Below, piece by piece: positions 1-64,000 of a stretch of 64,000 nucleotides of DNA. This DNA comes from Methanosarcina mazei S-6. GTDB taxonomy: Archaea > Halobacteriota > Methanosarcinia > Methanosarcinales > Methanosarcinaceae. The stretch is from contig NZ_CP009512.1 of the NCBI RefSeq assembly GCF_000970205.1, forward strand, positions 1,984,001-2,048,000, given 5' to 3'. A model generated the notes under the pieces. The model searched no databases. It was given only the letters and a program-made list of their open reading frames with translations, and was not told the origin of the DNA. Each line of letters begins with the position of its first letter. Positions within the stretch are counted from its first letter, which is position 1. Both the position numbers and the translations under genes were made by a program.

Positions 1-70
1 TTAGGATACAAAGTGAATATAATTAAACTGAACTTTAATATTTAGGCTAAAGAAAAATAAAATTATATAT

Positions 71-200
71 GAGCTCATCCCAAAACCAATTTTATTCTCA
101 AACAGTCAGATTTTCAGGATCATTATCTAGGATCAAAAACTTTATTGGACATTCATAATGCCAAATTCAGAGAAATAATTTTAAGTTTTGGGATAGGTTC
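71..200. repeat. MITE-like element with terminal inverted repeats
   Basis: A 130-bp non-coding segment is bounded by imperfect inverted repeats: GAGCTCATCCCAAAACC at 71-87, and its counterpart at 184-200, which reads GAACCTATCCCAAAACT on the other strand. About 13 of 17 positions match, with the block ATCCCAAAAC perfect. The interior is AT-rich with no ORF. This is the form of a miniature inverted-repeat element left by a transposase encoded elsewhere. I see no clear target duplication. Confidence 0.4.
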
Positions 201-554
201 TATATTTAATAAAATATAAGGTAAAATGATCACTAATACTATTCATTTGGAAGAGAAATGATTAAATTGCTGAAATAAAGAAGAAATATGTTCTGTTTTT
301 AACTTCTTTCTTTTACTTTAATCATTTCTCTTTTTAATGGGCTTTTTAACTACTCTTTTCAGTTCTTTTGAGCTTCTTTTTCTTGAATTAACATCTCCCC
401 GGATCTTCTGCAGTTAGCAGAAATGTATGTTAACAGAAATGTATGTTAACAGAAATGTATTTCTGAATGACGGGTAATGGAATTACGCATTTCGAAATAT
501 TCCTGCGCTTTTCAGCCTGGTCTGGAATGATCTTTTCATCTGAGCCTTTCAGGT
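201..554. other. AT-rich intergenic region with a short triple repeat
   Basis: No convincing gene. Around 415-460 the motif CAGAAATGTATGTTAA is repeated about three times in direct orientation. The rest is AT-rich spacer. Confidence 0.4.
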
Positions 555-785
555 TCAGTAACGGATCGGATTGGAGCCGTACCTTGAACCCTTTCGTTCT
601 CCCTCTTCTTCTTCTACTTTTATTGTGTGTGATCCAGTTGAACTATCCGGTCCTTCATCTTCTACTTTTATTTTATGCCAGCCAGACCAGGAGCGGCATT
701 TTTCACACTTTAAGACTTGTTTTACAACATAAGCAGACCCTATTATCGCTAAGGCATAACCCGCTGTTTTCATTAATTTCTGCAT
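555..785 (-). CDS. small hypothetical protein with N-terminal membrane segment
   Basis: A 76-residue product I do not recognise. An N-terminal hydrophobic stretch (about residues 7-22) is followed by a C-x-x-C pair (CEKC). The charged tail contains two similar segments built on IKVEDE and IKVEEEE. A ribosome-binding site (TTGGAGTGA) lies about 6 nt before the ATG, which supports translation. It stands alone on the minus strand. It may be a small membrane-anchored protein; the Cys pair could bind metal, but that is inference. Confidence 0.5.
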   Translation of the reverse strand: MQKLMKTAGYALAIIGSAYVVKQVLKCEKCRSWSGWHKIKVEDEGPDSSTGSHTIKVEEEEGERKGSRYGSNPIRY

Positions 786-1084
786 GATTATTCACTCCAA
801 GCTATTAATGTACTTCATAGTTTATGAAGATAAGCAAAGAGCCGAAAGACAGCATTATCTGAAATGGGAGACGTATAAGGCTGCAAAAACAGATTGATCA
901 ATATCAGTATGTGGGGATTTCAGGGTAAACATATAAAAAAGGCTATTATTTGTTGCTTATCTATGTTTGCCTGAGAGATGGCTCTGGCGGCAGATAATAT
1001 CATCTTCCAGGCATTTTATAGGAAAGGATCGGAGATGTAACGGCATACTTATTCTTAAAAAAGGCAATTCCAGTTACGGTTCAA

Positions 1085-1330
1085 CTAGGGAGCCTGTTTT
1101 TCCGGATTTGAACACAGTACAAGAGTGCACTCTGTGCCGGTATAGAAGCTAACGCAATTTTCCGTCATTTTAAGCATGTCAACACGCTGATAATACATCT
1201 TATCAGATAGTTTCTGTTTATCTGTCCACAGCGTGTTTAAAAGGAAAGAGTATACTGTGGCAGGGTCCTTATGTTTGGCAAAATATGCCTGTACTGCATT
1301 GAAATATTCTTTTGATTGTATTCTCTGCAC
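1085..1330 (-). CDS. small hypothetical protein
   Basis: An 81-residue open frame starting at GTG, of unknown function. The composition is protein-like (aromatic-rich N-terminus KEYFNAVQAYFAKHKD, few low-complexity runs). There is no recognisable domain, no strong ribosome-binding site and no operon partner. It could be a fragment of a degraded gene or a chance ORF. Confidence 0.25.
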   Translation of the reverse strand: MQRIQSKEYFNAVQAYFAKHKDPATVYSFLLNTLWTDKQKLSDKMYYQRVDMLKMTENCVSFYTGTECTLVLCSNPEKQAP

Positions 1331-1714
1331 TTTAAATCCCTATCTGTCATTATACTGTTTAAATAAATACCTTTGGGAAAGACGAAAACTATGTTAGGAA
1401 GTTGTTTTTAAACATTGATTTTCAATTGGTTTTTTCTATTTATTTACTTAATTTTTTTGGAATATATTGTCCTATTTATAAATACTTATAATATAATATC
1501 TTTTATAATATTATAATGGCTTTAAAACTGAAAGAATTTTCTTAAACTGAAAAAAGCAACTAAATTCTTAAACTCTGAGAGATAGGATAAATATACAGAT
1601 AAATATAGAATAAATATAGAGCAAATGTAGAATAAGTATACAGAACAAGTATACAGAACAAGTATACAGAACAAATATGACTAATTAACTTTCTGATTAA
1701 GTCATTACCCTCGG
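1331..1714. other. AT-rich intergenic region with 13-bp tandem repeat
   Basis: Extremely AT-rich spacer with no gene. At 1629-1680 there are four tandem copies of a 13-bp unit (AGAACAAGTATAC, the first and last copies diverged). Confidence 0.6.
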
Positions 1715-2017
1715 TTACCAGCCTTTTTTATATTTCTTTGGAAGCTTCTGTTCCTTTTTACTGGATTTTTTTTCATGCATCGATCTCTTCTCATTTTTAC
1801 CAGATTTATCATTCTTACCAGATTTTTCCAACTCCAAAATATTTGAATCCGGAGATTTTTCGGTTTTAGATACTTCAAAAGAAGACGGATTATTGTCTTC
1901 TTCATCCTTTTTCATAAAATTTTTCATATTACTAAATATTTTCTTGAAAGGACTGATCTTTTTTCCAGGATTTTTATGAGAATTATGAGAGCTATTATCA
2001 ACCATATATCTGCACAT
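1715..2017 (-). CDS. small lysine-rich hypothetical protein
   Basis: A 100-residue, highly charged product rich in Lys, Ser and Asn, with the repeated motif KSGKNDKSGKNE in its second half. No hydrophobic segment or known domain; the sequence looks disordered and could bind nucleic acid, but that is only compositional inference. Met5 is an alternative start. A second minus-strand frame overlaps it, and this one is preferred because it is longer. Confidence 0.35.
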   Translation of the reverse strand: MCRYMVDNSSHNSHKNPGKKISPFKKIFSNMKNFMKKDEEDNNPSSFEVSKTEKSPDSNILELEKSGKNDKSGKNEKRSMHEKKSSKKEQKLPKKYKKGW

Positions 2018-2585
2018 CTTTTAGTATTTATTAGTTATTCGGTTTTTTATACCAAGTAAACAATCATAATTAATTATAAATGTATGTGCTAACAATAATG
2101 AAACGGGCATTTTGACAAAGATTTTGGACCTGGGGATTTAGACCGGGGATAGAGAGTTAGACCAGAGAATGTAGTTGAAATTATTAATAAATCTGCTAAG
2201 ATCCACAAATTGCAATCCATCAGTTCTGTGAGACTATTCCGGGATTTCGAATTGATTCAGGGGAATTAAGTCCTGAGGATGGCTATAAACTCAGGGCCCC
2301 AACCAAAACCTGTGATGAGCCTCTAAAAGGGTTTTGGATTATTTCATCTAATCTTCTGAGAATATTCCGTAATTAATACTTTATCGATCTTTTAATTAAT
2401 TATTAAAAGTCAGTTAAAGATTATATTCTATACATATACCTTCAAAAAGCTTTACTGTTCTATTAAATGCTGACACTTTCTTTTTTTCTTTAAGTATGCT
2501 TTTATTATTCAATGATAATAAAGAGGTTGACTGCGTCCGGTGCCCTTGAGAGGCTCTCAGATCAGATGCCCGGTTCTGTGAGACC
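2018..2585. other. intergenic region, no convincing gene
   Basis: AT-rich spacer. A 72-codon minus-strand frame (2414-2632) is present but lacks a recognisable domain, so I do not call it. Confidence 0.4.
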
Positions 2586-2774
2586 TTAACTGCAGTTACA
2601 ATGGAAAAACGCCTGAAATAATCTCGCCACAAAAAGGAAACCCACTGTCATAAAAACTATAACCATCCACTCGATATCTCAGGTGTTTTCAATTGTAACA
2701 GGTAAAGGAAGCAGTCTGAACAGAAAACCTACAAAAAGACCTGTACCCCAGAAAAATGAGGCTCCATGCATCAT
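2586..2774 (-). pseudogene. small two-helix membrane ORF interrupted by TGA
   Basis: On the minus strand an ATG at 2774 follows a good ribosome-binding site (GAGG, 7 nt spacing). It opens a 31-codon hydrophobic peptide (MMHGASFFWGTGLFVGFLF...). After one TGA (2679-2681) the same frame continues for another 30 codons with a second hydrophobic segment (WMVIVFMTVGFLFVARLF), ending at TAA 2586-2588. This may be a small two-helix membrane protein inactivated by one substitution, or a genuine 31-residue peptide. Confidence 0.25.
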
Positions 2775-2853
2775 GCCGGTGCCTCAAAAGAAAAAACCAC
2801 ATCGGCCTGATTTGACCATATAATGCGTCATTCAGGCTGGATATCTGGCAGAT

Positions 2854-4035
2854 TTATTCTATTTTAACTTCCCATCCTCTGGATGTCAAATTCTTTGCGT
2901 GTTCAATACCTGCACTTGATGGGACGGCGTTTCCGCTTAAATCCAGAGACCCATTACGGGTATGGTACGAATCCAGTTTCTGGAGTATCCCGTCTACTGC
3001 TGTTTGATCGAGTAAATTCTGACTGGCATCTAAATAAAGTAAACCGGGGTCATCGGATACATCCAGACTTATAATTTTATTATTACAAACATTAACAGTG
3101 CCTTTTCTACCGGCAGGGAAACACCCGGAAAAATTGACTATCGTATAGTTATTGCTGGACAGCAAAACTTTTTTCAAATCCTTTGAAGTCAGGTGCAGGC
3201 TGCCGCTTTGATTGCCGTTCCAGATAAAATAGTCTTTAAGTAGTGGAAACTGGCTGACAGGAAACGTGCCTGTCATCTGAGGGTTGTCTCTGACACATAT
3301 ATGCCATACATGTGCCCCCGTGGTACCCCAGTTTATTTCATATGTTGAACTTCCCTGAGATGCCCCACGAAGATCAGCCAGTGAAGGGGCTTCTGATAGA
3401 TCAAGATAAGAAATTTTACAATTTTCTAAGCAGAGCCTGGTAAGAGATGGAACATTCCGGAGTCTTATATCAGTCAATGATGTGCAGTAAAAACATTCAA
3501 CCGTATGCAGTTCCGTAAAGTTGCTGAAATCCAGCTCGCTTATCGGATTAAAACTTGATGCCCATACCCTGAGGGACGGTGCAACGTTTTCTAATCCACT
3601 TACAGCTATCACATTTTGTTGTTTCAGTTTTTCTATCGTACCAGGGCCCGGAGTTACTCCTCCATCTGAGCCATCGTATCCGATGTTGATCTGGGTCACT
3701 GCACTCCATGGTGTTACTATGAGAGTATTTACTCTTGTCTTTTCTGAGCCAAAATTGACGGTTGGAGACGTGGAGCCGGATGTTGAACCGTCACCAAATA
3801 CCCATTGAATTTCCGGGCTGCCCTTAACTTTTATAATTGGCGAAAATGATGAACCTGCAGTAACAAATGTAATATTTGCTTCAGGTGATGGAGGCATCAC
3901 CTCTGCATCCGGAATGAAGCTTGAACTGATCTCGTCATGGTCTGAACCTGTGCATCCCAGGGTAGAAGCAACTAGAATAATGATGGCTAGCAGTCCTGCA
4001 AATTTAATCCCGGGAATTCTATTAATGAACCGCAT
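2854..4035 (-). CDS. leucine-rich-repeat lipoprotein with PKD-like region
   Basis: A 393-residue cell-surface lipoprotein. Residues about 10-28 form a signal peptide ending in a lipobox-like LVASTLGC, so the mature protein probably begins at Cys28 and is lipid-anchored. Residues 50-110 look like a PKD or other beta-sandwich fold (IQWVFGDGSTSG). From about 150 to the end there are irregular leucine-rich repeats (for example LTRLCLENCKISYLDLSEAPSL), a recognition fold common in Methanosarcina surface proteins. It is monocistronic and transcribed away from rio2. The ligand is unknown. Confidence 0.8.
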   Translation of the reverse strand: MRFINRIPGIKFAGLLAIIILVASTLGCTGSDHDEISSSFIPDAEVMPPSPEANITFVTAGSSFSPIIKVKGSPEIQWVFGDGSTSGSTSPTVNFGSEKTRVNTLIVTPWSAVTQINIGYDGSDGGVTPGPGTIEKLKQQNVIAVSGLENVAPSLRVWASSFNPISELDFSNFTELHTVECFYCTSLTDIRLRNVPSLTRLCLENCKISYLDLSEAPSLADLRGASQGSSTYEINWGTTGAHVWHICVRDNPQMTGTFPVSQFPLLKDYFIWNGNQSGSLHLTSKDLKKVLLSSNNYTIVNFSGCFPAGRKGTVNVCNNKIISLDVSDDPGLLYLDASQNLLDQTAVDGILQKLDSYHTRNGSLDLSGNAVPSSAGIEHAKNLTSRGWEVKIE

Positions 4036-4317
4036 AATAGATCTCCTGGTATTATTTTTCTTTTAGATACTTTAAAATCATTTTAGATTCTTTTTCTGAA
4101 ATTTACAACTATTTTTGTAAAGTAAGTCTGGAAACAATTTTTACATTCACTAAATATTTATGCCATCCGATGTAAAAAAGTTTTCTTCTTAAACTTGTTT
4201 AATTTGTAGGAGTAAAATAGAGTAAAATAGTATTTATCTATAGCAGGACTTTCAAAATCGGAAAACGAAGTTCAGGTATCATTTAAATATCGAGGGTGAT
4301 ATGTATAACAGGATAGG

Positions 4318-5370
4318 ATGATCGATGAAGTGCTAAAGGTTTTCGGTAAGCTCGATGCGAAGGATTTCAGGATACTTACTGGCATCGAGATAGGGATGAA
4401 GCATTTTGAGTGGGTGCCGATAGAGGAGCTCAATAAGTATACAAAACTGCCTTTTGACAAGCTTGAGTACAGGCTGAAGAAACTTGTGCGGGAAAAGCTT
4501 GTTGTTAGAACCACCCAGCCTTATGAAGGTTTTCAGATTTATTTTGAAGGATATGATGCCCTTGCTCTCAATGCTTTTGTGAAGCGAAAAAGCATCAGTG
4601 CCATAGGGAATGAAATAGGAGTAGGTAAAGAGTCCGTTATTTATGAAGCGATCCGGCAGCCTGAACTTGCAATTGGAGGACCTCTCCCGGTTATAATCAA
4701 ATTCCACAGGGAAGGCAGGACCAGTTTCAAGCAAATAAAAAGAGTGCGTGAGCACCTTGGAGAAAGGGAACATTTCTCCTGGATTTATGCTGCCAGGCTT
4801 GCGGCCCAGAGAGAATATGAGATCATGAGCAAACTTTATCCTCAGGTTTCTGTCCCAAAACCCCTGGACCAGAACAGGCACGCCATTGTAATGGAGCTTG
4901 CAAAGGGTAGCCTGCTCTCAAAAACAAAACTTGTTGACCCTGAATGGTACCTTGATGAGATCCTGAAGCAGGTAAAGATAACCTATTCTCGTGGAGTCAT
5001 CCACGCTGACTTAAGTGAGTATAATATCTTTGTATCCGAAGAAGGCGTTCAGCTTATTGACTGGCCCCAGTACGTAATCCTGGAACACCCTCATGCCGAC
5101 GAAATTCTCGAAAGGGATGTTTCGAATATCCTGACTCATTTCTCAAGAAAATATAACATTAAAAGGGAGCTTGAAAAAGTTCTGGAAGAGGTCAAGAGCG
5201 GGGAAGAGAAAAGTTCTGTAAATTTAGATAATGACTTGGAAAGGGTTAAAGAAGAGGAAAATTATCTGGAAAGGGTTAAAGAAGAGGAAAATGATCTGCA
5301 AAGAGTTAAAAAAGATAATGTTAAGAAAGAAAACCCCGAAACAGAAGACTTTGAAGACGGAAATTTTTGA
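4318..5370 (+). CDS. rio2: RIO2-type serine/threonine protein kinase
   Basis: A RIO2 atypical protein kinase, a family required for late maturation of the small ribosomal subunit. Residues 1-90 form the winged-helix domain diagnostic of RIO2. The kinase fold follows: flexible loop IGVGKESVIYEA (about 100-111), catalytic loop HADLSEYN (229-236, Asp231) and metal-binding IDWPQ (247-251, Asp248). The core matches archaeal RIO2. The C-terminal 50 residues are a charged tail with three copies of a nine-residue unit (LERVKEEEN), which looks like a local repeat expansion rather than a conserved domain. It is preceded by a purine-rich AGGATAGG next to the ATG. Confidence 0.95.
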   Translation: MIDEVLKVFGKLDAKDFRILTGIEIGMKHFEWVPIEELNKYTKLPFDKLEYRLKKLVREKLVVRTTQPYEGFQIYFEGYDALALNAFVKRKSISAIGNEIGVGKESVIYEAIRQPELAIGGPLPVIIKFHREGRTSFKQIKRVREHLGEREHFSWIYAARLAAQREYEIMSKLYPQVSVPKPLDQNRHAIVMELAKGSLLSKTKLVDPEWYLDEILKQVKITYSRGVIHADLSEYNIFVSEEGVQLIDWPQYVILEHPHADEILERDVSNILTHFSRKYNIKRELEKVLEEVKSGEEKSSVNLDNDLERVKEEENYLERVKEEENDLQRVKKDNVKKENPETEDFEDGNF

Positions 5371-6130
5371 GTATGAGACCTTTGTTAGTGGGATGAAAAC
5401 CTTAAATCCCTTAAATTGAGATAAAATCCTTAAATTTTTTATAGTGAGATGAAAACCTTAAATCTTTTATAGTGGAGTGAGATCCATTGTTAGCGGATTT
5501 TGAAATATAAGGCACCGAATTAGAGGATTTAATGATGTTCCTTCTAAAAGAGGTCTCAAAGATATCTGAATAAAGATAACTTTCCTTAATGTGTTGAATA
5601 AAACAACTGTCAATATGTATAGTTTTTCTGTTCTGATATGCTCTTTTTATCTATTCCTCTTTTTATCTATTCCTCTTTTTATCTATCCCATATCTTTTTT
5701 CTCTTTTTTGTAAACCTTTAATCTATAGTCTAATTTCTTTTATTTTATAGTTAATTAGATTTTAATTATAGTCTTCACGTTTTTTATTTATAGTCTTCTT
5801 GTTCTCATTTATAGTCTTCTTGTTCTCATTTATAGTTTTTCTGATTTCATATATATTTTAATTGTTTTTATTTATAGCACGCATATTTTTATTTATTACA
5901 TTTTTGTTTTTATTTGTTTCTGATTGAGAGCCTGAACACAAATAAGAAAGTAAATCGTGGGAAAATCTAATTTAAGGGAGAGCCATTTAGGGAAAGTACA
6001 GAAGTGAATTTAATTAACAAATTAAAATTAGCTGAACAAAAAGCTGACTTTATAGAGTATGTCAATTTTATAAAATAATGGTAGAAATCAGTTAAATATA
6101 TATTCAACAAGAGATAAAATATAGGTGTTC
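5371..6130. other. long AT-rich intergenic region with three tandem repeat tracts
   Basis: No gene. Three independent tandem tracts are visible. The first (5390-5490) holds degenerate copies of a unit built on GAGATGAAAACCTTAAATC. The second (5641-5688) is three exact copies of CTCTTTTTATCTATTC. The third (about 5765-5850) holds copies of a 21-bp unit containing TATAGTCTTCTTGTTCTC. The pyrimidine-rich plus strand after rio2 could also end its transcript. Confidence 0.6.
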
Positions 6131-8119
6131 ATGCAAAAAAGGATTATCTATGGAATCGATATTGCCCGGGGATCTCCCAGGGCGAGGGAACTTCCCAGGT
6201 ATGCCCTTGCAATTCTCAGGGACGGGGAGATCTCTCATTTTAGTATGCTCCGCCGCCAGAAGATCTTTAATATGATCCAGAGGGACAGGCCGGAGATTAT
6301 AGCTGTTGACAATATTTTTGAGCTTGCGGCTGACAGAAATGAACTCCTTTCTCTTATGGAACGACTGCCTGACGGAGTCAAGCTAGTCCAGGTAACCGGT
6401 GGGCTGCACCCTGAACCTCTTGTCAGGATTGCACGCAAGCATGGGATCTCTCTTGACCCGGAAAATCCAAATGATGAAGCCGAAGCCTGTGCAAGGCTTG
6501 CAGACCTCGGAGTCGGGCACGAGGTTTCTCTTTTTGAAGACATTACTAAAATCAAGGTAAGCAGAGCTCGTTCTCTTGGACGCGGAGGATGGAGCCAGAA
6601 CAGGTATAGAAGAAAAGTACACGGAGCTGTACTTCAAAGGAGCAGAGAGATTGAAAACATCCTCAAAGACCTTTCACGTGAAAAAGGCATCAGGTTCGAA
6701 GCTGTAAATGTGAAGGGGTTTGGGGGCTATGTCAGATCTGAATTTACTGTCTATGCAAAACGTGGAGAGGTACCAGTACATTCTATGGCAAGCAATGATG
6801 CCCAGGTAAGTGTGAGAAGTGTTGAACGCGACAAAATCCGTTATGTCCCGCTGAAACCCAGGAGTCAGAAGCGAAAATTCACAATAGTAGGGCTTGATCC
6901 GGGAACCACTGTAGGCATAGCCATCCTTTCCCTTGATGGGGACCTCCTCTACCTGAAAAGTTTCAGGGGAATAGCTCCTGATGAGGTTGTCAAGATTATT
7001 GCCGAATACGGAAAACCTGCAGTGATCGCAAGCGATGTTACTCCAATGCCGGGTTCGGTAGAAAAGATCAGGAGGAGCTTTAATGCTGTCCCTGCAAGCC
7101 CTGGAATTGAGGTCTCTGCCGAAGAAAAAATTGCACTCGGGAAGACTTTCGGCTATTCCAATGACCACGAAAGGGATGCATTAACTGCGGCTCTTCTCAC
7201 CTACAGAAGTTACAAAAATATATTTACCCGTATCGAAAAGAAAGCACCGGAAAATTCAGACCTTGAGCTGATAAAGCTTCATGTAATCCGGGGAGAGTCA
7301 ATAGAGTCTGCGATTGAAAAAGTACGTGCTGCCTCACAAGCTCGTGAAAAGCCCGCCGGAGCAAGAGCAGCCCCTGAAAAACCGGAGGAAAAGGCGGTTG
7401 ACGAGTCCTTCCAGAGAATGAGGGAAACTGTCCAGAGGCAGGGGGAACAGATTCAGAACCTGCAGGAATATGTTGAAGAACTGAAGCAGGCAATGGCAGC
7501 AAAAGATAGAAAGATTTCAAAGCTTGAGTCAAGGTTAAAAGGCTTCAAAAAGGAAGCTTATAGCGAAATCAGGAAATCAAAAGAGGTCCAGATCAGGGAC
7601 AGCACGATAGAGAGCCTCAAAAAAGAGCTGAGCAACAAAAACAAAACCGTTAAAGAACTGAGGCGGAGAAGCAATAAACTGCGCAAAATCCAGAAAATGG
7701 AAATACGCGGTGAAGGCACCCCGGTAAAGGTTATCGCGGCTTTTACGAAAGAGTCCATTGCCGAAACTAAAGAGAAATACGGGCTCAAGGCAGGGGACGT
7801 TGTCTTTCTGGAAAAACCGAGCGGAGGCGGGGCTGCAACTGCCCAGATCCTCGTGGAAGCCAGAGTCAGGGCTGTAATTATACCTGAGGATATCTCTCAT
7901 GCAGCGGAGGAGACTTTCTTTAAAGGCGACGTGCCTGTTTTAAGAGATATCCAGCTTGAGAGAGCTGATGACTTTGCAATGGCAGAACCAGAAGCTCTCA
8001 AAGCTGCAATTGCTACCTGGGAAAAAGAAGCCGAACTAAAGCGGCATAAAGCCAAAGAGGATAAACTCGAGAGCCTTTTTGAAGAATACAGGAGCGAAAG
8101 GAGAAGGGGCCTAATCTAA
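6131..8119 (+). CDS. DUF460 protein, predicted RNase H-like fold
   Basis: A 662-residue DUF460 (COG2433) protein, an archaeal family of unknown biochemical role predicted to contain RNase H-like nuclease folds. The N-terminus (RIIYGIDIARGSPRARELPR) and a second segment near residues 255-335 (IVGLDPGTTVGIAILSLDGD) each have the beta-strand plus Asp pattern of that fold. Residues about 400-540 are a long coiled coil rich in Lys, Glu and Arg, followed by a small C-terminal domain. I chose the ATG at 6131 rather than the GTG two codons upstream because AGGTG sits just before it. It has its own promoter region and no operon partner. A nucleic-acid role is inferred from the fold. Confidence 0.85.
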   Translation: MQKRIIYGIDIARGSPRARELPRYALAILRDGEISHFSMLRRQKIFNMIQRDRPEIIAVDNIFELAADRNELLSLMERLPDGVKLVQVTGGLHPEPLVRIARKHGISLDPENPNDEAEACARLADLGVGHEVSLFEDITKIKVSRARSLGRGGWSQNRYRRKVHGAVLQRSREIENILKDLSREKGIRFEAVNVKGFGGYVRSEFTVYAKRGEVPVHSMASNDAQVSVRSVERDKIRYVPLKPRSQKRKFTIVGLDPGTTVGIAILSLDGDLLYLKSFRGIAPDEVVKIIAEYGKPAVIASDVTPMPGSVEKIRRSFNAVPASPGIEVSAEEKIALGKTFGYSNDHERDALTAALLTYRSYKNIFTRIEKKAPENSDLELIKLHVIRGESIESAIEKVRAASQAREKPAGARAAPEKPEEKAVDESFQRMRETVQRQGEQIQNLQEYVEELKQAMAAKDRKISKLESRLKGFKKEAYSEIRKSKEVQIRDSTIESLKKELSNKNKTVKELRRRSNKLRKIQKMEIRGEGTPVKVIAAFTKESIAETKEKYGLKAGDVVFLEKPSGGGAATAQILVEARVRAVIIPEDISHAAEETFFKGDVPVLRDIQLERADDFAMAEPEALKAAIATWEKEAELKRHKAKEDKLESLFEEYRSERRRGLI

Positions 8120-8153
8120 GGCTCCTTTAAAAACCTTTCCGGCAAAAAAGGGA

Positions 8154-8552
8154 TTACTTCCATTCCCAATCCTTTATAGTATAACTCGAATCCTCGCTTA
8201 CCTCGCCTTCGAAAACACAGACCACGCTATTGAGGCGCGCCAGCTTAGGTGCCTGTGTATTAAAGATTGTTGCCCCACGAACACTGCTGCGTGGCGGGAG
8301 CCCTTTTGAAATGGATATCCCTGACATTGTAAGAGTGGCTGCATCACCATCTTTTGTTATCAGAATTCCGCGCCCTTCTGAGTATTGCATGCCATTAGGC
8401 CTGTTCTTACCCACAACAGTTAACGTGAGAGTGCACTCAATTCCAAAAACATTTCCCTTCTCTTCAAGGGTCATCTCTACAGTGCCATTGTCGTCAAGCA
8501 CTCTCATGCCTGTCGTTTTTCCCATAGCTTCGTATATCAGGTCCCCTAACAT
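8154..8552 (-). CDS. conserved hypothetical protein, beta-rich
   Basis: A 132-residue protein I do not recognise. The sequence alternates short beta-type strands (GTVEMTLEEKGNVFGIECTL and LTLTVVGKNRP) and ends in a Trp-rich KDWEWK. No signal peptide or membrane segment, so it is probably cytoplasmic. The start is firm: AGGGGAA lies 7 nt before the ATG. It converges on the DUF460 gene with only 34 bp between the stop codons. Confidence 0.7.
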   Translation of the reverse strand: MLGDLIYEAMGKTTGMRVLDDNGTVEMTLEEKGNVFGIECTLTLTVVGKNRPNGMQYSEGRGILITKDGDAATLTMSGISISKGLPPRSSVRGATIFNTQAPKLARLNSVVCVFEGEVSEDSSYTIKDWEWK

Positions 8553-8602
8553 TTTAATTCCCCTTTAATAACGTATGTGCATCCCGTTATATATACTGAA
8601 GC

Positions 8603-8702
8603 GCTGGTTATCTGCTATTATTTATTTGTTGGTCATCTGTTATTACTTATTACTGGTTATCTCTTATTACTTATTACTCGCTATCTGTTATTACTCATTT
8701 TA
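8603..8702. repeat. degenerate tandem repeat
   Basis: About four imperfect tandem copies of a roughly 25-bp unit (TGGTTATCTGTTATTACTTA), lying upstream of the gene at 8552 and downstream of the beta-CASP nuclease gene. Confidence 0.6.
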
Positions 8703-8782
8703 TTCATATCTCTATAACATTGCTTATTTTATCCTTTCTTTATCTTAATAAAGAAAACATTTTAAAAATTCTTTTGCCCATA

Positions 8783-10033
8783 TTAAAAGATGAAAGATCC
8801 CCCATTTGCAGGTGCATATGCTTCCACTCCGATTTCTTCTGAAATCCACTCTGCAAAAGCTTCCGTTTTCTCCCCGTGCATAACGAAAACTCTTTCAGTG
8901 CCCTTATCGCAGAAGTCCTTTACAAGTTGCTTCAGCTCCCTGTCCCCGCAGTGGGCGGAAAAATCATACTGTTCGATTGCGGGTTTGAGGGAAAGGATAT
9001 CTCCCCTGGTTTCTATCATCCTGTGTTCCAGAGCAAGCCTCCCGTTTGTCCCTTCAACCTGGTAGCCGGTCAGAAGGATTTTTGACCCAGGGTCATTGTA
9101 AAGCCTGCTCAGATAATAGAGTACGGGACCTCCGTTCAGCATCCCTGCGGTTGTGACAATTACTGCCGGTTCCCCAAGTACAGATTCCCTTAAGTGATTT
9201 TTCACCTGCGTGGCGCGTTCGAATGCCCTGTCAAGGAGGTCGGGGTTTCTGAGGTATTCGGGGTATTTTTTGAGGATTTTGTACACATCCCTGCCCATCC
9301 CGTCAACATAAGCCCGAATCCCGTACGCGTCAAGCAACATAAGGATCTCCTGCGTCCTGCCTATGGCAAAAGCAGGAATAAGGGCAGTTCCTCCGATGTC
9401 AAGTGTCTCATGGATTGATTCTATGAACCTCTCTTCAGTCTCTTTACGCGGGACGTGGTCTTCCCCGAAGTAAGTGCTTTCAAGCACAAGGGTATCGGCT
9501 TCAGGAAACTCTTCTGCACCCGGGACAAGCCTTGTCTCCTGCAGGCTCAGGTCTCCTGTATAAAACAGACTTTCTCCTGATTCGGATTCTATGTGAATTC
9601 CGGATGCTCCCGGTATATGGCCTGCGTTGTAAAAGCAAACGTTATAGCCGTGGGTTTTGAAAGTTTCTCCGTAATCCTTTCTTTGTGTCCTGTGGTTAAG
9701 CTTCTGAAGGTCATCAGAATCAAAAGGAGATACACCTGAAAGAGTGGTCTCTGCAAGCTTGAGAGTATCTCTTCCGAGCAGGGCTGTGAAATCTGCTGTC
9801 GGAGGTGTCATAAAGACCTCGGGGTTCAGGTACATGAGGTTAGGGACAGCCCCGCAGTGGTCCAGATGCCCGTGTGATACCAGCACGGCTTTTGGTTCCA
9901 TGCCGTTTTTTGGATATTCGGGAATCTCTCCGGCTTTTATACCGTAATCGAGCAGAATTTCTCCATTAACAAGCAGGCCCGAGCGCCCTACTTCCCTGCA
10001 TCCGCCTTTAAAACTGAGTTCCAGAAAAAACAC
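8783..10033 (-). CDS. metallo-beta-lactamase/beta-CASP ribonuclease (aCPSF2-like)
   Basis: A 416-residue beta-CASP ribonuclease of the archaeal CPSF family, likely acting in RNA processing or decay. The zinc motif HGHLDHCG is near residue 55, with further metal-site motifs in GHIPGASGIH, YTGDLS and ESTYFGEDH. The C-terminal HGEKTEAF supplies the late histidine. There is no N-terminal KH region, and the length fits the short aCPSF2-type group rather than aCPSF1. The start is a GTG directly after AAGGGG. It is a single gene on the minus strand. Assignment to the family is firm; the precise substrate is unknown. Confidence 0.85.
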   Translation of the reverse strand: MFFLELSFKGGCREVGRSGLLVNGEILLDYGIKAGEIPEYPKNGMEPKAVLVSHGHLDHCGAVPNLMYLNPEVFMTPPTADFTALLGRDTLKLAETTLSGVSPFDSDDLQKLNHRTQRKDYGETFKTHGYNVCFYNAGHIPGASGIHIESESGESLFYTGDLSLQETRLVPGAEEFPEADTLVLESTYFGEDHVPRKETEERFIESIHETLDIGGTALIPAFAIGRTQEILMLLDAYGIRAYVDGMGRDVYKILKKYPEYLRNPDLLDRAFERATQVKNHLRESVLGEPAVIVTTAGMLNGGPVLYYLSRLYNDPGSKILLTGYQVEGTNGRLALEHRMIETRGDILSLKPAIEQYDFSAHCGDRELKQLVKDFCDKGTERVFVMHGEKTEAFAEWISEEIGVEAYAPANGGSFIF

Positions 10034-10587
10034 CCCTTGAGATCAATTATTAAGCTATTTTTATCAAATGATTCCTTAATTAATCCTTTTTATATCATAT
10101 CCACTGTCTGTACACCACTGTCTGTACAATGGCTATCTTTTTTTGATCATCTTTATTCAATTATTTTTTCAGTTGTCTTTTTAACTTATCTTTTTAGATC
10201 CGGGTAAGAAAACCGAATTATTATCCAAAGATTTCCCGAAAAAGCTTTTTCAAAAGCCTTTAATATAAATCTGGTTTGCAGTCCTTAAAAGTTATGATAT
10301 GTACTGACGGACTGAAGATATGGTTATGAGATCAGTAAAAATATATTAAGGTAAAATGCGCATTATGCAAACTTATTCACAAAAGTTAAAAATTATTATT
10401 TCATCATTGATAATATTTAGAAACAGATGCTTTTCTGAAATAATTAAATATAACCATATATTATGGAAGAAATTTTCTAAAAAACAGAGGATATAAATTC
10501 CGTTTAGAAAATTTCCCCCGGCCCTTTTTCTGATAGTGTGCCGACTTAATTGAATTTCTGATTTGAAGCTCAGCTCTTTTATTTCCC
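10034..10587. other. AT-rich intergenic region
   Basis: No gene. A short direct repeat CACTGTCTGTACA occurs twice near 10100-10130. It contains the upstream region of the beta-CASP gene and the downstream region of the universal stress gene. Confidence 0.5.
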
Positions 10588-11034
10588 TTAATTCCCGTTT
10601 CGTACAATCATGACAGGGACTTTTGAATGCCTTACCACTTTTTCTGCAACACTTCCCATCAAAAATTTTTCAAGTCCGGTTTTTCCGAGTGTGCCCATTA
10701 CTATAAGGTCGATATTGTTACGCTCTGCAAATTTGATAATTTCTTCACCTGGATGGCCGTCCAGAAGGACATCTTTTACCTCAACTCCCGAGTCTTCTAT
10801 CGTCTTCTTAGCTTTTGATAATATTTTCTTTCCATCACTCATCATCATTTCATGGATCATGTCTTTGCCAGCAGTCCAGACGTCAGAAATTATAGAGGGA
10901 GAATCCACCACGTGAACTACATGGACAGTGGCTCCGCTAACTTTTGCAACCTCAATACCGCGGGAAATTGCCTTCATGGAATTTGCGGATCCGTCTGTTG
11001 CAATCACTATATTTCGGTATAAATTACTGGTCAT
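10588..11034 (-). CDS. universal stress protein, UspA family
   Basis: A 148-residue single-domain cytoplasmic universal stress protein. It begins with the standard strand NIVIATDGSANSMKAISRG. It ends with the nucleotide-binding signature G-x2-G-x9-G-S (GTLGKTGLEKFLMGSVAEKV), so it belongs to the ATP-binding subgroup. A ribosome-binding site GGAGAT precedes the ATG. It is monocistronic. The role in stress survival is inferred from the family. Confidence 0.9.
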   Translation of the reverse strand: MTSNLYRNIVIATDGSANSMKAISRGIEVAKVSGATVHVVHVVDSPSIISDVWTAGKDMIHEMMMSDGKKILSKAKKTIEDSGVEVKDVLLDGHPGEEIIKFAERNNIDLIVMGTLGKTGLEKFLMGSVAEKVVRHSKVPVMIVRNGN

Positions 11035-11527
11035 GTATTATCTCCATTAATAATTTTATTTACCTCTATTAATAATTTCATTGATATAATTTTTATTTGT
11101 ATTCACATGTCTTGAAAAATAATAATGTTATGCAAGTATAAAGAAACAAACACCGATTGTAGCCTATAATTTCTTACAATTTACTGAAAAATACAGGCTT
11201 AAATGTGCAAACTCTAAAAGCCTTTTAATAATACACCTATCCCTTTTTAAAGATGAGTGTGTGAGATAACGGGAAATCAATAATGCACCTGTAAATTTGA
11301 ACATGTCATCCGAAGAATTTCATGTACGTTTTTTGCCTTTTTGAAAAAAGCCGCTCTCCTGCGTCGAGCGGGAAAAGAATCGTCTGGTATGGTTAATAAG
11401 GTTGTACAGGTCCAAAATTAAAATTTAAATTTCTAACTGGTCTTATTTTTACTCAAAATCTCGATTATATGCCAGATTTTATGGTGAAAACTTTAAATAA
11501 ATTCTTCTTAAGAAAGTTTCAACGATA

Positions 11528-11662
11528 TCATTTTCTCTTTTTTCTGTAAAATAAATAGAAAATAAGGATTATCAAAATAAAGAACGCTGCCATGAGTAAT
11601 TCTCCTGGTACTGTTTGAGTAGAGGACATAACAGCAGAGCTTGAGCTTGAAATAGTGGACAT
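11528..11662 (-). CDS. small single-pass membrane protein
   Basis: A 44-codon frame within the 700-bp gap between the stress gene and topA. The product has a Ser-rich N-terminus (MSTISSSSSAVMSSTQ), one hydrophobic helix (about residues 22-39) and a strongly basic end (YRKKRK). That gives a classic single-pass topology with a cytoplasmic basic tail. No strong ribosome-binding site is visible, so the call rests on composition only. The rest of the gap (11035-11527) is AT-rich and shows no gene. Confidence 0.35.
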   Translation of the reverse strand: MSTISSSSSAVMSSTQTVPGELLMAAFFILIILIFYLFYRKKRK

Positions 11663-11751
11663 ACTATTCTAAAAGGTTTAAAGGGTCATGTATTTTTCCA
11701 ACAACTCTCTTTTTGTTCTTGTCAAAAATACTAAAGTAATTGAGGACTATT

Positions 11752-14010
11752 TTACAAATCCTCAACTGCGCCGCCATTGCATGAGGTCTGCCAGTTTTTG
11801 ATTTTCTTTACACTTGTCTTTATGGTTTTTGCAAGTTCCACAGGGTCTGCTTCTGCCAGGGCTTCAACACTTGTGATACCGGCTTCTTCCAGTTTTCCTG
11901 CGGTGGCTTTTCCCACGCCTTCGAGGTCTTTAATGGATTTGGGCCTTTCTTTTTTCGGCTGCTGTGCCTGCTCTTCCTTCTGGGTCTTCTGCCATTCTAT
12001 GAAATTGCACTGGGGACATCCAAGGTCCCATGCTCTTTTTCCCTGGTTGATTATGCGGATATGGTGCAGGCCGTGAGCTTCGCAGAGCTTATCGGTCACT
12101 ATGATCTGTCCGCTTTTCGGCAGGGGCAGGGAGAAAGTACAGTTAGGGTAATTGCTGCAGCCTATGAAACGGCTTCCCCTTTTTGACCTGCGGATCATGA
12201 GTTCGTTTCCGCATAAAGAGCAATCGCCTATGATTTTATCTTCCCGGAGACCTGCCTGTAAAGATTCTATGATATTATCCCTGTTTTTATCGAGTTCAGA
12301 AAAGACCTGCTTGAGCATCTCGCGGGACTCTTCAAGGACAGCTTCCTCTTTGATTTTACCCTCTGCTATTTTGTCCATATTTTCTTCAAGCAGCTTTGTC
12401 ATATCCGGCTTTGTAATAGTAGGCGAATATTTCTCCAGAGTGTCCATTACGGAAAAAGAGGTATTAGTAGGCTGAACAGGGTTTCCGTGGATATAAGCCC
12501 TGGAATATAGCTTGCTTATAATCTCGTGGCGGGTTGCTTTTGTCCCGAGCCCGAGCTCTTCCATTATATTGATAAGCCTTCCCTGCCCGTAACGTCCCGG
12601 AGGCTGGGTTTCTTTATCCAGCATCTCTTTCTTTATCACCTTTAATAAGTCACCTTCCTTAAGTTCCGGGAGCAGCCTGTCTTCAGGAGCATTGTACGGA
12701 TAATACCAGCGCCATCCGGGTTCAAGAAGCCTTGCCCCGTTTGCCCTGAACTCCTCTCCTTCGATATCAAGTTTAAGCCTCATGGTTTCCCATATGCTCG
12801 GTCCGGCAAAGGTTGCAAAAAAGCGCCTGACTACAAGCTCGTAAACTTTCCACTCATCTTCTTTGAGGTCGGATTCCTTTGCAAGGGAAGCAGGAAAGAT
12901 AGGCGGGTGGTCTGTGGTTTCTTTTTTACCACGGGTAGGAACAAGTTCGGGCTTTTCAAGAAGTGTATTTGCATATTCTTTAAAAGGTCCTTCTTTGAAT
13001 ATCTCTATTTGAGCCTTCAGGTCAAGAGTATCGGGATAAACCGTGTTGTCTGTCCTGGGGTATGAAATATAACCGTTGGTATAAAGGGATTCGGCTATGC
13101 GCATGGCGTTTGCAGGGCTGAGACCGATTGAGTTTGCCGCGCTGATAAAGCCCGTAGTATTAAAAGGTGTGGGAGGCTGGTCTGTCTTTGTTCCCTTTTC
13201 GATTTCCTTTAATTCCGCTTTTTTGCCCAGTTTCCTGAATACCTTTGAAGCTTCCTCTTTATCCAGAAAACGGCGGGTAGAATGCTGGGCTGAAAAAGTC
13301 TCTCCTGCAGCGTCTTCGAGTTCTACGTGGATTTCCCAGTAAGGGGTTGGGACAAATATATTTCTCTCTTTCTCCCTGTCAACAATAAGAGAAAGGGTTG
13401 GGGACTGGACCCTTCCCACGGAAAGAAACATTTTTCCGAGCCTGCCTGCTGCAAGGGAAATGTATCTGGTAAGGGCAGCTCCCCAGACAAGGTCAATTAC
13501 CTGCCTGGAATGTCCTGCATCTGCAAGGTTAAAATCAACATTTGTAGGATTTGAGAATGCGACTTCAATTGCTTTTGGAGTTATTGCACTGTAACGGACC
13601 CTGTCGAAAGGAATTTTCGGGTTAACCTTTTTTATGATATTCAGAGCTTCTACCCCTATGAGTTCTCCTTCGCGGTCGTAGTCAGTTGCAATAGTGACCC
13701 TATCCGCTTCTTTTCCAAGGCTCTTTAAAGCGGTCACTATCTTCCGGTTGATCGGGGTTGTTGTAATCTCGGCGTCTATAAGGTCTCTGGCATCGACTTT
13801 CTGCCAGTTGTTGTACTCCTTTGGGAAGTCTATCCCGACAATATGGCCGGAAAGCCCCACAACTGCAGTTTCCTGTCTGTTTTCGCCGGAACCGATCTCG
13901 TACCGGTATACGTCCACTCCGCTGACTCTTTCCTTTTTAGGACTTTTAGGAGCCAGAATCGCAGCTATCCTCCTTGCCGCTATATTTTTTTCCGTTACGA
14001 TAAGATGCAT
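11752..14010 (-). CDS. topA: DNA topoisomerase I (type IA)
   Basis: A 752-residue type IA topoisomerase that relaxes negative supercoils by single-strand passage. The Toprim domain is N-terminal (MHLIVTEKNIAARRIAAIL, with acidic motif ATDYDREGELIG). The catalytic tyrosine lies in GYISYPRTDNTVYP. A four-Cys zinc finger follows (CSLCGNEL...CSNYPNC), then a second partial Cys pair (CPQC). The C-terminus adds a helix-hairpin-helix region (LEGVGKATAGKLEEAGITSV) typical of methanogen homologues. All signature residues are present and the length is normal. It is alone on the minus strand. Confidence 0.95.
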   Translation of the reverse strand: MHLIVTEKNIAARRIAAILAPKSPKKERVSGVDVYRYEIGSGENRQETAVVGLSGHIVGIDFPKEYNNWQKVDARDLIDAEITTTPINRKIVTALKSLGKEADRVTIATDYDREGELIGVEALNIIKKVNPKIPFDRVRYSAITPKAIEVAFSNPTNVDFNLADAGHSRQVIDLVWGAALTRYISLAAGRLGKMFLSVGRVQSPTLSLIVDREKERNIFVPTPYWEIHVELEDAAGETFSAQHSTRRFLDKEEASKVFRKLGKKAELKEIEKGTKTDQPPTPFNTTGFISAANSIGLSPANAMRIAESLYTNGYISYPRTDNTVYPDTLDLKAQIEIFKEGPFKEYANTLLEKPELVPTRGKKETTDHPPIFPASLAKESDLKEDEWKVYELVVRRFFATFAGPSIWETMRLKLDIEGEEFRANGARLLEPGWRWYYPYNAPEDRLLPELKEGDLLKVIKKEMLDKETQPPGRYGQGRLINIMEELGLGTKATRHEIISKLYSRAYIHGNPVQPTNTSFSVMDTLEKYSPTITKPDMTKLLEENMDKIAEGKIKEEAVLEESREMLKQVFSELDKNRDNIIESLQAGLREDKIIGDCSLCGNELMIRRSKRGSRFIGCSNYPNCTFSLPLPKSGQIIVTDKLCEAHGLHHIRIINQGKRAWDLGCPQCNFIEWQKTQKEEQAQQPKKERPKSIKDLEGVGKATAGKLEEAGITSVEALAEADPVELAKTIKTSVKKIKNWQTSCNGGAVEDL

Positions 14011-14290
14011 TTAAAACTCCGGTTTAACTTTTCTTAAATATTATAAAGGAAAACTGGCGTACCCCAAAACTCCTGCCAGTCTGAGTCGAAGCCTTCCTCC
14101 TAATTCTTGAAGTTTCCTTTTTCAATATAAATTTTTGGATCAAATTCCGAAATTTCTGCTATCCGTAACTAGAATCAGGACCATATACTCCGTATTTATC
14201 CTTTATTTAACCTTTATCAGGGATTTTTTTCATATCTAATATACAAAGTCCCGGAACTTTTGATCTCATGATTTATCTGATTTGCGGCTC

Positions 14291-14761
14291 CTAACAGCCT
14301 TCAATAATCTCCAGAGCAAATTCTACTGCCTTTTGAGGGTCTTTTACCCTGTAAATGCCTTCTATTTCCCATTTGCAGTCAAGAACTATCACCGGCTTCC
14401 CCATTTTCAGCCCGAGGGCTATTTCCGAAAGGGTGCCGTATTCTCCGGAAATTGCAATTAAAGCATCCGACGACTGGGCTATAAGAGAGTTTCTGGCATG
14501 CCCCATTCCGGTGGTAATGGCTATATCTATCCAGGGGTTAGCGTCTTCCCTGCATGTTCCTGGCAAAATTCCTATGGTCGTTCCCCCTTCCTGTTTTGCT
14601 CCACAGGCTGCTGCTTCCATTACACCTCCAAGGCCTCCGCAGAGAAGTACAGCTCCTTTTTTTGCAATCTCTTTTCCCACGGCTTCAGCAAGGGATCTGG
14701 TCTCCTTGTTGCAGTTTCCGGCTCCGATGACGCCTATCTGTTTTCTTACTGGCGGTTTCAC
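14291..14761 (-). CDS. SLOG-fold (TIGR00725 / LOG-like) protein
   Basis: A 156-residue Rossmann-type protein of the TIGR00725 group, related to the LOG/lysine-decarboxylase-like SLOG superfamily that binds nucleotides or nucleotide-sugar ligands. Visible motifs are the N-terminal IGVIGAGNCNKETRSLAE, a Gly-rich CGGLGGVMEAA, and GEYGTLSEIALGL in place of the PGGxGTxxE box. The initiator is GTG, preceded by GAGGGATG. It lies 33 bp downstream of tsr3 on the same strand, so the two are probably co-transcribed. It ends in TAG; readthrough would add only five residues. No reaction can be assigned. Confidence 0.8.
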   Translation of the reverse strand: MKPPVRKQIGVIGAGNCNKETRSLAEAVGKEIAKKGAVLLCGGLGGVMEAAACGAKQEGGTTIGILPGTCREDANPWIDIAITTGMGHARNSLIAQSSDALIAISGEYGTLSEIALGLKMGKPVIVLDCKWEIEGIYRVKDPQKAVEFALEIIEGC

Positions 14762-14794
14762 TGCACATCCCTCTCTATCTAGGCTGAGCTGCCC

Positions 14795-15316
14795 TCAAAT
14801 GTAATGGCTCTGAATTTCCACAATTTCTGTACTGTTTTTTGCAGTTGAGTATTCCTCAAGAGGCTCTCTGTTCAATTCAAGGAAGCTGTGCCCCCAGTTA
14901 AACTTGGACATGACTTTTTCGGCCTGTTCTTTGTATCCCAGAATATACAGGGCTGCTGCAAAGGCTTCTGCGGAATTGAGTTTGAATGGCCTTCCGAAGT
15001 TTACAGGGTTGCCTGCAAGCATGTAAGGAAGGGCTCTGTGTTCCAGGTTAAGCTTTTCCAGTTCCGGAAAAACCCTTTCAACTTCTTCCCTGGAGCAGTC
15101 GAGCACGATAATTCCTTTTTTAGGGTCGTCAGCCGGTGAAAGAGCTTTTTCTGCCATGGGGTCCAGCAAAATCGCTGATCTGGGAAGTCTTGATATCCTG
15201 TCATAAAGGCGGGCAAGCTCAAAGCGTGCCATTTTTCTTCCCGTACACTTCTTTGGGTCACACTGCCCGGCATGGTAAATGTAGAGGGGAATATCCCGAC
15301 TCTTTGTCTGATTCAT
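14795..15316 (-). CDS. tsr3: 16S/18S rRNA aminocarboxypropyltransferase Tsr3
   Basis: A 173-residue DUF367/Tsr3 protein, which transfers an aminocarboxypropyl group from S-adenosylmethionine to a modified uridine in small-subunit rRNA. Typical features are the N-terminal [17 protein letters not shown] and the central [13 protein letters not shown], followed by [20 protein letters not shown] and [20 protein letters not shown]. Full length for the archaeal family. GAGGATCA precedes the ATG. It heads a two-gene unit with the SLOG protein. Confidence 0.92.
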
Positions 15317-15736
15317 TACTGATCCTCTGGAGTGGGGGATTTATATGTTTTGCGTCTTTGCCACTTTGAACTTTCATTTACGGTTCCCGGGACTATTTAA
15401 TGCAGTTCATAATTTTTGCTCTCAATTATGTTCTGGATTTCCGGTTTTTCTCCTGACAGGCTCTTTTTACTCTCGGTGTAAAATTCGGAATTTATATATA
15501 CATCTCAATGTTTACTTTTCTAAATTCTTGCATATATTAGGCTGTCTCTTTCAGTTCTGTTTCATCTGTTTCCGGGCAGCTTTCAGGCCAGTGTGCTCGG
15601 GTTCTGTCCCGGCATTCCGTATTATTGTTTTTGAGTGCCTGGATCTTTTAATTTTCTTAGACTGAGATGTACCTGTAAAAACGCCGGCGAATTGTGAAAA
15701 CGCTCTCGCCGATTGCTTACTTGAGGGAGTTTTTCA
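15317..15736. promoter_or_regulatory. divergent intergenic region (tsr3 / C1 peptidase)
   Basis: A 420-bp gap between divergently transcribed genes, so it must hold both promoters. It is moderately AT-rich. A possible TATA element (TTTATATATACA) lies at 15491-15502. No ORF is convincing. Confidence 0.4.
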
Positions 15737-18700
15737 ATGAAATATGTGAACATTATATTCAGGATATTACTTTCTTCCATCCTTATTTCCGGTCTTGCAG
15801 CAGCAGGTTCCGGTATGGCTGATGAAAACGAATCGGTTGCACAGTTTACTTCCAGCCCGGACGCGGCTGAAGGAGGGGATTTTGCGGAAGGGTATTCTCT
15901 TGCTCCCGTAAATCCTGAGTTTCTGGAATATCAGGAGCAGATGAATAAAAAAGAAAAAACTGCCAGACTGCTATATTCCTCTCCGAATGAGCCGACTTCC
16001 GGAACAGAAGAGTATGTAACCGGGCTGCATCCAGCTCCTGTAAGCTTCTCGCACCTAAAAGCGGTTGAAGGTGCGGATGACCCTTACTCTTTTGAACCCT
16101 TTTACGACCTTCGGGCACTCGGAAAGGTCAGCCCTGTAAAAGACCAGATAGATTCGGGAAACTGCTGGACTTACGGGACATATGCCTCGCTTGAGTCCTA
16201 TCTTCTCCCATCAGAAACCTGGGATTTTTCGGAAAATAATATGAAAAATCTGCTCTTACCTTATTATCCCGATAGCTTTGATTGTTTTGAAGGCGGCTTC
16301 ACACTGATGTCTGCAGCTTATCTGGCGCGCTGGAGCGGACCTGTCGTTGAAACGGATGATCCATATGACTCTCATTCCAGGATTTCTCCAGAGGAGACGC
16401 CGATAGTAAAACACGTGCAGGAAATCCTCTTTATCCCGGACAGAGAGGGAGCCCTGGACAATGAAAACATTAAGTCGTCTCTTAAGGAATACGGGGCAGT
16501 CGCTTCTTCAATGTATGTGGATCTTGCCTGTTTTGATCCTGTTAACAACAGTTATTATTATGACGGCCAGGAATTCTCCAATCACCTTGTTGCTATTGTT
16601 GGCTGGGACGATTCTTTTGATAAAAATAAATTCAATCCGGCTGCTCCGGGAGACGGGGCCTTTATTGTAAAGAATTCCTGGGGTCCTGAATGGGGTGAAG
16701 AAGGTTATTTCTATATCTCATACTATGATTCGAAAATAAGCAGGGATAATGCAGTTTACACTGCAGAGGATCTTAACAGTTACGACTCCGTATACCAGTA
16801 TGACCCTCTTGGATGGGTCAACAGCTTCGGCTATGCTCAGAATACATCCGCCTGGGCTGCCAATCTTTTCACAGCCGAAGAAAACGAGACTCTCAATGCT
16901 GTCAGTTTCTATACCACGGACTCGGGAGCCGGGTATGATGTCTATATTTATACTGATCCGGTCTCCGGTCCTTTAAATCCTGAGGGTTTAGAAGCGTCCG
17001 AAAATGGGACATTTACTTACGCAGGTTACCATACCGTCCGGCTGGACCAGGAAGTTCCACTCACAGAAGGGCAGAATTTTTCAGTGGTGCTCAGGCTCAA
17101 TGCTCCTGATTACGGGTATCCGGTTGCCCTGGAGTGCCCCGTAGAAGAGTACAGCAGCAAAGCTTCTTCTCTTGCGGGAGAAAGTTACGTCAGCCCTGAC
17201 GGGATAAACTGGGCTGACCTCTCTTCTATCTTTGAAAATTCAAACGCCTGCATAAAAGCGTTTACTGACAGGGACGCAGCTCCGGAAGCAGCTTTTGTAC
17301 GGAATATTACTTCAGGGGCTGCCCCGCTTACGGTCAGTTTTTTTGACGCTAGCAGGAATCCCCCTGTGTCCTGGAACTGGGACTTTGGGGATGGTACAGG
17401 TTCTGCAGAAAAGAACCCTGTGCATACCTATCCTGAAGCAGGTCTTTACACAGTGACACTTTCAGTTGAAAACGAATTTGGAGACGACATCACATCCCGG
17501 GAAGATTGTGTTTCCGTGGGGGAGCAGACTGCAATCCTGTACGTTGACGATGAAGTATCCGATACTGCACCCGGCACTGATGCTCCACCTGACACTTTTC
17601 CTTCAATTCAGGAAGCAGTTGACAGGGCAGCTGCAGGTTCTACGATTATTGTCCGCGATGGCTGGTACAATGAAACCGTAAATATTGATAAAACCCTGAC
17701 AATCCGCTCCGAGTGCGGACCTGAACGCACAGTAGTCCAGTCTGACAACCCTGAAGACTGTGTTTTTTATATCACTGCAGACTCCGTAAATGTCAGCGGA
17801 TTCACCATAGTCGGGGCAGGCGATTACTCAAACGGGCTATTGTCCAATTATGGAATTCTTCTTTATAACGTAAAGGAAAACAATATCTGTAACAATATTC
17901 TCACAGATAATCTGCTCGGGATTTGCCTTTACGGTTCATCCAGCAATACGGTGAACGAAAACAATGCCAGTTCAAACGTCCATACAGGGATCTATCTCCA
18001 TGATTCTCATAACAATACTTTTCTAAAAAACAGAGCCGTTTCAAACAGCTGCGGGATCTGTCTTGAAGATTCGGGAGAAAACAGGCTCCGCAGCAATGAG
18101 ATGAGGGACAATGGATATAACTTGAAAATCACAGACTTTGGTTCCTTAAACGACATAGATACGAGTAATACTGTTGATCTCAAGCCCATTTATCACGTTG
18201 CTGGGAAAAGCGACTTCGAAATAAACGCTTCTTCCAGGGCAGGGGCTGTTTTCTGTATTAACTGCCAGAATGTGGCAATAAGGGATCTCAACCTGGAAAA
18301 CAACTATTGGGGAGTTGTTCTCTGCAATACGGACACTTTTCTGCTTGAAAATAACACCCTTGCAAACAACAGTATAGGGATGTATCTCCTTGACTCCGGG
18401 GACGGAAAAATCATAAACAACAGAGCAGTTTTGAATGAAGAGTGCGGTTTCCTTTTTGAAAACGCATGTGAAAATAACATTGAGAACAACACTGCAGATT
18501 CAAACATGGTATACGGGCTCTACCTTGCCAGTTCCTGTGGAAATGCCCTTAAAAACAATACAATGTCGGACAACTGCTATAATTTTGGAGCCGAGGGGCT
18601 GCTTGAACCGAACAGTATAGAAACAAACAACCTTGTTAACGGCAAACCGATTTATTTCTATGTAAACGAGCCTGGAGAAATTGTGCTTGATTCAAATTCA

Positions 18701-20284
18701 AATGCAGGGACAGCTTATTTTATTTCCTGCCAGAACGTTACGGTCAGGGACCTTGCCCCTGAGAATAACGTATGCGGCATTTATCTCTATAATACAAGCG
18801 GGGCAAAGCTTGAAAATAACACCGTATCTGACAACCTTTTTGGCATCTCTCTTGTAGATTCCGATGGCTGCGTGCTCGAAAAAAACAGTGCTTCTGGCAA
18901 TAATGCAGGCATTTATGTTTTAAGTTCAAATAATACCCGAATTGCGGGCAACACCCTTTCGGAAAACGGGCACGGCATCTGTATTGCAGATTCCAGGGGC
19001 AACAGCTTGACCAGTAACATCGCCTCGGAAAATTACAACGGATTTTATGCTGCCGCGTCCGAAAACAACACTTTTGTAGAAAACCTGGCAAATTACAACT
19101 TTGAAGGTATATATCTGGAGTCTTCGGATAACAACCAGTTAATTAATAATGCTGTTCTGGGAAACAGCTACGGCATCGACCTCACATTTTCGAAAAATAA
19201 CAGTCTCGAAGCAAATAATGCGAACCTGAACTATTACGGGACCTCAATGTGGGCTTCTGACAACAATACAGCTTCTAACAGTGATTCCAGTTTGAATTTA
19301 CTGGGAATTTTGCTCTTGGCATCTGAAAATAATAAGTTAATAAATAACACTGTTCTCACGAATCTGTACGGGGTCAACCTTATGGCCGAAAGCACAGGCA
19401 TCGGGGATAAAACAGGCCCTTCTGAAAATATCCTCGCGTCGAATATTATTTCTTATAACCTTGGTACGGGAATCCTGTTCGATGAGAGCTATGGAAACCT
19501 TATTTACAACAATTCCTTTGACAACATATGGAATGTTGAAGATGAGAGCCTTAATACCTGGAACAGTTCCGAAATCGGGAACTACTGGAGTGATTATGAA
19601 GGTGAGGACGCTGACGGAGACGGAGTAGGCGATACACCCTATCTTATAAATTCTCACACCGGCAGCATGGATTATCTGCCAGTAACCCGTTCTTCCGATT
19701 TTCCGGAGTTTGTTGAAGATAGCATTTCAGGAAAGCGGGATGTTCAGGATTACAGGGGCATTTCGGAAGAGTTTGCGGGAAGTTTATGGACAGTTGAAGC
19801 CCTGAAAAATGGGGGTTCTAAAGACAGGAAAGCCAGTTTCAGCCTGAGCACTCCGGAATCTGGCATAACCGAACAGGGTTTTGAACCCTGGAAGCATTCT
19901 GCAATGGTAGCCTCAGGAAACGGGGGCCCAGGAAGGGGGCTTTCAGGTGCTGGCAGTGAGACAGATAGTAAACCGGAGAGTGGTTTCTTCAGGGATTATA
20001 AAATCTCCCGTACTATTGAGGTTTCCAGGGGCATGAGCCTCCTGGTAGGGGATGAAGAACCTGAAAACTCAGAGAATATAAATAAGGCAGTTATGGAATT
20101 CAGGGTTTCAAAAGCCTGGGCTGAAGAGAACAATATTGATATTTCCACGGTCGTCCTCAAAAAGTCCCATGATGAAGTCTGGACTCCTTTTGAAACAGTC
20201 GTGACCGGGGAAGACGAGGAATATTATTTCTTCGAGGCTGAAGCTCTTGATTTTCCAGGTACGCTGCTATGGGAACAGAAATGA
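15737..20284 (+). CDS. exported C1-family peptidase with lectin-like, PKD, NosD-repeat and PGF-pre-PGF regions
   Basis: A 1515-residue multidomain surface protein. Residues 1-25 are a signal peptide. A papain-type C1 domain follows: catalytic Cys143 in DSGNCWTYG, His in SNHLVAIVGWDD, Asn in FIVKNSWGPEWGEEGYF. Residues about 390-515 form a lectin-like beta domain often paired with C1 peptidases. A PKD domain (WNWDFGDGTG) spans about 515-595. A long right-handed beta-helix of NosD/PbH1 repeats (NNTxxxNxxGIxLxxS pattern) runs to about 1310. The last 95 residues match a PGF-pre-PGF domain (SKAWAEENNIDISTVVLKK), but the PGF-CTERM anchor that often follows is absent. GAGGGAG precedes the ATG. Likely an extracellular protease bound to cell-envelope glycans. 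Confidence 0.9.
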   Translation: MKYVNIIFRILLSSILISGLAAAGSGMADENESVAQFTSSPDAAEGGDFAEGYSLAPVNPEFLEYQEQMNKKEKTARLLYSSPNEPTSGTEEYVTGLHPAPVSFSHLKAVEGADDPYSFEPFYDLRALGKVSPVKDQIDSGNCWTYGTYASLESYLLPSETWDFSENNMKNLLLPYYPDSFDCFEGGFTLMSAAYLARWSGPVVETDDPYDSHSRISPEETPIVKHVQEILFIPDREGALDNENIKSSLKEYGAVASSMYVDLACFDPVNNSYYYDGQEFSNHLVAIVGWDDSFDKNKFNPAAPGDGAFIVKNSWGPEWGEEGYFYISYYDSKISRDNAVYTAEDLNSYDSVYQYDPLGWVNSFGYAQNTSAWAANLFTAEENETLNAVSFYTTDSGAGYDVYIYTDPVSGPLNPEGLEASENGTFTYAGYHTVRLDQEVPLTEGQNFSVVLRLNAPDYGYPVALECPVEEYSSKASSLAGESYVSPDGINWADLSSIFENSNACIKAFTDRDAAPEAAFVRNITSGAAPLTVSFFDASRNPPVSWNWDFGDGTGSAEKNPVHTYPEAGLYTVTLSVENEFGDDITSREDCVSVGEQTAILYVDDEVSDTAPGTDAPPDTFPSIQEAVDRAAAGSTIIVRDGWYNETVNIDKTLTIRSECGPERTVVQSDNPEDCVFYITADSVNVSGFTIVGAGDYSNGLLSNYGILLYNVKENNICNNILTDNLLGICLYGSSSNTVNENNASSNVHTGIYLHDSHNNTFLKNRAVSNSCGICLEDSGENRLRSNEMRDNGYNLKITDFGSLNDIDTSNTVDLKPIYHVAGKSDFEINASSRAGAVFCINCQNVAIRDLNLENNYWGVVLCNTDTFLLENNTLANNSIGMYLLDSGDGKIINNRAVLNEECGFLFENACENNIENNTADSNMVYGLYLASSCGNALKNNTMSDNCYNFGAEGLLEPNSIETNNLVNGKPIYFYVNEPGEIVLDSNSNAGTAYFISCQNVTVRDLAPENNVCGIYLYNTSGAKLENNTVSDNLFGISLVDSDGCVLEKNSASGNNAGIYVLSSNNTRIAGNTLSENGHGICIADSRGNSLTSNIASENYNGFYAAASENNTFVENLANYNFEGIYLESSDNNQLINNAVLGNSYGIDLTFSKNNSLEANNANLNYYGTSMWASDNNTASNSDSSLNLLGILLLASENNKLINNTVLTNLYGVNLMAESTGIGDKTGPSENILASNIISYNLGTGILFDESYGNLIYNNSFDNIWNVEDESLNTWNSSEIGNYWSDYEGEDADGDGVGDTPYLINSHTGSMDYLPVTRSSDFPEFVEDSISGKRDVQDYRGISEEFAGSLWTVEALKNGGSKDRKASFSLSTPESGITEQGFEPWKHSAMVASGNGGPGRGLSGAGSETDSKPESGFFRDYKISRTIEVSRGMSLLVGDEEPENSENINKAVMEFRVSKAWAEENNIDISTVVLKKSHDEVWTPFETVVTGEDEEYYFFEAEALDFPGTLLWEQK

Positions 20285-20971
20285 CCTGGGAGGACGTCAG
20301 AAAAAATATAGGTGCAGGACTTGAAAAAAGAGGTTTAAGATTAAGAAAGTCTTAAGCCCCGGAATTTTTATTTTTTAATTTATTTTGCTAATTTGTCAAA
20401 CCTCTCCACTTTCTTTTTTCCGTGGATAAGGACACCAGGCGAGCTGACGGATTTTCTGATAAAAAAGTCTTTTTTAAGAAATAATAATAAGACACTTTAT
20501 ATATTATGTTTTGTATATAATAGGCAATATCACCACATCTTCAGGCAAATGTGGAGTTGGGAAATTAGTTCCGGTACCGAAATTTATCTTGAAATTAAGA
20601 TTTAAATTTAGACCTGAAAAAAATCCTGACTCTAAATGCTACAGTGATAGACGAATAATTTATTTCAACCTGTGTCATGAAGGGGCTTTCAATTCTTGAA
20701 ATGAAGCAACCAGCAGCACCTTTTGCAGAGAGGTTATTTGAAATTCATTAGCGGTAAGCTGTACAGGTAGGGTTTCATCAAAGACCTGCCCCTGAAAGAA
20801 GAGAATTCCTTCTTTGTGGAGGGAGGGGGTATTCTCTTTTTGACTCTGGCATTCTGAGTGTGCTTCAAATATCCGGAAACAGGAAGTTTGGTGCTCAAGA
20901 TGATTGATGCTTCTTAGCCATGCCTATACCTGTATTCTGCTAGAGGAGAGTTCGATTGAAGCACCAAAAAA
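20285..20971. other. intergenic region without a supported gene
   Basis: A 687-bp spacer. Short frames near 20393-20699 have no recognisable domain and no ribosome-binding site, so I do not call them. A T-rich stretch near 20365-20390 could end the C1 peptidase transcript. Confidence 0.4.
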
Positions 20972-21538
20972 TTGGGGAGATGGATTTGCATGGAACAACC
21001 AGTTGATGTTGATAGCGAGTTAGGGTATGAACCGCTTGATTCACCCTGGTGGGTGGTTCTCCTGGAAGGGATTTTTGCCATTATTGTTGGCTTATTTCTG
21101 TTATACAGTCCTGCAATAACAACTGTTATTCTCATACAGGTCCTGGGCATTTTCTGGCTTGCAGGAGGAATTCTTTCCGTTTTAGGGGCTTTTGTATTCT
21201 CTGGAAATCGTATGTGGAAACTGCTTTCAGGTATCCTGAGCATTATTGCAGGAATCGTTATACTGACTTACCCTATTTACAGTCCTTTCATAGTGCTCAC
21301 ACTCTTCGTTATTTTCATAGGAGTATGGGCTATAATCAGCGGTGCTGTAAAACTTGTATCAGGACTTAAAGGGGAAGGATTGGGAACAGGAATCCTTGGT
21401 ATAGTCACCATAATCCTCGGGCTTCTCCTTCTAGCCAACGCTCTGGTAGGAGCCCTGGCTCTACCTTGGGTATTTGGTATTTTCCTAGTTATCGGAGGAA
21501 TCGGGGGAGTCATAGGCGGACTCAAAATGCGCACCTGA
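20972..21538 (+). CDS. HdeD-like DUF308 membrane protein
   Basis: A 188-residue integral membrane protein of the HdeD/DUF308 family, linked in bacteria to acid resistance. About six hydrophobic segments are visible in paired repeats (for example VVLLEGIFAIIVGLFLLYSP and LLSGILSIIAGIVILTYPIY), the internal duplication typical of DUF308. The N-terminus (MGRWICMEQPVDVDSELGYE) is cytoplasmic. Met7 at 20990 is an alternative start. It is first in a plus-strand set with a membrane-gene fusion scar, PPK2 and a P-type ATPase, which suggests a stress-related unit. Confidence 0.85.
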   Translation: MGRWICMEQPVDVDSELGYEPLDSPWWVVLLEGIFAIIVGLFLLYSPAITTVILIQVLGIFWLAGGILSVLGAFVFSGNRMWKLLSGILSIIAGIVILTYPIYSPFIVLTLFVIFIGVWAIISGAVKLVSGLKGEGLGTGILGIVTIILGLLLLANALVGALALPWVFGIFLVIGGIGGVIGGLKMRT

Positions 21539-21576
21539 AAAAGGAGTTTTTTGAGACAAAAATAGGAGACAAGAAT

Positions 21577-21720
21577 ATGGAAAGACCTACTAGTGTTACT
21601 ATTCTGGTCTTTTTGGCTGCATTGCTGGCATTTTTAAACGCTATTGCAATGCTTCGATTTCTTGGATTTTTGTCCTATGGGAACGTCACGTCATCAGTAG
21701 GGGTAAGATGCCACTCATAA
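21577..21720 (+). pseudogene. truncated membrane protein N-terminus at a recombination junction
   Basis: An ATG with a strong ribosome-binding site (AGGAGA) opens a 47-codon frame, MERPTSVTILVFLAALLAFL and so on. It has one hydrophobic helix and ends abruptly as SSVGVRCHS. The start resembles the N-terminus of larger Methanosarcina membrane proteins. The frame dies where the next fragment (an MFS transporter C-terminal half) begins in another frame, so the gene was probably cut by a deletion near 21690-21705. Confidence 0.6.
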
Positions 21721-22505
21721 GGCTTGATGTGCTCAGGGACCGCGGGGTTACTTCAGGAGTTTTCACTCAGACGGCTCAGACTCTTCTTTTTGGAGGTTTC
21801 CTGTTCAGCATGGCTCTCTTCTTTCAGGTCGCCCTGGGACTCAACGCGATACAGACAGGTTTTCTTTACCTCCCCCTCTCCATACCTCTTTTAATTGCTT
21901 CGGTTGCAGCATCCCGGTTATCTTCCCGCATGGCCCCAAAGATCATTATTCAGGCTGGGCTACTCATACTTATTGCGGGGCTTTTCCTGTCTAGTGCAAC
22001 CATCAATATAGAGGTCAGAGGGCCTGGCCTGATGACCGGGTTTGCCCTGATAGGTACAGGTTGGGGGCTTATAGCATCCCAGGTAATGAATCTCGTACTT
22101 TCGCAGGTACTTCCTGAAAGAACGAGCGAGACAGCTGCCCTTATGAGCGCTTCCCAGAACCTGGGAATGTCTCTCAGGACTGCATTGATGGGTTCCATCG
22201 TCATTGCAGGCCTGGTAGCAGGAGCCACCGCCCTCATGGATGAAAGTACTGTTATTCCAGAGGATCTCAAGCCCGCTGTGATATCCTCAGTAGAGGAGAA
22301 TGCCCAGTTTTTGAGCGATGAAGAACTGCAGGCTGTCCTGCAAGATGCTCCTCCTGAAGTTTCACAGGAGATATTGAGGATCAACGAAAACGTCCGCATT
22401 GAGGGAATAAAAACCTCCCTCTGGGGGCTGGTGATTTTTGCGGTAGTGGGCTTAATAGTCTCGATCTTCCTGCCGCCTGAAATTTTAGTCTCTAAAAAAG
22501 AATGA
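21708..22505 (+). pseudogene. C-terminal half of an MFS (DHA2-type) drug transporter
   Basis: 265 codons encode only the second half of a major-facilitator drug transporter. Six or seven hydrophobic helices are present, including GFLYLPLSIPLLIASVAASR and IGTGWGLIASQVMNLVLSQV. The large polar loop before the last helix (ESTVIPEDLKPAVISS) is typical of the 14-helix DHA2 group. The N-terminal half (usually 200 or more residues) is missing. The frame opens at ATG 21708, preceded by TAGGGGTAAG, and overlaps the truncated ORF upstream. It cannot be a complete transporter and is best read as the surviving part of a deletion event. Confidence 0.75.
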
Positions 22506-22587
22506 AGATCAAGCACATCCAGATGACCTTCGGAAATTCGACAGGTCTTGAACATTCAATAGGCAGAATAATACAGGAAGTCAAAAT

Positions 22588-23631
22588 ATGGCAGCCAAAA
22601 TTGAAGATGTGGAAACCAGAATTGAAGCATTGATGGACGTCATGAGAGTCCCTCCCGGCAAAAAGATCAACTTGAAGAAGGACTACGACCCCGGCTTCAC
22701 CGGGAAATGGATGACGAAGGCAGAGGCAAAAGAAACCCTGGCAAGAGGCATCCAGATGCTTGCCGAGATGCAGGATAAGCTCTGGGCTCAGAACCAGTAT
22801 GCCGTACTCATGAACCTTCAGGCACTCGATGCAGCCGGCAAGGACGGCACCATTAAGCACGTCATGTCAGGAGTCAACCCGCAGGGGGTCGATGTCCACA
22901 GTTTCAAGGGGCCTTCAAGTGAGGAAATGGACCACGATTATCTCTGGCGCAACTTCAAGGCCCTGCCTTCTCGCGGCCGCATCGGGATTTTCAACCGTTC
23001 CTACTATGAAGAAGTCCTGGTCGTAAGGGTGCACCCCGAATTCCTCGCCAGCCAGCAGCTCCCGCCCAAACTTAAGGACAAGCGTATCTGGAGGAGGCGC
23101 TTCGAGGAGATCAACAACTTCGAGAAGTATCTGGTTGACAACGGTATCGTTGTCATCAAGTTCTTTCTGTACGTGTCCAAAGAAGCCCAGAAGGAGCGTT
23201 TCCTGAGGCGGACCCAGTTGCCGGAGAAGAACTGGAAGTTCTCCGCAGCCGACATAAAAGAGCGGGCCCACTGGGACGATTATATCGCTGCCTACGAAGA
23301 CATGTTCAACCATACAAGTACTGAGTGGGCGCCATGGTACATCGTGCCGGCCGATCACAAGTGGTTCACAAGGCTGGCCGTGGCTGCCGTACTTTACTAC
23401 ACGATGGAAAAACTTAACCTCGCCTATCCTACAGTCAGTGAGGAGCAGAAACAGGCTTTGATTGCGGCAAAGGAAGAGCTGGAGAGAGAGGACAGCGGTC
23501 CGAAGGATAAGGCCGTTGTAAAGGCCGAAGAGGAGGAAGATGCCGATCCACAAGACCCGGCTTCAAACGGTGAAGTCCCGAAGGACGAATCTAAGAAGGA
23601 AAGCAAGAAAAAGGGCAGCAAGAACAGGTAA
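22588..23631 (+). CDS. ppk2: polyphosphate kinase 2 family phosphotransferase
   Basis: A 347-residue PPK2-family enzyme, which transfers phosphate between polyphosphate and nucleotides. The P-loop variant LDAAGKDGTIKH is near residue 90. The lid/Walker B motif IFNRSYYEEVLVVRVHPE is near 135, and KFFLYVSKEAQKERFLRR corresponds to the conserved Arg-rich lid. The last 60 residues are an acidic and lysine-rich tail. Whether it prefers AMP, ADP or GDP cannot be read from the sequence. AGGAAG precedes the ATG. Base composition is clearly more GC-rich than neighbouring Methanosarcina genes, as in the ATPase that follows, which suggests joint transfer from bacteria. Confidence 0.9.
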   Translation: MAAKIEDVETRIEALMDVMRVPPGKKINLKKDYDPGFTGKWMTKAEAKETLARGIQMLAEMQDKLWAQNQYAVLMNLQALDAAGKDGTIKHVMSGVNPQGVDVHSFKGPSSEEMDHDYLWRNFKALPSRGRIGIFNRSYYEEVLVVRVHPEFLASQQLPPKLKDKRIWRRRFEEINNFEKYLVDNGIVVIKFFLYVSKEAQKERFLRRTQLPEKNWKFSAADIKERAHWDDYIAAYEDMFNHTSTEWAPWYIVPADHKWFTRLAVAAVLYYTMEKLNLAYPTVSEEQKQALIAAKEELEREDSGPKDKAVVKAEEEEDADPQDPASNGEVPKDESKKESKKKGSKNR

Positions 23632-23706
23632 GGTCATGCAAGAGCAGGGATACTTTCAACCTGAAAGATCAAGCCTCCACACTTTTCAAACTCAAGGAGA
23701 AGGAAC

Positions 23707-26535
23707 ATGTCACCCCAATCTGATAAAGCCACATCGCCGGGTCCGGCACAAACGGAGTCAGGTGTCAATTGGTACGCACTTACGCCCACAGAAGTCGCCA
23801 GCCGACTTCAGGTCGGTCTTGACAGAGGCTTAAGTGCAGCTGAGGCTCAGCAGCGCTTGCAGCAGTACGGCCCGAATCATCTGGTGGATACGAATAAGGA
23901 GCCGGGCTGGAAGGCGTTCCTGCGGCAGTACAAAGACCTGATGCAGATAGTCCTGCTTGTGGCGGCGATCGTCAACCAGATATTCACAGGTAAGTGGGGA
24001 ACTACGCTGGTGCTTGCGAGTCTGACCGTCTTCAACGCAATGCTGGGCCTGCGTGGAGAATCCAAGGCTGCTGCCAGCCTGGAGGAGCTAGCCGGGACGA
24101 TGAAGAGCATCACTCATGTGCGCAGGGATGGAGTGGCGCAGGAAGTCGACATCGCGCAGGTGGTGCCAGGGGATGTTGTGTTGATGGAGGCGGGAGATGT
24201 CGTCCCTGCCGACGGGCGCCTTTTTGTGACGGCCACTATGGAAATAGAGGAAGCGGCTCTGACTGGCGAAAGCGTTGCTTCCTTCAAGAACAGCGAGATT
24301 ATAGAAGGGGCTGAGGTACCACTGGGTGACCGCCACAACATGGCATACATGAACACTTCGGTCACGCGTGGTCGCGGCGAAATGGTCGTCACCACTACCG
24401 GTATGGGTACTGAGATGGGTCACATCGCCGACCTGCTCAACAAGACCAAGGCAGATAAAACACCCCTGCAGAAGCAGCTTGACCGGCTGACGATGATAAT
24501 TGCAGCGCTTGCAGGTCTTGCATTTATCCTGATGGTCATAATGGGGATCAATAACGGGCAGCCACTGGACGATATCTTCATCGCCGGTGTGGCTCTGGCT
24601 ATCGCAGCCATCCCCACAGGTCTGCCGGCTGTGGTCATCACCATGTATTCCATGGGCACGCGGGAGCTGGCTGCCCAGAATGCCATTGTCAAACGGCTGC
24701 CATCGGTGGAGACTCTTGGTTCTGTCTCGGCTATATGCACAGACAAGACCGGCACGCTGACGCTCAACAAGATGACAGCGGTTGAGTTTACCGTCCCAGG
24801 CCAGAACCGTTACCATGTGACGGGGGAAGGCTACGGCACCAGGGGCGAGTTGAAACTGACCCAGGGCATCCCTGCCGGCCAGCCGTGGCAGAAAAGCACG
24901 ACGCCTTACAGCACCGGGGGAAAGATACAGAGCGCAGGCGGGACAAGGATCGACCTTGATCAGGTCCTGCTGCCCATGGCTCTGTGCGCCGATGCCAGGC
25001 TGGACGGTGAAACGCTGATAGGCGACCCTACAGAGGGCGCTCTGATCGTTTTGGCTGAGAAGGGGGGCATCCATGTGGACAGCGCGCGAGAGATGTTTCC
25101 GCGTGTAGCCGAGGTGCCTTTCGATGCCGAATATAAGTTCATGGCTACCTTCCACAATATGACAGATGAGCAGGGTAAGCCGGTTGTGCGTTGCTGCGTC
25201 AAGGGGGCACCTGATGTGTTGATCGCTCGTGCTGGATACTACTGGCTGCCGGGAAGAGATCCGGCGGCAGTAACCGATGAAAATCGTAAGCTGGCACTGG
25301 CTGAAAACGACCGCATGGCGGCTGCCGGTGAGAGGGTTATGGTAGTGGCGCGCCGCGATTTCGATCCGACCACTTTCGATCCTAAAGGCAATTTGCTCGA
25401 CCTGGTGCAGGACCTGACTCTTCTGGCGATGGTGGGAATAGTCGATCCGCCTAGGGCAGAGGCAAAGGATGCCATTGCCAGGTGCCACAGTGCCGGGATC
25501 CAGGTGCGCATGATTACTGGCGACCATGCGGTGACAGCCGCCGCCATAGGTCACGAGCTGGGTATAGAGGGCCAGGCTCTGACAGGGGCGCAATTTGCCG
25601 CCATTCCTGATGAGCAGTTGAAGCCACAGCTGGATCAGATAGGCGTGGTGGCTCGCGTGACACCGGAAGACAAAATCCGGCTGGTGACAATGCTACAGCA
25701 GAAGGACAATATCGTGGCAATGACGGGCGATGGTGTCAACGATGCCCCGGCATTGAAGAAGGCAGACATAGGTGTGGCTATGGGTATTACAGGCACCGAA
25801 GTCTCTAAGGGCGCAGCGGTGATGATCCTGACCGACGACAACTTCGCCACCATCGTCAAAGCTGTGGAGTATGGCCGGAACATCTACAACAACCTGTTCA
25901 ACTTCGTCCGCTTCCAGATGGGACAACTGGTGGCATACATCACATGCTACCTGCTGGCTGCATTCTTCTTCGTACTCGGTGGAGTCCCGTTTGCGGCACT
26001 CGTCATCCTGTTTCTGAACTTCCTGATCTCAGTCCCTGTGGCTATGGCACTGGGGTTCGACAAGCCGACCTCAGGCCTGATGGATAAGAAACCTAGGCCG
26101 TTGAAGCAACCCCTCCTGTCAACTTCACAATGGGTGCGCATCGCCTTCCTCGGCATCCTGATGGCTATCGCCACGGTATATCTGGAGGCGATCTATGAAG
26201 AGGCAGGCGTGACCACGGCGGCCACCATGGGCTTTGTGGCTTTCGTTTTGCTCAGCATCTCAAGGGGACTCAGCGCTCGCAGCGAGACCGAGACTGCCTT
26301 TGACAGGGACATTATTCATGATCGAAACCAGATGTTCCTCTATAGCATGGCGTTGTTGATAACCATCCTGGCGACCGAGCTCGGCTTCCTGCAGCGCCTT
26401 CTGGGTCTTACCTCGCTAAGTGGGGACCAGTGGCGGATCTGCATAGCCGCTGCCATTGCCCTTTTGCTCGTAGACGAGGTCATCAAGGTCTTCCTTCGCA
26501 GCCGTCTCCATGATGTGAAAGCTCCTGTCACCTGA
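23707..26535 (+). CDS. P2-like P-type cation ATPase with altered ion-site residues
   Basis: A 942-residue P-type ATPase. An N-terminal cation-ATPase domain (about 20-90) precedes the actuator domain with LTGES. The phosphorylation motif is DKTGTLT (Asp346) and the hinge is TGDGVNDAPALKKADIGVAMG. About ten membrane helices are present. Overall layout matches Ca/Na-type P2 pumps, but all three acidic ion-binding positions of SERCA are replaced. The M4 motif is PTGLP (Thr304 for Glu309), M5 has MGQLV (Gln740 for Glu771) and M6 has NFLIS (Ser775 for Asp800, with Asn771 kept). The ion is therefore uncertain. The gene is GC-rich and follows ppk2 by 75 bp, probably in the same transcript. Confidence 0.93.
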   Translation: MSPQSDKATSPGPAQTESGVNWYALTPTEVASRLQVGLDRGLSAAEAQQRLQQYGPNHLVDTNKEPGWKAFLRQYKDLMQIVLLVAAIVNQIFTGKWGTTLVLASLTVFNAMLGLRGESKAAASLEELAGTMKSITHVRRDGVAQEVDIAQVVPGDVVLMEAGDVVPADGRLFVTATMEIEEAALTGESVASFKNSEIIEGAEVPLGDRHNMAYMNTSVTRGRGEMVVTTTGMGTEMGHIADLLNKTKADKTPLQKQLDRLTMIIAALAGLAFILMVIMGINNGQPLDDIFIAGVALAIAAIPTGLPAVVITMYSMGTRELAAQNAIVKRLPSVETLGSVSAICTDKTGTLTLNKMTAVEFTVPGQNRYHVTGEGYGTRGELKLTQGIPAGQPWQKSTTPYSTGGKIQSAGGTRIDLDQVLLPMALCADARLDGETLIGDPTEGALIVLAEKGGIHVDSAREMFPRVAEVPFDAEYKFMATFHNMTDEQGKPVVRCCVKGAPDVLIARAGYYWLPGRDPAAVTDENRKLALAENDRMAAAGERVMVVARRDFDPTTFDPKGNLLDLVQDLTLLAMVGIVDPPRAEAKDAIARCHSAGIQVRMITGDHAVTAAAIGHELGIEGQALTGAQFAAIPDEQLKPQLDQIGVVARVTPEDKIRLVTMLQQKDNIVAMTGDGVNDAPALKKADIGVAMGITGTEVSKGAAVMILTDDNFATIVKAVEYGRNIYNNLFNFVRFQMGQLVAYITCYLLAAFFFVLGGVPFAALVILFLNFLISVPVAMALGFDKPTSGLMDKKPRPLKQPLLSTSQWVRIAFLGILMAIATVYLEAIYEEAGVTTAATMGFVAFVLLSISRGLSARSETETAFDRDIIHDRNQMFLYSMALLITILATELGFLQRLLGLTSLSGDQWRICIAAAIALLLVDEVIKVFLRSRLHDVKAPVT

Positions 26536-26773
26536 AATTCTGTTCCTCCATAAACCAGGAAGTAAAACCATCTGTGGATTTGAAAAATTTGAAAGGTCTT
26601 GAAAAAGTTTGAAAGAGGGATAAAAAATCGATTATCCTTTTTGTAGCGATTCTGCTGAAAACAGACTTTTTCTACCAGGTAAATCTATTAACACGTTTAC
26701 TCAACCCGTTTACTCAGGAACTGTAATATTAAGGATGAAAAAATATATATTCGTAGTCTTTGCAATAGATTTG

Positions 26774-27619
26774 ATGAGATCTTCCCTGATCACAGTTCTT
26801 CTGTCGTCCGAGAAAAGGACGGACTTGCTTTTATTTTTGAAAGAGAAGCCAAGGACCATCGAAGAAATCAATTCAGAACTTGATACGAACCCGGTTGCTG
26901 TCCTGCCCCAGCTCAAAAAGTTAAAAGAAAACGGACTTGTTGTTCAGGCGGACAGAGTATACAGCCTTTCTCTTATGGGGAAAATAATTGTCCGAAGAAT
27001 GGAATCACTTGTAAAGGCTTTCAGGCTGCTTGAGGATAATTACGATTACTGGTCAGGCGTTAAGCCAGGAGGAGCTCCATCCGTTTTTTTCAAGCTGATG
27101 GAAGAACTTATGGAATTAATACCCGAAAACTGCCAGGAAGAAGATGATTTTTCAGCGTATCAGGAAATAACCGGGGCTTTTTGCAGCTCGAAACAGGTTT
27201 TTCTGATTATTTCAAACCGTAATCTGCACTATCCGAACATCTGTGCAGAAAATGCAAAGAAAGGGCTGAAGGTATCTGTAATTTTTACTCAATCTATATT
27301 TGAAAAGTTTACAGAAGAATTTAAAGACGAACTGGATGCTCTGCTTCTTCTTGAAAACTTTGAAATATACGTGCTGAATGGGGACCTAACTCCACCTGCA
27401 CTGGCAGTAACTGATACCATGGTTTTCGCCTGTTTTTCTTCTGGCAAATGTGACGAAGGCGAGGATAATACTATAGTAAGTTTCGGAGAAAAATCCGTAA
27501 ACTGGGGTCTGGAAACCTTTGAATACTTCCGAACGCAGGCAAAACCTCTGGTTTCCGGTGCATCAGGTAATTCACGTCTTCCAGACCACAGGAAAAATTT
27601 CGAACAGAAATATAAATAA
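26774..27619 (+). CDS. winged-helix transcriptional regulator with DUF1724-type C-terminal domain
   Basis: A 281-residue archaeal regulator of the group that includes the Msr methanogenesis regulators. Residues 1-80 form a winged helix (LLSSEKRTDLLLFLKEKP, then VLPQLKKLKENGLVVQADR). The remainder resembles DUF1724, with an alpha/beta pattern (SSKQVFLIISNRNLHYPN) thought to act as a sensor. I start at ATG 26774, 13 codons inside the longest frame, because family members begin with the MRSSLITVLLSSEKR-type sequence. The upstream 240 bp is AT-rich and holds its promoter. It lies between the GC-rich island and the convergent fumarase genes; its targets are unknown. Confidence 0.8.
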   Translation: MRSSLITVLLSSEKRTDLLLFLKEKPRTIEEINSELDTNPVAVLPQLKKLKENGLVVQADRVYSLSLMGKIIVRRMESLVKAFRLLEDNYDYWSGVKPGGAPSVFFKLMEELMELIPENCQEEDDFSAYQEITGAFCSSKQVFLIISNRNLHYPNICAENAKKGLKVSVIFTQSIFEKFTEEFKDELDALLLLENFEIYVLNGDLTPPALAVTDTMVFACFSSGKCDEGEDNTIVSFGEKSVNWGLETFEYFRTQAKPLVSGASGNSRLPDHRKNFEQKYK

Positions 27620-27710
27620 TACAGGATCCCAGAGAGGCTGGCACAGCTTCGGAAACTTTAAGTGAAAAATAAAATCAACCCGATTAGACTTAACTGGCTG
27701 AGAGCAAATC

Positions 27711-28289
27711 TTATTTTTGCAGCTCTTCAAGCGCTTTCTCAGCTTTTTCTCTTACCTCTGAAAAAATGTCTTTCCCCTTTGCGTCAATTCCTACAATAAG
27801 AGGCCCGAATTTTTCAACCCTGAGAATCCAGACGGCTTCAGGCATGCCAAGGTCAGGCCAGTGGACGGTTTTTACATCTTTTATCAGCTCTGCTGCAAGG
27901 GCTGCACATCCTCCGGTGTATGCGAGGTAGACGCAGCAGCTTTTAAGTGAATCTGCAACGTTTTTCATCCCGCCTTTTCCGATAATCGCACGGACTTTGT
28001 GGGTTTTCAGGAGAGGCGGGGTCATTTTTGACATCCTGCCGCTGGTCGTTGGTCCTGCTGATATTACTTTCCAGCCGGATTCAGTCTGCTGCATGAGAGG
28101 GCCGCAATGATAGATTACTGCCCCTTCGAGTGAAAATGGGAGCTCTTCTCCTCTTTCTTCCATTTCGAGAATCCTGGCATGGGCTTCATCTCTGGCGGTC
28201 AGGATTTCCCCTGAGATATAAACAATGTCTCCGGCGTTGAGTTTCTCAATGTCTTCAAACTTAAGTGGAGTTTGCAGGTGATATTCCAT
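27711..28289 (-). CDS. fumB: class I fumarate hydratase, beta subunit
   Basis: A 192-residue C-terminal-type subunit of the two-part iron-sulfur fumarase/tartrate dehydratase family. Together with the upstream alpha subunit it would interconvert fumarate and malate in the partial TCA pathway. Visible conserved segments include GDIVYISGEILTARDEAH, GPTTSGRMSKMTPPLLK, GKGGM and YTGGCAALAAELIKDVKTVHW. The length is typical for split archaeal enzymes. It abuts the alpha-subunit gene (stop and start share the boundary at 28289), so the two are co-translated. I use the symbol for the beta subunit of the split enzyme, not E. coli FumB. Confidence 0.92.
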   Translation of the reverse strand: MEYHLQTPLKFEDIEKLNAGDIVYISGEILTARDEAHARILEMEERGEELPFSLEGAVIYHCGPLMQQTESGWKVISAGPTTSGRMSKMTPPLLKTHKVRAIIGKGGMKNVADSLKSCCVYLAYTGGCAALAAELIKDVKTVHWPDLGMPEAVWILRVEKFGPLIVGIDAKGKDIFSEVREKAEKALEELQK

Positions 28290-29131
28290 TATTCTTCCTC
28301 CCCGAATACTATTGAAGCATGCCTGTTAGCCCAGCACTGGATGTTTATGGCAACAGGAAGGGACGCTGTATGGCAGTGTGCTGTTTTTATGTGTACTGCA
28401 AGAGCGGTTGTGCTGCCTCCAAGCCCCATACAGCCGATTCCAAGAGCGTTTACCGCTTCAAGGACCTCTTGTTCAAGCTCGTTCATGGGTGCATCCAGAG
28501 GCTCAAGAAGAGCTTCTTTTGCAAGCCTGGCTGCTTTGTCAAAAGAGCCTCCTATCCCTATCCCCAGGGTCAGAGGAGGACAGGGCATCCCACCTGCATT
28601 AATCACGGTTTCAAGCACGAAATTCTTGATACTGCCTGCTTCTGTAGGGTTAAACATCCTGAGTGCGCTCATATTTTCCGAGCCCGCACCTTTTGGGGAG
28701 ACCGTGATCTTCAGCTGCTTTCCGGGCACGAGTTTCCAGTGAATATCCGGGATTCCTGAGCCTGTATTATTTCCGCTGTTATTTCTGTTCAACGGGTCCA
28801 CAGCATTGGGGCGGAGAGGAATTTCCCTGGTTGCGAGGACAACTGCATCTCTTACCGCGGCTTCAAGGTCAAAACCTGGCTGAAACTCAGTCCCGAGCTC
28901 GGCAAAAAAGATCATGATGCCCGTATCCTGGCACATCGGGACCGCGTGATTTTTAGCAATCTCAATGTTTTTAAGGATTGCCTGGAGCTGGGATTTTGCA
29001 ACCTGATTTTCTTCTATGGATTCAGCTTTCCTGAGCGCATTCACGACGTCATCGGGAAGTTCAATTTCTGCTTTTCTAATAAGGTCTGCAATAGACCGGA
29101 TAAAGTTTTCACAGCGTATTTTCAAAGACAA
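28289..29131 (-). CDS. fumA: class I fumarate hydratase, alpha subunit
   Basis: The iron-sulfur subunit of split class I fumarase. Three cysteines in conserved settings bind the [4Fe-4S] cluster: VPMCQDTGIM, MPCPPLTLGIGIGG and GIGCMGLGGS. The open frame extends to 29182, but its first 17 residues (a Cys/Tyr-rich MIPPSYCFYYFI) do not look family-like. A TTG at 29131 after GGTGGTC gives a product of about 280 residues beginning MSLKIRCENFIRS, which I prefer. It is followed directly by the beta subunit in the same transcript. Confidence 0.92.
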   Translation of the reverse strand: MSLKIRCENFIRSIADLIRKAEIELPDDVVNALRKAESIEENQVAKSQLQAILKNIEIAKNHAVPMCQDTGIMIFFAELGTEFQPGFDLEAAVRDAVVLATREIPLRPNAVDPLNRNNSGNNTGSGIPDIHWKLVPGKQLKITVSPKGAGSENMSALRMFNPTEAGSIKNFVLETVINAGGMPCPPLTLGIGIGGSFDKAARLAKEALLEPLDAPMNELEQEVLEAVNALGIGCMGLGGSTTALAVHIKTAHCHTASLPVAINIQCWANRHASIVFGEEE

Positions 29132-29182
29132 AAGACCACCAGAATGGATAAAATAATAAAAACAATATGATGGAGGAATCAA

Positions 29183-30122
29183 ATTCTCAGGTACTTATGC
29201 AGGTGAATCCTGAATTTTCTGAAAATTGGATGGTCAGACTTAAATATGTTTTTATTCAGTCCCTCCCATTTTCTTTCGCTGTTTTGGTTGCGTTTCCCAC
29301 TTCAGAAGAATATTATTTATACTGAATGGTGAAAATTTATACTGAATGGTGAAGAACTGAACTTATAAAATCTCAAAAAGCTGCTTTCCTTTGGAAAAGA
29401 TGTGATTAATTCTCAATTCTAACCGGTTGTATTTTTCAAGGAGATAAAATAGAAATTTATAACTAAAGTATGCGTCTAAAAGAAATGATTTTTATTTTTG
29501 GAGTTTTCCTTTGATTTTTTTAATAATATGACAACATTATATTCAAGTATTTAATGTGCCTCTGATTACAATGAAATTAAATTAAATTAGGACACATGCC
29601 TTAAACTCTTTAAATATCCAAGACCATACCTGCTTCAAGAAAGCTGTTGATAATTTTCAGATTCCAATTATCTATTGAGTTCAGGTTATACTGAAAGTAA
29701 CTATGTTTCTGAACATATATTCTCTATGAATCTTATACCATTATACTTATATTGACATATGTCAAGTATCTTTTAATGGGTCAAAAAACGTAATCAGTAC
29801 GCATTTAAGGAAATAATAGAGTTTGCGCTGTCGAGTCACTAAATTAGTACAAAAAGCCAAAGTTATCAAAACGTATTTTTTTCATAATATCTTTAGTGGT
29901 AAATTTCGGTACTAGGGTGCGTAAGTTCTATTTTAAAAATGAAGCCTGGTTTGTGACTATTGAAGATATTTGGGGTCTATAGTGGGGCAGTTATAAAGGT
30001 TGCATTCTTGACCAGAAATCCGAAAAGCAGTCAATTTTGGAATAGATCATCCTTCATTAGTGATCACTATTGTTAGTAACTGACATTTGCGATCAATACT
30101 AGGAATAAGGGGAGAGTTGGAA
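29183..30122. promoter_or_regulatory. long AT-rich region upstream of the protease cassette
   Basis: No gene in about 940 bp. Visible elements are a direct repeat of TTTATACTGAATGGTGAA (about 29318-29352), a perfect palindrome TTGACATATGTCAA at 29752-29765, a TATA-like GTTATAAAGG near 29990, and a perfect palindrome TAGTGATCACTA at 30058-30069, about 55 bp before the first cassette gene. The palindromes are candidate operator sites, and the region probably holds the promoter of the cassette. Confidence 0.45.
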
Positions 30123-32540
30123 ATGGTTGATGCTGTAGGACCAGTATTTACGGGTGGATTTGAGGAATTTGTTGTTAATGGGGAAAGCGGCGAGCAATAT
30201 ACGATCCTTTACCTGCCTGATCGGAATAACGATCAATTACAGAGAGAAGGTAAAGCTCCGGTTTACTACTGGGTGCCAGGACAGGTACGGTTAGCCCGTT
30301 TTGGTGACACTGGCGACTTCAAGTTCCGCCACATTCATTTTGTAGGCGTTATGGATGAGCAAACACATGTGGGTGTAGAGGGCCGTGCCGAAGTGGTAGG
30401 TGGGTTGCTGTCATTCACAACCACATCCCGATATCCGACTTCGGTTCTTAAACAGGCAGAGGAGCAACTTTTGAATAAATTCCGGGGTAATAATGACCGC
30501 TACTGGGGATGGCGTACACAGGCTGCCCCCATGTTTCGCATAGCCCCTATTCGTGACAACCGTACAGCGATCACGAATCTGACTCCAGGCCGCAATGGCA
30601 CCGCACCTGCAGAAAATATAAGCGCCCCGGCAGGCGGTGGTGCTACATCTGGTGGTATTACTCCTCCGGGGGAATCGGGGGCAGCCCCCAGGAGCCTGGT
30701 GCGCCGTGCAGATCTGAGCAAGCGTGTAATACACGGTCGTGCAAACAATGAATCCAATCTGGATGCCTGGGCTTGGGAACTTCAGGGTCAGGGTCCAGGT
30801 TCGGTAACTGGCGGTGAAAACGCTTTTGCCGGTCTAGTTGGTGCCTATCCCAGCGAATTAATCTGGGCAGGTTTTCGTGGCGCTGCAAGCCCGATTGTCG
30901 CAACCCAGTACCTGACACTACCCGTGTGGAGCCAGGAAATCTGGCTGAAGATCACTGGTAACTGGGATCGCATCTTTCAGCACTTTTCTGCTCATGCCAA
31001 TGCAAAATACCTGTGGTTTGCGGGCGATGTCAAAGCAGAGTTCAACAACCTGCGCATAAACGGCGATATCAAAGTGGAGATGGCCATTGACGGAACTATA
31101 CCCGGAGCAGAAAATATAGAGAAAGAGATCAATAAACGTATTGAACTTATATCGCAAAAATTCATGGATGAAGCTGCTAAACGCATATTTGAACCTGCAC
31201 CACCGACTGTAGAGCCAGCCCAGGCACCAAGTGGCGGCATATTTAGCAGCATCTTTGGTTATGGTGGGGGGTTTGCCCTCAAGTATCGTCGTGACCAGAC
31301 AAAACTCGATTTGAAATATGAAGAGACGCGCTACCATCGTTATTTGCAGCCCACAACCATCAGCTCCTCCTTCGAAGGTATCTATAATGAATTAAAGCGC
31401 GACCCCGATGCGGAGAAAAAATACTTCGTCCGTTTGATTATGGGTGACCTCAGCCGCAAAGTGACCCGTATAGTCAAACCTATAGTTAACTGGCCGGATC
31501 CGTCTAAAAGCTGGGTCGGTGAACCTGTGGCCTTCCTATCCGCAGAAATCGGTTATCCTGGTCCCACGGGCAGCAAACAGTGGATGGCGCATGTCTTCCA
31601 GAGTACGGATACAACTGATCAGACCAACTGGTCTCCAGCCTTCGCACTGCGCCAGAAGGACGAAGTGTCCAACCCACCAGATGACTGGGAACCTGATGTT
31701 ACTTATGTGCGCCGGCGTGTCCACCTCACCGAACCAATGGGAATTACAGATAATCCGCTGGTAAAGGTCGATGTTGAGAAGAATGTAGTCGACCTGGACC
31801 CGGAAGGAGGTACTCCTACTACCGATAATGTCCTGGAGGTGCGTGCCGATTCTGCAGGTAAACTGGAGGTAGGGCCTATAGATATTGATGTAGTGTTGCA
31901 GGACAATACCCAGGTGGTGACTGTGGAATTCAAGGCAAGTGGACATAAACACGATGGAAGTGAAAGACCGGTTGTCAGGTTCCAGTGGAAATTCGATGAC
32001 CAGTCAAGCCCGCGTTACTGGGAAATTTTTACAGGTCAAACTGATTACGCGCCTATATACGATTACCGCGTCACTGTTGATGTCAAAGGCACACTTTTCA
32101 GCCGGGGCATGGCGTGGACAGGACCATGGACATCAGGCCTGGGCAATGGCCCGCTTATGGTACACGTTCCCTCTCCTGATGAAGCAGGAGTAAATACACG
32201 CCGTATGGAGCCCAGGCAGGTAGCAGTCGAGTCCCCGGTAGGTCAGCCCGTTGAGGAAAGCAAGCCGTCAACATCAGCGCCTCCAGGTGATGAATCCGGT
32301 GGAACGACGTCACCAATTACTGCACCGCCGGGAAGCCCGCGTACAGAGAGCGTCCCTGAAAAAAAGGAGGAACATATCGTTGCCGGATACAATGTCAACC
32401 AGCCCCGGGTAGAAGCACCTCCAGGAGAGTTCGGCGAAACCAAAACAACTAAAAAAACAGCCCGTACTAAAAAAACAGTAGCCGAAAAAACCGAGAAACT
32501 TGAAGAACTGACCGGGGACAAAAGCTGGGTGAAGTTATAA
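30123..32540 (+). CDS. large beta-rich protein of unknown function (cassette gene 1)
   Basis: An 805-residue protein I do not recognise. The start at 30123 follows AAGGGGAGAG; an in-frame ATG 36 bp upstream lacks one. No signal peptide or membrane helix. The N-terminal 150 residues are beta-rich, followed by a Gly/Pro/Ser linker (about 175-210), a central region with NNLRINGDIKVEMAIDGTIP, and a C-terminal beta region (VRFQWKFDDQSSPRYWEIF). The end is a Pro/Gly-rich segment and a Lys/Thr-rich tail (KTTKKTARTKKTVAEK). Arginine is often CGN rather than the AGR favoured in neighbouring genes, suggesting acquisition. It heads a five-gene plus-strand set with two peptidases. Confidence 0.85.
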   Translation: MVDAVGPVFTGGFEEFVVNGESGEQYTILYLPDRNNDQLQREGKAPVYYWVPGQVRLARFGDTGDFKFRHIHFVGVMDEQTHVGVEGRAEVVGGLLSFTTTSRYPTSVLKQAEEQLLNKFRGNNDRYWGWRTQAAPMFRIAPIRDNRTAITNLTPGRNGTAPAENISAPAGGGATSGGITPPGESGAAPRSLVRRADLSKRVIHGRANNESNLDAWAWELQGQGPGSVTGGENAFAGLVGAYPSELIWAGFRGAASPIVATQYLTLPVWSQEIWLKITGNWDRIFQHFSAHANAKYLWFAGDVKAEFNNLRINGDIKVEMAIDGTIPGAENIEKEINKRIELISQKFMDEAAKRIFEPAPPTVEPAQAPSGGIFSSIFGYGGGFALKYRRDQTKLDLKYEETRYHRYLQPTTISSSFEGIYNELKRDPDAEKKYFVRLIMGDLSRKVTRIVKPIVNWPDPSKSWVGEPVAFLSAEIGYPGPTGSKQWMAHVFQSTDTTDQTNWSPAFALRQKDEVSNPPDDWEPDVTYVRRRVHLTEPMGITDNPLVKVDVEKNVVDLDPEGGTPTTDNVLEVRADSAGKLEVGPIDIDVVLQDNTQVVTVEFKASGHKHDGSERPVVRFQWKFDDQSSPRYWEIFTGQTDYAPIYDYRVTVDVKGTLFSRGMAWTGPWTSGLGNGPLMVHVPSPDEAGVNTRRMEPRQVAVESPVGQPVEESKPSTSAPPGDESGGTTSPITAPPGSPRTESVPEKKEEHIVAGYNVNQPRVEAPPGEFGETKTTKKTARTKKTVAEKTEKLEELTGDKSWVKL

Positions 32541-32672
32541 AATGCATTTCTGTCGAGCGTAACTTGCTTGCTTTTGAGGATTACGGATTCTGACCTGACA
32601 GGATTCTATTCCTCTTCTCTTTCCAGTTTTTATCTTACGGAGAGTCTTTTGAGCAGGCAGGGGAGGAACCTT

Positions 32673-35600
32673 ATGTCCGATATGATAGCTAATGATCAGC
32701 CCGGCGAAGAAGACTGGATACCTGGCTCGGTAACCCTAGGTAACGGTAAGGTAATTTCTATCCTGACCATACCTGCTGCCAGCGGATATGTTACCTACGT
32801 GCTGCCACAAATTCCTTCTCTTGTTAATAGTACATCTGGAGAGCCGATGCTTTCCCTCTCTCTTATTCTCAGCAGGCAGCCGGGTCCCGAAGAGGACAGC
32901 GTTTATCCGCTGATAGAAAGCGCACTCCTTACAATGGATGTAAGGATAGGGATAGAAGCGAGTGTACTGGACGCAATGTTCGCTTCCTGCCAGGGGGAAT
33001 GCCGCAGGCTCTTTGCCCGTAGTATAGATTACCAGTTTTTTTTGTCAGAAGATGACCAGAAGCCACCTGTTATTCTGACACAGGCGAAAGCCAGCGGGAG
33101 CGAAGGCCGCACAGGCATAAGTGTTCACCTTGACCATATGCAGGCTCTGGATGTGCTTGCAGCACTTGACAGCACACCATCACGCCTACATCTCTCCGCC
33201 ACCATTCATTATCAGACTGCCGGAATTTCTCATTCCGTTCACCTCTCTGGTTCCTGGGCTGCCATGCACGACTTCATCAGTGGTTATCAGGACGATAGCG
33301 GCTATATCAGTGAAACTCAACTCTACCAGCTCATTTCAGATATGGCTGAGAAAGGGCTTCTCATGGTTACCGAAGAAAATGGCAGTCCAATACATTTACC
33401 CTCTGAGGATCTGGTGCACCTCTTTATGCGCCAGGCAATGGTTATCTTACGCAGGGAACCAGATCCCGAAAATGATAAAGTTCGGTACGCGCTTCGTCCC
33501 CGTCCATATGAAGGTTTTGGACTCAGCTACACCGAATCTATTGTCACCGCTGGCATGAAGACCTGTGAGCTTTGCACGTCTCTGGACCAGATTATTGGTG
33601 GTATACTTAAGGGTCGTAACTGGACAGAATATGTGCACCTGGTGGCTAAGGAGTCCAATTCCTCCGAAATCTTATCACCGGTTCCTAAAAAGGTGCATGC
33701 AACAAGGAGCCGGCGGGGAGAACGTAGCGGCAGCAGCATAAAAATGGCTGCAATTGACAATAGCCTCGTTTCACTTTCTTTAGCTGCCCTTCCCGGCACC
33801 TTTTTTACTCCTCTCCCAAATCAGGGAATGTTACATCCTTCGAAGGAAGCGATCCATCATATCGAGCTGGACGATTTCCGTCTGGACCTGGGGAAACCTA
33901 TTAATCGACGCAGCCTGCCTGTTGTTGGTAACCGAAACGCACCTTACTGGAGCGACCGCATAGATGCCAATAAATTATGGTACGCTCCTGTATACGAAAT
34001 AATTGAGCCTGAACCCAATGCTGATCCCGGCAGCAGTCCATTTCTGTTTTCTTTTGAACGGTTTGGAGCTACCGGTACCGGAGAACCTGCTCTTCGCGGA
34101 AGCGTAAGATTTACCCTGCGTTTCAGAATGAGTGAAGAGACCGAATCTGCCCTGAGCCAGATTAACCTTGTTAATAAAGCTCAACCCGTAAACTTTGAGA
34201 ATCTCTCCGTTTCTTTACTGGTACCCTTTGTCGATGAAACCGATGGTCGGGTCAAGCAGCACTTTTTCGAAGCGGCTGTGCAAAAGCAGGGGGATACTGT
34301 GATCGCGACCGTATCGATGCTTAACGAATGGGTACGTCTCACTTACGGTGCGCTTGCCATAGAGGATTTTCAGGAGTCTTCCGCACAGGTTCAGGTTGCT
34401 TACACCTTCAAAAGTTACGTGCCTGTAGAAGGTAAGAATCTGGAACTTGCATTTGGCGGAAAAGCGATATACACTCCAGTTACCTATTCTTCTGCGGAAG
34501 CTTCTGCATTAAAGGGTACACCCTATCTGGATGCAACTACTCTTACACATTTCCGGCCAGTAGAGGAGGTACATTATATTCGTGAGGCGTCCGGTTTATT
34601 TCCTCGCCTCGATTCACGTTTTGAGGTTTCCACCCCGGTCAAGTTCCCGGTTCTTTCAAGCCAGCCAGTGACTTCTACGGCTGTTCGGGTGAGACCGCAG
34701 TTGACTGTCGCCACCAGTGTAGCATCTCTTATAAAAAAAGTAAAATACGCTATCCATACTGAGGTACAGCAGCAAATAAAGGCTCTTCTGGTCCCTTGCA
34801 ACCTTTTTGGCAATTTTTATCAGGAAATACGCAATGAAGCGCCAGCTTCTATTGGTTGTCAGGATGCCTTCAAACTTGGCCGGATAAGCTATAACCAGTA
34901 TGAAGAAATAAGTGCTCTACGTGACCCGGCATATCTGGTCTACAGATCATTGCAGCAGCCCGGGCATTTCCTGGTGGTTCCAGCTTCTTTCTGCATCAGT
35001 AGGCGTACCGCTGGTGAGACTGACGCTTACCGTCCTTTAATTTTCCTCAATGCTCTTATTGATTCAGCAGTGGCTTCAAACAACCGTGTCGAGTTGCGTG
35101 CCACTCTTGAACCCGATTTGCCTTTATTTAAGCTCAGCGCACTTCTGGAGCAGCTTAAAGCATACGATCAAAATCCGAAAATCCATTACCCAACTGACAT
35201 TCCATACGAAAAGGTTGATTTCAATTGGGCGATGCACACCTCCATCACTGCCAGTAGCGAGGCAGATCTACTGGAAGTCAATGGTCCTTTCATTAGCGCC
35301 TACTTCAGTATGGGCCTGCCCGACTGGCAATTAATGCGCAGCGTTTTGAGCAGTCCGGGGCTTGGCGGAAGTGTTTCTTTTACACTGGCAGACGGCAGCA
35401 AGCTTGTTTCTAACCTGCTGCTTAAGCTGGACAGGATACGTGGACCCTGGCATGGTGGTCCCCTGGAGGTAGCATCTCAGGACGGTAAAGTAAAACTTTC
35501 CAACCGTATTGAAAGGGCCATCGACGTCAGCGACCTCGTACGTTATGCCGGAAACAGCGTGGCTGAAAGAGTGCCTGTGGGGGTCTCACTTGTTCCAGAC

Positions 35601-36005
35601 CAGACTTTTACCGTGTCTGCCGGCAGCGGACTCCAGCCTGTCTACAGCTACCCTCCGGGTGATCCGGTAGCTATTGAAGAAGTGCGCAGTTTCGTTGAAG
35701 ACATCTACAGTAACCTTATTTTTATAAACCTGACCAATTTCGGCAACCATAACCTCCTTCGACTTGATGTGGAGGCCCGGTTGCAGGGGCTGAACAGCCT
35801 TTACACAGCCCAGCTCACAGAAGAGCTGCCTGTGGCTGACATTCCTATTGTGCTGCCTCTAACTACCTACCTGGAGAAGCATATACTGGATTTCCGTGTA
35901 ATCAAGATATTCAATAATCGTAGTGCGGAGACGACTGAATGGATTCATTGGGATCTTGGTACTGCTGTTCCAATCAGCCTGACGCGCGAGCTCCTTGGCC
36001 TTTAA
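32673..36005 (+). CDS. large protein of unknown function (cassette gene 2)
   Basis: A 1110-residue protein I do not recognise. I start at ATG 32673, which has an excellent ribosome-binding site (GGGGAGG, 6 nt spacing), rather than at the TTG 105 bp upstream. No signal peptide or membrane segment. The sequence is mostly beta-type with islands of helix (QLYQLISDMAEKGLLMV near residue 215; VEQQ-rich helix near 700). Cys clusters (CQGECRR, CELC) occur in the first third. No catalytic motif is apparent. It may be a structural or binding component. It lies 132 bp after gene 1 and 121 bp before the subtilase gene. Confidence 0.85.
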   Translation: MSDMIANDQPGEEDWIPGSVTLGNGKVISILTIPAASGYVTYVLPQIPSLVNSTSGEPMLSLSLILSRQPGPEEDSVYPLIESALLTMDVRIGIEASVLDAMFASCQGECRRLFARSIDYQFFLSEDDQKPPVILTQAKASGSEGRTGISVHLDHMQALDVLAALDSTPSRLHLSATIHYQTAGISHSVHLSGSWAAMHDFISGYQDDSGYISETQLYQLISDMAEKGLLMVTEENGSPIHLPSEDLVHLFMRQAMVILRREPDPENDKVRYALRPRPYEGFGLSYTESIVTAGMKTCELCTSLDQIIGGILKGRNWTEYVHLVAKESNSSEILSPVPKKVHATRSRRGERSGSSIKMAAIDNSLVSLSLAALPGTFFTPLPNQGMLHPSKEAIHHIELDDFRLDLGKPINRRSLPVVGNRNAPYWSDRIDANKLWYAPVYEIIEPEPNADPGSSPFLFSFERFGATGTGEPALRGSVRFTLRFRMSEETESALSQINLVNKAQPVNFENLSVSLLVPFVDETDGRVKQHFFEAAVQKQGDTVIATVSMLNEWVRLTYGALAIEDFQESSAQVQVAYTFKSYVPVEGKNLELAFGGKAIYTPVTYSSAEASALKGTPYLDATTLTHFRPVEEVHYIREASGLFPRLDSRFEVSTPVKFPVLSSQPVTSTAVRVRPQLTVATSVASLIKKVKYAIHTEVQQQIKALLVPCNLFGNFYQEIRNEAPASIGCQDAFKLGRISYNQYEEISALRDPAYLVYRSLQQPGHFLVVPASFCISRRTAGETDAYRPLIFLNALIDSAVASNNRVELRATLEPDLPLFKLSALLEQLKAYDQNPKIHYPTDIPYEKVDFNWAMHTSITASSEADLLEVNGPFISAYFSMGLPDWQLMRSVLSSPGLGGSVSFTLADGSKLVSNLLLKLDRIRGPWHGGPLEVASQDGKVKLSNRIERAIDVSDLVRYAGNSVAERVPVGVSLVPDQTFTVSAGSGLQPVYSYPPGDPVAIEEVRSFVEDIYSNLIFINLTNFGNHNLLRLDVEARLQGLNSLYTAQLTEELPVADIPIVLPLTTYLEKHILDFRVIKIFNNRSAETTEWIHWDLGTAVPISLTRELLGL

Positions 36006-36126
36006 ACTAATAACAGCCTGGCCTGCAAAAGACGCCTTTTGTTATAGCCGGGATTTCAGACCGAAGACACATCAGGGTAACCGAATAAGTGGATTTGTGA
36101 GGATAACCGAGCAGGGGGATATTGAT

Positions 36127-38544
36127 ATGACAAATGGTAATGGAAATAGATCCGAAAGTAATGGGGAAAGAAGCAACTACTACTATGATGCTGCCAGCAA
36201 AAGACGAATACCTTTAGTGCGTGAACCTCGAGTTTTTGCTGTGCGTTACCGTTCCGGAAGAAGTTCACGCGATTCAAATTTATCTACTCATGCGCTCCGC
36301 CTGCTAAGGGAGGAATCAAAGAATATCGGGTTCATTCCAAACTACGGCCTTCAACTGTACCAGACCAACCCTGAAGCTATCAGCCTGCGCACCGATCCTG
36401 AAGAACAATTGCAGGATGTGATTACCCGTGTAAAGAAGTTGAGTACGGAAGAGCCCGTGGATTACGCTGCTGTGGCTTACTTGCGAAACCCGGAGAAACG
36501 TTCAACTCTTGTTGATGACCTTATGTTTGTCACTCGTGAATTTATAGTACAGTTTGAACCACGAATGGCAATGGAAGAAATAGAAGCATTCAACGCAAAG
36601 TACGGCGTTCGCATAATAAAAGAGCTGGGTTATGTCGAAAACGGTTACCTGCTTGAAGCGCCCGAGGCAGAAGGTGAAAATGGACCGGTAGTTCTCTCCA
36701 ATATCTATTATGAATCAGGTAAGGTAATATTTTCCCATCCTGATTTTATTAGGAGAAGGCACCTGCGTGAAACAGGTGAACGGGTGAGAGGGAGCTTTAA
36801 TCCGGCAGTCGTTTCGGCGCGGGCTGAGCAGCCAGTGTACCTTTTGCAACAGTGGCACCTGAAGACGGCAAAAGTTCTGGATGCATGGGGAATCACCCGC
36901 GGCAGCGGTAGCATAAAAGTAGCTATCCTCGACGATGGAATTGATACCGGACATCAGGAGTTTTCTGGTAAAATTGTAGCCCAGCACGACTTTGCTTCTG
37001 GAGGCGATGACGGCAGTCCAAATACCAATGACGATAACCACGGCACAGCCTGTGCAGGCGTTGCTGTTGCTAAGGGGGTACGTGCCTCAGGGGCTGCTCC
37101 GGGCTGTTCTTTAATTGCTGTTCGTTATCCGGACTTCCTCGGCCTGGAAGAAGAAGCCCAGATGTTCCGATGGGCAAAAGATCAAGGTAGCGACGTCATA
37201 AGCTGCAGCTGGGGCCCGAAGGATGGCACCGGGGCTGTTGACCCTTTACCGGATAATGTGCGTGCTGCCGTTCACTACTGCGTTACCCAGGGGCGCAACG
37301 GTCTTGGCATCCCTATATTCTGGGCTGCAGGAAACGGGAACGAATCTGTAAGTAATGATGGTTATGCCTCCAACCCCGAGGTCATGGCTGTAGCCGCTTC
37401 CAGCAACAATGAACGCCGCTCTCCTTATAGTGATTTTGGTCCGGAGGTTTTCATCTGTGCCCCCTCAAGCGGTAGCGGAAGTCTTGGAGAGTGGAGAATT
37501 TTTACCGTTGACCGCCGCGGCAGTAATGGATACAACCCTGATCCTGATACGGGTATCTCTCACCCTGCCAATGATCACGATTATACTGATGACTTTGGAG
37601 GGACTTCATCTGCTACACCGCTGGCTGCCGGCATCACTGGTCTTCTGCTTTCCATAAACCCAAACCTGCGGGTAGAGGACGTGAAGCAGATTCTGCGAGA
37701 TACTGCCGATAAGATTGACCCGAGCAATGGTAATTATGATGTCAATGGCCACAGTAACCTCTACGGATACGGCAGGATAAATGCCCTGAAGGCTGTGGAA
37801 CGGGCCCGGGATTCAGGTCAGGGTACGATCGGCACTGTTGGACGGCCGACCATTAACGGGCCTGACAGCATTAGCCGCAACAACCAGCCTCCCGCCTTCC
37901 AGATTAACACAGGTGGACGCAGCTTTTATGCTGTGGAAGTTGCTACCAGAGCAGAACTTTTCAATACGGGTTCTCACGGCAGTGAACGTAATTCCAGCAA
38001 CTTTTATGCTTCGTGGACTGTACGTTTGGAAAACGTGACGCCCTATAACCTTCCAGCAGATGTATGGGATCGGCTCAAGCAGGCTGACAACCTTTTTTAC
38101 AGGCTCCATGTGGCTAACGACGTTAACTGGTCCAATCATGACGTTACTGTTACTGATAACCAGGCTGATACCGCACCCAGCGTTCAGATCCTGGCAGTTT
38201 CAAGTCCCTCTTCTCCAGCAACAGGGCTATCTATCAAAGGGCCTGACAGCATTAGCCGTAGCAGCCAGCCTCCTGTCTTCCAGATTAACACAGGTGGACG
38301 CAGCTTTTATGCTGTGGAAGTTGCTACCAGAGCAGAACTTTTCAATACAGGTTCTCATGGCAGCGAGCGTAATTCCAGCAACTTTTATGCTTCGTGGACT
38401 GCAGGTCTGGAAAACGTGACGCCCTACAACCTTCCAGCAGATGTATGGGATCGGCTCAAGCAGGCTGACAACCTTTTTTACAGACTGCATGTAGCTAACG
38501 ATGTTAACTGGTCAAATCATGACGTTACTGTTGCTGATAGCTAG
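36127..38544 (+). CDS. subtilisin-like S8 serine protease ending at an in-frame UAG
   Basis: 805 residues before a TAG. Start at ATG 36127 after GAGCAGGGGG; an upstream in-frame ATG is unsupported. An inhibitor-like propeptide (FIVQFEPRMAMEEIEAFNAK, about 135-190) precedes the S8 domain. The catalytic triad is complete: Asp269 (ILDDGID), His305 (NHGTACAG), Ser494 (GGTSSATPLAAG), with oxyanion Asn in AAGNGN. After about 570 come two nearly identical 109-residue repeats. No signal peptide. The frame continues past TAG 38542-38544 straight into the M15 peptidase with no frameshift. The TAG matches CAG in repeat 1. It may be pyrrolysine or a nonsense change, so the true product may be 1166 residues (36127-39627). 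Confidence 0.93.
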   Translation: MTNGNGNRSESNGERSNYYYDAASKRRIPLVREPRVFAVRYRSGRSSRDSNLSTHALRLLREESKNIGFIPNYGLQLYQTNPEAISLRTDPEEQLQDVITRVKKLSTEEPVDYAAVAYLRNPEKRSTLVDDLMFVTREFIVQFEPRMAMEEIEAFNAKYGVRIIKELGYVENGYLLEAPEAEGENGPVVLSNIYYESGKVIFSHPDFIRRRHLRETGERVRGSFNPAVVSARAEQPVYLLQQWHLKTAKVLDAWGITRGSGSIKVAILDDGIDTGHQEFSGKIVAQHDFASGGDDGSPNTNDDNHGTACAGVAVAKGVRASGAAPGCSLIAVRYPDFLGLEEEAQMFRWAKDQGSDVISCSWGPKDGTGAVDPLPDNVRAAVHYCVTQGRNGLGIPIFWAAGNGNESVSNDGYASNPEVMAVAASSNNERRSPYSDFGPEVFICAPSSGSGSLGEWRIFTVDRRGSNGYNPDPDTGISHPANDHDYTDDFGGTSSATPLAAGITGLLLSINPNLRVEDVKQILRDTADKIDPSNGNYDVNGHSNLYGYGRINALKAVERARDSGQGTIGTVGRPTINGPDSISRNNQPPAFQINTGGRSFYAVEVATRAELFNTGSHGSERNSSNFYASWTVRLENVTPYNLPADVWDRLKQADNLFYRLHVANDVNWSNHDVTVTDNQADTAPSVQILAVSSPSSPATGLSIKGPDSISRSSQPPVFQINTGGRSFYAVEVATRAELFNTGSHGSERNSSNFYASWTAGLENVTPYNLPADVWDRLKQADNLFYRLHVANDVNWSNHDVTVADS

Positions 38545-38565
38545 GCTGATACTGCACCCAGCATT
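37858..38565 (+). repeat. two-copy 381-bp-period tandem repeat inside the S8 gene
   Basis: Copy 1 begins at 37858 and copy 2 at 38239, exactly 381 bp (127 codons) apart, and each is about 327 bp. DNA differences are few, so duplication or homogenisation is recent. The encoded domain (GPDSISR...FYAVEVATRAELFN...DVWDRLKQADNLFYRLHVAND) also occurs, diverged, at the C-terminus of the M15 peptidase. In copy 2 the codon matching CAG of copy 1 is the TAG that ends the S8 ORF. Confidence 0.95.
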
Positions 38566-38571
38566 CAAATT

Positions 38572-39627
38572 ATGAGCGGTACGACAGGTTCGGAAAAAAC
38601 AATAACTTTTCCGAGCGGTTCAACTTTCAGGGTTGTAGATACACCGCAGGATGGCATCGATTATAGTGATCCTGTTGGGAATGGTACGGTACCTCTTATC
38701 GAGGTACGCGACCGTATGCAGGAAAATATTTCAAAGAATTTTAAAGTTAAGGAACTTGCGGCTACGGACGGCGCAAGATATGCTCGCATTTCCCCTGAAC
38801 TGGTAGCAGGCTTACAGCGGATTCGAGATCGTGTGGGTTCGGCTGTCGTATTAAATTCCGGGTACCGCCACAACGTACTTAATGAAACGGTTGGCGGCGC
38901 AGATGAAAGTCAGCACATTACCGGCCGAGCGGCAGATATCCGTGCTTCTGCTAAAAGTCCTCTCGACCTGGCACGCATTGCCCTGGAGGAGCTGGGTTGT
39001 GATATAGGAATCGGATTAGGACGTAACAGTATTCATGTTGATCTGCGTGGCCAGTTAACCAGCTGGCGTTATGAGGGAGCCGAATTAAGCGAAAATGAAT
39101 TTGATCAGTGGGTACGCGATACATGTCAGCAACTTGGGCGTCGGCATTCAGAAAGGGCAGAATACAGCGAAAGAGTATTGCCCAAAATAATCGGACCGGA
39201 GGTCTATGTTGCCACTGACGAAGCGCCTGCTTTCTACATCGAAATCGGACCAAACTCTTACTATGCGGTTGAAATAGCCACGCACACAGACCTGTTCAGC
39301 AGTCAGTACGAAGCTGAACGTAATCCCGGTAATTTTTACAGTTCTCTGGAAAGGGAAGGACTCATAGAAGCTCACGGAGCTGCCACTACGTATACTCTTC
39401 CGAAAGAGGTATGGGAACGTCTGCGCGGTGAAAAGCGCCTTTATTACCGCATAGCCACCTCAGCTATGCCAGGAAGTAATATGCTCTACTCTACAACAGA
39501 TCAGCAGGCTGCCAATGCACCCTGGATTGAGATTACTGGCGGCCGACAGGAAAGAGAAGAATTTGCTGTCTCACCACTTGATCTGCAAGCAACTCGAAAA
39601 GCTGACGAAAATCTGTGGCGTAAATAA
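38572..39627 (+). CDS. M15/DUF882-type zinc peptidase with shared repeat domain, in frame with the S8 ORF
   Basis: 351 residues from the first ATG. Residues about 45-175 form an M15A/YcbK-like zinc peptidase domain with LNSGYRH (95-100), His115 and Asp122 in SQHITGRAADI, and His155 in IHVDLRG. In bacteria this family cuts D-amino-acid bonds of peptidoglycan, which archaea lack. Residues about 205-320 are a third copy of the domain repeated in the S8 protein. No ribosome-binding site precedes ATG 38572, which lies nine codons beyond the TAG in the same frame. Independent translation is therefore doubtful, and this is probably the C-terminal part of one large S8-M15 protein. Confidence 0.88.
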   Translation: MSGTTGSEKTITFPSGSTFRVVDTPQDGIDYSDPVGNGTVPLIEVRDRMQENISKNFKVKELAATDGARYARISPELVAGLQRIRDRVGSAVVLNSGYRHNVLNETVGGADESQHITGRAADIRASAKSPLDLARIALEELGCDIGIGLGRNSIHVDLRGQLTSWRYEGAELSENEFDQWVRDTCQQLGRRHSERAEYSERVLPKIIGPEVYVATDEAPAFYIEIGPNSYYAVEIATHTDLFSSQYEAERNPGNFYSSLEREGLIEAHGAATTYTLPKEVWERLRGEKRLYYRIATSAMPGSNMLYSTTDQQAANAPWIEITGGRQEREEFAVSPLDLQATRKADENLWRK

Positions 39628-39665
39628 TTGCTAAATAAAATTTTAGTAGATAAAGGAGGTCACCC

Positions 39666-42176
39666 ATGTTTTTCGAGTTGCAGCTTTCTTCGAAGGTTTT
39701 CGGACAGATAGTTCGGAACAGAATAAGGGCAATTCCACTCTGTATTGACCAGGAGTTCGACTTTGAAGGGACGAGATATGTTATTGATCACGTAGATATT
39801 ATTGACTCGATCACTGTCAGTAAACAAACTGTACCCACCCAGATCACCTGGATTTTTTCTTTGCAAAACTACACCTTTTTTACTGTTCCTTACCTTCAGG
39901 TCAAACAGGGAGTTACCGTGAGGCTGGTCAAGGGTTCTGACCTTGAACAAAACGGGCCAAAAGCGAGCCAGCCTTCAAAAGAGTTTACTGTTTTTCCGGT
40001 TTTTAATGTTTCAATGCAGGTTGTTGCAGCACAGGCCGGGAAGGGAGGACCTGTACAGATACGGTACGCTTTTGACCATGTAGAATATGGAATACTGGAC
40101 GCTCTGATTCCTCCAGCCTATAAGGAAAGGATTGAGAAGATCCTTGCAAGTCACCAGTTGACTCCTACCACAATCGATCTTTCATCGTTATCAGGATTGC
40201 TCAACCGCCCGGTTACTGCGATCAATGCTGGTATCACATGTAACTCAGAGGGTGATCTCATTGCAATGCGTATCGAGATCAGTGCAGATGCAGACCTGAT
40301 GCCTGATTTTTTTACTCTGGATCCTGTGAGCCTGCTCAATGGATGTGACTGGGCCTTACTGGTTGACGCCCGCATTTTCACGGAAGAGGCGAGCACGAAG
40401 ATAAAAGATGGGCTCAAGAATGTATCCAAGTTCAGGCTACGGAGAGGCCCATCAGTGTCCTGGGATCCCAGCGGTCCGGCTATTAACGTAAACCTGGGAG
40501 GCGAGGCTGTGGATGCATGTCCATTCTTTGTAGATGATATTGATATGGATGTGGATGTGAAGATAAGGGCAGTACTTTCCGTTCCTCCTAATACAAAAAA
40601 ACTCAGGACGCATTATCACTTCAATCCCTCTGCATCAAACATTGTCGAAGAGGTAGCCTGTGCGGTTACCGCAGCGCTTCTATGGCCATTTGTAGGACTT
40701 GTTATGTTTGACCGGGGCCAGATTGACCTGCCAAAGTACCTTATCGGCGTATTCGTTCACCCCTTGATAAGGTTCGTTGCCCTCGTCTTTGCGATCGAAA
40801 CGCAGGGACTGTCGGATGATATTTCCCGCGATCTCGGGAGGAATTGCAAGAAGCAGGATGATGAGAACTATGAATGCGAGGATGATTTTGATTTCAGCCT
40901 GGCAGGTCTTGGAGGTCGCCTGGAACTTAACAATATTAAAGGAATTCCTCAGGGTCCGATCCTGAGCGGCACTATTGCGAACCTCAGGGATTTCGATATT
41001 GGGCAGATTACAAGCGTGAACATAGCCGCCTTCAAGTGGCAGGTAACAGGCCAATGCAAGTCAGGATTTTTCATAACAAATCAGGCTTCTATCTTCATCG
41101 GTGTGGAACCGCCAGCAGCCCTCTGCTCAGCCAGAATAGTAGATGACCCTTTAAATGAGTTCACGTTGGTTACGGGAGATAATGAGATTACCATTCAACC
41201 CGGGTTCAAGCCAGATTATGTGCAGAACCCGTACCCCTGCCGCATCAGGCTGGTCACCACACATGGGGTAAGGACTATTACCATTCCCCCTCCCAGGGAA
41301 CAAACAATCCAGGAAACACAGGACCTGGAAACAGGGAGGTTAAGGGCTATTGCCTCCTGTTACCGCTGGGAGAAGCACTTTACCCCCAGGGAAAAAATCA
41401 GGTGGCTCATTGACCCGCCGTCAGACACGGAGCAGTATCTTCAGCTCTGGCAGATAGATGTGAGCAACCTCCAGCCTGGAGATCGAATCCGGGTTGAAGA
41501 TCAGGCAGGTAAGAGGATATTATCCGCTCTTCCGTCAGAAACCGGGATAGCAGGTCTAACTCTGCTTTTCGAAGGAAAAGATGCGCCTTCAGAACTGTCG
41601 CTAGAACTGGACGGAATAATCAATGAAAACCAGGAACCAAGGAAAATGGAAATCCGGCAAACTCTCTATGCTCACCGTTCCTCTGTTCCGGCGCCTCTAA
41701 ATCTGCAGCGATTGTCATTTGATAAAGACGGCAAGAGGAACCTTCTTGTATACTCTTCTCTTCACGAGGAACATAAGCTGGATGTTAGCGCTCCGACAGT
41801 CCCGGTGCTACAGGGTCTCATAGCAGAAAGCGAGCATATTGTAGAAGAAACACAGGTCATACACAGAGAACAGCAGATTGCCTCTTCGATAACGCAGCAC
41901 GAAAAGACTCTTGAGTTGCTCCGTCCGCGGCTGGGGAATATCCTTGCTATCGGCAACCCCAGGATAGGAGAACTCAAGAAAACCCTGTACGTGGGCATGG
42001 AGCAGGGGGGAACTCTGTTTGACCTCTCAAACCCTGAAAATCCTCGAGAGCTCCAGAAATATGAAGGTAAACCCTGGTTTGAGGATACAGCTCTTTCTGA
42101 TCGCCTTCTCGCCAGGCATGCTCCTGAAAAAGGAAAAATCGAAATATTTGAAGCAATAGCCTCACGTATTATTTGA
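39666..42176 (+). CDS. large protein of unknown function (cassette gene 4)
   Basis: An 836-residue protein I do not recognise, with a textbook ribosome-binding site (AAAGGAGGT) 6 nt before the ATG. No signal peptide; a weak hydrophobic stretch near 345-365 (VACAVTAALLWPFVGLVMF) may be a buried or membrane-associated helix. The N-terminal 300 residues look beta-rich. The middle holds Cys pairs (CKKQDDENYEC). A helical segment near 740-770 precedes a short propeller-like motif (GTLFDLSNPENPRELQKY) at the C-terminus. It follows the M15 stop by 38 bp, so it is probably in the same transcript. Confidence 0.85.
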   Translation: MFFELQLSSKVFGQIVRNRIRAIPLCIDQEFDFEGTRYVIDHVDIIDSITVSKQTVPTQITWIFSLQNYTFFTVPYLQVKQGVTVRLVKGSDLEQNGPKASQPSKEFTVFPVFNVSMQVVAAQAGKGGPVQIRYAFDHVEYGILDALIPPAYKERIEKILASHQLTPTTIDLSSLSGLLNRPVTAINAGITCNSEGDLIAMRIEISADADLMPDFFTLDPVSLLNGCDWALLVDARIFTEEASTKIKDGLKNVSKFRLRRGPSVSWDPSGPAINVNLGGEAVDACPFFVDDIDMDVDVKIRAVLSVPPNTKKLRTHYHFNPSASNIVEEVACAVTAALLWPFVGLVMFDRGQIDLPKYLIGVFVHPLIRFVALVFAIETQGLSDDISRDLGRNCKKQDDENYECEDDFDFSLAGLGGRLELNNIKGIPQGPILSGTIANLRDFDIGQITSVNIAAFKWQVTGQCKSGFFITNQASIFIGVEPPAALCSARIVDDPLNEFTLVTGDNEITIQPGFKPDYVQNPYPCRIRLVTTHGVRTITIPPPREQTIQETQDLETGRLRAIASCYRWEKHFTPREKIRWLIDPPSDTEQYLQLWQIDVSNLQPGDRIRVEDQAGKRILSALPSETGIAGLTLLFEGKDAPSELSLELDGIINENQEPRKMEIRQTLYAHRSSVPAPLNLQRLSFDKDGKRNLLVYSSLHEEHKLDVSAPTVPVLQGLIAESEHIVEETQVIHREQQIASSITQHEKTLELLRPRLGNILAIGNPRIGELKKTLYVGMEQGGTLFDLSNPENPRELQKYEGKPWFEDTALSDRLLARHAPEKGKIEIFEAIASRII

Positions 42177-42295
42177 GTAGCTATTTGAGGATTGAATAAG
42201 AAAGAAGATTATGTAGAGCAAACACATATGATAAAGAATCTTTCAATAAGATTCTCTTTTATGCGTCATTCAAACAAAACATTGTGGGAGTTTTT

Positions 42296-42805
42296 ATGTC
42301 CGGGGAAATATCGATTTATGGAAAGATACAGGGGTATGACCAAAAACCGATTTTTATGGTACAGGTATCGATATGGCGAGAAGACAATTTCGGCCCTCAA
42401 TATGAGGCAGACCGTACTTACACGAGCGAAGATGGTACTTACAGGCTTTCCGTACCATCTGGTACACCAATTACTCTGCGCTTCGATACGCACTGGTCGT
42501 TAACTAACTCAACGGAGTGGCACCCGTCCGTGGTTGCAAACATAGAAGCCGGGCACGATGTGGTATTTAATCGTTACCTTATGCATGTTGGTACGACAGA
42601 AGGTGTTATGGCTGAAATTGACGCGCTTGCAGCCTACCAGTTCTGTGCCGTTTGGACTGCCAGGCAAACAGATCGGGAATCAGCTCGAAAATATGCTGAA
42701 TCCACAGTTTCCCGGCTGTCGCAGATGAAGATTTCTTTGCCTGAACTTGATGAGTTTCGAACTAAGCTAATAGACTTCTTCAAAGGACAGGCTGAATCTT
42801 CCTGA
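42296..42805 (+). CDS. small protein with transthyretin/carboxypeptidase-regulatory-like domain (cassette gene 5)
   Basis: A 169-residue protein. Residues 3-75 show the beta-sandwich pattern of carboxypeptidase-regulatory or transthyretin-like domains (SIYGKIQGYDQKPIFMVQVS, then YTSEDGTYRLSVPSGTPITL). The rest is helical (MAEIDALAAYQFCAVWTARQ onward). GGGAG lies before ATG 42296; the GTG at 42284 is an in-frame alternative. No signal peptide. It closes the plus-strand cassette, 119 bp after gene 4, and is followed by convergent genes. It could be an accessory or chaperone-like subunit; no function is assigned. Confidence 0.8.
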   Translation: MSGEISIYGKIQGYDQKPIFMVQVSIWREDNFGPQYEADRTYTSEDGTYRLSVPSGTPITLRFDTHWSLTNSTEWHPSVVANIEAGHDVVFNRYLMHVGTTEGVMAEIDALAAYQFCAVWTARQTDRESARKYAESTVSRLSQMKISLPELDEFRTKLIDFFKGQAESS

Positions 42806-42878
42806 TTCCATATTTTTGCCAGAATTGAACAGTTATCACATTTCAGTATTACAGGAAATCAAAGAACTTTTATAAAAT

Positions 42879-43667
42879 TTATCTTAAATTCATTTCCATA
42901 CGTTTTTCGGGATAAGCTATCCTGCTCCGTTTGCAGATAAAGGATTCCTCCAGACAGGCAGCCATCTGCTGCGCAAGCTCTGCAGGGATGCCCATAATCA
43001 TCAGATCAGGTGGAAGCCATGGATTTCCCGTTGGGTCGACAGGCCCGACAAAAGCGGAATCTTTTGGCGCATTTTCTGCCATTCCAGCCGGAAAAGCGAT
43101 CATCGTGGCACAGACAGGTCCTCCGGGTATTACTGTCCTGTAAAAGGGGTCGGAGTTATTGAATTGAGCCAGCCCGCAGAGGTTTCTGATCTGCTCGCAG
43201 CCTGCAAACAGGACAAAGGCCCTGGCAGTTTCAGGTGCGATTTCATCGGTACACGGCGCAATGACTGTGTATTTGCCGTGGGGAGTAATTTTTCCTGCAC
43301 GTTCTTTCTGCTCATCGAACAATTCCGGGGTTGCTTTTAAGTGTTCGGCTGCACCGCCGTGGAAGTCAGGAGTGCCCACAGTTACGAAATATTTCAGCTT
43401 TGGATGAGGTTCAGCCAGTCCCATCCACGTAAGCCCGCCAGGGCAGCACTGTTCGTGTCCTGCTTCAATATAGAGGGCAGGTGTCTCTTTAAAGAGGGCG
43501 GAGGAATAGATCGCCTTTGCCACACAGCGGTCTACAGTATACGATGGGACTGCACCTTTCGGGACCTCATCCGTGGCATAAACACAGAGAGGACGCAGTT
43601 GCAGCCTGCCGGCTTCTGTAAGCTTTTTTCCAAGCTCTTCAACACTTAACGTTGCAGCATTCCCCAT
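42879..43667 (-). CDS. DUF169 family protein
   Basis: A 262-residue DUF169 protein, a family widespread in methanogens and anaerobes with no established biochemical function. Recognisable segments are RPLCVYATDEVPKGAVPS, the Cys-containing HEQCCPGGLTWMGL, and the C-terminal MGIPAELAQQMAACLEES. Several conserved cysteines suggest metal or cluster binding, but that is inference. It is a single minus-strand gene next to the iron-sulfur flavoprotein, 114 bp downstream of it. Confidence 0.85.
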   Translation of the reverse strand: MGNAATLSVEELGKKLTEAGRLQLRPLCVYATDEVPKGAVPSYTVDRCVAKAIYSSALFKETPALYIEAGHEQCCPGGLTWMGLAEPHPKLKYFVTVGTPDFHGGAAEHLKATPELFDEQKERAGKITPHGKYTVIAPCTDEIAPETARAFVLFAGCEQIRNLCGLAQFNNSDPFYRTVIPGGPVCATMIAFPAGMAENAPKDSAFVGPVDPTGNPWLPPDLMIMGIPAELAQQMAACLEESFICKRSRIAYPEKRMEMNLR

Positions 43668-43781
43668 TGCATCACTTTCCCCTGAATTTGCTTAGAAAAT
43701 TTTGTTTTTAGTCTTATTTCGGATTATGATTATTTTTACTGCTTATTTCTGGTTTTTACTTTTTACTTTTTACTCTTACTC

Positions 43782-44453
43782 TTACTCTTTAATCCAGCCC
43801 TTTTCCATCCAATAGTCGCAGTTATGCGTCCAGTGTTCTTTATTGGCAAGGATAGAATACTTGAACCCTTCTTTCCATGCCTTCTGTCTGGCTTCCTGCT
43901 CAGGGTATTGCCTTTTCTCTTTTATCGCTTCAACCAGGTCTTTGCCCATTTCACGTGACTTTTCGATTGCTGTTTCTACCGCTTCAGGGCCAAGGTACAT
44001 TGAACATCCCACGCCTCCTATAGCTTTACCTCCGCACTGTATCATGAAATTGTTCATTATATCCAGGATGAAATCAATTTCATTTCCGCCTGCAGTTGTT
44101 AAGGACATGCTATATTTTCCGTCAAAGAGCTGTTCATGGATAACAAGGGGACATCTGTCAAAGACGGTTTTGAGCTGCGCTGTCACGTTTGTTATGTAGT
44201 TCGGGCTGCTCCATATTACACCGTCTGCCTCCAGCAGCTTTGTCAGTAAAGCCGAAAAGTCGTCTTTTATGGAGCATTCGCCTGTTTTATGGCATTTGTC
44301 ACAGGCTATGCAGAATTTTATCTTCATCTTTGCAACGTCGATAGACTCAACTTCGGCTCCTGCTTCTTCGGCTCCTTCCAGGGCTGCATCCAGCAGTTTT
44401 AATGTATTACTGTTCTTACCTCTCGGGCTTGATGATATACCGACTATTTTCAT
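43782..44453 (-). CDS. iron-sulfur flavoprotein (Isf-like)
   Basis: A 223-residue flavodoxin-fold protein of the iron-sulfur flavoprotein group, which carries FMN plus a compact [4Fe-4S] cluster and moves electrons in anaerobic archaea, often in oxidative defence. The N-terminus MKIVGISSSPRGKNSNTLKL is the FMN phosphate loop. The cluster motif is C-x2-C-x2-C-x5-C (CIACDKCHKTGEC, about residues 48-60), and SSPNYITNVTAQLKTVFDRC is the second FMN contact. Normal length. It is probably soluble and cytoplasmic. Confidence 0.9.
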   Translation of the reverse strand: MKIVGISSSPRGKNSNTLKLLDAALEGAEEAGAEVESIDVAKMKIKFCIACDKCHKTGECSIKDDFSALLTKLLEADGVIWSSPNYITNVTAQLKTVFDRCPLVIHEQLFDGKYSMSLTTAGGNEIDFILDIMNNFMIQCGGKAIGGVGCSMYLGPEAVETAIEKSREMGKDLVEAIKEKRQYPEQEARQKAWKEGFKYSILANKEHWTHNCDYWMEKGWIKE

Positions 44454-44695
44454 GGTTTTCCCTCTCTAATTCATAAAATTTGTAAAAATAAGAGTACTGT
44501 ATTTAATTAAAACTTTATTATTGTGCGTTTGGAGAAACTGCAAAGATACAAAAAGGATAGCAGAAAAAGACAAAAAGTTTTCGAATAGATTCGTAATCCT
44601 CTTTTAACTTCTTTTTGATTTCATCATCAAGCGGTAAGGTACGATAATGCTCTGAAAATGAAGCAAGACCCGTTTTTTCCAAGCTTTTTCGCGGC

Positions 44696-44985
44696 TTACA
44701 ACAGGCTTTTTTCCTGTTTACAAATCCGCATAATTATATCTTTTCCTATTATGAATGCTACAGGTAGCTTTTCAGGAGGCTGCAACCATTTTCCGATTAA
44801 AAAGAGATTTTCCGGACCTTTTACCCGCCCTGTATGTGCCATCATTTTTCCTGAATAATCAGTAAAAAGCGGTCAGTAAAAAAGGCATGAAAGCTCCTCT
44901 GTAAGCATTACAATACCTTTCATAATTTTTCAGCGTGGCAACATCAAGCACTTTGAGAACTCTTTTTCATTCGGAGGGAGAAAGA
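44696..44985 (-). pseudogene. C-terminal remnant of a phytoene-desaturase-like FAD oxidoreductase
   Basis: Not an intact ORF. On the minus strand, reading two frames in turn gives VLKVLDVATLKNYERYCNAY, then AFMPFLLT, then after a one-base shift SGKMMAHTGRVKGPENLFLI and GKWLQPPEKLPVAFIIGKD, ending CKQEKSLL-stop at 44696. This matches the C-terminal part of phytoene desaturase (CrtI-like) oxidoreductases. At least one further shift lies near 44965. The IS1634-type element begins at 44992, immediately upstream in reading direction, so the insertion separates or replaces the rest of the gene. Confidence 0.6.
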
Positions 44986-44991
44986 TAGTAT

Positions 44992-46711
44992 CCTACATTC
45001 GGCAGGTTAACGTAATTAGAGATATATATTTTCATATTTCTCTCCCATTAGACTCAATATCTTCCAGTGAATCTCCTCCATATTCAATATTTCTGACTTC
45101 ATTTTTCCTTTTTTCTGAGAAATAAGTTCTGTAATTCCTTGGAACTTGAAAAATATCCATCTCATTGTAGGTCTTTTTGTTGGTTTCCCTTTTTGATCTG
45201 GCACCGTTTCATTTTCTGTTTCTAATTTAATTCTCAGTTTCCATTCTGCAATAGAATAAATCATTAAGCATAGAACCATTATCATGGTTAATGCTTCAAT
45301 TCTTCCTTTCTTCTTGAGGTAGACTTTCGATATGCTAAATGTATCACTTTTCAAGAATCTGAATCCTTTTTCTACATTGTCCTGTCCTTTGTAATACTTC
45401 AGCATCTCTTCAGGAGAAAGACTGATATCATTACTTGCAAGAATGAAAAGTCCCATTTTCTCCATTTCTTTCAAAACAAAAGCATCATTAACCTTTATGA
45501 TGCCATCAATCCTGAAATAAGTCTTTAATTCTTCATCTTTTGAAGGTCTGCCTTTTTTACCCGATTCACGTTTTTTAATGGATTTCACATCTACCTTTTC
45601 AAATGAAACAGAAGGAAAATCTTGAATCCATTTCTCTGCGGCTTTTAATGCATCCTCTTCGCAGAAGAAGTCCTCTACTTTCAGCTTTTTAAAAGACTTC
45701 TCTGCTTTTTCTACCTCTTTGTCAAGCTTCGTCCTGAAAGTTCCCTCTTTCTTCTCTTTCATCTTGTGAGAAAGCAACAAAACCCACTTTTGTTTGATTC
45801 CGCCATATTCCACAAAGGTTTGATAGAATGAGTACCTCTCATCACTTTTTAGCTTTTGCAGGTTCAGATTTGCAGCTAGCAGTTCCTTTGCCTCGGTAAT
45901 TGTTGCAGGAACACGACTTATCCAGAAAGACGTCCCTATGTTCTGGATATTATTGTCTGTATAAAAGGAACTATCAGCGACATAGTAAACTTTGCTTTCA
46001 GGTCTTAAAACTGATTTGAGAGACGTTATTGCTTCCAGAATTGTGTTTTTGTCTGAAGCATTTCCTGAATGTGTATTCATGAAAAGAGGTATCCCATGTT
46101 GATTAACAATCAAGCTCAACACAAATTGTTTGAGATCCCATCGTCCGTTTTTAGGAATTCCAAAAGTAATATCAATAGACTCAGTTTCTTCGTCGTCATA
46201 ATCACCAAAAACGCTGACACTTGTAGTGTCAGCGTGTAAACAGTGGACAGGAATAGGTAGACGAGCCATAATGTGAAGAGCAATTTCCGTAAACAGTTTT
46301 GTAGGGCCATATTTTACGATTCTGTCAAGAGTCTCTCCGATAGCATATTGATTCAGGTCTTCTTTTATTATACCGTCTCCAAAGAGCCTTTCAGTAGAAA
46401 CGTTTTTGAAAAAATCAGGAAACAGGTACAGACGTTGCCCTATAAAACCAAGGCCATTGAGTACCATGGCAAGGATGCAGACTGAGTGAGGAACATTATG
46501 ATTCCGTTCTTTAGGAAGTTTCTCATCGATCAGTTTGTCAACTTCAAGTTCTCGGAAAACTCCAGCCATAAGACCGAGGTGACCTAAGAACCTTGTACGT
46601 TTTAAGGAGGATTCGACTCTTCTACTGCTGTTTTTCTCTGCCATGGGATTACCAAGAGAGAGATATAAAATTAATGATATTAATTTATAGGTTTACCTGC
46701 CGAAAGCAGGT
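44992..46711 (-). mobile_element. IS1634-type insertion sequence (IS4 group)
   Basis: About 1.72 kb. Imperfect 20-bp terminal inverted repeats are visible: CCTACATTCGGCAGGTTAAC on the left and CCTGCTTTCGGCAGGTAAAC (opposite strand) on the right. Both are flanked by the 6-bp direct repeat TAGTAT (44986-44991 and about 46712-46717), the target duplication. It carries one intact transposase gene. The right end lies just past the stop of the DUF3006 gene; the left end abuts a degraded oxidoreductase. End positions may be off by a base. Confidence 0.88.
45016..46644 (-). CDS. IS1634-type DDE transposase
   Basis: A 542-residue transposase of the IS4/IS1634 type. The DDE residues are visible: Asp in LHADTTSVSVFGDY, Asp in VADSSFYTDNN, and Glu in the Y-x2-R/G...E signature YYKGQDNVEKGFRFLK. 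Before the last motif there is a long Lys/Glu-rich insertion (about 290-385), normal for this group. Full length with no frameshift, so the element may still be active. It fills almost the entire element. Confidence 0.93.
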   Translation of the reverse strand: MAEKNSSRRVESSLKRTRFLGHLGLMAGVFRELEVDKLIDEKLPKERNHNVPHSVCILAMVLNGLGFIGQRLYLFPDFFKNVSTERLFGDGIIKEDLNQYAIGETLDRIVKYGPTKLFTEIALHIMARLPIPVHCLHADTTSVSVFGDYDDEETESIDITFGIPKNGRWDLKQFVLSLIVNQHGIPLFMNTHSGNASDKNTILEAITSLKSVLRPESKVYYVADSSFYTDNNIQNIGTSFWISRVPATITEAKELLAANLNLQKLKSDERYSFYQTFVEYGGIKQKWVLLLSHKMKEKKEGTFRTKLDKEVEKAEKSFKKLKVEDFFCEEDALKAAEKWIQDFPSVSFEKVDVKSIKKRESGKKGRPSKDEELKTYFRIDGIIKVNDAFVLKEMEKMGLFILASNDISLSPEEMLKYYKGQDNVEKGFRFLKSDTFSISKVYLKKKGRIEALTMIMVLCLMIYSIAEWKLRIKLETENETVPDQKGKPTKRPTMRWIFFKFQGITELISQKKGKMKSEILNMEEIHWKILSLMGEKYENIYL

Positions 46712-46715
46712 AGTA

Positions 46716-46955
46716 TTATTCAGCCCCCTTATTTTTGTTTTTGAGCTTTTCAAGTAAAGCAGATACTCTTTCTTTAGCTGCTTCCGTTTCCTGAACGTCT
46801 CTCTCAATGCTAACGTTCAGAATATCTCCTTCTTTGCTTTCCCGGGGCAGTAGAAAAAGAGGGACGTCAATTTTTATTGACTCGTCGTCCCTTAAAAGCA
46901 ATACTGCGGTGCAGTCCTCTATTCTGTCGAGAGTAACCTTGAAGTTTTCCATCAT
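46716..46955 (-). CDS. DUF3006 small protein
   Basis: A 79-residue DUF3006 protein (MENFKVTLDRIEDCTAVLLL; IDVPLFLLPRESKEGDIL), a small beta-barrel-like family usually encoded beside ComEC-type metallo-beta-lactamase proteins. Its ATG overlaps the stop codon of the upstream MBL gene (TAATG), so the two are translationally coupled. The C-terminus is a charged helix. An IS element is inserted a few bases after its stop codon and leaves the reading frame intact. Function unknown; an accessory role for the MBL protein is inferred from constant pairing. Confidence 0.85.
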   Translation of the reverse strand: MMENFKVTLDRIEDCTAVLLLRDDESIKIDVPLFLLPRESKEGDILNVSIERDVQETEAAKERVSALLEKLKNKNKGAE

Positions 46956-48457
46956 TATCTCTCCAGTTCAGATATCAGATTCCCGCTGTTGTCATAAAGA
47001 TATGCTGTATCTCCGTCATTGTTCCAGACAGGACTTTCCGATCCCCAGTATAATTTCGCCGATGTATCCGTGCCCATTCCTGTATATAGAGTTACGGCAG
47101 CCTGAGAGCTCAGTGTATAAGACGAAAAGGTATAGGTGTGTTTACTGCCTTCATCTTCGATTTTCCATCCTTCCAATAAAACAGGTGAGGCATCTCTATT
47201 TGTAATTTCTATCCATTCGTCCTTCAGGTTCAGGTCACTGACATAGACTGCATGATCTGCAGAGCTAGAAATTGTCCCTGTTCCGGGCTCACCAGCCTCT
47301 TCGGACTTAACTTCTTCTGATTCTGTTTCTCTGGTTATTATTGGAATTGAAGGGCTGTCAGCCCCATTTTCTGAAGTTCCTGTTCCTGTGACCACTTTTT
47401 CAGACCCGGTTTTCTGAGTAATTACTGTACAGGTTGACCCGTCTGTTGTAACTGCAATTGTGCCGTCAAGGTCTGTCCTGTAGACCCTGGAAGCTTTCTG
47501 CAGCCTTTCAAGGACTTCTTCATGGGGGTGTCCGTAGTCATTGCCTGCCCCGACTTCGATTATGCTGATTCCCGGGCTTACGGAAGAAATAAAGGCCTCT
47601 CCACTTCCTGACCGGCTGGCATGGTGTCCTGCTTTAAGAATATCAGAATCAAGGTCGTAGCCTCCACCCATGAGTTTCTCTTCGGTCTCAAGCCCTGCGT
47701 CGCCCATAAGCAGGAATGAAGTTTCTCCGTAGCTTACTTTGAGCACAATTGAGTTTTCATTCAGGTCATCGGAGTATTCCTGCCCAGGGTTCAATATTTC
47801 AACATCCACGGCAGGGTCAAACTCGATCTCTTTACCTTCCTCTGCTACTTCAAAGGGAATATCCTTTTCATCAATGGTGGTCAGCATGTTCTCGTAAGTT
47901 TTTGAGGTATGCGGAAAGCCGCTGTCAACAAAATGCTTAACCTGGAAACTGTTAAGCACTTCATTCATGCCTCCTATATGGTCAGAATGGGGATGAGTTG
48001 CAACAACATAATCAATGCCTGAGATGCCCTGATCCTGAAGGTATGCCGTAACAACCTTTCCTTTATCCCTTTCTCCTGCATCTACAAGCATAGTCTTTCC
48101 ATTGTATTCCAGAAGGATGGAATCTCCCTGACCGACGTCAATAAAATGAACTGTCAGGTTCCCTATTCCCGGATTTTCCCTGGTAACGGGACCATTATCT
48201 GTCAGATTGTTTTCTTCAGGTCCGCTGTCCTGATTTGATTCTTCCTGATTTGATTCTGTTTCTTCAGCGTGAACCTGAGTATCTGCCAGATTTTCCTCTC
48301 CTGCTTGCTGTGCGCCCTGCAGGGGCTCTTCAGCAGCCTGATCGTCTTTCAGTCCGGCATTTATTCCCACGATAACTATAATAACAAATATTATGCCAAA
48401 AATCCAGCGTAATAAACTATTCCCTGACTTCTTTCCTGATTTCGTCAATCCAATCAC
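46955..48457 (-). CDS. membrane-anchored ComEC-like metallo-beta-lactamase with lamin-tail domain
   Basis: A 500-residue extracytoplasmic hydrolase. Residues 15-35 are a membrane anchor (WIFGIIFVIIVIVGINAG), followed by an acidic low-complexity linker to about 95. The MBL domain has the ComEC/Rec2-type metal motif THPHSDHIGGMNEVL, preceded by DVGQGDSILLEY, with GHHASRSGSGEAF near its end. After an acidic linker the last 100 residues form a lamin-tail (LTD) beta-sandwich (DEWIEITNRDASPVLLEGWK). Such proteins are thought to act on extracellular nucleic acid or nucleotides, but the substrate is not established. It is coupled to DUF3006. Confidence 0.9.
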   Translation of the reverse strand: MIGLTKSGKKSGNSLLRWIFGIIFVIIVIVGINAGLKDDQAAEEPLQGAQQAGEENLADTQVHAEETESNQEESNQDSGPEENNLTDNGPVTRENPGIGNLTVHFIDVGQGDSILLEYNGKTMLVDAGERDKGKVVTAYLQDQGISGIDYVVATHPHSDHIGGMNEVLNSFQVKHFVDSGFPHTSKTYENMLTTIDEKDIPFEVAEEGKEIEFDPAVDVEILNPGQEYSDDLNENSIVLKVSYGETSFLLMGDAGLETEEKLMGGGYDLDSDILKAGHHASRSGSGEAFISSVSPGISIIEVGAGNDYGHPHEEVLERLQKASRVYRTDLDGTIAVTTDGSTCTVITQKTGSEKVVTGTGTSENGADSPSIPIITRETESEEVKSEEAGEPGTGTISSSADHAVYVSDLNLKDEWIEITNRDASPVLLEGWKIEDEGSKHTYTFSSYTLSSQAAVTLYTGMGTDTSAKLYWGSESPVWNNDGDTAYLYDNSGNLISELER

Positions 48458-48895
48458 ACCAGTTTTTTACCTACTTTTTTACCAAACAATATAAATAGAT
48501 TTTATATTAAGCTGCCTTTTATATTTCATTTGAACCTTTTTATTTGCATAATATTATTTAAAAAATCGTCAGGTTATTTAAGAATAAAATGGTTTGATAT
48601 TGCTGGTCTTGTATTGCTGAAGTGATATTATTGACAAGATGGATATTTCCTGATTAATGGAAAGGTTATTTCCCTTATTATTCTGTAAGTTTCACCAGGA
48701 TATCACTGATATTTTGTTTTATTATTTTGAAACTGTTTTTCGGAGCCTATTGTTTCAATCCTATCTCCGTTTTAAGATTAAGGCCGTTTTATATATCATT
48801 GCATATATTCTACTATAACTAAGAAGAGACGAACGTGGGGGATTAGAAGGTTAACAAGTGTAGTTTCACCTGATGGCATTTCCGGTAACCCTTCA
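48458..48895. other. AT-rich intergenic region
   Basis: No gene and no conspicuous repeat in about 440 bp. It separates a minus-strand MBL gene from the plus-strand small membrane gene, so both promoters must lie here. TTTTATATATCATTGC near 48789 is a possible TATA element for the latter. Confidence 0.4.
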
Positions 48896-49093
48896 ATGCT
48901 GACTACTCAGGGAGTTCCTGAATTCTGTTACATAACAATAATCGGGTTGATTTTATTCATGATATTCAAGGAAGTTCTATCACAGTCAAAATTCTGGAGA
49001 AAAGATCTGGAAAGTTCTTCGAATATGGTGATTTTACCACTGCTAATATCTTTCAGTGCAATTGTTGCCTATAAAATTGCTGAGATCCTGTAA
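48896..49093 (+). CDS. small two-helix membrane protein
   Basis: A 65-residue protein with two hydrophobic helices (YITIIGLILFMIFKEVL, about residues 12-28; NMVILPLLISFSAIVAYKIA, about 42-62) joined by a charged loop. I do not recognise the family. The composition is typical of real small membrane proteins, but no strong ribosome-binding site is visible. It converges on the truncated CapA-like gene. Confidence 0.5.
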   Translation: MLTTQGVPEFCYITIIGLILFMIFKEVLSQSKFWRKDLESSSNMVILPLLISFSAIVAYKIAEIL

Positions 49094-49134
49094 CCATATA
49101 GTCATTTCAGTTTTTTCTGCAGTATCATGCACCT

Positions 49135-49518
49135 TTATTCCTGTTTTAGTCCATTTTTCTCTACTATCAGAAAATTAGAAACTGAAGAATCACTGCCTGC
49201 ACCAATGAATCTTAAATTATTTTCCTTCAGTAGATCTATTGTATTCCTGAACCCTGAAACTCCCAGGTCCAGGATATGATTATTAGCTATATTTAAAACA
49301 TTAAACTGCGCTTCTTTAAGAAATTTAACGTTCTCCGGGGGTGCATTCAAAACAAAAGCTTTTTTGGCTTTCTTGCCTTCATCCGATAAAACTACTTCTA
49401 AATTTCCAAATAGTATATCTCTATTTTTAAATATCTCCATCATATTTCTAAAAGGGTGTACAGCTCCTTTTGTCTGTAAACAAATATCCCCCACCGCATA
49501 TAGCTCCAGTAAACTCAT
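49135..49518 (-). pseudogene. truncated CapA-like (poly-gamma-glutamate/capsule) protein
   Basis: Only the N-terminal 127 residues of a CapA-type metallophosphatase-like protein remain: LLELYAVGDICLQTKG, then GNLEVVLSD and NIANNHILDLG, the conserved metal-site motifs. Full-length relatives exceed 300 residues. The frame stops at TAA 49135 with no continuation in any frame downstream, so the C-terminal two-thirds are gone. It lies at the 3' end of the polysaccharide cluster. Confidence 0.75.
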
Positions 49519-49713
49519 GAAGATCACTCTAGATTTTATGAAAATTAATCCTGATCCAGCATAGATTTTCTCAATGCAAACAGACGATTAGCTCCGAACC
49601 CACTCCAAGTGTTTAAATTTATACATACTTTGAATAGTGTTAAGCCCGAATTCCAAGTGAAAGGTATACTTCCAAACCTACAATATCGTAGCACTCTCTT
49701 CAAAAAGTGGCAG

Positions 49714-51111
49714 TCAGTCTTTTTGATTAAAGTCATGGTTAACAACCACTAATCTGCGTTTCCCACTCTTGGTGAGTGGAATATCATTTACCTTAAAGTA
49801 TTCTAAATCAAACCATTCGGAAAACTCTTCTTCCAGTGATGTAATAATTTTTTGTTCGATCTCATCAGAATATTTTTCATTCGGAACAACGTGTACTTCA
49901 AGTTTCCCAGGAACATTCTGGACACACTGGAATATCTTTACATAATCCCATAGAATTTCATCAATCGGGAGCGAACATTCAAAATAAGGCGTTTCTTGTT
50001 TGGTTATGAGACAACTCTGTTTTCTTCCATCAAGATGAAGAGCTGTTTTCCACCTTTTTCCATCATTCTTATTTCCATAATCGACGTCGCTAACTACTCC
50101 ATAATCCTGAGTTCGATATCTGATCATTGGCATCGCAAAATCCCAAAGGCTTGTTCCCACCAGTTCATAATTACCATCTTCGTCCTGATAATTTTCTACG
50201 ATGCCATATAAAGGATTAAAATGATAAACAATATTTTTATTAACATAACAACCATATCCCAGCAAAACCTGCTCTGTTGCCCCATAATGAAAGCATATAG
50301 GTGCTCTAAAAACTTTCTTGAATAATTCTATCTGTTCGAGTTTAACCTCTTCAGAAGCCAGAAATATACCCTTAACCCTTATTGTAATATTATGTTCTTT
50401 TAGATATAATGCTAAACGCTCTGCAGACGAAGGATAAGAATGTATAAACTCAGGGCTAAAATCTTTGATTTTCTCAACTATTTTCTCTAGCCATTTCTCA
50501 TTCAAATGAGGAGGAGAAACCAGTAACCTTCGCCCTATTATTTGATAGGGAGGCATTTCTGGAGAAACAACTGAATTTGCTCCCATTCGGAGGATTTTTG
50601 ATTTTCTGCTATATCCATAATAACTCCACATATGATCAATGAATGCTCTTTCTATCTGCAATTCTTCAAGGGTTCTCCATACTTTAATTACATCACCGGT
50701 AGACCCCCCACTGGCGGCACAATATAAAGTATGCTTGTTGATCCAGTCAGAAATGAAATCCTCAGGATGCTTTATTATTTCGTCCTTGGTAAGCAAAGGA
50801 AATTTTCTGAGGACTTCCAGAGCATTAACCGGTTCCACCTCATTAGCACTGATTGGAACACAGTCTCGATAGTAAGGAACGTTCAGAAGAGCATTTCTTA
50901 AAACTTTTGCAAGCAGTTCTCTTTGAGTATTTTCTACAAAAGAGCTTTTTTCATCAAATACTTCTGGATTTTGCATTAATTCAATAATCTTGAAGTAGCC
51001 CTTACTCATAACAAGTGACTGAGGAGCCGTTTCATAAAGTATATAGTAAAGGTCTTTAAGTTTTTTTCTTATAGGAGAAGGAAGGTTTTCAAAAAGATTG
51101 CAATTTGCCAT
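49714..51111 (-). CDS. CapK / phenylacetate-CoA-ligase-like adenylating enzyme
   Basis: A 465-residue protein of the CapK (PaaK-like) adenylate-forming family found in capsule and exopolysaccharide clusters. The P-loop-like CAASGGSTGDVIKVWRT is near residue 130. ICFHYGATEQVLLGYGC and YRTQDYG are the nucleotide-contact motifs. The C-terminus (VNDIPLTKSGKRRLVV) has the catalytic-loop lysine region. I start at 51111, where GGGGGAT lies 8 nt upstream; an ATG six codons earlier also exists. It follows the bi-domain oxidoreductase by 55 bp on the same strand. Confidence 0.88.
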   Translation of the reverse strand: MANCNLFENLPSPIRKKLKDLYYILYETAPQSLVMSKGYFKIIELMQNPEVFDEKSSFVENTQRELLAKVLRNALLNVPYYRDCVPISANEVEPVNALEVLRKFPLLTKDEIIKHPEDFISDWINKHTLYCAASGGSTGDVIKVWRTLEELQIERAFIDHMWSYYGYSRKSKILRMGANSVVSPEMPPYQIIGRRLLVSPPHLNEKWLEKIVEKIKDFSPEFIHSYPSSAERLALYLKEHNITIRVKGIFLASEEVKLEQIELFKKVFRAPICFHYGATEQVLLGYGCYVNKNIVYHFNPLYGIVENYQDEDGNYELVGTSLWDFAMPMIRYRTQDYGVVSDVDYGNKNDGKRWKTALHLDGRKQSCLITKQETPYFECSLPIDEILWDYVKIFQCVQNVPGKLEVHVVPNEKYSDEIEQKIITSLEEEFSEWFDLEYFKVNDIPLTKSGKRRLVVVNHDFNQKD

Positions 51112-51166
51112 ATCTACTATATCCCCCATTATCAGAAAACCCCATAAATACTCAAAAAAATAGGAC

Positions 51167-53329
51167 TTAAATTAGTTTTACAGGTCCCCCAGACATAACA
51201 TGTTCTGCAGCTTTCAATGTTGAAACTGTTGTCAGAACATTCTCTTCAAAACTATACTTTGAAGGTCCCTGCTTCACCATCTTAAAAAAATTCTCAAGCT
51301 CATTTTTATGTCCTTTTTCAGTAATCAACCTTTTATTAATCTGTGTACATTTCCCATCTTTCACGAGTTTAAGTTGTTTGAAATCTGTAATTGCTCCAAC
51401 CATTCCATCTGCAAAGAATTCAGCATGTTCTTTCGATACCGAACTGTCTCCATGAGTTGTATATATCAAGGTTCCGATTGAGCCGTCCTCAAACGCAATT
51501 GTTATTGAAACGTTTTCGTTGTCTTCTGGAGTCTTGACTTGTGACTCTATTTTCCTGGCATACACCTCAACTGGAGAAGAACCTATGATAAACTGCATAA
51601 AATCAATGAAGTGGCAGCATTCCGTAATAATTCGGCTTCCGCCTTCTGACTCATCATATACCCAGTGATCTTTTGGTATGGATTCGGCATTTACACGATA
51701 GTAGGCCACCATGGATTGAGAACGATTTTTAAAGAAATCTTTTAATTTTACCCCGAGTTCAGAATAGCGTCTGTTGAAACCAACCATAATAAACCCTCCG
51801 TTCTCTTTTTTAGCTTCTATGATTGCGTTTAATTCTTCTTCGTTCAGGGCAAGAGGTTTTTCCACAAGCACATTTTTCTTGTTTTTAAGAGCTTCAATTA
51901 CAAGAGAAGCATGCAGGCTGTTTCTGGTCACAATGCTAACACAGTTTATTTCAGGATCTGATAAAATCTTATGATAATCAGAAGTGCAGTATTCGAAACC
52001 GTATTTTTTGGCAACGGATTCACAGCTAAGCCCACTTGCAGCCGAGAGACCTTTCAATTTAACGCCTTTTATTTTTGAAAGGTTTGGGAGAAGGATGCTT
52101 GTTGCAAAGATCCCTGCACCTATAACTCCCAAAACCGGTGAGAAGCTTTCGCTTATTGCAGATACCGGCCCGGGACTTTTCAGGATAACCTTATCTTCTA
52201 TTCTTTTATCTGTATCGTACTTGAGGACGAGTCCAAGGTAGGGTTTTCTCTCTTTTATGATGTTATAAGCTTCTGGAGCCTGCTCTATTTCATACTCATG
52301 TGTGATTATTGGTTCCATTGAGATTTTCTTCATAGAGATGAGATCAAGAAAAGCTTGCATATTCCTGTTTTCGGTCCAGCGGACGTATGGTGCTGGGTAG
52401 TCCTGGCCGTATTCCTCGTAGTTTCGGTCATATCGGCCCGGACCGTATGACCTTGAAATCCGCATTTCGAGTTCTTTATTATAATATTCTTCTCTAGGAA
52501 TGTCCATTCCAACAAGACCCACAATCACCACTTTTCCGCGTTCACGAGTAATTTTTCCGGCAAAGTCTACGGGATCGTTTGATCTGGTAGCCGCTGTTAT
52601 TATTGTAGAATCTGCGCCAATTCCACGAGAAAATTGCTTTATTCTCTCTTCAAGGTTAGGGGAATTTCTCGAGTAAGAAAGATCAGCTCCAAGTTCACGT
52701 GCGAGATTTACTTTGGATTCATCGAGATCAACCCCAAAAACTCTGCACCCGGAAGCTTTGAGGATTTGTAAGGTAATAAGACCGATAAGACCAAGACCGA
52801 TCACAACAATGTTTTCTCCGATTTTTACATCAGCGTTGCGAACACCCTGCATGGCAATCGAACCAACGGTTGTGAAACAGGCATTTTTAAAATCAACATT
52901 TTCAGGGACTTTTGCACAGAGATTTCTCGGAACAAAGACAACATCTGCATGGTTTGCATAGCCTGCACCCGCACAGGCAACTCTATCTCCTGGTTTTATA
53001 TCTTTAATATCTTCGCTTACAGAAATTACAGTGCCTGCAGAGCTGTACCCGAGGGGCTCTCTTTTCTCAAGCCTTCCCATAGCCTGCTGGAAAGCTGATA
53101 TCGGCCCGTCTTGCTTTGCTTTATTGATCACTTTCATTGCAAGGTCCGGACGTGCACGGGCTTTTCCAATCAGAGATTTGTCTGCAAGATCCACAACTCC
53201 AGATTCTGTGCCTGCACTGATTACGGAATAATGGTTCCTTACAAGTACACCGCTGCCTTTTATTGTAGGGATGGGGACTTCTTCAACTGTCAAATCCCCA
53301 TCTTTCAGATTAAGGACAACCTGTTTCAT
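51167..53329 (-). CDS. bi-domain oxidoreductase (zinc-type alcohol dehydrogenase plus Gfo/Idh/MocA)
   Basis: A 720-residue natural fusion known from surface-polysaccharide clusters. The N-terminal half is a medium-chain dehydrogenase (GDRVACAGAGYANHADVVFV; Rossmann VIGLGLIGLITLQILKASGC). The C-terminal half (from about 390) is a Gfo/Idh/MocA oxidoreductase (LGVIGAGIFATSILLPNLSK; VEKPLALNEEEL with the catalytic EKP motif). Both nucleotide-binding folds are intact. The likely role is redox modification of a nucleotide- or polymer-linked sugar, inferred from context. It is separated from the upstream gene by 27 bp. Confidence 0.92.
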   Translation of the reverse strand: MKQVVLNLKDGDLTVEEVPIPTIKGSGVLVRNHYSVISAGTESGVVDLADKSLIGKARARPDLAMKVINKAKQDGPISAFQQAMGRLEKREPLGYSSAGTVISVSEDIKDIKPGDRVACAGAGYANHADVVFVPRNLCAKVPENVDFKNACFTTVGSIAMQGVRNADVKIGENIVVIGLGLIGLITLQILKASGCRVFGVDLDESKVNLARELGADLSYSRNSPNLEERIKQFSRGIGADSTIITAATRSNDPVDFAGKITRERGKVVIVGLVGMDIPREEYYNKELEMRISRSYGPGRYDRNYEEYGQDYPAPYVRWTENRNMQAFLDLISMKKISMEPIITHEYEIEQAPEAYNIIKERKPYLGLVLKYDTDKRIEDKVILKSPGPVSAISESFSPVLGVIGAGIFATSILLPNLSKIKGVKLKGLSAASGLSCESVAKKYGFEYCTSDYHKILSDPEINCVSIVTRNSLHASLVIEALKNKKNVLVEKPLALNEEELNAIIEAKKENGGFIMVGFNRRYSELGVKLKDFFKNRSQSMVAYYRVNAESIPKDHWVYDESEGGSRIITECCHFIDFMQFIIGSSPVEVYARKIESQVKTPEDNENVSITIAFEDGSIGTLIYTTHGDSSVSKEHAEFFADGMVGAITDFKQLKLVKDGKCTQINKRLITEKGHKNELENFFKMVKQGPSKYSFEENVLTTVSTLKAAEHVMSGGPVKLI

Positions 53330-53356
53330 TAATGAATCTCCAAGTAATTTGTGAAG

Positions 53357-54595
53357 TTAGCTTTGATTTTTAGATCCTCTTGATATCGAATAACTCAAAC
53401 AATCCAGTACTTCCGAGGTCATGAAGAGGTCAGGAAAATTATTATCCGGTTCTATAGTACTTGACTCAATTCCCAAGATACCCGAAAGCAGGTTGAACAT
53501 TTCTGGATTCACTGAATTTGAAAACCTGCGTCTGGAAAATTGTCTGTACATACCATATCCAAATCTGAAGAGCCTGTGGCTGAGAGGGTAATTTCCTATG
53601 TTTGCGGTATTAAATGTTGTAAAAATAGAAGCAGGAAAACTTATCATCGAAGCGTTTTCCCAGCGGTTTACAATGTCTTTGACATTTAATCCAAGTACAT
53701 TCAGAGCTTTTTCTGCATTTTCCGAATAAGTGGAATTCCATTTTGTCCCATAAATGAAGCAGGGGATAGAAAAAGCATAGGCTCCGCTTAAATAGTAGGC
53801 AAACATAAGACCACTTCTGGACCAGTCAAATTTACCATCAGGAAATTGAACAGATGCAAGCCATTTAATCCCCTTTTCGAATTCATGGTCAAGCCAGCCA
53901 TTATCAAGGGAATCTATAATCTTTAGCAGATAATACAGGGTTACACCCTGGTAATGGATGCAGGGAATGTTCAGGCAGTACTGGTAGTTGCCTTTTTTTT
54001 CATTCGTATAAGGGAATGCCCCATCGGAAAACTGGCACTTGCAGATGTGCTCTGCTGCGGTCTTTGCAGCATCAAGACATTCTGAGTCAGAAAACATTTT
54101 TCCGAACTTTGCAAGAAACGCCCCACATGTGGCATCCACATTGAGGTGGTCTCCTGTATAAACGGAAGATTTTTTAAAATAGCCTGGAGATATCTGGTTT
54201 TCCAGCACAAAGTCTCTTGCCTGGAAGGCCGCCATTTTTAGGCGTTCATTTTTCAGGAGCAGGTAGCCGTCAACAAGGGCCTCACCGACAATAGAGGTAA
54301 TAAGAGCAGAAGGGTGATTATAATTGACGTGCACTTCATTCCAGGAGCCGTCAGAATTCTGTTTATCCAGCAGCCAGTTCAAGAGTTTTTCGATATGATC
54401 GGTATACTCACTTCCTCTCAATCCATTAATCCTGATAAGAGTTTTTACACATTCGGCGTTGACTCTATTTCTAATGATTCCGTAGACAGGATCAACTGTA
54501 TAAGCAAGGTTTCCTTCAACTTTCTGATTCGGAAGGATGCCTTTTTGAATAGTCTCTGAGATCAATGAATACATCCGGTTATTGAGATCGCGCAT
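53357..54595 (-). CDS. alpha/alpha-toroid protein of the polysaccharide cluster
   Basis: A 412-residue protein with repeats of the terpenoid-cyclase/prenyltransferase-like alpha/alpha barrel: LLNWLLDKQNSDGSWNEVHV, HICKCQFSDGAFPYTNEK, and IKWLASVQFPDGKFDWSRSG (a W-x3-Q-x2-DG-x-W/F pattern). These folds also occur in glycan lyases and epimerase-like enzymes. It overlaps the upstream glycosyltransferase reading frame by 17 bp, so it is in that operon. A role in polymer trimming or modification is inferred only from the neighbours. Confidence 0.7.
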   Translation of the reverse strand: MRDLNNRMYSLISETIQKGILPNQKVEGNLAYTVDPVYGIIRNRVNAECVKTLIRINGLRGSEYTDHIEKLLNWLLDKQNSDGSWNEVHVNYNHPSALITSIVGEALVDGYLLLKNERLKMAAFQARDFVLENQISPGYFKKSSVYTGDHLNVDATCGAFLAKFGKMFSDSECLDAAKTAAEHICKCQFSDGAFPYTNEKKGNYQYCLNIPCIHYQGVTLYYLLKIIDSLDNGWLDHEFEKGIKWLASVQFPDGKFDWSRSGLMFAYYLSGAYAFSIPCFIYGTKWNSTYSENAEKALNVLGLNVKDIVNRWENASMISFPASIFTTFNTANIGNYPLSHRLFRFGYGMYRQFSRRRFSNSVNPEMFNLLSGILGIESSTIEPDNNFPDLFMTSEVLDCLSYSISRGSKNQS

Positions 54596-55833
54596 AATTT
54601 ATACCGTCGCTCATAATAGGATTTGGCTTCTCAAATTCAATGCATTCAAGTACTGATTTAAGGTCGGATGCGATCTGCTTCCGGCTGTAATATTTTTCAA
54701 CAAAATCCCTGCCTTTTTTTCCCATCTCGATCTGTTTCTCGGGATTATTCAAAAGGTACAGTATAATATCTGCAATTGCATCAGGGGAATTCTCTGCAAT
54801 CATTCCACAGCCTGAACGCTCTGCAAGTTTCCTTATTTCTCCCTCTCCACATCCCACAAATGGAATCCCACATGCCATATATTCATAAGCTTTGGTAGGC
54901 ACAGCATATTCAAGTGTCTTTAGCTTCTTCAGGGGAGCCACGCCCATCAGAGATTCAGAATACATTTTAGGGATTTTTTCCCTTGAAATCAGGCCCGGAA
55001 ATTCAACGAAATCCATGAGATTGTTATCCCGAGCTACTTTTTCCAGATCCCTTTTGATATCACCATCACCAACTATCAAGAATTTCAGATCAAAATGCTC
55101 ATTGACCTTTTTCATTGCCAGGATCACGTCTTCAAGGTCTTGAGCATGTCCGATATTTCCTGCATAGATAATCTGATTCTTTTTTGGGGTTTCCATGGGA
55201 TAGAATAAGTCGATGTCCACACCGTTGGGCGTTATCCTTAACTTATTCTTATCAATATTTTTGTAGGTCTTAACAATATCCTGACCAAGCTCTTCAGTAG
55301 TAACGCAAATCAAAGCTGGCACTCGAATAACAGAACTGTTCATATACCCTGCTCATCTTTTCAAATAAGCTTCCTTTTTTCAAAAAACCAAGGCTTATGG
55401 ATGCATTTATCCAGAGATCTCTAACGTCCATGACCCACTTTTTCTTAAATATCAACTTAGCCGGAATTCCACCAATCCCTGTAAAAATTGGAGGTGCAGA
55501 AGTAATAATTACATCAAATTTACGGAAATTAAAAAATATCCAAATAACAGCGTGCAGAGGAAATGAAAGGTAATAAGCCATTCTGCCCACAAAACCCGGA
55601 TCCTGGCTTTTTGGTTGCCACGCTAGCAAGTTTATAATATTTACATCATTCATCTTTCTGGACTCAAAAACACTCCACTTCCTTTTAAAAGAGCTAGGAG
55701 GAAAACTGGGATGTGGAGCAAGGACAGTAACATATTCGCCCATTTTTTGAAGATGACTGCACATATCAAAAATACGTGACGCATTGCCAGATTTTTCAGG
55801 TGGGAAGTGCTGTGATATAACTAAAATTTTCAT
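54579..55833 (-). pseudogene. frameshifted group 1 (GT4-type) glycosyltransferase
   Basis: Two frames together encode one glycosyltransferase. The first (55294-55833) begins MKILVISQHFPPEKSGNASR, the GT4 acceptor-domain signature, and runs to YEQFCYSSAS before a wrong-frame end. The second (54579 to about 55311) continues LICVTTEELGQDI, then ITPNGVDIDLFYP and the donor site TKAYEYMACGIPFVGCGEGE. Removing one A from the AAA at 55312-55314 (plus strand) joins them as SASLICVTTEE, a clean family-like sequence. It is the first gene of the polysaccharide operon. A sequencing error cannot be excluded. Confidence 0.85.
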
Positions 55834-56638
55834 AACTTGACCCCTGAATTAGCTCTCACAAAAGTATCCAATGGAGTGTATCCAAAAGAATTGATTATGC
55901 TCATAATAATCGATTACTTCCAAAATATTTGTATTGAATGATCTTTAACTGGTCTAAATTCGAGCTTGATAGAAGTTTTAGGTGATTTTTGCTATTCCGG
56001 AAAATGTTAAGAAGTTTTGTACTATCATAAATGTAGATATTAATATAAAATCGATCAAGAAAATATGTTTAGTAGCTATTTTACGTTACAATAGATATTT
56101 TCTAAATACATGAATTTTTAATTCTGATGTTTTAGCTAAAACACAAAAAAGATATTAAATGACCCTCACTTTAACGTAATATCTTTCACCCATTAGTTTA
56201 CAATAAATATTATTTCAAATGTATAGTTTACAATAAATATTATTTCAAATGTATAGCTTACATTAAATAAGCATTTGTTTACTTCACTTTAGAAATTCTA
56301 AGGAATCAATAGAATAAGATTTGTCACTTGTATGCAAAATCAAAGTTGGGCTGAACCACTCTACTGCAAACAGCAGATGTTTCCGATCACCAGAATTCTT
56401 GAAATCTCTTATGTTATTTTCATTTTGAAGGGATCTTCAGGATAGTTTTTAGACATGGAAATTATCCAAAACTTCATAACAGCATCTCTTAACATTCAAA
56501 TTCCGAATGATCAACCAAGTTTCCTATTATGAAAATGGTTCTGAAATTTTATTAATTTGAAGATCAAAATTGGTTTCAGGATAAACGCGTGAAATAAATT
56601 AATTAGCAGAAAATGGATATATTATTTGGAGAGCTGGC
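55834..56638. other. AT-rich intergenic region with a 30-bp tandem repeat
   Basis: No gene in about 800 bp. At 56195-56254 there are two exact copies of a 30-bp unit (AGTTTACAATAAATATTATT followed by TCAAATGTAT) and a diverged partial third copy to about 56269. The region contains the promoters of the polysaccharide operon and of the GH16-like gene. Confidence 0.6.
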
Positions 56639-57421
56639 ATGAAAATAACCAAATATTTAATGTTGTTTTCTATTGTTATTGTGTTGGCTATGTTGGGTTT
56701 GATTGTGCCTGCGGAAGCAAATACATATCCATCAAATGGAACCATTTATTGGAAAGGGTAGGAATGGGATAATCTCTGGGATAATACAGGAAACAATACC
56801 TGGGTAGATGATCAAGACAGACTTCACTTAACGGTTAAAAATTATGGGGATATGTGGTCCGAAACAACTGTTAGTACGAAAAATAAATATCTTTATGGTA
56901 CTTTCACATGGTCCTTAGATTCACCTGTTTACACGTTTGATAAAAACAGTGTGGTTGGACTTTTTACATATGCCGATAATGATCACGAACTTGATATTGA
57001 AATCTCAAGATGGCAGGAGGATATAAATTCTCAACTCTGGTACACTGTACAGCCCGGGTTAATTAAAGGGAACAAATACAGTTACTCGATTCCATCCAGT
57101 ACTAATGGCACAAACACAAAATACAGGATTAAATGGAAACCTAATTATGTTAGATTCACAGCCTGGAAGGCAGACGGAAAAGTTATAGCATCCCAAACTT
57201 ATACAAATATTTCTAGAATTCCTGCAGTACCCCAATATGCCGTGATGAATTTGTGGTTACTGGATTCACCTTCCGACGGACAAAATATTGAGCTCATAAT
57301 CAGTGACTTCACATATACAAATACAACATTGGATATACAAATAGCACGTAATAAGAGAAACAGTGGTTTAGCTTTTTTATATTCTCCATATCTTCTAAGT
57401 AATGGTACATGGATTGAGTAA
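56639..57421 (+). CDS. exported GH16-like glycan-binding/hydrolase protein with in-frame UAG at codon 41
   Basis: 261 codons from ATG 56639 (GGAGAG ribosome-binding site) to TAA, interrupted only by TAG at 56759-56761. Residues 1-27 are a signal peptide (MKITKYLMLFSIVIVLAMLG). The rest resembles glycoside hydrolase family 16/concanavalin-like folds: VWVDDQ-type strand, GTFTWSLDSPV, then HELDIEISRW, where E-L-D-I-E matches the GH16 catalytic E-x-D-x-E. IKWKPNYVRFTAWKADG follows. The TAG lies in WKG-TAG-EWDN, where relatives as I remember them often have Tyr. Either pyrrolysine is inserted or the gene carries a nonsense mutation. Translation from the internal ATG 56852 would lack the signal and first strands. 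Confidence 0.7.
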
Positions 57422-57527
57422 TTTGCTTCTCACAGGTATAGTGCATGGCGTCAGGTGTTGATGACGCTAGCTTGAAAAATATGTAGAGAAAAGTATCTCT
57501 TAAGTTTATTTACAAAAAATGCTTCCA

Positions 57528-59026
57528 CAGTAGTTCCGAATATCCTTAGTTCCGAGACCTGTTTTTTACAATTGAAGGTATAATCAAAAAAGTATTGAAG
57601 ACTATGAAGTCGTTTGCTATGACTCCAAAAAACGACTCCATGTCTGATGTAGACACAGCCAGTTTACTGGCTTTGTCTTCTGAATTCTTTAGCATCGTTG
57701 ATATAATAACTTTACCCGATGGAGCAAACTACAGCTATCAAGAGTTTCTTAACGTTTTACTTCATGCGGCAACATCTTCTACTGATTCTCTTGAATCTGC
57801 AAGTAATGATCTCAAATCAAAAGTTCCAAACACAAGAATACCTTCAGCTGATACTATTTTCAATTACATAAAATCCAATTCTATTGAATATATCCTCTCT
57901 TCTTTCCGAAAAATAAATAATGAAATTTTTAGGATGATGAAGCTTAAAAACAATGTTCATGACATCGCTATTGACTTTCATGACGTTGAATATTATGGAT
58001 GCAGAGACACTCTCTGTATAAGGGGAATCAAACCAAAGAATGGAACTTCATGGGGATATTCTTTCTGCACCTTAGATGTAATTGGGAATTCTAAGCTAAC
58101 ACTTGATGTTATTGACATCAACGGATTAAGCAAAGATTATTCAATTCTTATGGAATCATTGTTTGAAAGGATTGAAAAAATGGGAGTAAAAGTGGGAACA
58201 GTATACATGGATAGAGAATTTTTTAACAGAAAAGTTATCTCAAAGATGGAGAAATACAAAGTCGATTTCGTAATTGCAGCTAAATCAAACAAAAGAATTA
58301 AGGAGATGCTTGAAAGGCATAGAAAAGAAAATGGAGATACTTCTACGGTTTTTGAATATAAGTTTCAAGGAGAAGAACAAACTTTTAACATTGTAGCAGT
58401 GTGGGATAAAGAAAAAAAAATACAGTATATTTGCAACAAATAAAAAAGTGAGTTCAATAGACACATTTGTAAAGCAAATACCTGAAGAATACAGGAAGAG
58501 ATGGAATATAGAAACAGGGTATAGAGTAAAAAAGGATTTTAAGATACGAACATGTTCTAAATCACCTGTTGCAAGGACACTATTTTTTGTAGTTCAATGT
58601 ATCATGTATAATATTTTGAATGTATTAAAGTCAGTTCTTGACATTACAGCATACCAAATGAAATCAGTAATAAATCAAGACATTATTAAGGCAGTAAAAG
58701 AAGGAGTTAATTCATTATCCAATATTACAGTCAGGTCATTTCTTGAGTGCTTAACCAGATATAATAAAGAAAGAAGGCGAGCGCTTCGCGCTCGATTAAG
58801 AGATTTATAAATTTTTAAATATAACCAAAAAAAAAATCATAAAATTAGTTAGTGGAAACTATGCACAAATTTTACTTCAGGACTTTAAAATACTGAAGTT
58901 TTTAGAACATTATATAAAAAATGAAATCAGAATCGATGAGATGAAAACATTTTTCATGAACTATTAAGGAAAAATTGTAAACGAATGAAAGTTGTCATTC
59001 GGAACTATAACAAATCGGAACTACTG
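57528..59026 (+). mobile_element. ISH3-type insertion sequence with 5-bp target duplication
   Basis: About 1.5 kb. Terminal inverted repeats are CAGTAGTTCCGA at both ends, followed a few bases inward by a second shared TAGTTCCGA. Flanking direct repeats TTCCA lie at 57523-57527 and 59027-59031, the 5-bp target duplication. The element contains one transposase gene split by a frameshift. It inserted about 100 bp downstream of the GH16-like gene. Confidence 0.9.
57604..58810 (+). pseudogene. ISH3-type DDE transposase, frameshifted in an A9 run
   Basis: The first frame runs from ATG 57604 to TAA at 58441-58443, the second from about 58412 to 58810. DDE residues are all encoded: Asp in IDFHDVEYYG, Asp in VYMDREFFNRK, and Glu in RWNIETGYRVKK (second frame). 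The frames join if one A is dropped from the nine-A run at 58412-58420, giving KKYSIFATNKKVSSIDTF across the joint. So a complete transposase is one base from intact. It may be dead or rescued by slippage on the A run. Confidence 0.85.
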
Positions 59027-59137
59027 TTCCAACACGTAAGTTCTAATAAATTCAATGAAAAATCAAGAGATCTCACACTCAGAGAAAAGAAATAGGCTCT
59101 AATTTTTAAGTTTTTTCAGGGAAATTCTAAATCTATT

Positions 59138-59431
59138 TCATACATTTCCGGATGCTGCATTCCGCAGGCAGGTTTCCCAGTCTTCCGGGTGCTCCATATT
59201 GTCCAGCTGCCATTCAAATTCACGCCTTGCAAGTTTGATAATTGTACGTGCTCTCTTCAGTGGGACCAATTCCTTACCGATATCACCTATGTCAACCACG
59301 TCCAGGCAGCTTACAATATCAATCGTAAAACCTTCCAGGCTCTCAGGTGGTATTGGTTCGCCTCTTGCATGTATTTCCGCGCATTTAGCGAGATACTCTG
59401 CAATTACCTTGATCAGTTTTGCGTCCTGCAT
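59138..59431 (-). CDS. small hypothetical protein
   Basis: A 97-residue, probably soluble helical protein I do not recognise (MQDAKLIKVIAEYLAKCAEI; LKRARTIIKLARREFEWQLD). I start at ATG 59431, which follows AGGGGATT; a GTG six codons upstream is the alternative. The composition and good ribosome-binding site favour a real gene. It lies alone between the ISH3-type element and the frh promoter region. Confidence 0.6.
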   Translation of the reverse strand: MQDAKLIKVIAEYLAKCAEIHARGEPIPPESLEGFTIDIVSCLDVVDIGDIGKELVPLKRARTIIKLARREFEWQLDNMEHPEDWETCLRNAASGNV

Positions 59432-60214
59432 GATTCTAATCCCCTGCACAGTATGTAGATAATTCAGTTCGTCAGATTGGACGATCTATTTAAAATAGCC
59501 ACAACAATGACCATACGTCAGTTAAAATGCAGACATATTTTCCTGAATTCAGCCCCAGTAAAATGCAGATGCATTTCTGAATTCAGCTCAGGTCATCTTT
59601 CAATTCTCATTTTTCAAGGACAGTGCCTGTGACGTTATTTAAATATGGTTTTTTATGAGGTTTAAAGTTTTCTAAATCATTTTCGATAAAACAGTATTTA
59701 GAAGTTGAACTGGCAGTCTACCTCCTTCAGAAAACATGTTTGCAGTCCTGTGCTGAACTGACTTTTATTCAGAAATTATTTTCTTTTTGCTCAGAAATTA
59801 TTTTCTGTTTTTTATATAAATATTTATGTGAGCAGGGCTTCATATCTCCCATTTTCTCATAAATTTTCATAACCAGGCTAAATATAGAAGATTTTATATA
59901 TGAACAGATATTTTTTTGAAGTGATTTTATTGAAGAGACATTTAAGGCAATGAATGACGATTAACTTCAATTCTCATTCTTGCTTCATGTTTCTGGTATA
60001 TTTTTAAGATATCAGGCCTACATCCTTACCGGAAATTCAGTAATTTGACGGAGACTGAAATAGTAAGGAAGAGATGCATTCCACATGGAGTGCTTTATCA
60101 GATGAAGGTCCTGACTGAACCCGAATTCCCTGAATTTAATACTATATCGCTATAATCGTGACTCTCTGAAAAGAGAAGATGCGAGAACATCTAATCGAAA
60201 ACGAGGCAATACCA
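59432..60214. promoter_or_regulatory. frh operon promoter and long leader region
   Basis: A 780-bp non-coding region. Two direct repeats of TCAGAAATTATTTTCT lie at 59769-59784 and 59791-59806, 22 bp apart; each contains a CAGAAA/TTTCT dyad. They end 4 bp before a TATA element (TTTATATAAATATTTA, 59811-59826). A second TATA-like TTTTATATAT is at 59892-59901. Further upstream (59520-59590) an imperfect repeat contains AAAATGCAGATGCATTT. A start at either TATA implies a leader of about 290 to 360 nt before frhA. Confidence 0.5.
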
Positions 60215-61582
60215 TTGACGAAAGTTGTAGAGATCTCTCCAACCACGAGACATGAAGGGCACTCCAAGCTTACTCTGAAGGTGAACGATCAGGGTATAGT
60301 CGAGCGAGGAGACTGGCTCTCTATCACCCCTGTCAGGGGTGTTGAGAAGCTCGCCATAGGCAAGACGATGGAACAGGTCCCGAAGATTGCCTCTCGGGTC
60401 TGCGGAATCTGTCCCGTCGCCCACTGCCTGGCGAGCATCGAGGCAATGGAGGCGTCTATCGGCTGCGAGATCCCCAAGGATGCAAAGCATCTGAGGGTAA
60501 TTCTTCATGCCGCAAACCGCCTGCACAGCATCGCCCTGCACAACATCCTGATACTCCCTGACTTTTATATCCCCGGGACGGAGACGAAGATCAACCCGTT
60601 CTCCAAGGAGGAGCCTTTCAGGAGCGTTGCGACAAGAATCTTCCGCATCCGTGAAATCGCACAGACCATTGCAGCTATCGTAGGCGGTGAGGCAATCCAC
60701 CCCTCTAACCCCAGAATCGGAGGGATGTACCAGAACGTGAGTCCGCGGGCAAAGCAGAAGATGGCTGACTTGGCAAAAGAAGGCCTTGTTCTTGTCCACG
60801 AGCAGATGGAATTTATGCTTGATATTATCAGGGACATGCAGAACCGTGAGTACGTCACCGTGGGGGGCCAGAATATCCCGATTCCAAAGACGCTCGGGTA
60901 TCACAACCAGGGTGTTATGGCCACGTCTCCTATGTATGGCTCATCCAGCCTTGATGAAAACCCCACATGGGATGTCACCAGGTGGAAAGAGACCCGGCCA
61001 TGGGAATGGTATATGGGTGAGGTGACAATCGATCTCGAGGACCCGAACTATCCGATAGGCGGCACAACAAAAGCCGGAACCAGAGCAAACCCCCAGATGG
61101 AGGCGTGCAACAGTGTTCCGACTTACGACGGTCAGCCGGTTGAGGTCGGTCCGAGGGCAAGGCTAGCTACCTTCAAGAACTTTAACGAGAAGGGCACATT
61201 CGCCCAGCACATTGCCAGACAGATGGAATACCCGGACTGCTTCTATACAATCCTTAAGTGCCTTGATGACCTGGACACCTCGGGTAAGGTTCTTGCCGAC
61301 CACATCCCCCAGGGAGACGGATCTATGGGCTGGGCAGCTAACGAAGCTCCACGTGGGACTGATATCCACCTTGCAAAGGTGAAGGACGGGCGTGTGCTCT
61401 GGTATGAAATGCTTGTACCTACCACATGGAATTTCCCAACCTGCAGCCGCGGTCTTAAGGGTGCTCCCTGGCAGATCGCAGAGATGGTTGTCCGTGCCTA
61501 TGACCCGTGTGTATCATGTGCAACCCACATGATTGTGGTAGACGAGAAGAACAGGATAGTAGCTCAGAGGATCATCCAGTGA
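60215..61582 (+). CDS. frhA: coenzyme F420-reducing [NiFe] hydrogenase, alpha (catalytic) subunit
   Basis: The large [NiFe] subunit of F420-reducing hydrogenase, which couples H2 and coenzyme F420 in methanogenesis. The frame opens at 60179, but a TTG at 60215 preceded by GAGG (8 nt) gives MTKVVEISPTTRHEGHSKLT, the usual family N-terminus as I recall it, so I use it. Nickel ligands are in RVCGICPVAHC (about residues 63-73) and DPCVSCATH near the C-terminus. The product is 455 residues. The C-terminal processing region is present and maturation needs FrhD, encoded next. First gene of frhADGB. Confidence 0.96.
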   Translation: MTKVVEISPTTRHEGHSKLTLKVNDQGIVERGDWLSITPVRGVEKLAIGKTMEQVPKIASRVCGICPVAHCLASIEAMEASIGCEIPKDAKHLRVILHAANRLHSIALHNILILPDFYIPGTETKINPFSKEEPFRSVATRIFRIREIAQTIAAIVGGEAIHPSNPRIGGMYQNVSPRAKQKMADLAKEGLVLVHEQMEFMLDIIRDMQNREYVTVGGQNIPIPKTLGYHNQGVMATSPMYGSSSLDENPTWDVTRWKETRPWEWYMGEVTIDLEDPNYPIGGTTKAGTRANPQMEACNSVPTYDGQPVEVGPRARLATFKNFNEKGTFAQHIARQMEYPDCFYTILKCLDDLDTSGKVLADHIPQGDGSMGWAANEAPRGTDIHLAKVKDGRVLWYEMLVPTTWNFPTCSRGLKGAPWQIAEMVVRAYDPCVSCATHMIVVDEKNRIVAQRIIQ

Positions 61583-62067
61583 AGGAAATGGATAAGCTGT
61601 ACTCCGAGATCGTGGTGGCAGGCTGTGGCAATCCTCTTTATGCGGACGACGGGTTTGGACCTGCAGTAGTGGAGAGGCTCAAGGGCATGGAGCTCCCGAA
61701 GAATGTCACGGTTGTTGATGCCGGACTCGGTGGGCCGCATTTCGTCTTTACTCTCCTTAACCCCGAGTCCACAAAAGCCCTTATCATCGTTGACATAGCG
61801 GACTTCGGGGGAGAGCCAGGTGAGCTCAGGTGGCTTACTGTTGACGAACTCCCGGAAGGCAGTTATCTGGATGCACACTCCTGGGACCTGACCGAGCCTC
61901 TCCAGTGCATTAAGGACGATATCCTTATCCGGGTCCTTGTGTGCCAGAAAAAATACGTTTCTGCCCCCGAGATGGACATCGGGATTACAGATGAGGTACA
62001 GAGAGCCATTCCCGGAGCTGTATCCGAGATAATAAAGGAAATCAGGATGAACTATGGAAATGCTTAA
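61579..62067 (+). CDS. frhD: hydrogenase maturation endopeptidase FrhD
   Basis: A protease of the HycI/HoxM family that trims the C-terminus of FrhA after nickel insertion. The signature GCGNPLYADDGFGPAVVERL is near the N-terminus. The metal-binding acidic and His residues appear in DIADFGG and LDAHSWDLTEPL. The GTG at 61579 overlaps the frhA stop (GTGA) with GAGG 8 nt upstream; ATG 61588 is the alternative start. About 162 residues. It overlaps frhG by 14 bp at the 3' end, so translation is tightly coupled. Confidence 0.93.
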   Translation: MKEMDKLYSEIVVAGCGNPLYADDGFGPAVVERLKGMELPKNVTVVDAGLGGPHFVFTLLNPESTKALIIVDIADFGGEPGELRWLTVDELPEGSYLDAHSWDLTEPLQCIKDDILIRVLVCQKKYVSAPEMDIGITDEVQRAIPGAVSEIIKEIRMNYGNA

Positions 62068-62917
62068 CTCCATCAAGAAGACCGTTGGCGGGGAAGGCAA
62101 GCCCACCCAGGTTGCGACGGAGAAGAAGATGGAAGCTACAATGGAGGCAAAACCAGTGGCAAACAAGATCAAGCTCGGGCATGTGCACTTGAGCGGCTGT
62201 ACAGGCTGCCTCGTGTCCACTGCCGATAACAACTTGGGATTCATCAAGATACTGGACAACTACGCCGACCTCGTCTACAGCCTCACGCTTGCAGACGTCC
62301 GGCATGTTCCTGAGATGGACGTGGCGCTCGTCGAGGGATCGGTCTGCATTCAGGACCATGAATCTGTGGAAGAGATCAGGGAAACGCGAGAGAAAGCAAA
62401 GATTGTGGTAGCCCTCGGTTCCTGCGCATGCTATGGGAACATAACAAGGTTCAGCCGCGGTGGGCAGCATAACCAGCCCCAGCACGAGTCTTTTCTCCCT
62501 ATCGGGGACCTCATAGACGTGGATGTCTACATCCCGGGATGTCCCCCGAGTCCGGAGCTCATAAGGAACGTTGCTGTAATGGCATACCTGCTCCTTGAAG
62601 GCGATGAGGACCAGAAGGCTCTAGCTGGCAAGTACCTGAAGCCCCTTATGGATCTTGCAAAGCGCGGTACCAGTGCTTGTTTCTGCGACCTTATGGACGA
62701 CGTGATCAACCAGGGGCTCTGCATTGGCTGCGGCACCTGTGCTGCATCCTGCCCGGTGCGTGCAATCACGATTGAGTTAGGGAAGCCGCAGGGCCAGAGT
62801 GACCTCTGCATCAAGTGCGGCTCCTGTTATGGTGCCTGCCCGAGGTCGTTCTTCAACTTTGAAGTGATTGATGAATTCGAGGCCATTAGCGATATGATCG
62901 CTGAAGCACTTAAGTGA
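62054..62917 (+). CDS. frhG: F420-reducing hydrogenase, gamma (iron-sulfur) subunit
   Basis: A 287-residue small subunit that relays electrons from the NiFe site to the flavoprotein subunit. The N-terminal proximal-cluster domain has LSGCTGCLVS, ALGSCACYGN and IPGCPPSPE. The C-terminus carries two classical [4Fe-4S] ferredoxin motifs, CIGCGTCAASCPV and CIKCGSCYGACPR. AAAGGAAATCAGG precedes ATG 62054, inside the end of frhD. All cluster ligands are intact. Confidence 0.96.
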   Translation: MEMLNSIKKTVGGEGKPTQVATEKKMEATMEAKPVANKIKLGHVHLSGCTGCLVSTADNNLGFIKILDNYADLVYSLTLADVRHVPEMDVALVEGSVCIQDHESVEEIRETREKAKIVVALGSCACYGNITRFSRGGQHNQPQHESFLPIGDLIDVDVYIPGCPPSPELIRNVAVMAYLLLEGDEDQKALAGKYLKPLMDLAKRGTSACFCDLMDDVINQGLCIGCGTCAASCPVRAITIELGKPQGQSDLCIKCGSCYGACPRSFFNFEVIDEFEAISDMIAEALK

Positions 62918-62927
62918 GGTGAGATAG

Positions 62928-63803
62928 ATGATTGAAGATCCATATCTCGGCAAATATACGGCCTGCGTCTCGGCACGGAGCACGGACAGGGAGATTCTTA
63001 AGAAGTCACAGGACGGCGGTATTGCCACAACCCTTATGGTCTACGCCCTTGAGCAGGGGATAATAGACGGGGCAATTGTGACAGGCAAAGGAGACCGACC
63101 ATGGGAGCCGAAACCGTTCGTTGCTATGAGCCGAGAGGACATCCTCAAGGCACGGGGAACAATTTACAATATCAGCCCCCAGATCTCCTGGCTTAAGGAA
63201 GCAACCAGGTCCTACGGACTCGACAGGGTAGGTGTTACAGGTGTTTGCTGTCAGATGCAGGCTGTCAGGAAGGCTCAACTCTATCCCATGAATATGCGGG
63301 ATGTCCCGGAGAAGATCGGCCTCGCAATAGGTCTCTTCTGTATGGAGAATTTCTCATACAAGTCAATGCAGACCATTGTAGAGGACCATGCGGCTCAGAG
63401 CCTCGGCTCTGTAAAGAAAATGGAGATCACGAAGGGCAAGTTCTGGGTATACACCGACCGTGGAAATGTTGCCACCGTGCCCCTCAAGGACACACACAAA
63501 TATGAGCAGCCAGGATGCCATGTCTGCCTCGATTATGTATCCAATCTCGGCGACATCTCGACAGGTTCAGTCGGGAGCCCGGAAGGCTGGTCTACGGTCT
63601 TTATCCGCACCAGAAAGGGTAATGAAGTCTGGTCTAGAGCAGTCGATGAGGGATTGTTCGAGACGAAGCCCATCGAGGATGTCAAGCCAGGTCTCGATCT
63701 CCTCAGGAAGCTTGCGAAGGAAAAGATCGACAAGAACCGCAAGACCCTCGAGGAGCGCAGGAATTTCGGCGTTAATAAGGCGTTAAGGGATCCTTACGCC
63801 TAA
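62928..63803 (+). CDS. frhB: F420-reducing hydrogenase, beta (FAD, F420-binding) subunit
   Basis: A 291-residue FrhB, the FAD-containing subunit that reduces F420. Typical segments are KKSQDGGIATTLMVYALEQG, GVTGVCCQMQAVRKAQLYP and the cluster-binding region HKYEQPGCHVCLDYVSNLGD. The family also includes formate dehydrogenase and F420-dehydrogenase beta subunits, but the operon order A-D-G-B makes this FrhB. GAGGTGAGATAG precedes the ATG, 10 bp after frhG. Full length. Confidence 0.96.
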   Translation: MIEDPYLGKYTACVSARSTDREILKKSQDGGIATTLMVYALEQGIIDGAIVTGKGDRPWEPKPFVAMSREDILKARGTIYNISPQISWLKEATRSYGLDRVGVTGVCCQMQAVRKAQLYPMNMRDVPEKIGLAIGLFCMENFSYKSMQTIVEDHAAQSLGSVKKMEITKGKFWVYTDRGNVATVPLKDTHKYEQPGCHVCLDYVSNLGDISTGSVGSPEGWSTVFIRTRKGNEVWSRAVDEGLFETKPIEDVKPGLDLLRKLAKEKIDKNRKTLEERRNFGVNKALRDPYA

Positions 63804-63805
63804 AC

Positions 63806-63816
63806 TCTTTTTTTAC
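63806..63816 (+). terminator. U-rich terminator after frhB
   Basis: A run of T (CTCTTTTTTTACT) starts within a few bases of the frhB stop codon. Archaeal transcription commonly ends at such oligo-T tracts without a hairpin. Confidence 0.4.
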
Positions 63817-63818
63817 TG

Positions 63819-64000
63819 TTGAAATTATTCGGTGTTACCTACAGCGAATATGGGGGTGGATTCACCCTTTTGCATTCTGTGGAACATGAGAAGCGGGCTT
63901 TTTATATTTGCGAGGCAAGCCGTTCCGAAGGACACAAGATTAAAATTGCCTGTGCCCCTATCATGCTTTTGCGGAAGGAGAAAGCGACAATTCTCAATGT
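63819..64000 (+). CDS. possible partial ORF running off the window
   Basis: An open frame from TTG 63819 (KLFGVTYSEYGGGFTLLHSV, then EHEKRAFYICEASRSEGHKI) continues without a stop to the window edge. There is no ribosome-binding site or recognisable domain. It may be a gene start, a fragment or a chance frame. Confidence 0.2.
   Translation, partial: MKLFGVTYSEYGGGFTLLHSVEHEKRAFYICEASRSEGHKIKIACAPIMLLRKEKATILN

Follow-up and report, generated by a model that had tools for sequence, protein, structure and literature searches.

The interrupted protease gene and its island

The window, a 64,000-nucleotide stretch of the genome of Methanosarcina mazei S-6, carries an island of ∼13 kb that comprises four large genes. 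The island extends approximately over 29183..42878, from a fumarate-hydratase-like gene to the next native genes, and both ends are approximate. Its flanking genes lie 14.6 kb apart here and ∼0.9–1.0 kb apart in two other Methanosarcina species (G009 and G020), and its G+C content is 49%, compared with 44% for the window. On the + strand, a gene for an uncharacterised protein of ∼805 residues (30123..32540), with a homologue 42% identical on a Deinococcus taeanensis plasmid, is followed by one for an uncharacterised protein of ∼1110 residues (32673..36005), by the interrupted protease gene and by one for an uncharacterised protein of 836 residues (39666..42176). The last has a strong Shine-Dalgarno sequence (AGGAGGT) and a homologue 31% identical on a Rhodococcus ruber plasmid. 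Searches of Pfam, PHROG, NCBIfam and PADLOC returned no match for these three proteins. Neither the 836-residue gene nor the M15 half of the protease described below was found in the genomes searched from 30 other Methanosarcina species.

The protease gene begins at ATG 36127, and its first open reading frame ends at TAG 38542–38544 (+ strand). The part before the TAG (36127..38541) encodes an N-terminal region of ∼240 residues, a Peptidase_S8 domain at residues 262–549 (PF00082, E = 2.7e-44), a repeat predicted to fold as a β-sandwich (repeat 1, 37837..38211) and most of a second copy (repeat 2, 38215..38592). The same frame then continues from 38545 to TAA 39625–39627. This continuation (38545..39624) encodes the last strand of repeat 2, a Peptidase_M15_3 domain (PF08291, E = 1.2e-21) and a third copy of the repeat (39172..39546). 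These coordinates agree with those of the earlier note, which also described the downstream frame as open to the TAA; the frame does stay open, for 360 sense codons and not for the 361 that had been counted. When the TAG is counted as a residue, the frame specifies 1166 amino acids with the TAG at position 806, as had been proposed. The PF08291 match, together with an orthologue that is read through this position (see below), rules out a chance open frame after the TAG.

The motif residues of both peptidases, which we assigned from the usual motifs of the two families, are intact: D269, H305, N403 and S494 in the S8 domain, and the His/Asp/His motif H930, D937 and H970, a predicted metal-binding zinc site, in the M15 domain. 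The TAG itself belongs to neither peptidase domain but to an accessory repeat. By eye, no signal peptide was seen on the protease. The first in-frame ATG after the TAG is at 38572, nine codons (27 nt) downstream, and the whole M15 domain lies 3′ of it. The absence of a ribosome-binding site at this ATG, claimed previously, was borne out, with no Shine-Dalgarno match in the preceding 20 bases. Given that such a match was found for just 15 of the 28 long open reading frames in the window, and that the S8 start at 36127 also lacks one, this absence is weak evidence.

A related arrangement is present on the D. taeanensis plasmid (L023, 14662–22091, − strand), where homologues of the two upstream island genes are followed by a protease in which the repeat of the window protein occupies the corresponding position; the homologue of the ∼1110-residue protein lies directly upstream. 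There, by contrast, a caspase-family protease takes the place of S8-M15, and no TAG interrupts it. Because the same upstream genes and repeat are thus paired with another protease, the island looks, by gene content, like a mobile gene set with a variable, exchangeable protease part. The plasmid S8 subtilases of Pantoea agglomerans and Leisingera caerulea (38–39% identical) share the N-terminal region and the S8 domain but end after the latter, with neither the repeats nor M15.

The fused orthologue and the three repeats

Of 345 genomes of the phylum that were searched, a single one, from another family of the same class (G304), contained a close relative of the S8 part. The G304 orthologue is a single uninterrupted frame of 1182 codons, 72% identical end to end to the whole window protein, and both proteins share the order S8, repeat, repeat, M15, repeat. 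At the position of the TAG, its codon is CAA (Gln), as it is in its own repeat 1, and at the position of ATG 38572 it has ACN-type sense codons and no stop. Inspection of translations showed that the gene directly upstream in G304 is a homologue of the ∼1110-residue island gene. The S8 and M15 motif residues listed above are invariant between the two proteins. Two adjacent independent genes are ruled out by the fused orthologue. Given this fusion, the common domain order and the CAA at the site, the S8 and M15 parts derive, as judged from the comparison, from one ancestral gene, of which each represents a half; most simply, a Gln codon was changed to TAG in the Methanosarcina lineage. The continuous frame in a relative that the earlier note had proposed as a check was therefore found, with CAA at the site, and the proposal of one gene split solely by a TAG holds. 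The observation that would have spoken against it, separate S8 and M15 genes of such a kind, was not made in any of the 345 genomes.

No further orthologue was detected in the genus (31 genomes), in the phylum apart from G304, or in 50 genomes of the family of G304, viral contigs or plasmids, and a search of genome contigs returned bacterial M15 domains alone. The 30 other Methanosarcina species thus yielded no orthologue, with or without a TAG; the TAG is known from one genome.

Residue identity to the G304 orthologue is 74% before the TAG and 67% after it. The corresponding pS values are 0.77 and 0.79, indicating saturated synonymous sites, and pN/pS is 0.21 and 0.23. Conservation of residues while synonymous sites are saturated shows that constraint of one kind acted on the two halves through most of the history of the gene. 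It speaks, however, to long-term constraint and not to constraint after the TAG arose: saturated sites give no date for the TAG, whose origin may be so recent that it has left no trace. Across the 3917 codons of the four island genes, this TAG is the sole premature stop; the 360 codons that follow it contain no further stop or frameshift, and the three neighbouring genes are intact.

The repeat of ∼120 residues occurs twice between S8 and M15 and once after M15. Identity is 86% between copies 1 and 2 and 38% between copies 2 and 3. At the site, copy 1 reads GATAACCAG and copy 2 reads GATAGCTAG; the sequences quoted previously were exact, and TAG in copy 2 stands where copy 1 has CAG. The diverged copy 3 reads DQQ, and so also has the Gln that had been reported there. 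The TAG copy further differs from copy 1 at two neighbouring positions (AAC/AGC at codon 805 and ACC/ACT at codon 809). Copies 1 and 2 have been homogenised within each species: the G304 pair differs at 2 of its first 105 codons and the window pair at about 26 of 112. The repeats thus date the TAG only as later than the last homogenisation of that base.

An AlphaFold2 model of repeat 2 with its sister copies, which rests on three sequences, gave a fairly confident β domain (pLDDT 83). Here, the last strand of repeat 2 comprises residues 812–816, just past the TAG at 806. Comparison of the model with the PDB by Foldseek returned weak matches to α-2-macroglobulin-like and FN3-like sandwiches (best E = 0.009); with best E values of ∼0.01, the fold class is a lead and not an assignment. 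If the model is correct, an 805-residue product would break off within repeat 2, short of its last strand, and leave that domain unfinished. Such a form looks accidental rather than finished, which argues against a designed short product.

UAG decoding in the host

The window genome (G000) encodes PylS, detected at 435 bits against a cut-off of 178. Its catalytic part is identical at 239 of 239 residues to PDB entry 2q7e, which we take to be M. mazei PylS, and a tRNA-Pyl gene with anticodon CUA lies just upstream of the PylS gene. The ability of the host to decode UAG as pyrrolysine, asserted earlier for the genus, is thus borne out in this genome by the genes themselves. By contrast, no PylS match above the cut-off was obtained in G304, a genome that is 99% complete, and of the two orthologues, one accordingly comes from a host that decodes UAG and the other from a host that does not.

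Of 396 long frames in 464 kb sampled from the window genome, 28 end in TAG. Besides the protease gene, convincing cases of a gene split by TAG were confined in this sample to four copies of an IS66 transposase gene, which share an in-frame TAG (DHPE*VIEHS) and lie at L026 2606–4078 (− strand) and on L028, L033 and L034; genome-wide, a 749-base stretch of this transposase bearing the TAG is present in six identical full-length copies. A family of such transposases in which the amber codon is conserved has been described from M. acetivorans and M. mazei (PMC2933860). Like the protease gene, these IS66-family genes have an in-frame TAG in the same genome and are otherwise intact. They differ from it in that the TAG is common to many copies, so that the element has spread with it. 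Because a TAG-free relative could have moved the copies, they are supporting evidence only.

Among 64 S8 matches in the genus, a different S8 gene in G029 (L017, 7208–9229, − strand) was alone in having a lone internal stop, a TAG (GVAALIL*LNPSLR) at a position where its relatives have Ser. It sits shortly after the catalytic serine, and G029 also has PylS. One other of the 64 matches has three stops and is decayed. The G029 gene is a second candidate for incidental pyrrolysine and fits, as one case, a scattered tolerance of TAG in pyrrolysine-decoding hosts. In another Methanosarcina genome, a fumarate-hydratase-like match (G006:C1:3053430-3054302) contains one TAG, which may be an alignment end effect.

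Interpretation of the TAG codon

The observations are best explained by an ancestral fused gene in which a Gln codon became TAG and is now partially and incidentally read as pyrrolysine at position 806, with short and long forms both tolerated; we assign this reading a probability of roughly 0.6. The island would have been transferred from a donor that does not use pyrrolysine, probably before the mutation, and a C-to-T change at one Gln codon (CAG/CAA) of the second β-sandwich repeat would then have created the TAG. In a host that charges tRNA-Pyl(CUA), some ribosomes would insert pyrrolysine at 806 and complete a double protease of 1166 residues; the remainder would stop, leaving an S8 protein of 805 residues in which repeat 2 is without its last strand. 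The occurrence, level and neutrality of readthrough, and the order of transfer and mutation, are points that we infer. A generic amber codon in M. acetivorans is read through at 20–30% and is mostly read as stop (PMC2933860), UAG decoding needs no cis element (PMC8211752), and Thg1 of M. acetivorans is a proven incidental pyrrolysine protein in which the residue is not essential (PMC2933860). By these precedents, a mixture would be expected, mostly of the short form with a minority of full-length protein containing pyrrolysine. Short and full-length enzyme thus probably occur together, a mixture that reflects tolerance and not design.

The closest parallel is Thg1 (tRNA-His guanylyltransferase), which likewise has a single species-specific in-frame TAG in a pyrrolysine-decoding host, with a sense codon in relatives and a residue that is not needed for function. 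The cases differ in that pyrrolysine has been physically detected in Thg1, whereas the protease is known from sequence, and in that the TAG of the protease gene separates two enzyme domains. The methylamine methyltransferases MtmB, MtbB and MttB also contain an in-frame TAG with conserved sequence on both sides in Methanosarcina genes; however, theirs is conserved across species, places pyrrolysine in the active site and is read through at up to 97%, whereas that of the protease replaces Gln in an accessory domain. A protein that requires pyrrolysine is not supported, since both repeat 1 and the orthologue have Gln at this position, which belongs to neither peptidase domain. Pyrrolysine at 806 would instead be a tolerated substitute for Gln with no chemical role.

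The main rival is a recent nonsense lesion, in which the TAG acts mostly as a stop, with the M15 half in effect lost and decay of the gene just beginning. It is a serious if clearly less probable account: the TAG is seen in one genome only, TAG makes up 44% of the single-base nonsense opportunities in the gene, and termination is the usual outcome at a generic UAG in Methanosarcina (PMC2933860). Given that a random lesion would often be a TAG, the identity of the codon is weak evidence for tolerance. Decay is countered by the intact M15 motif, by the otherwise unbroken codons after the TAG and in the neighbouring island genes, and by a host that decodes UAG through PylS and tRNA-Pyl. Sequencing or assembly error, with a sense codon as the true state, is improbable. 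A single genome and a site inside a long near-identical repeat would favour such an error, but the genome is one closed contig, and because codons 805 and 809 of the TAG copy are likewise distinct from those of copy 1, this is not a simple mix-up of repeats. Equally hard to credit is termination at the TAG with reinitiation at ATG 38572 to give a free M15 protein; the ATG is only 27 nt past the TAG, with the entire M15 domain downstream, but it lacks a Shine-Dalgarno sequence, the fused orthologue has ACN-type codons there, and no relative with the two domains as separate genes of this kind was found among 345 genomes of the phylum.

It is also unlikely that the TAG has been kept for a useful dual output, in the form of a fixed or methylamine-responsive ratio of S8-only to S8-M15 protein. 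The host decodes pyrrolysine, and the fold of the 100 nt that follow the TAG is somewhat more stable than those of shuffled sequences (z = −2.3). That z-score comes from one sequence, with no second TAG-bearing sequence for comparison; by itself, it is not evidence for a recoding signal, and UAG decoding needs none in cis. Moreover, the short form would lack the last strand of repeat 2, and the G304 orthologue makes the long form only. The idea in the earlier note that readthrough might set the ratio of the two forms gained no support here and is opposed by the incomplete domain. That the TAG is a functional switch, by which methylamine-linked pyrrolysine supply would set the share of S8 that carries an M15 cell-wall-type peptidase, is a long shot; if true, a methanogen would tie a possibly bacterium-directed enzyme to genetic code expansion.

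In-frame amber codons outside the methylamine methyltransferases have rarely been reported (PMC11467909). The two orthologues form a clean natural pair (TAG where the host has PylS, Gln where it does not), through which tolerance of stop-codon ambiguity in ordinary genes of a pyrrolysine-decoding cell becomes testable on one large, easily scored protein. Automatic annotation may list two genes, or a pseudogene, in place of this one gene.

As to function, the M15_3 domain resembles phage-endolysin-type peptidases (phrog_894), and peptidoglycan hydrolases are known to be used by archaea against bacteria, with a recognised signal peptide absent from most of these enzymes (PMC12352652). That the protease attacks bacterial cell walls is no more than a lead. 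A Paraburkholderia homologue of the 836-residue island protein (L047, 8919–12160) adjoins a gene annotated as type VI secretion Hcp. Elsewhere in the window, a gene at 15737–20284 encodes a surface-type protein of 1515 residues with a papain-family protease, a lectin-like domain, and PKD and NosD β-helix repeats.
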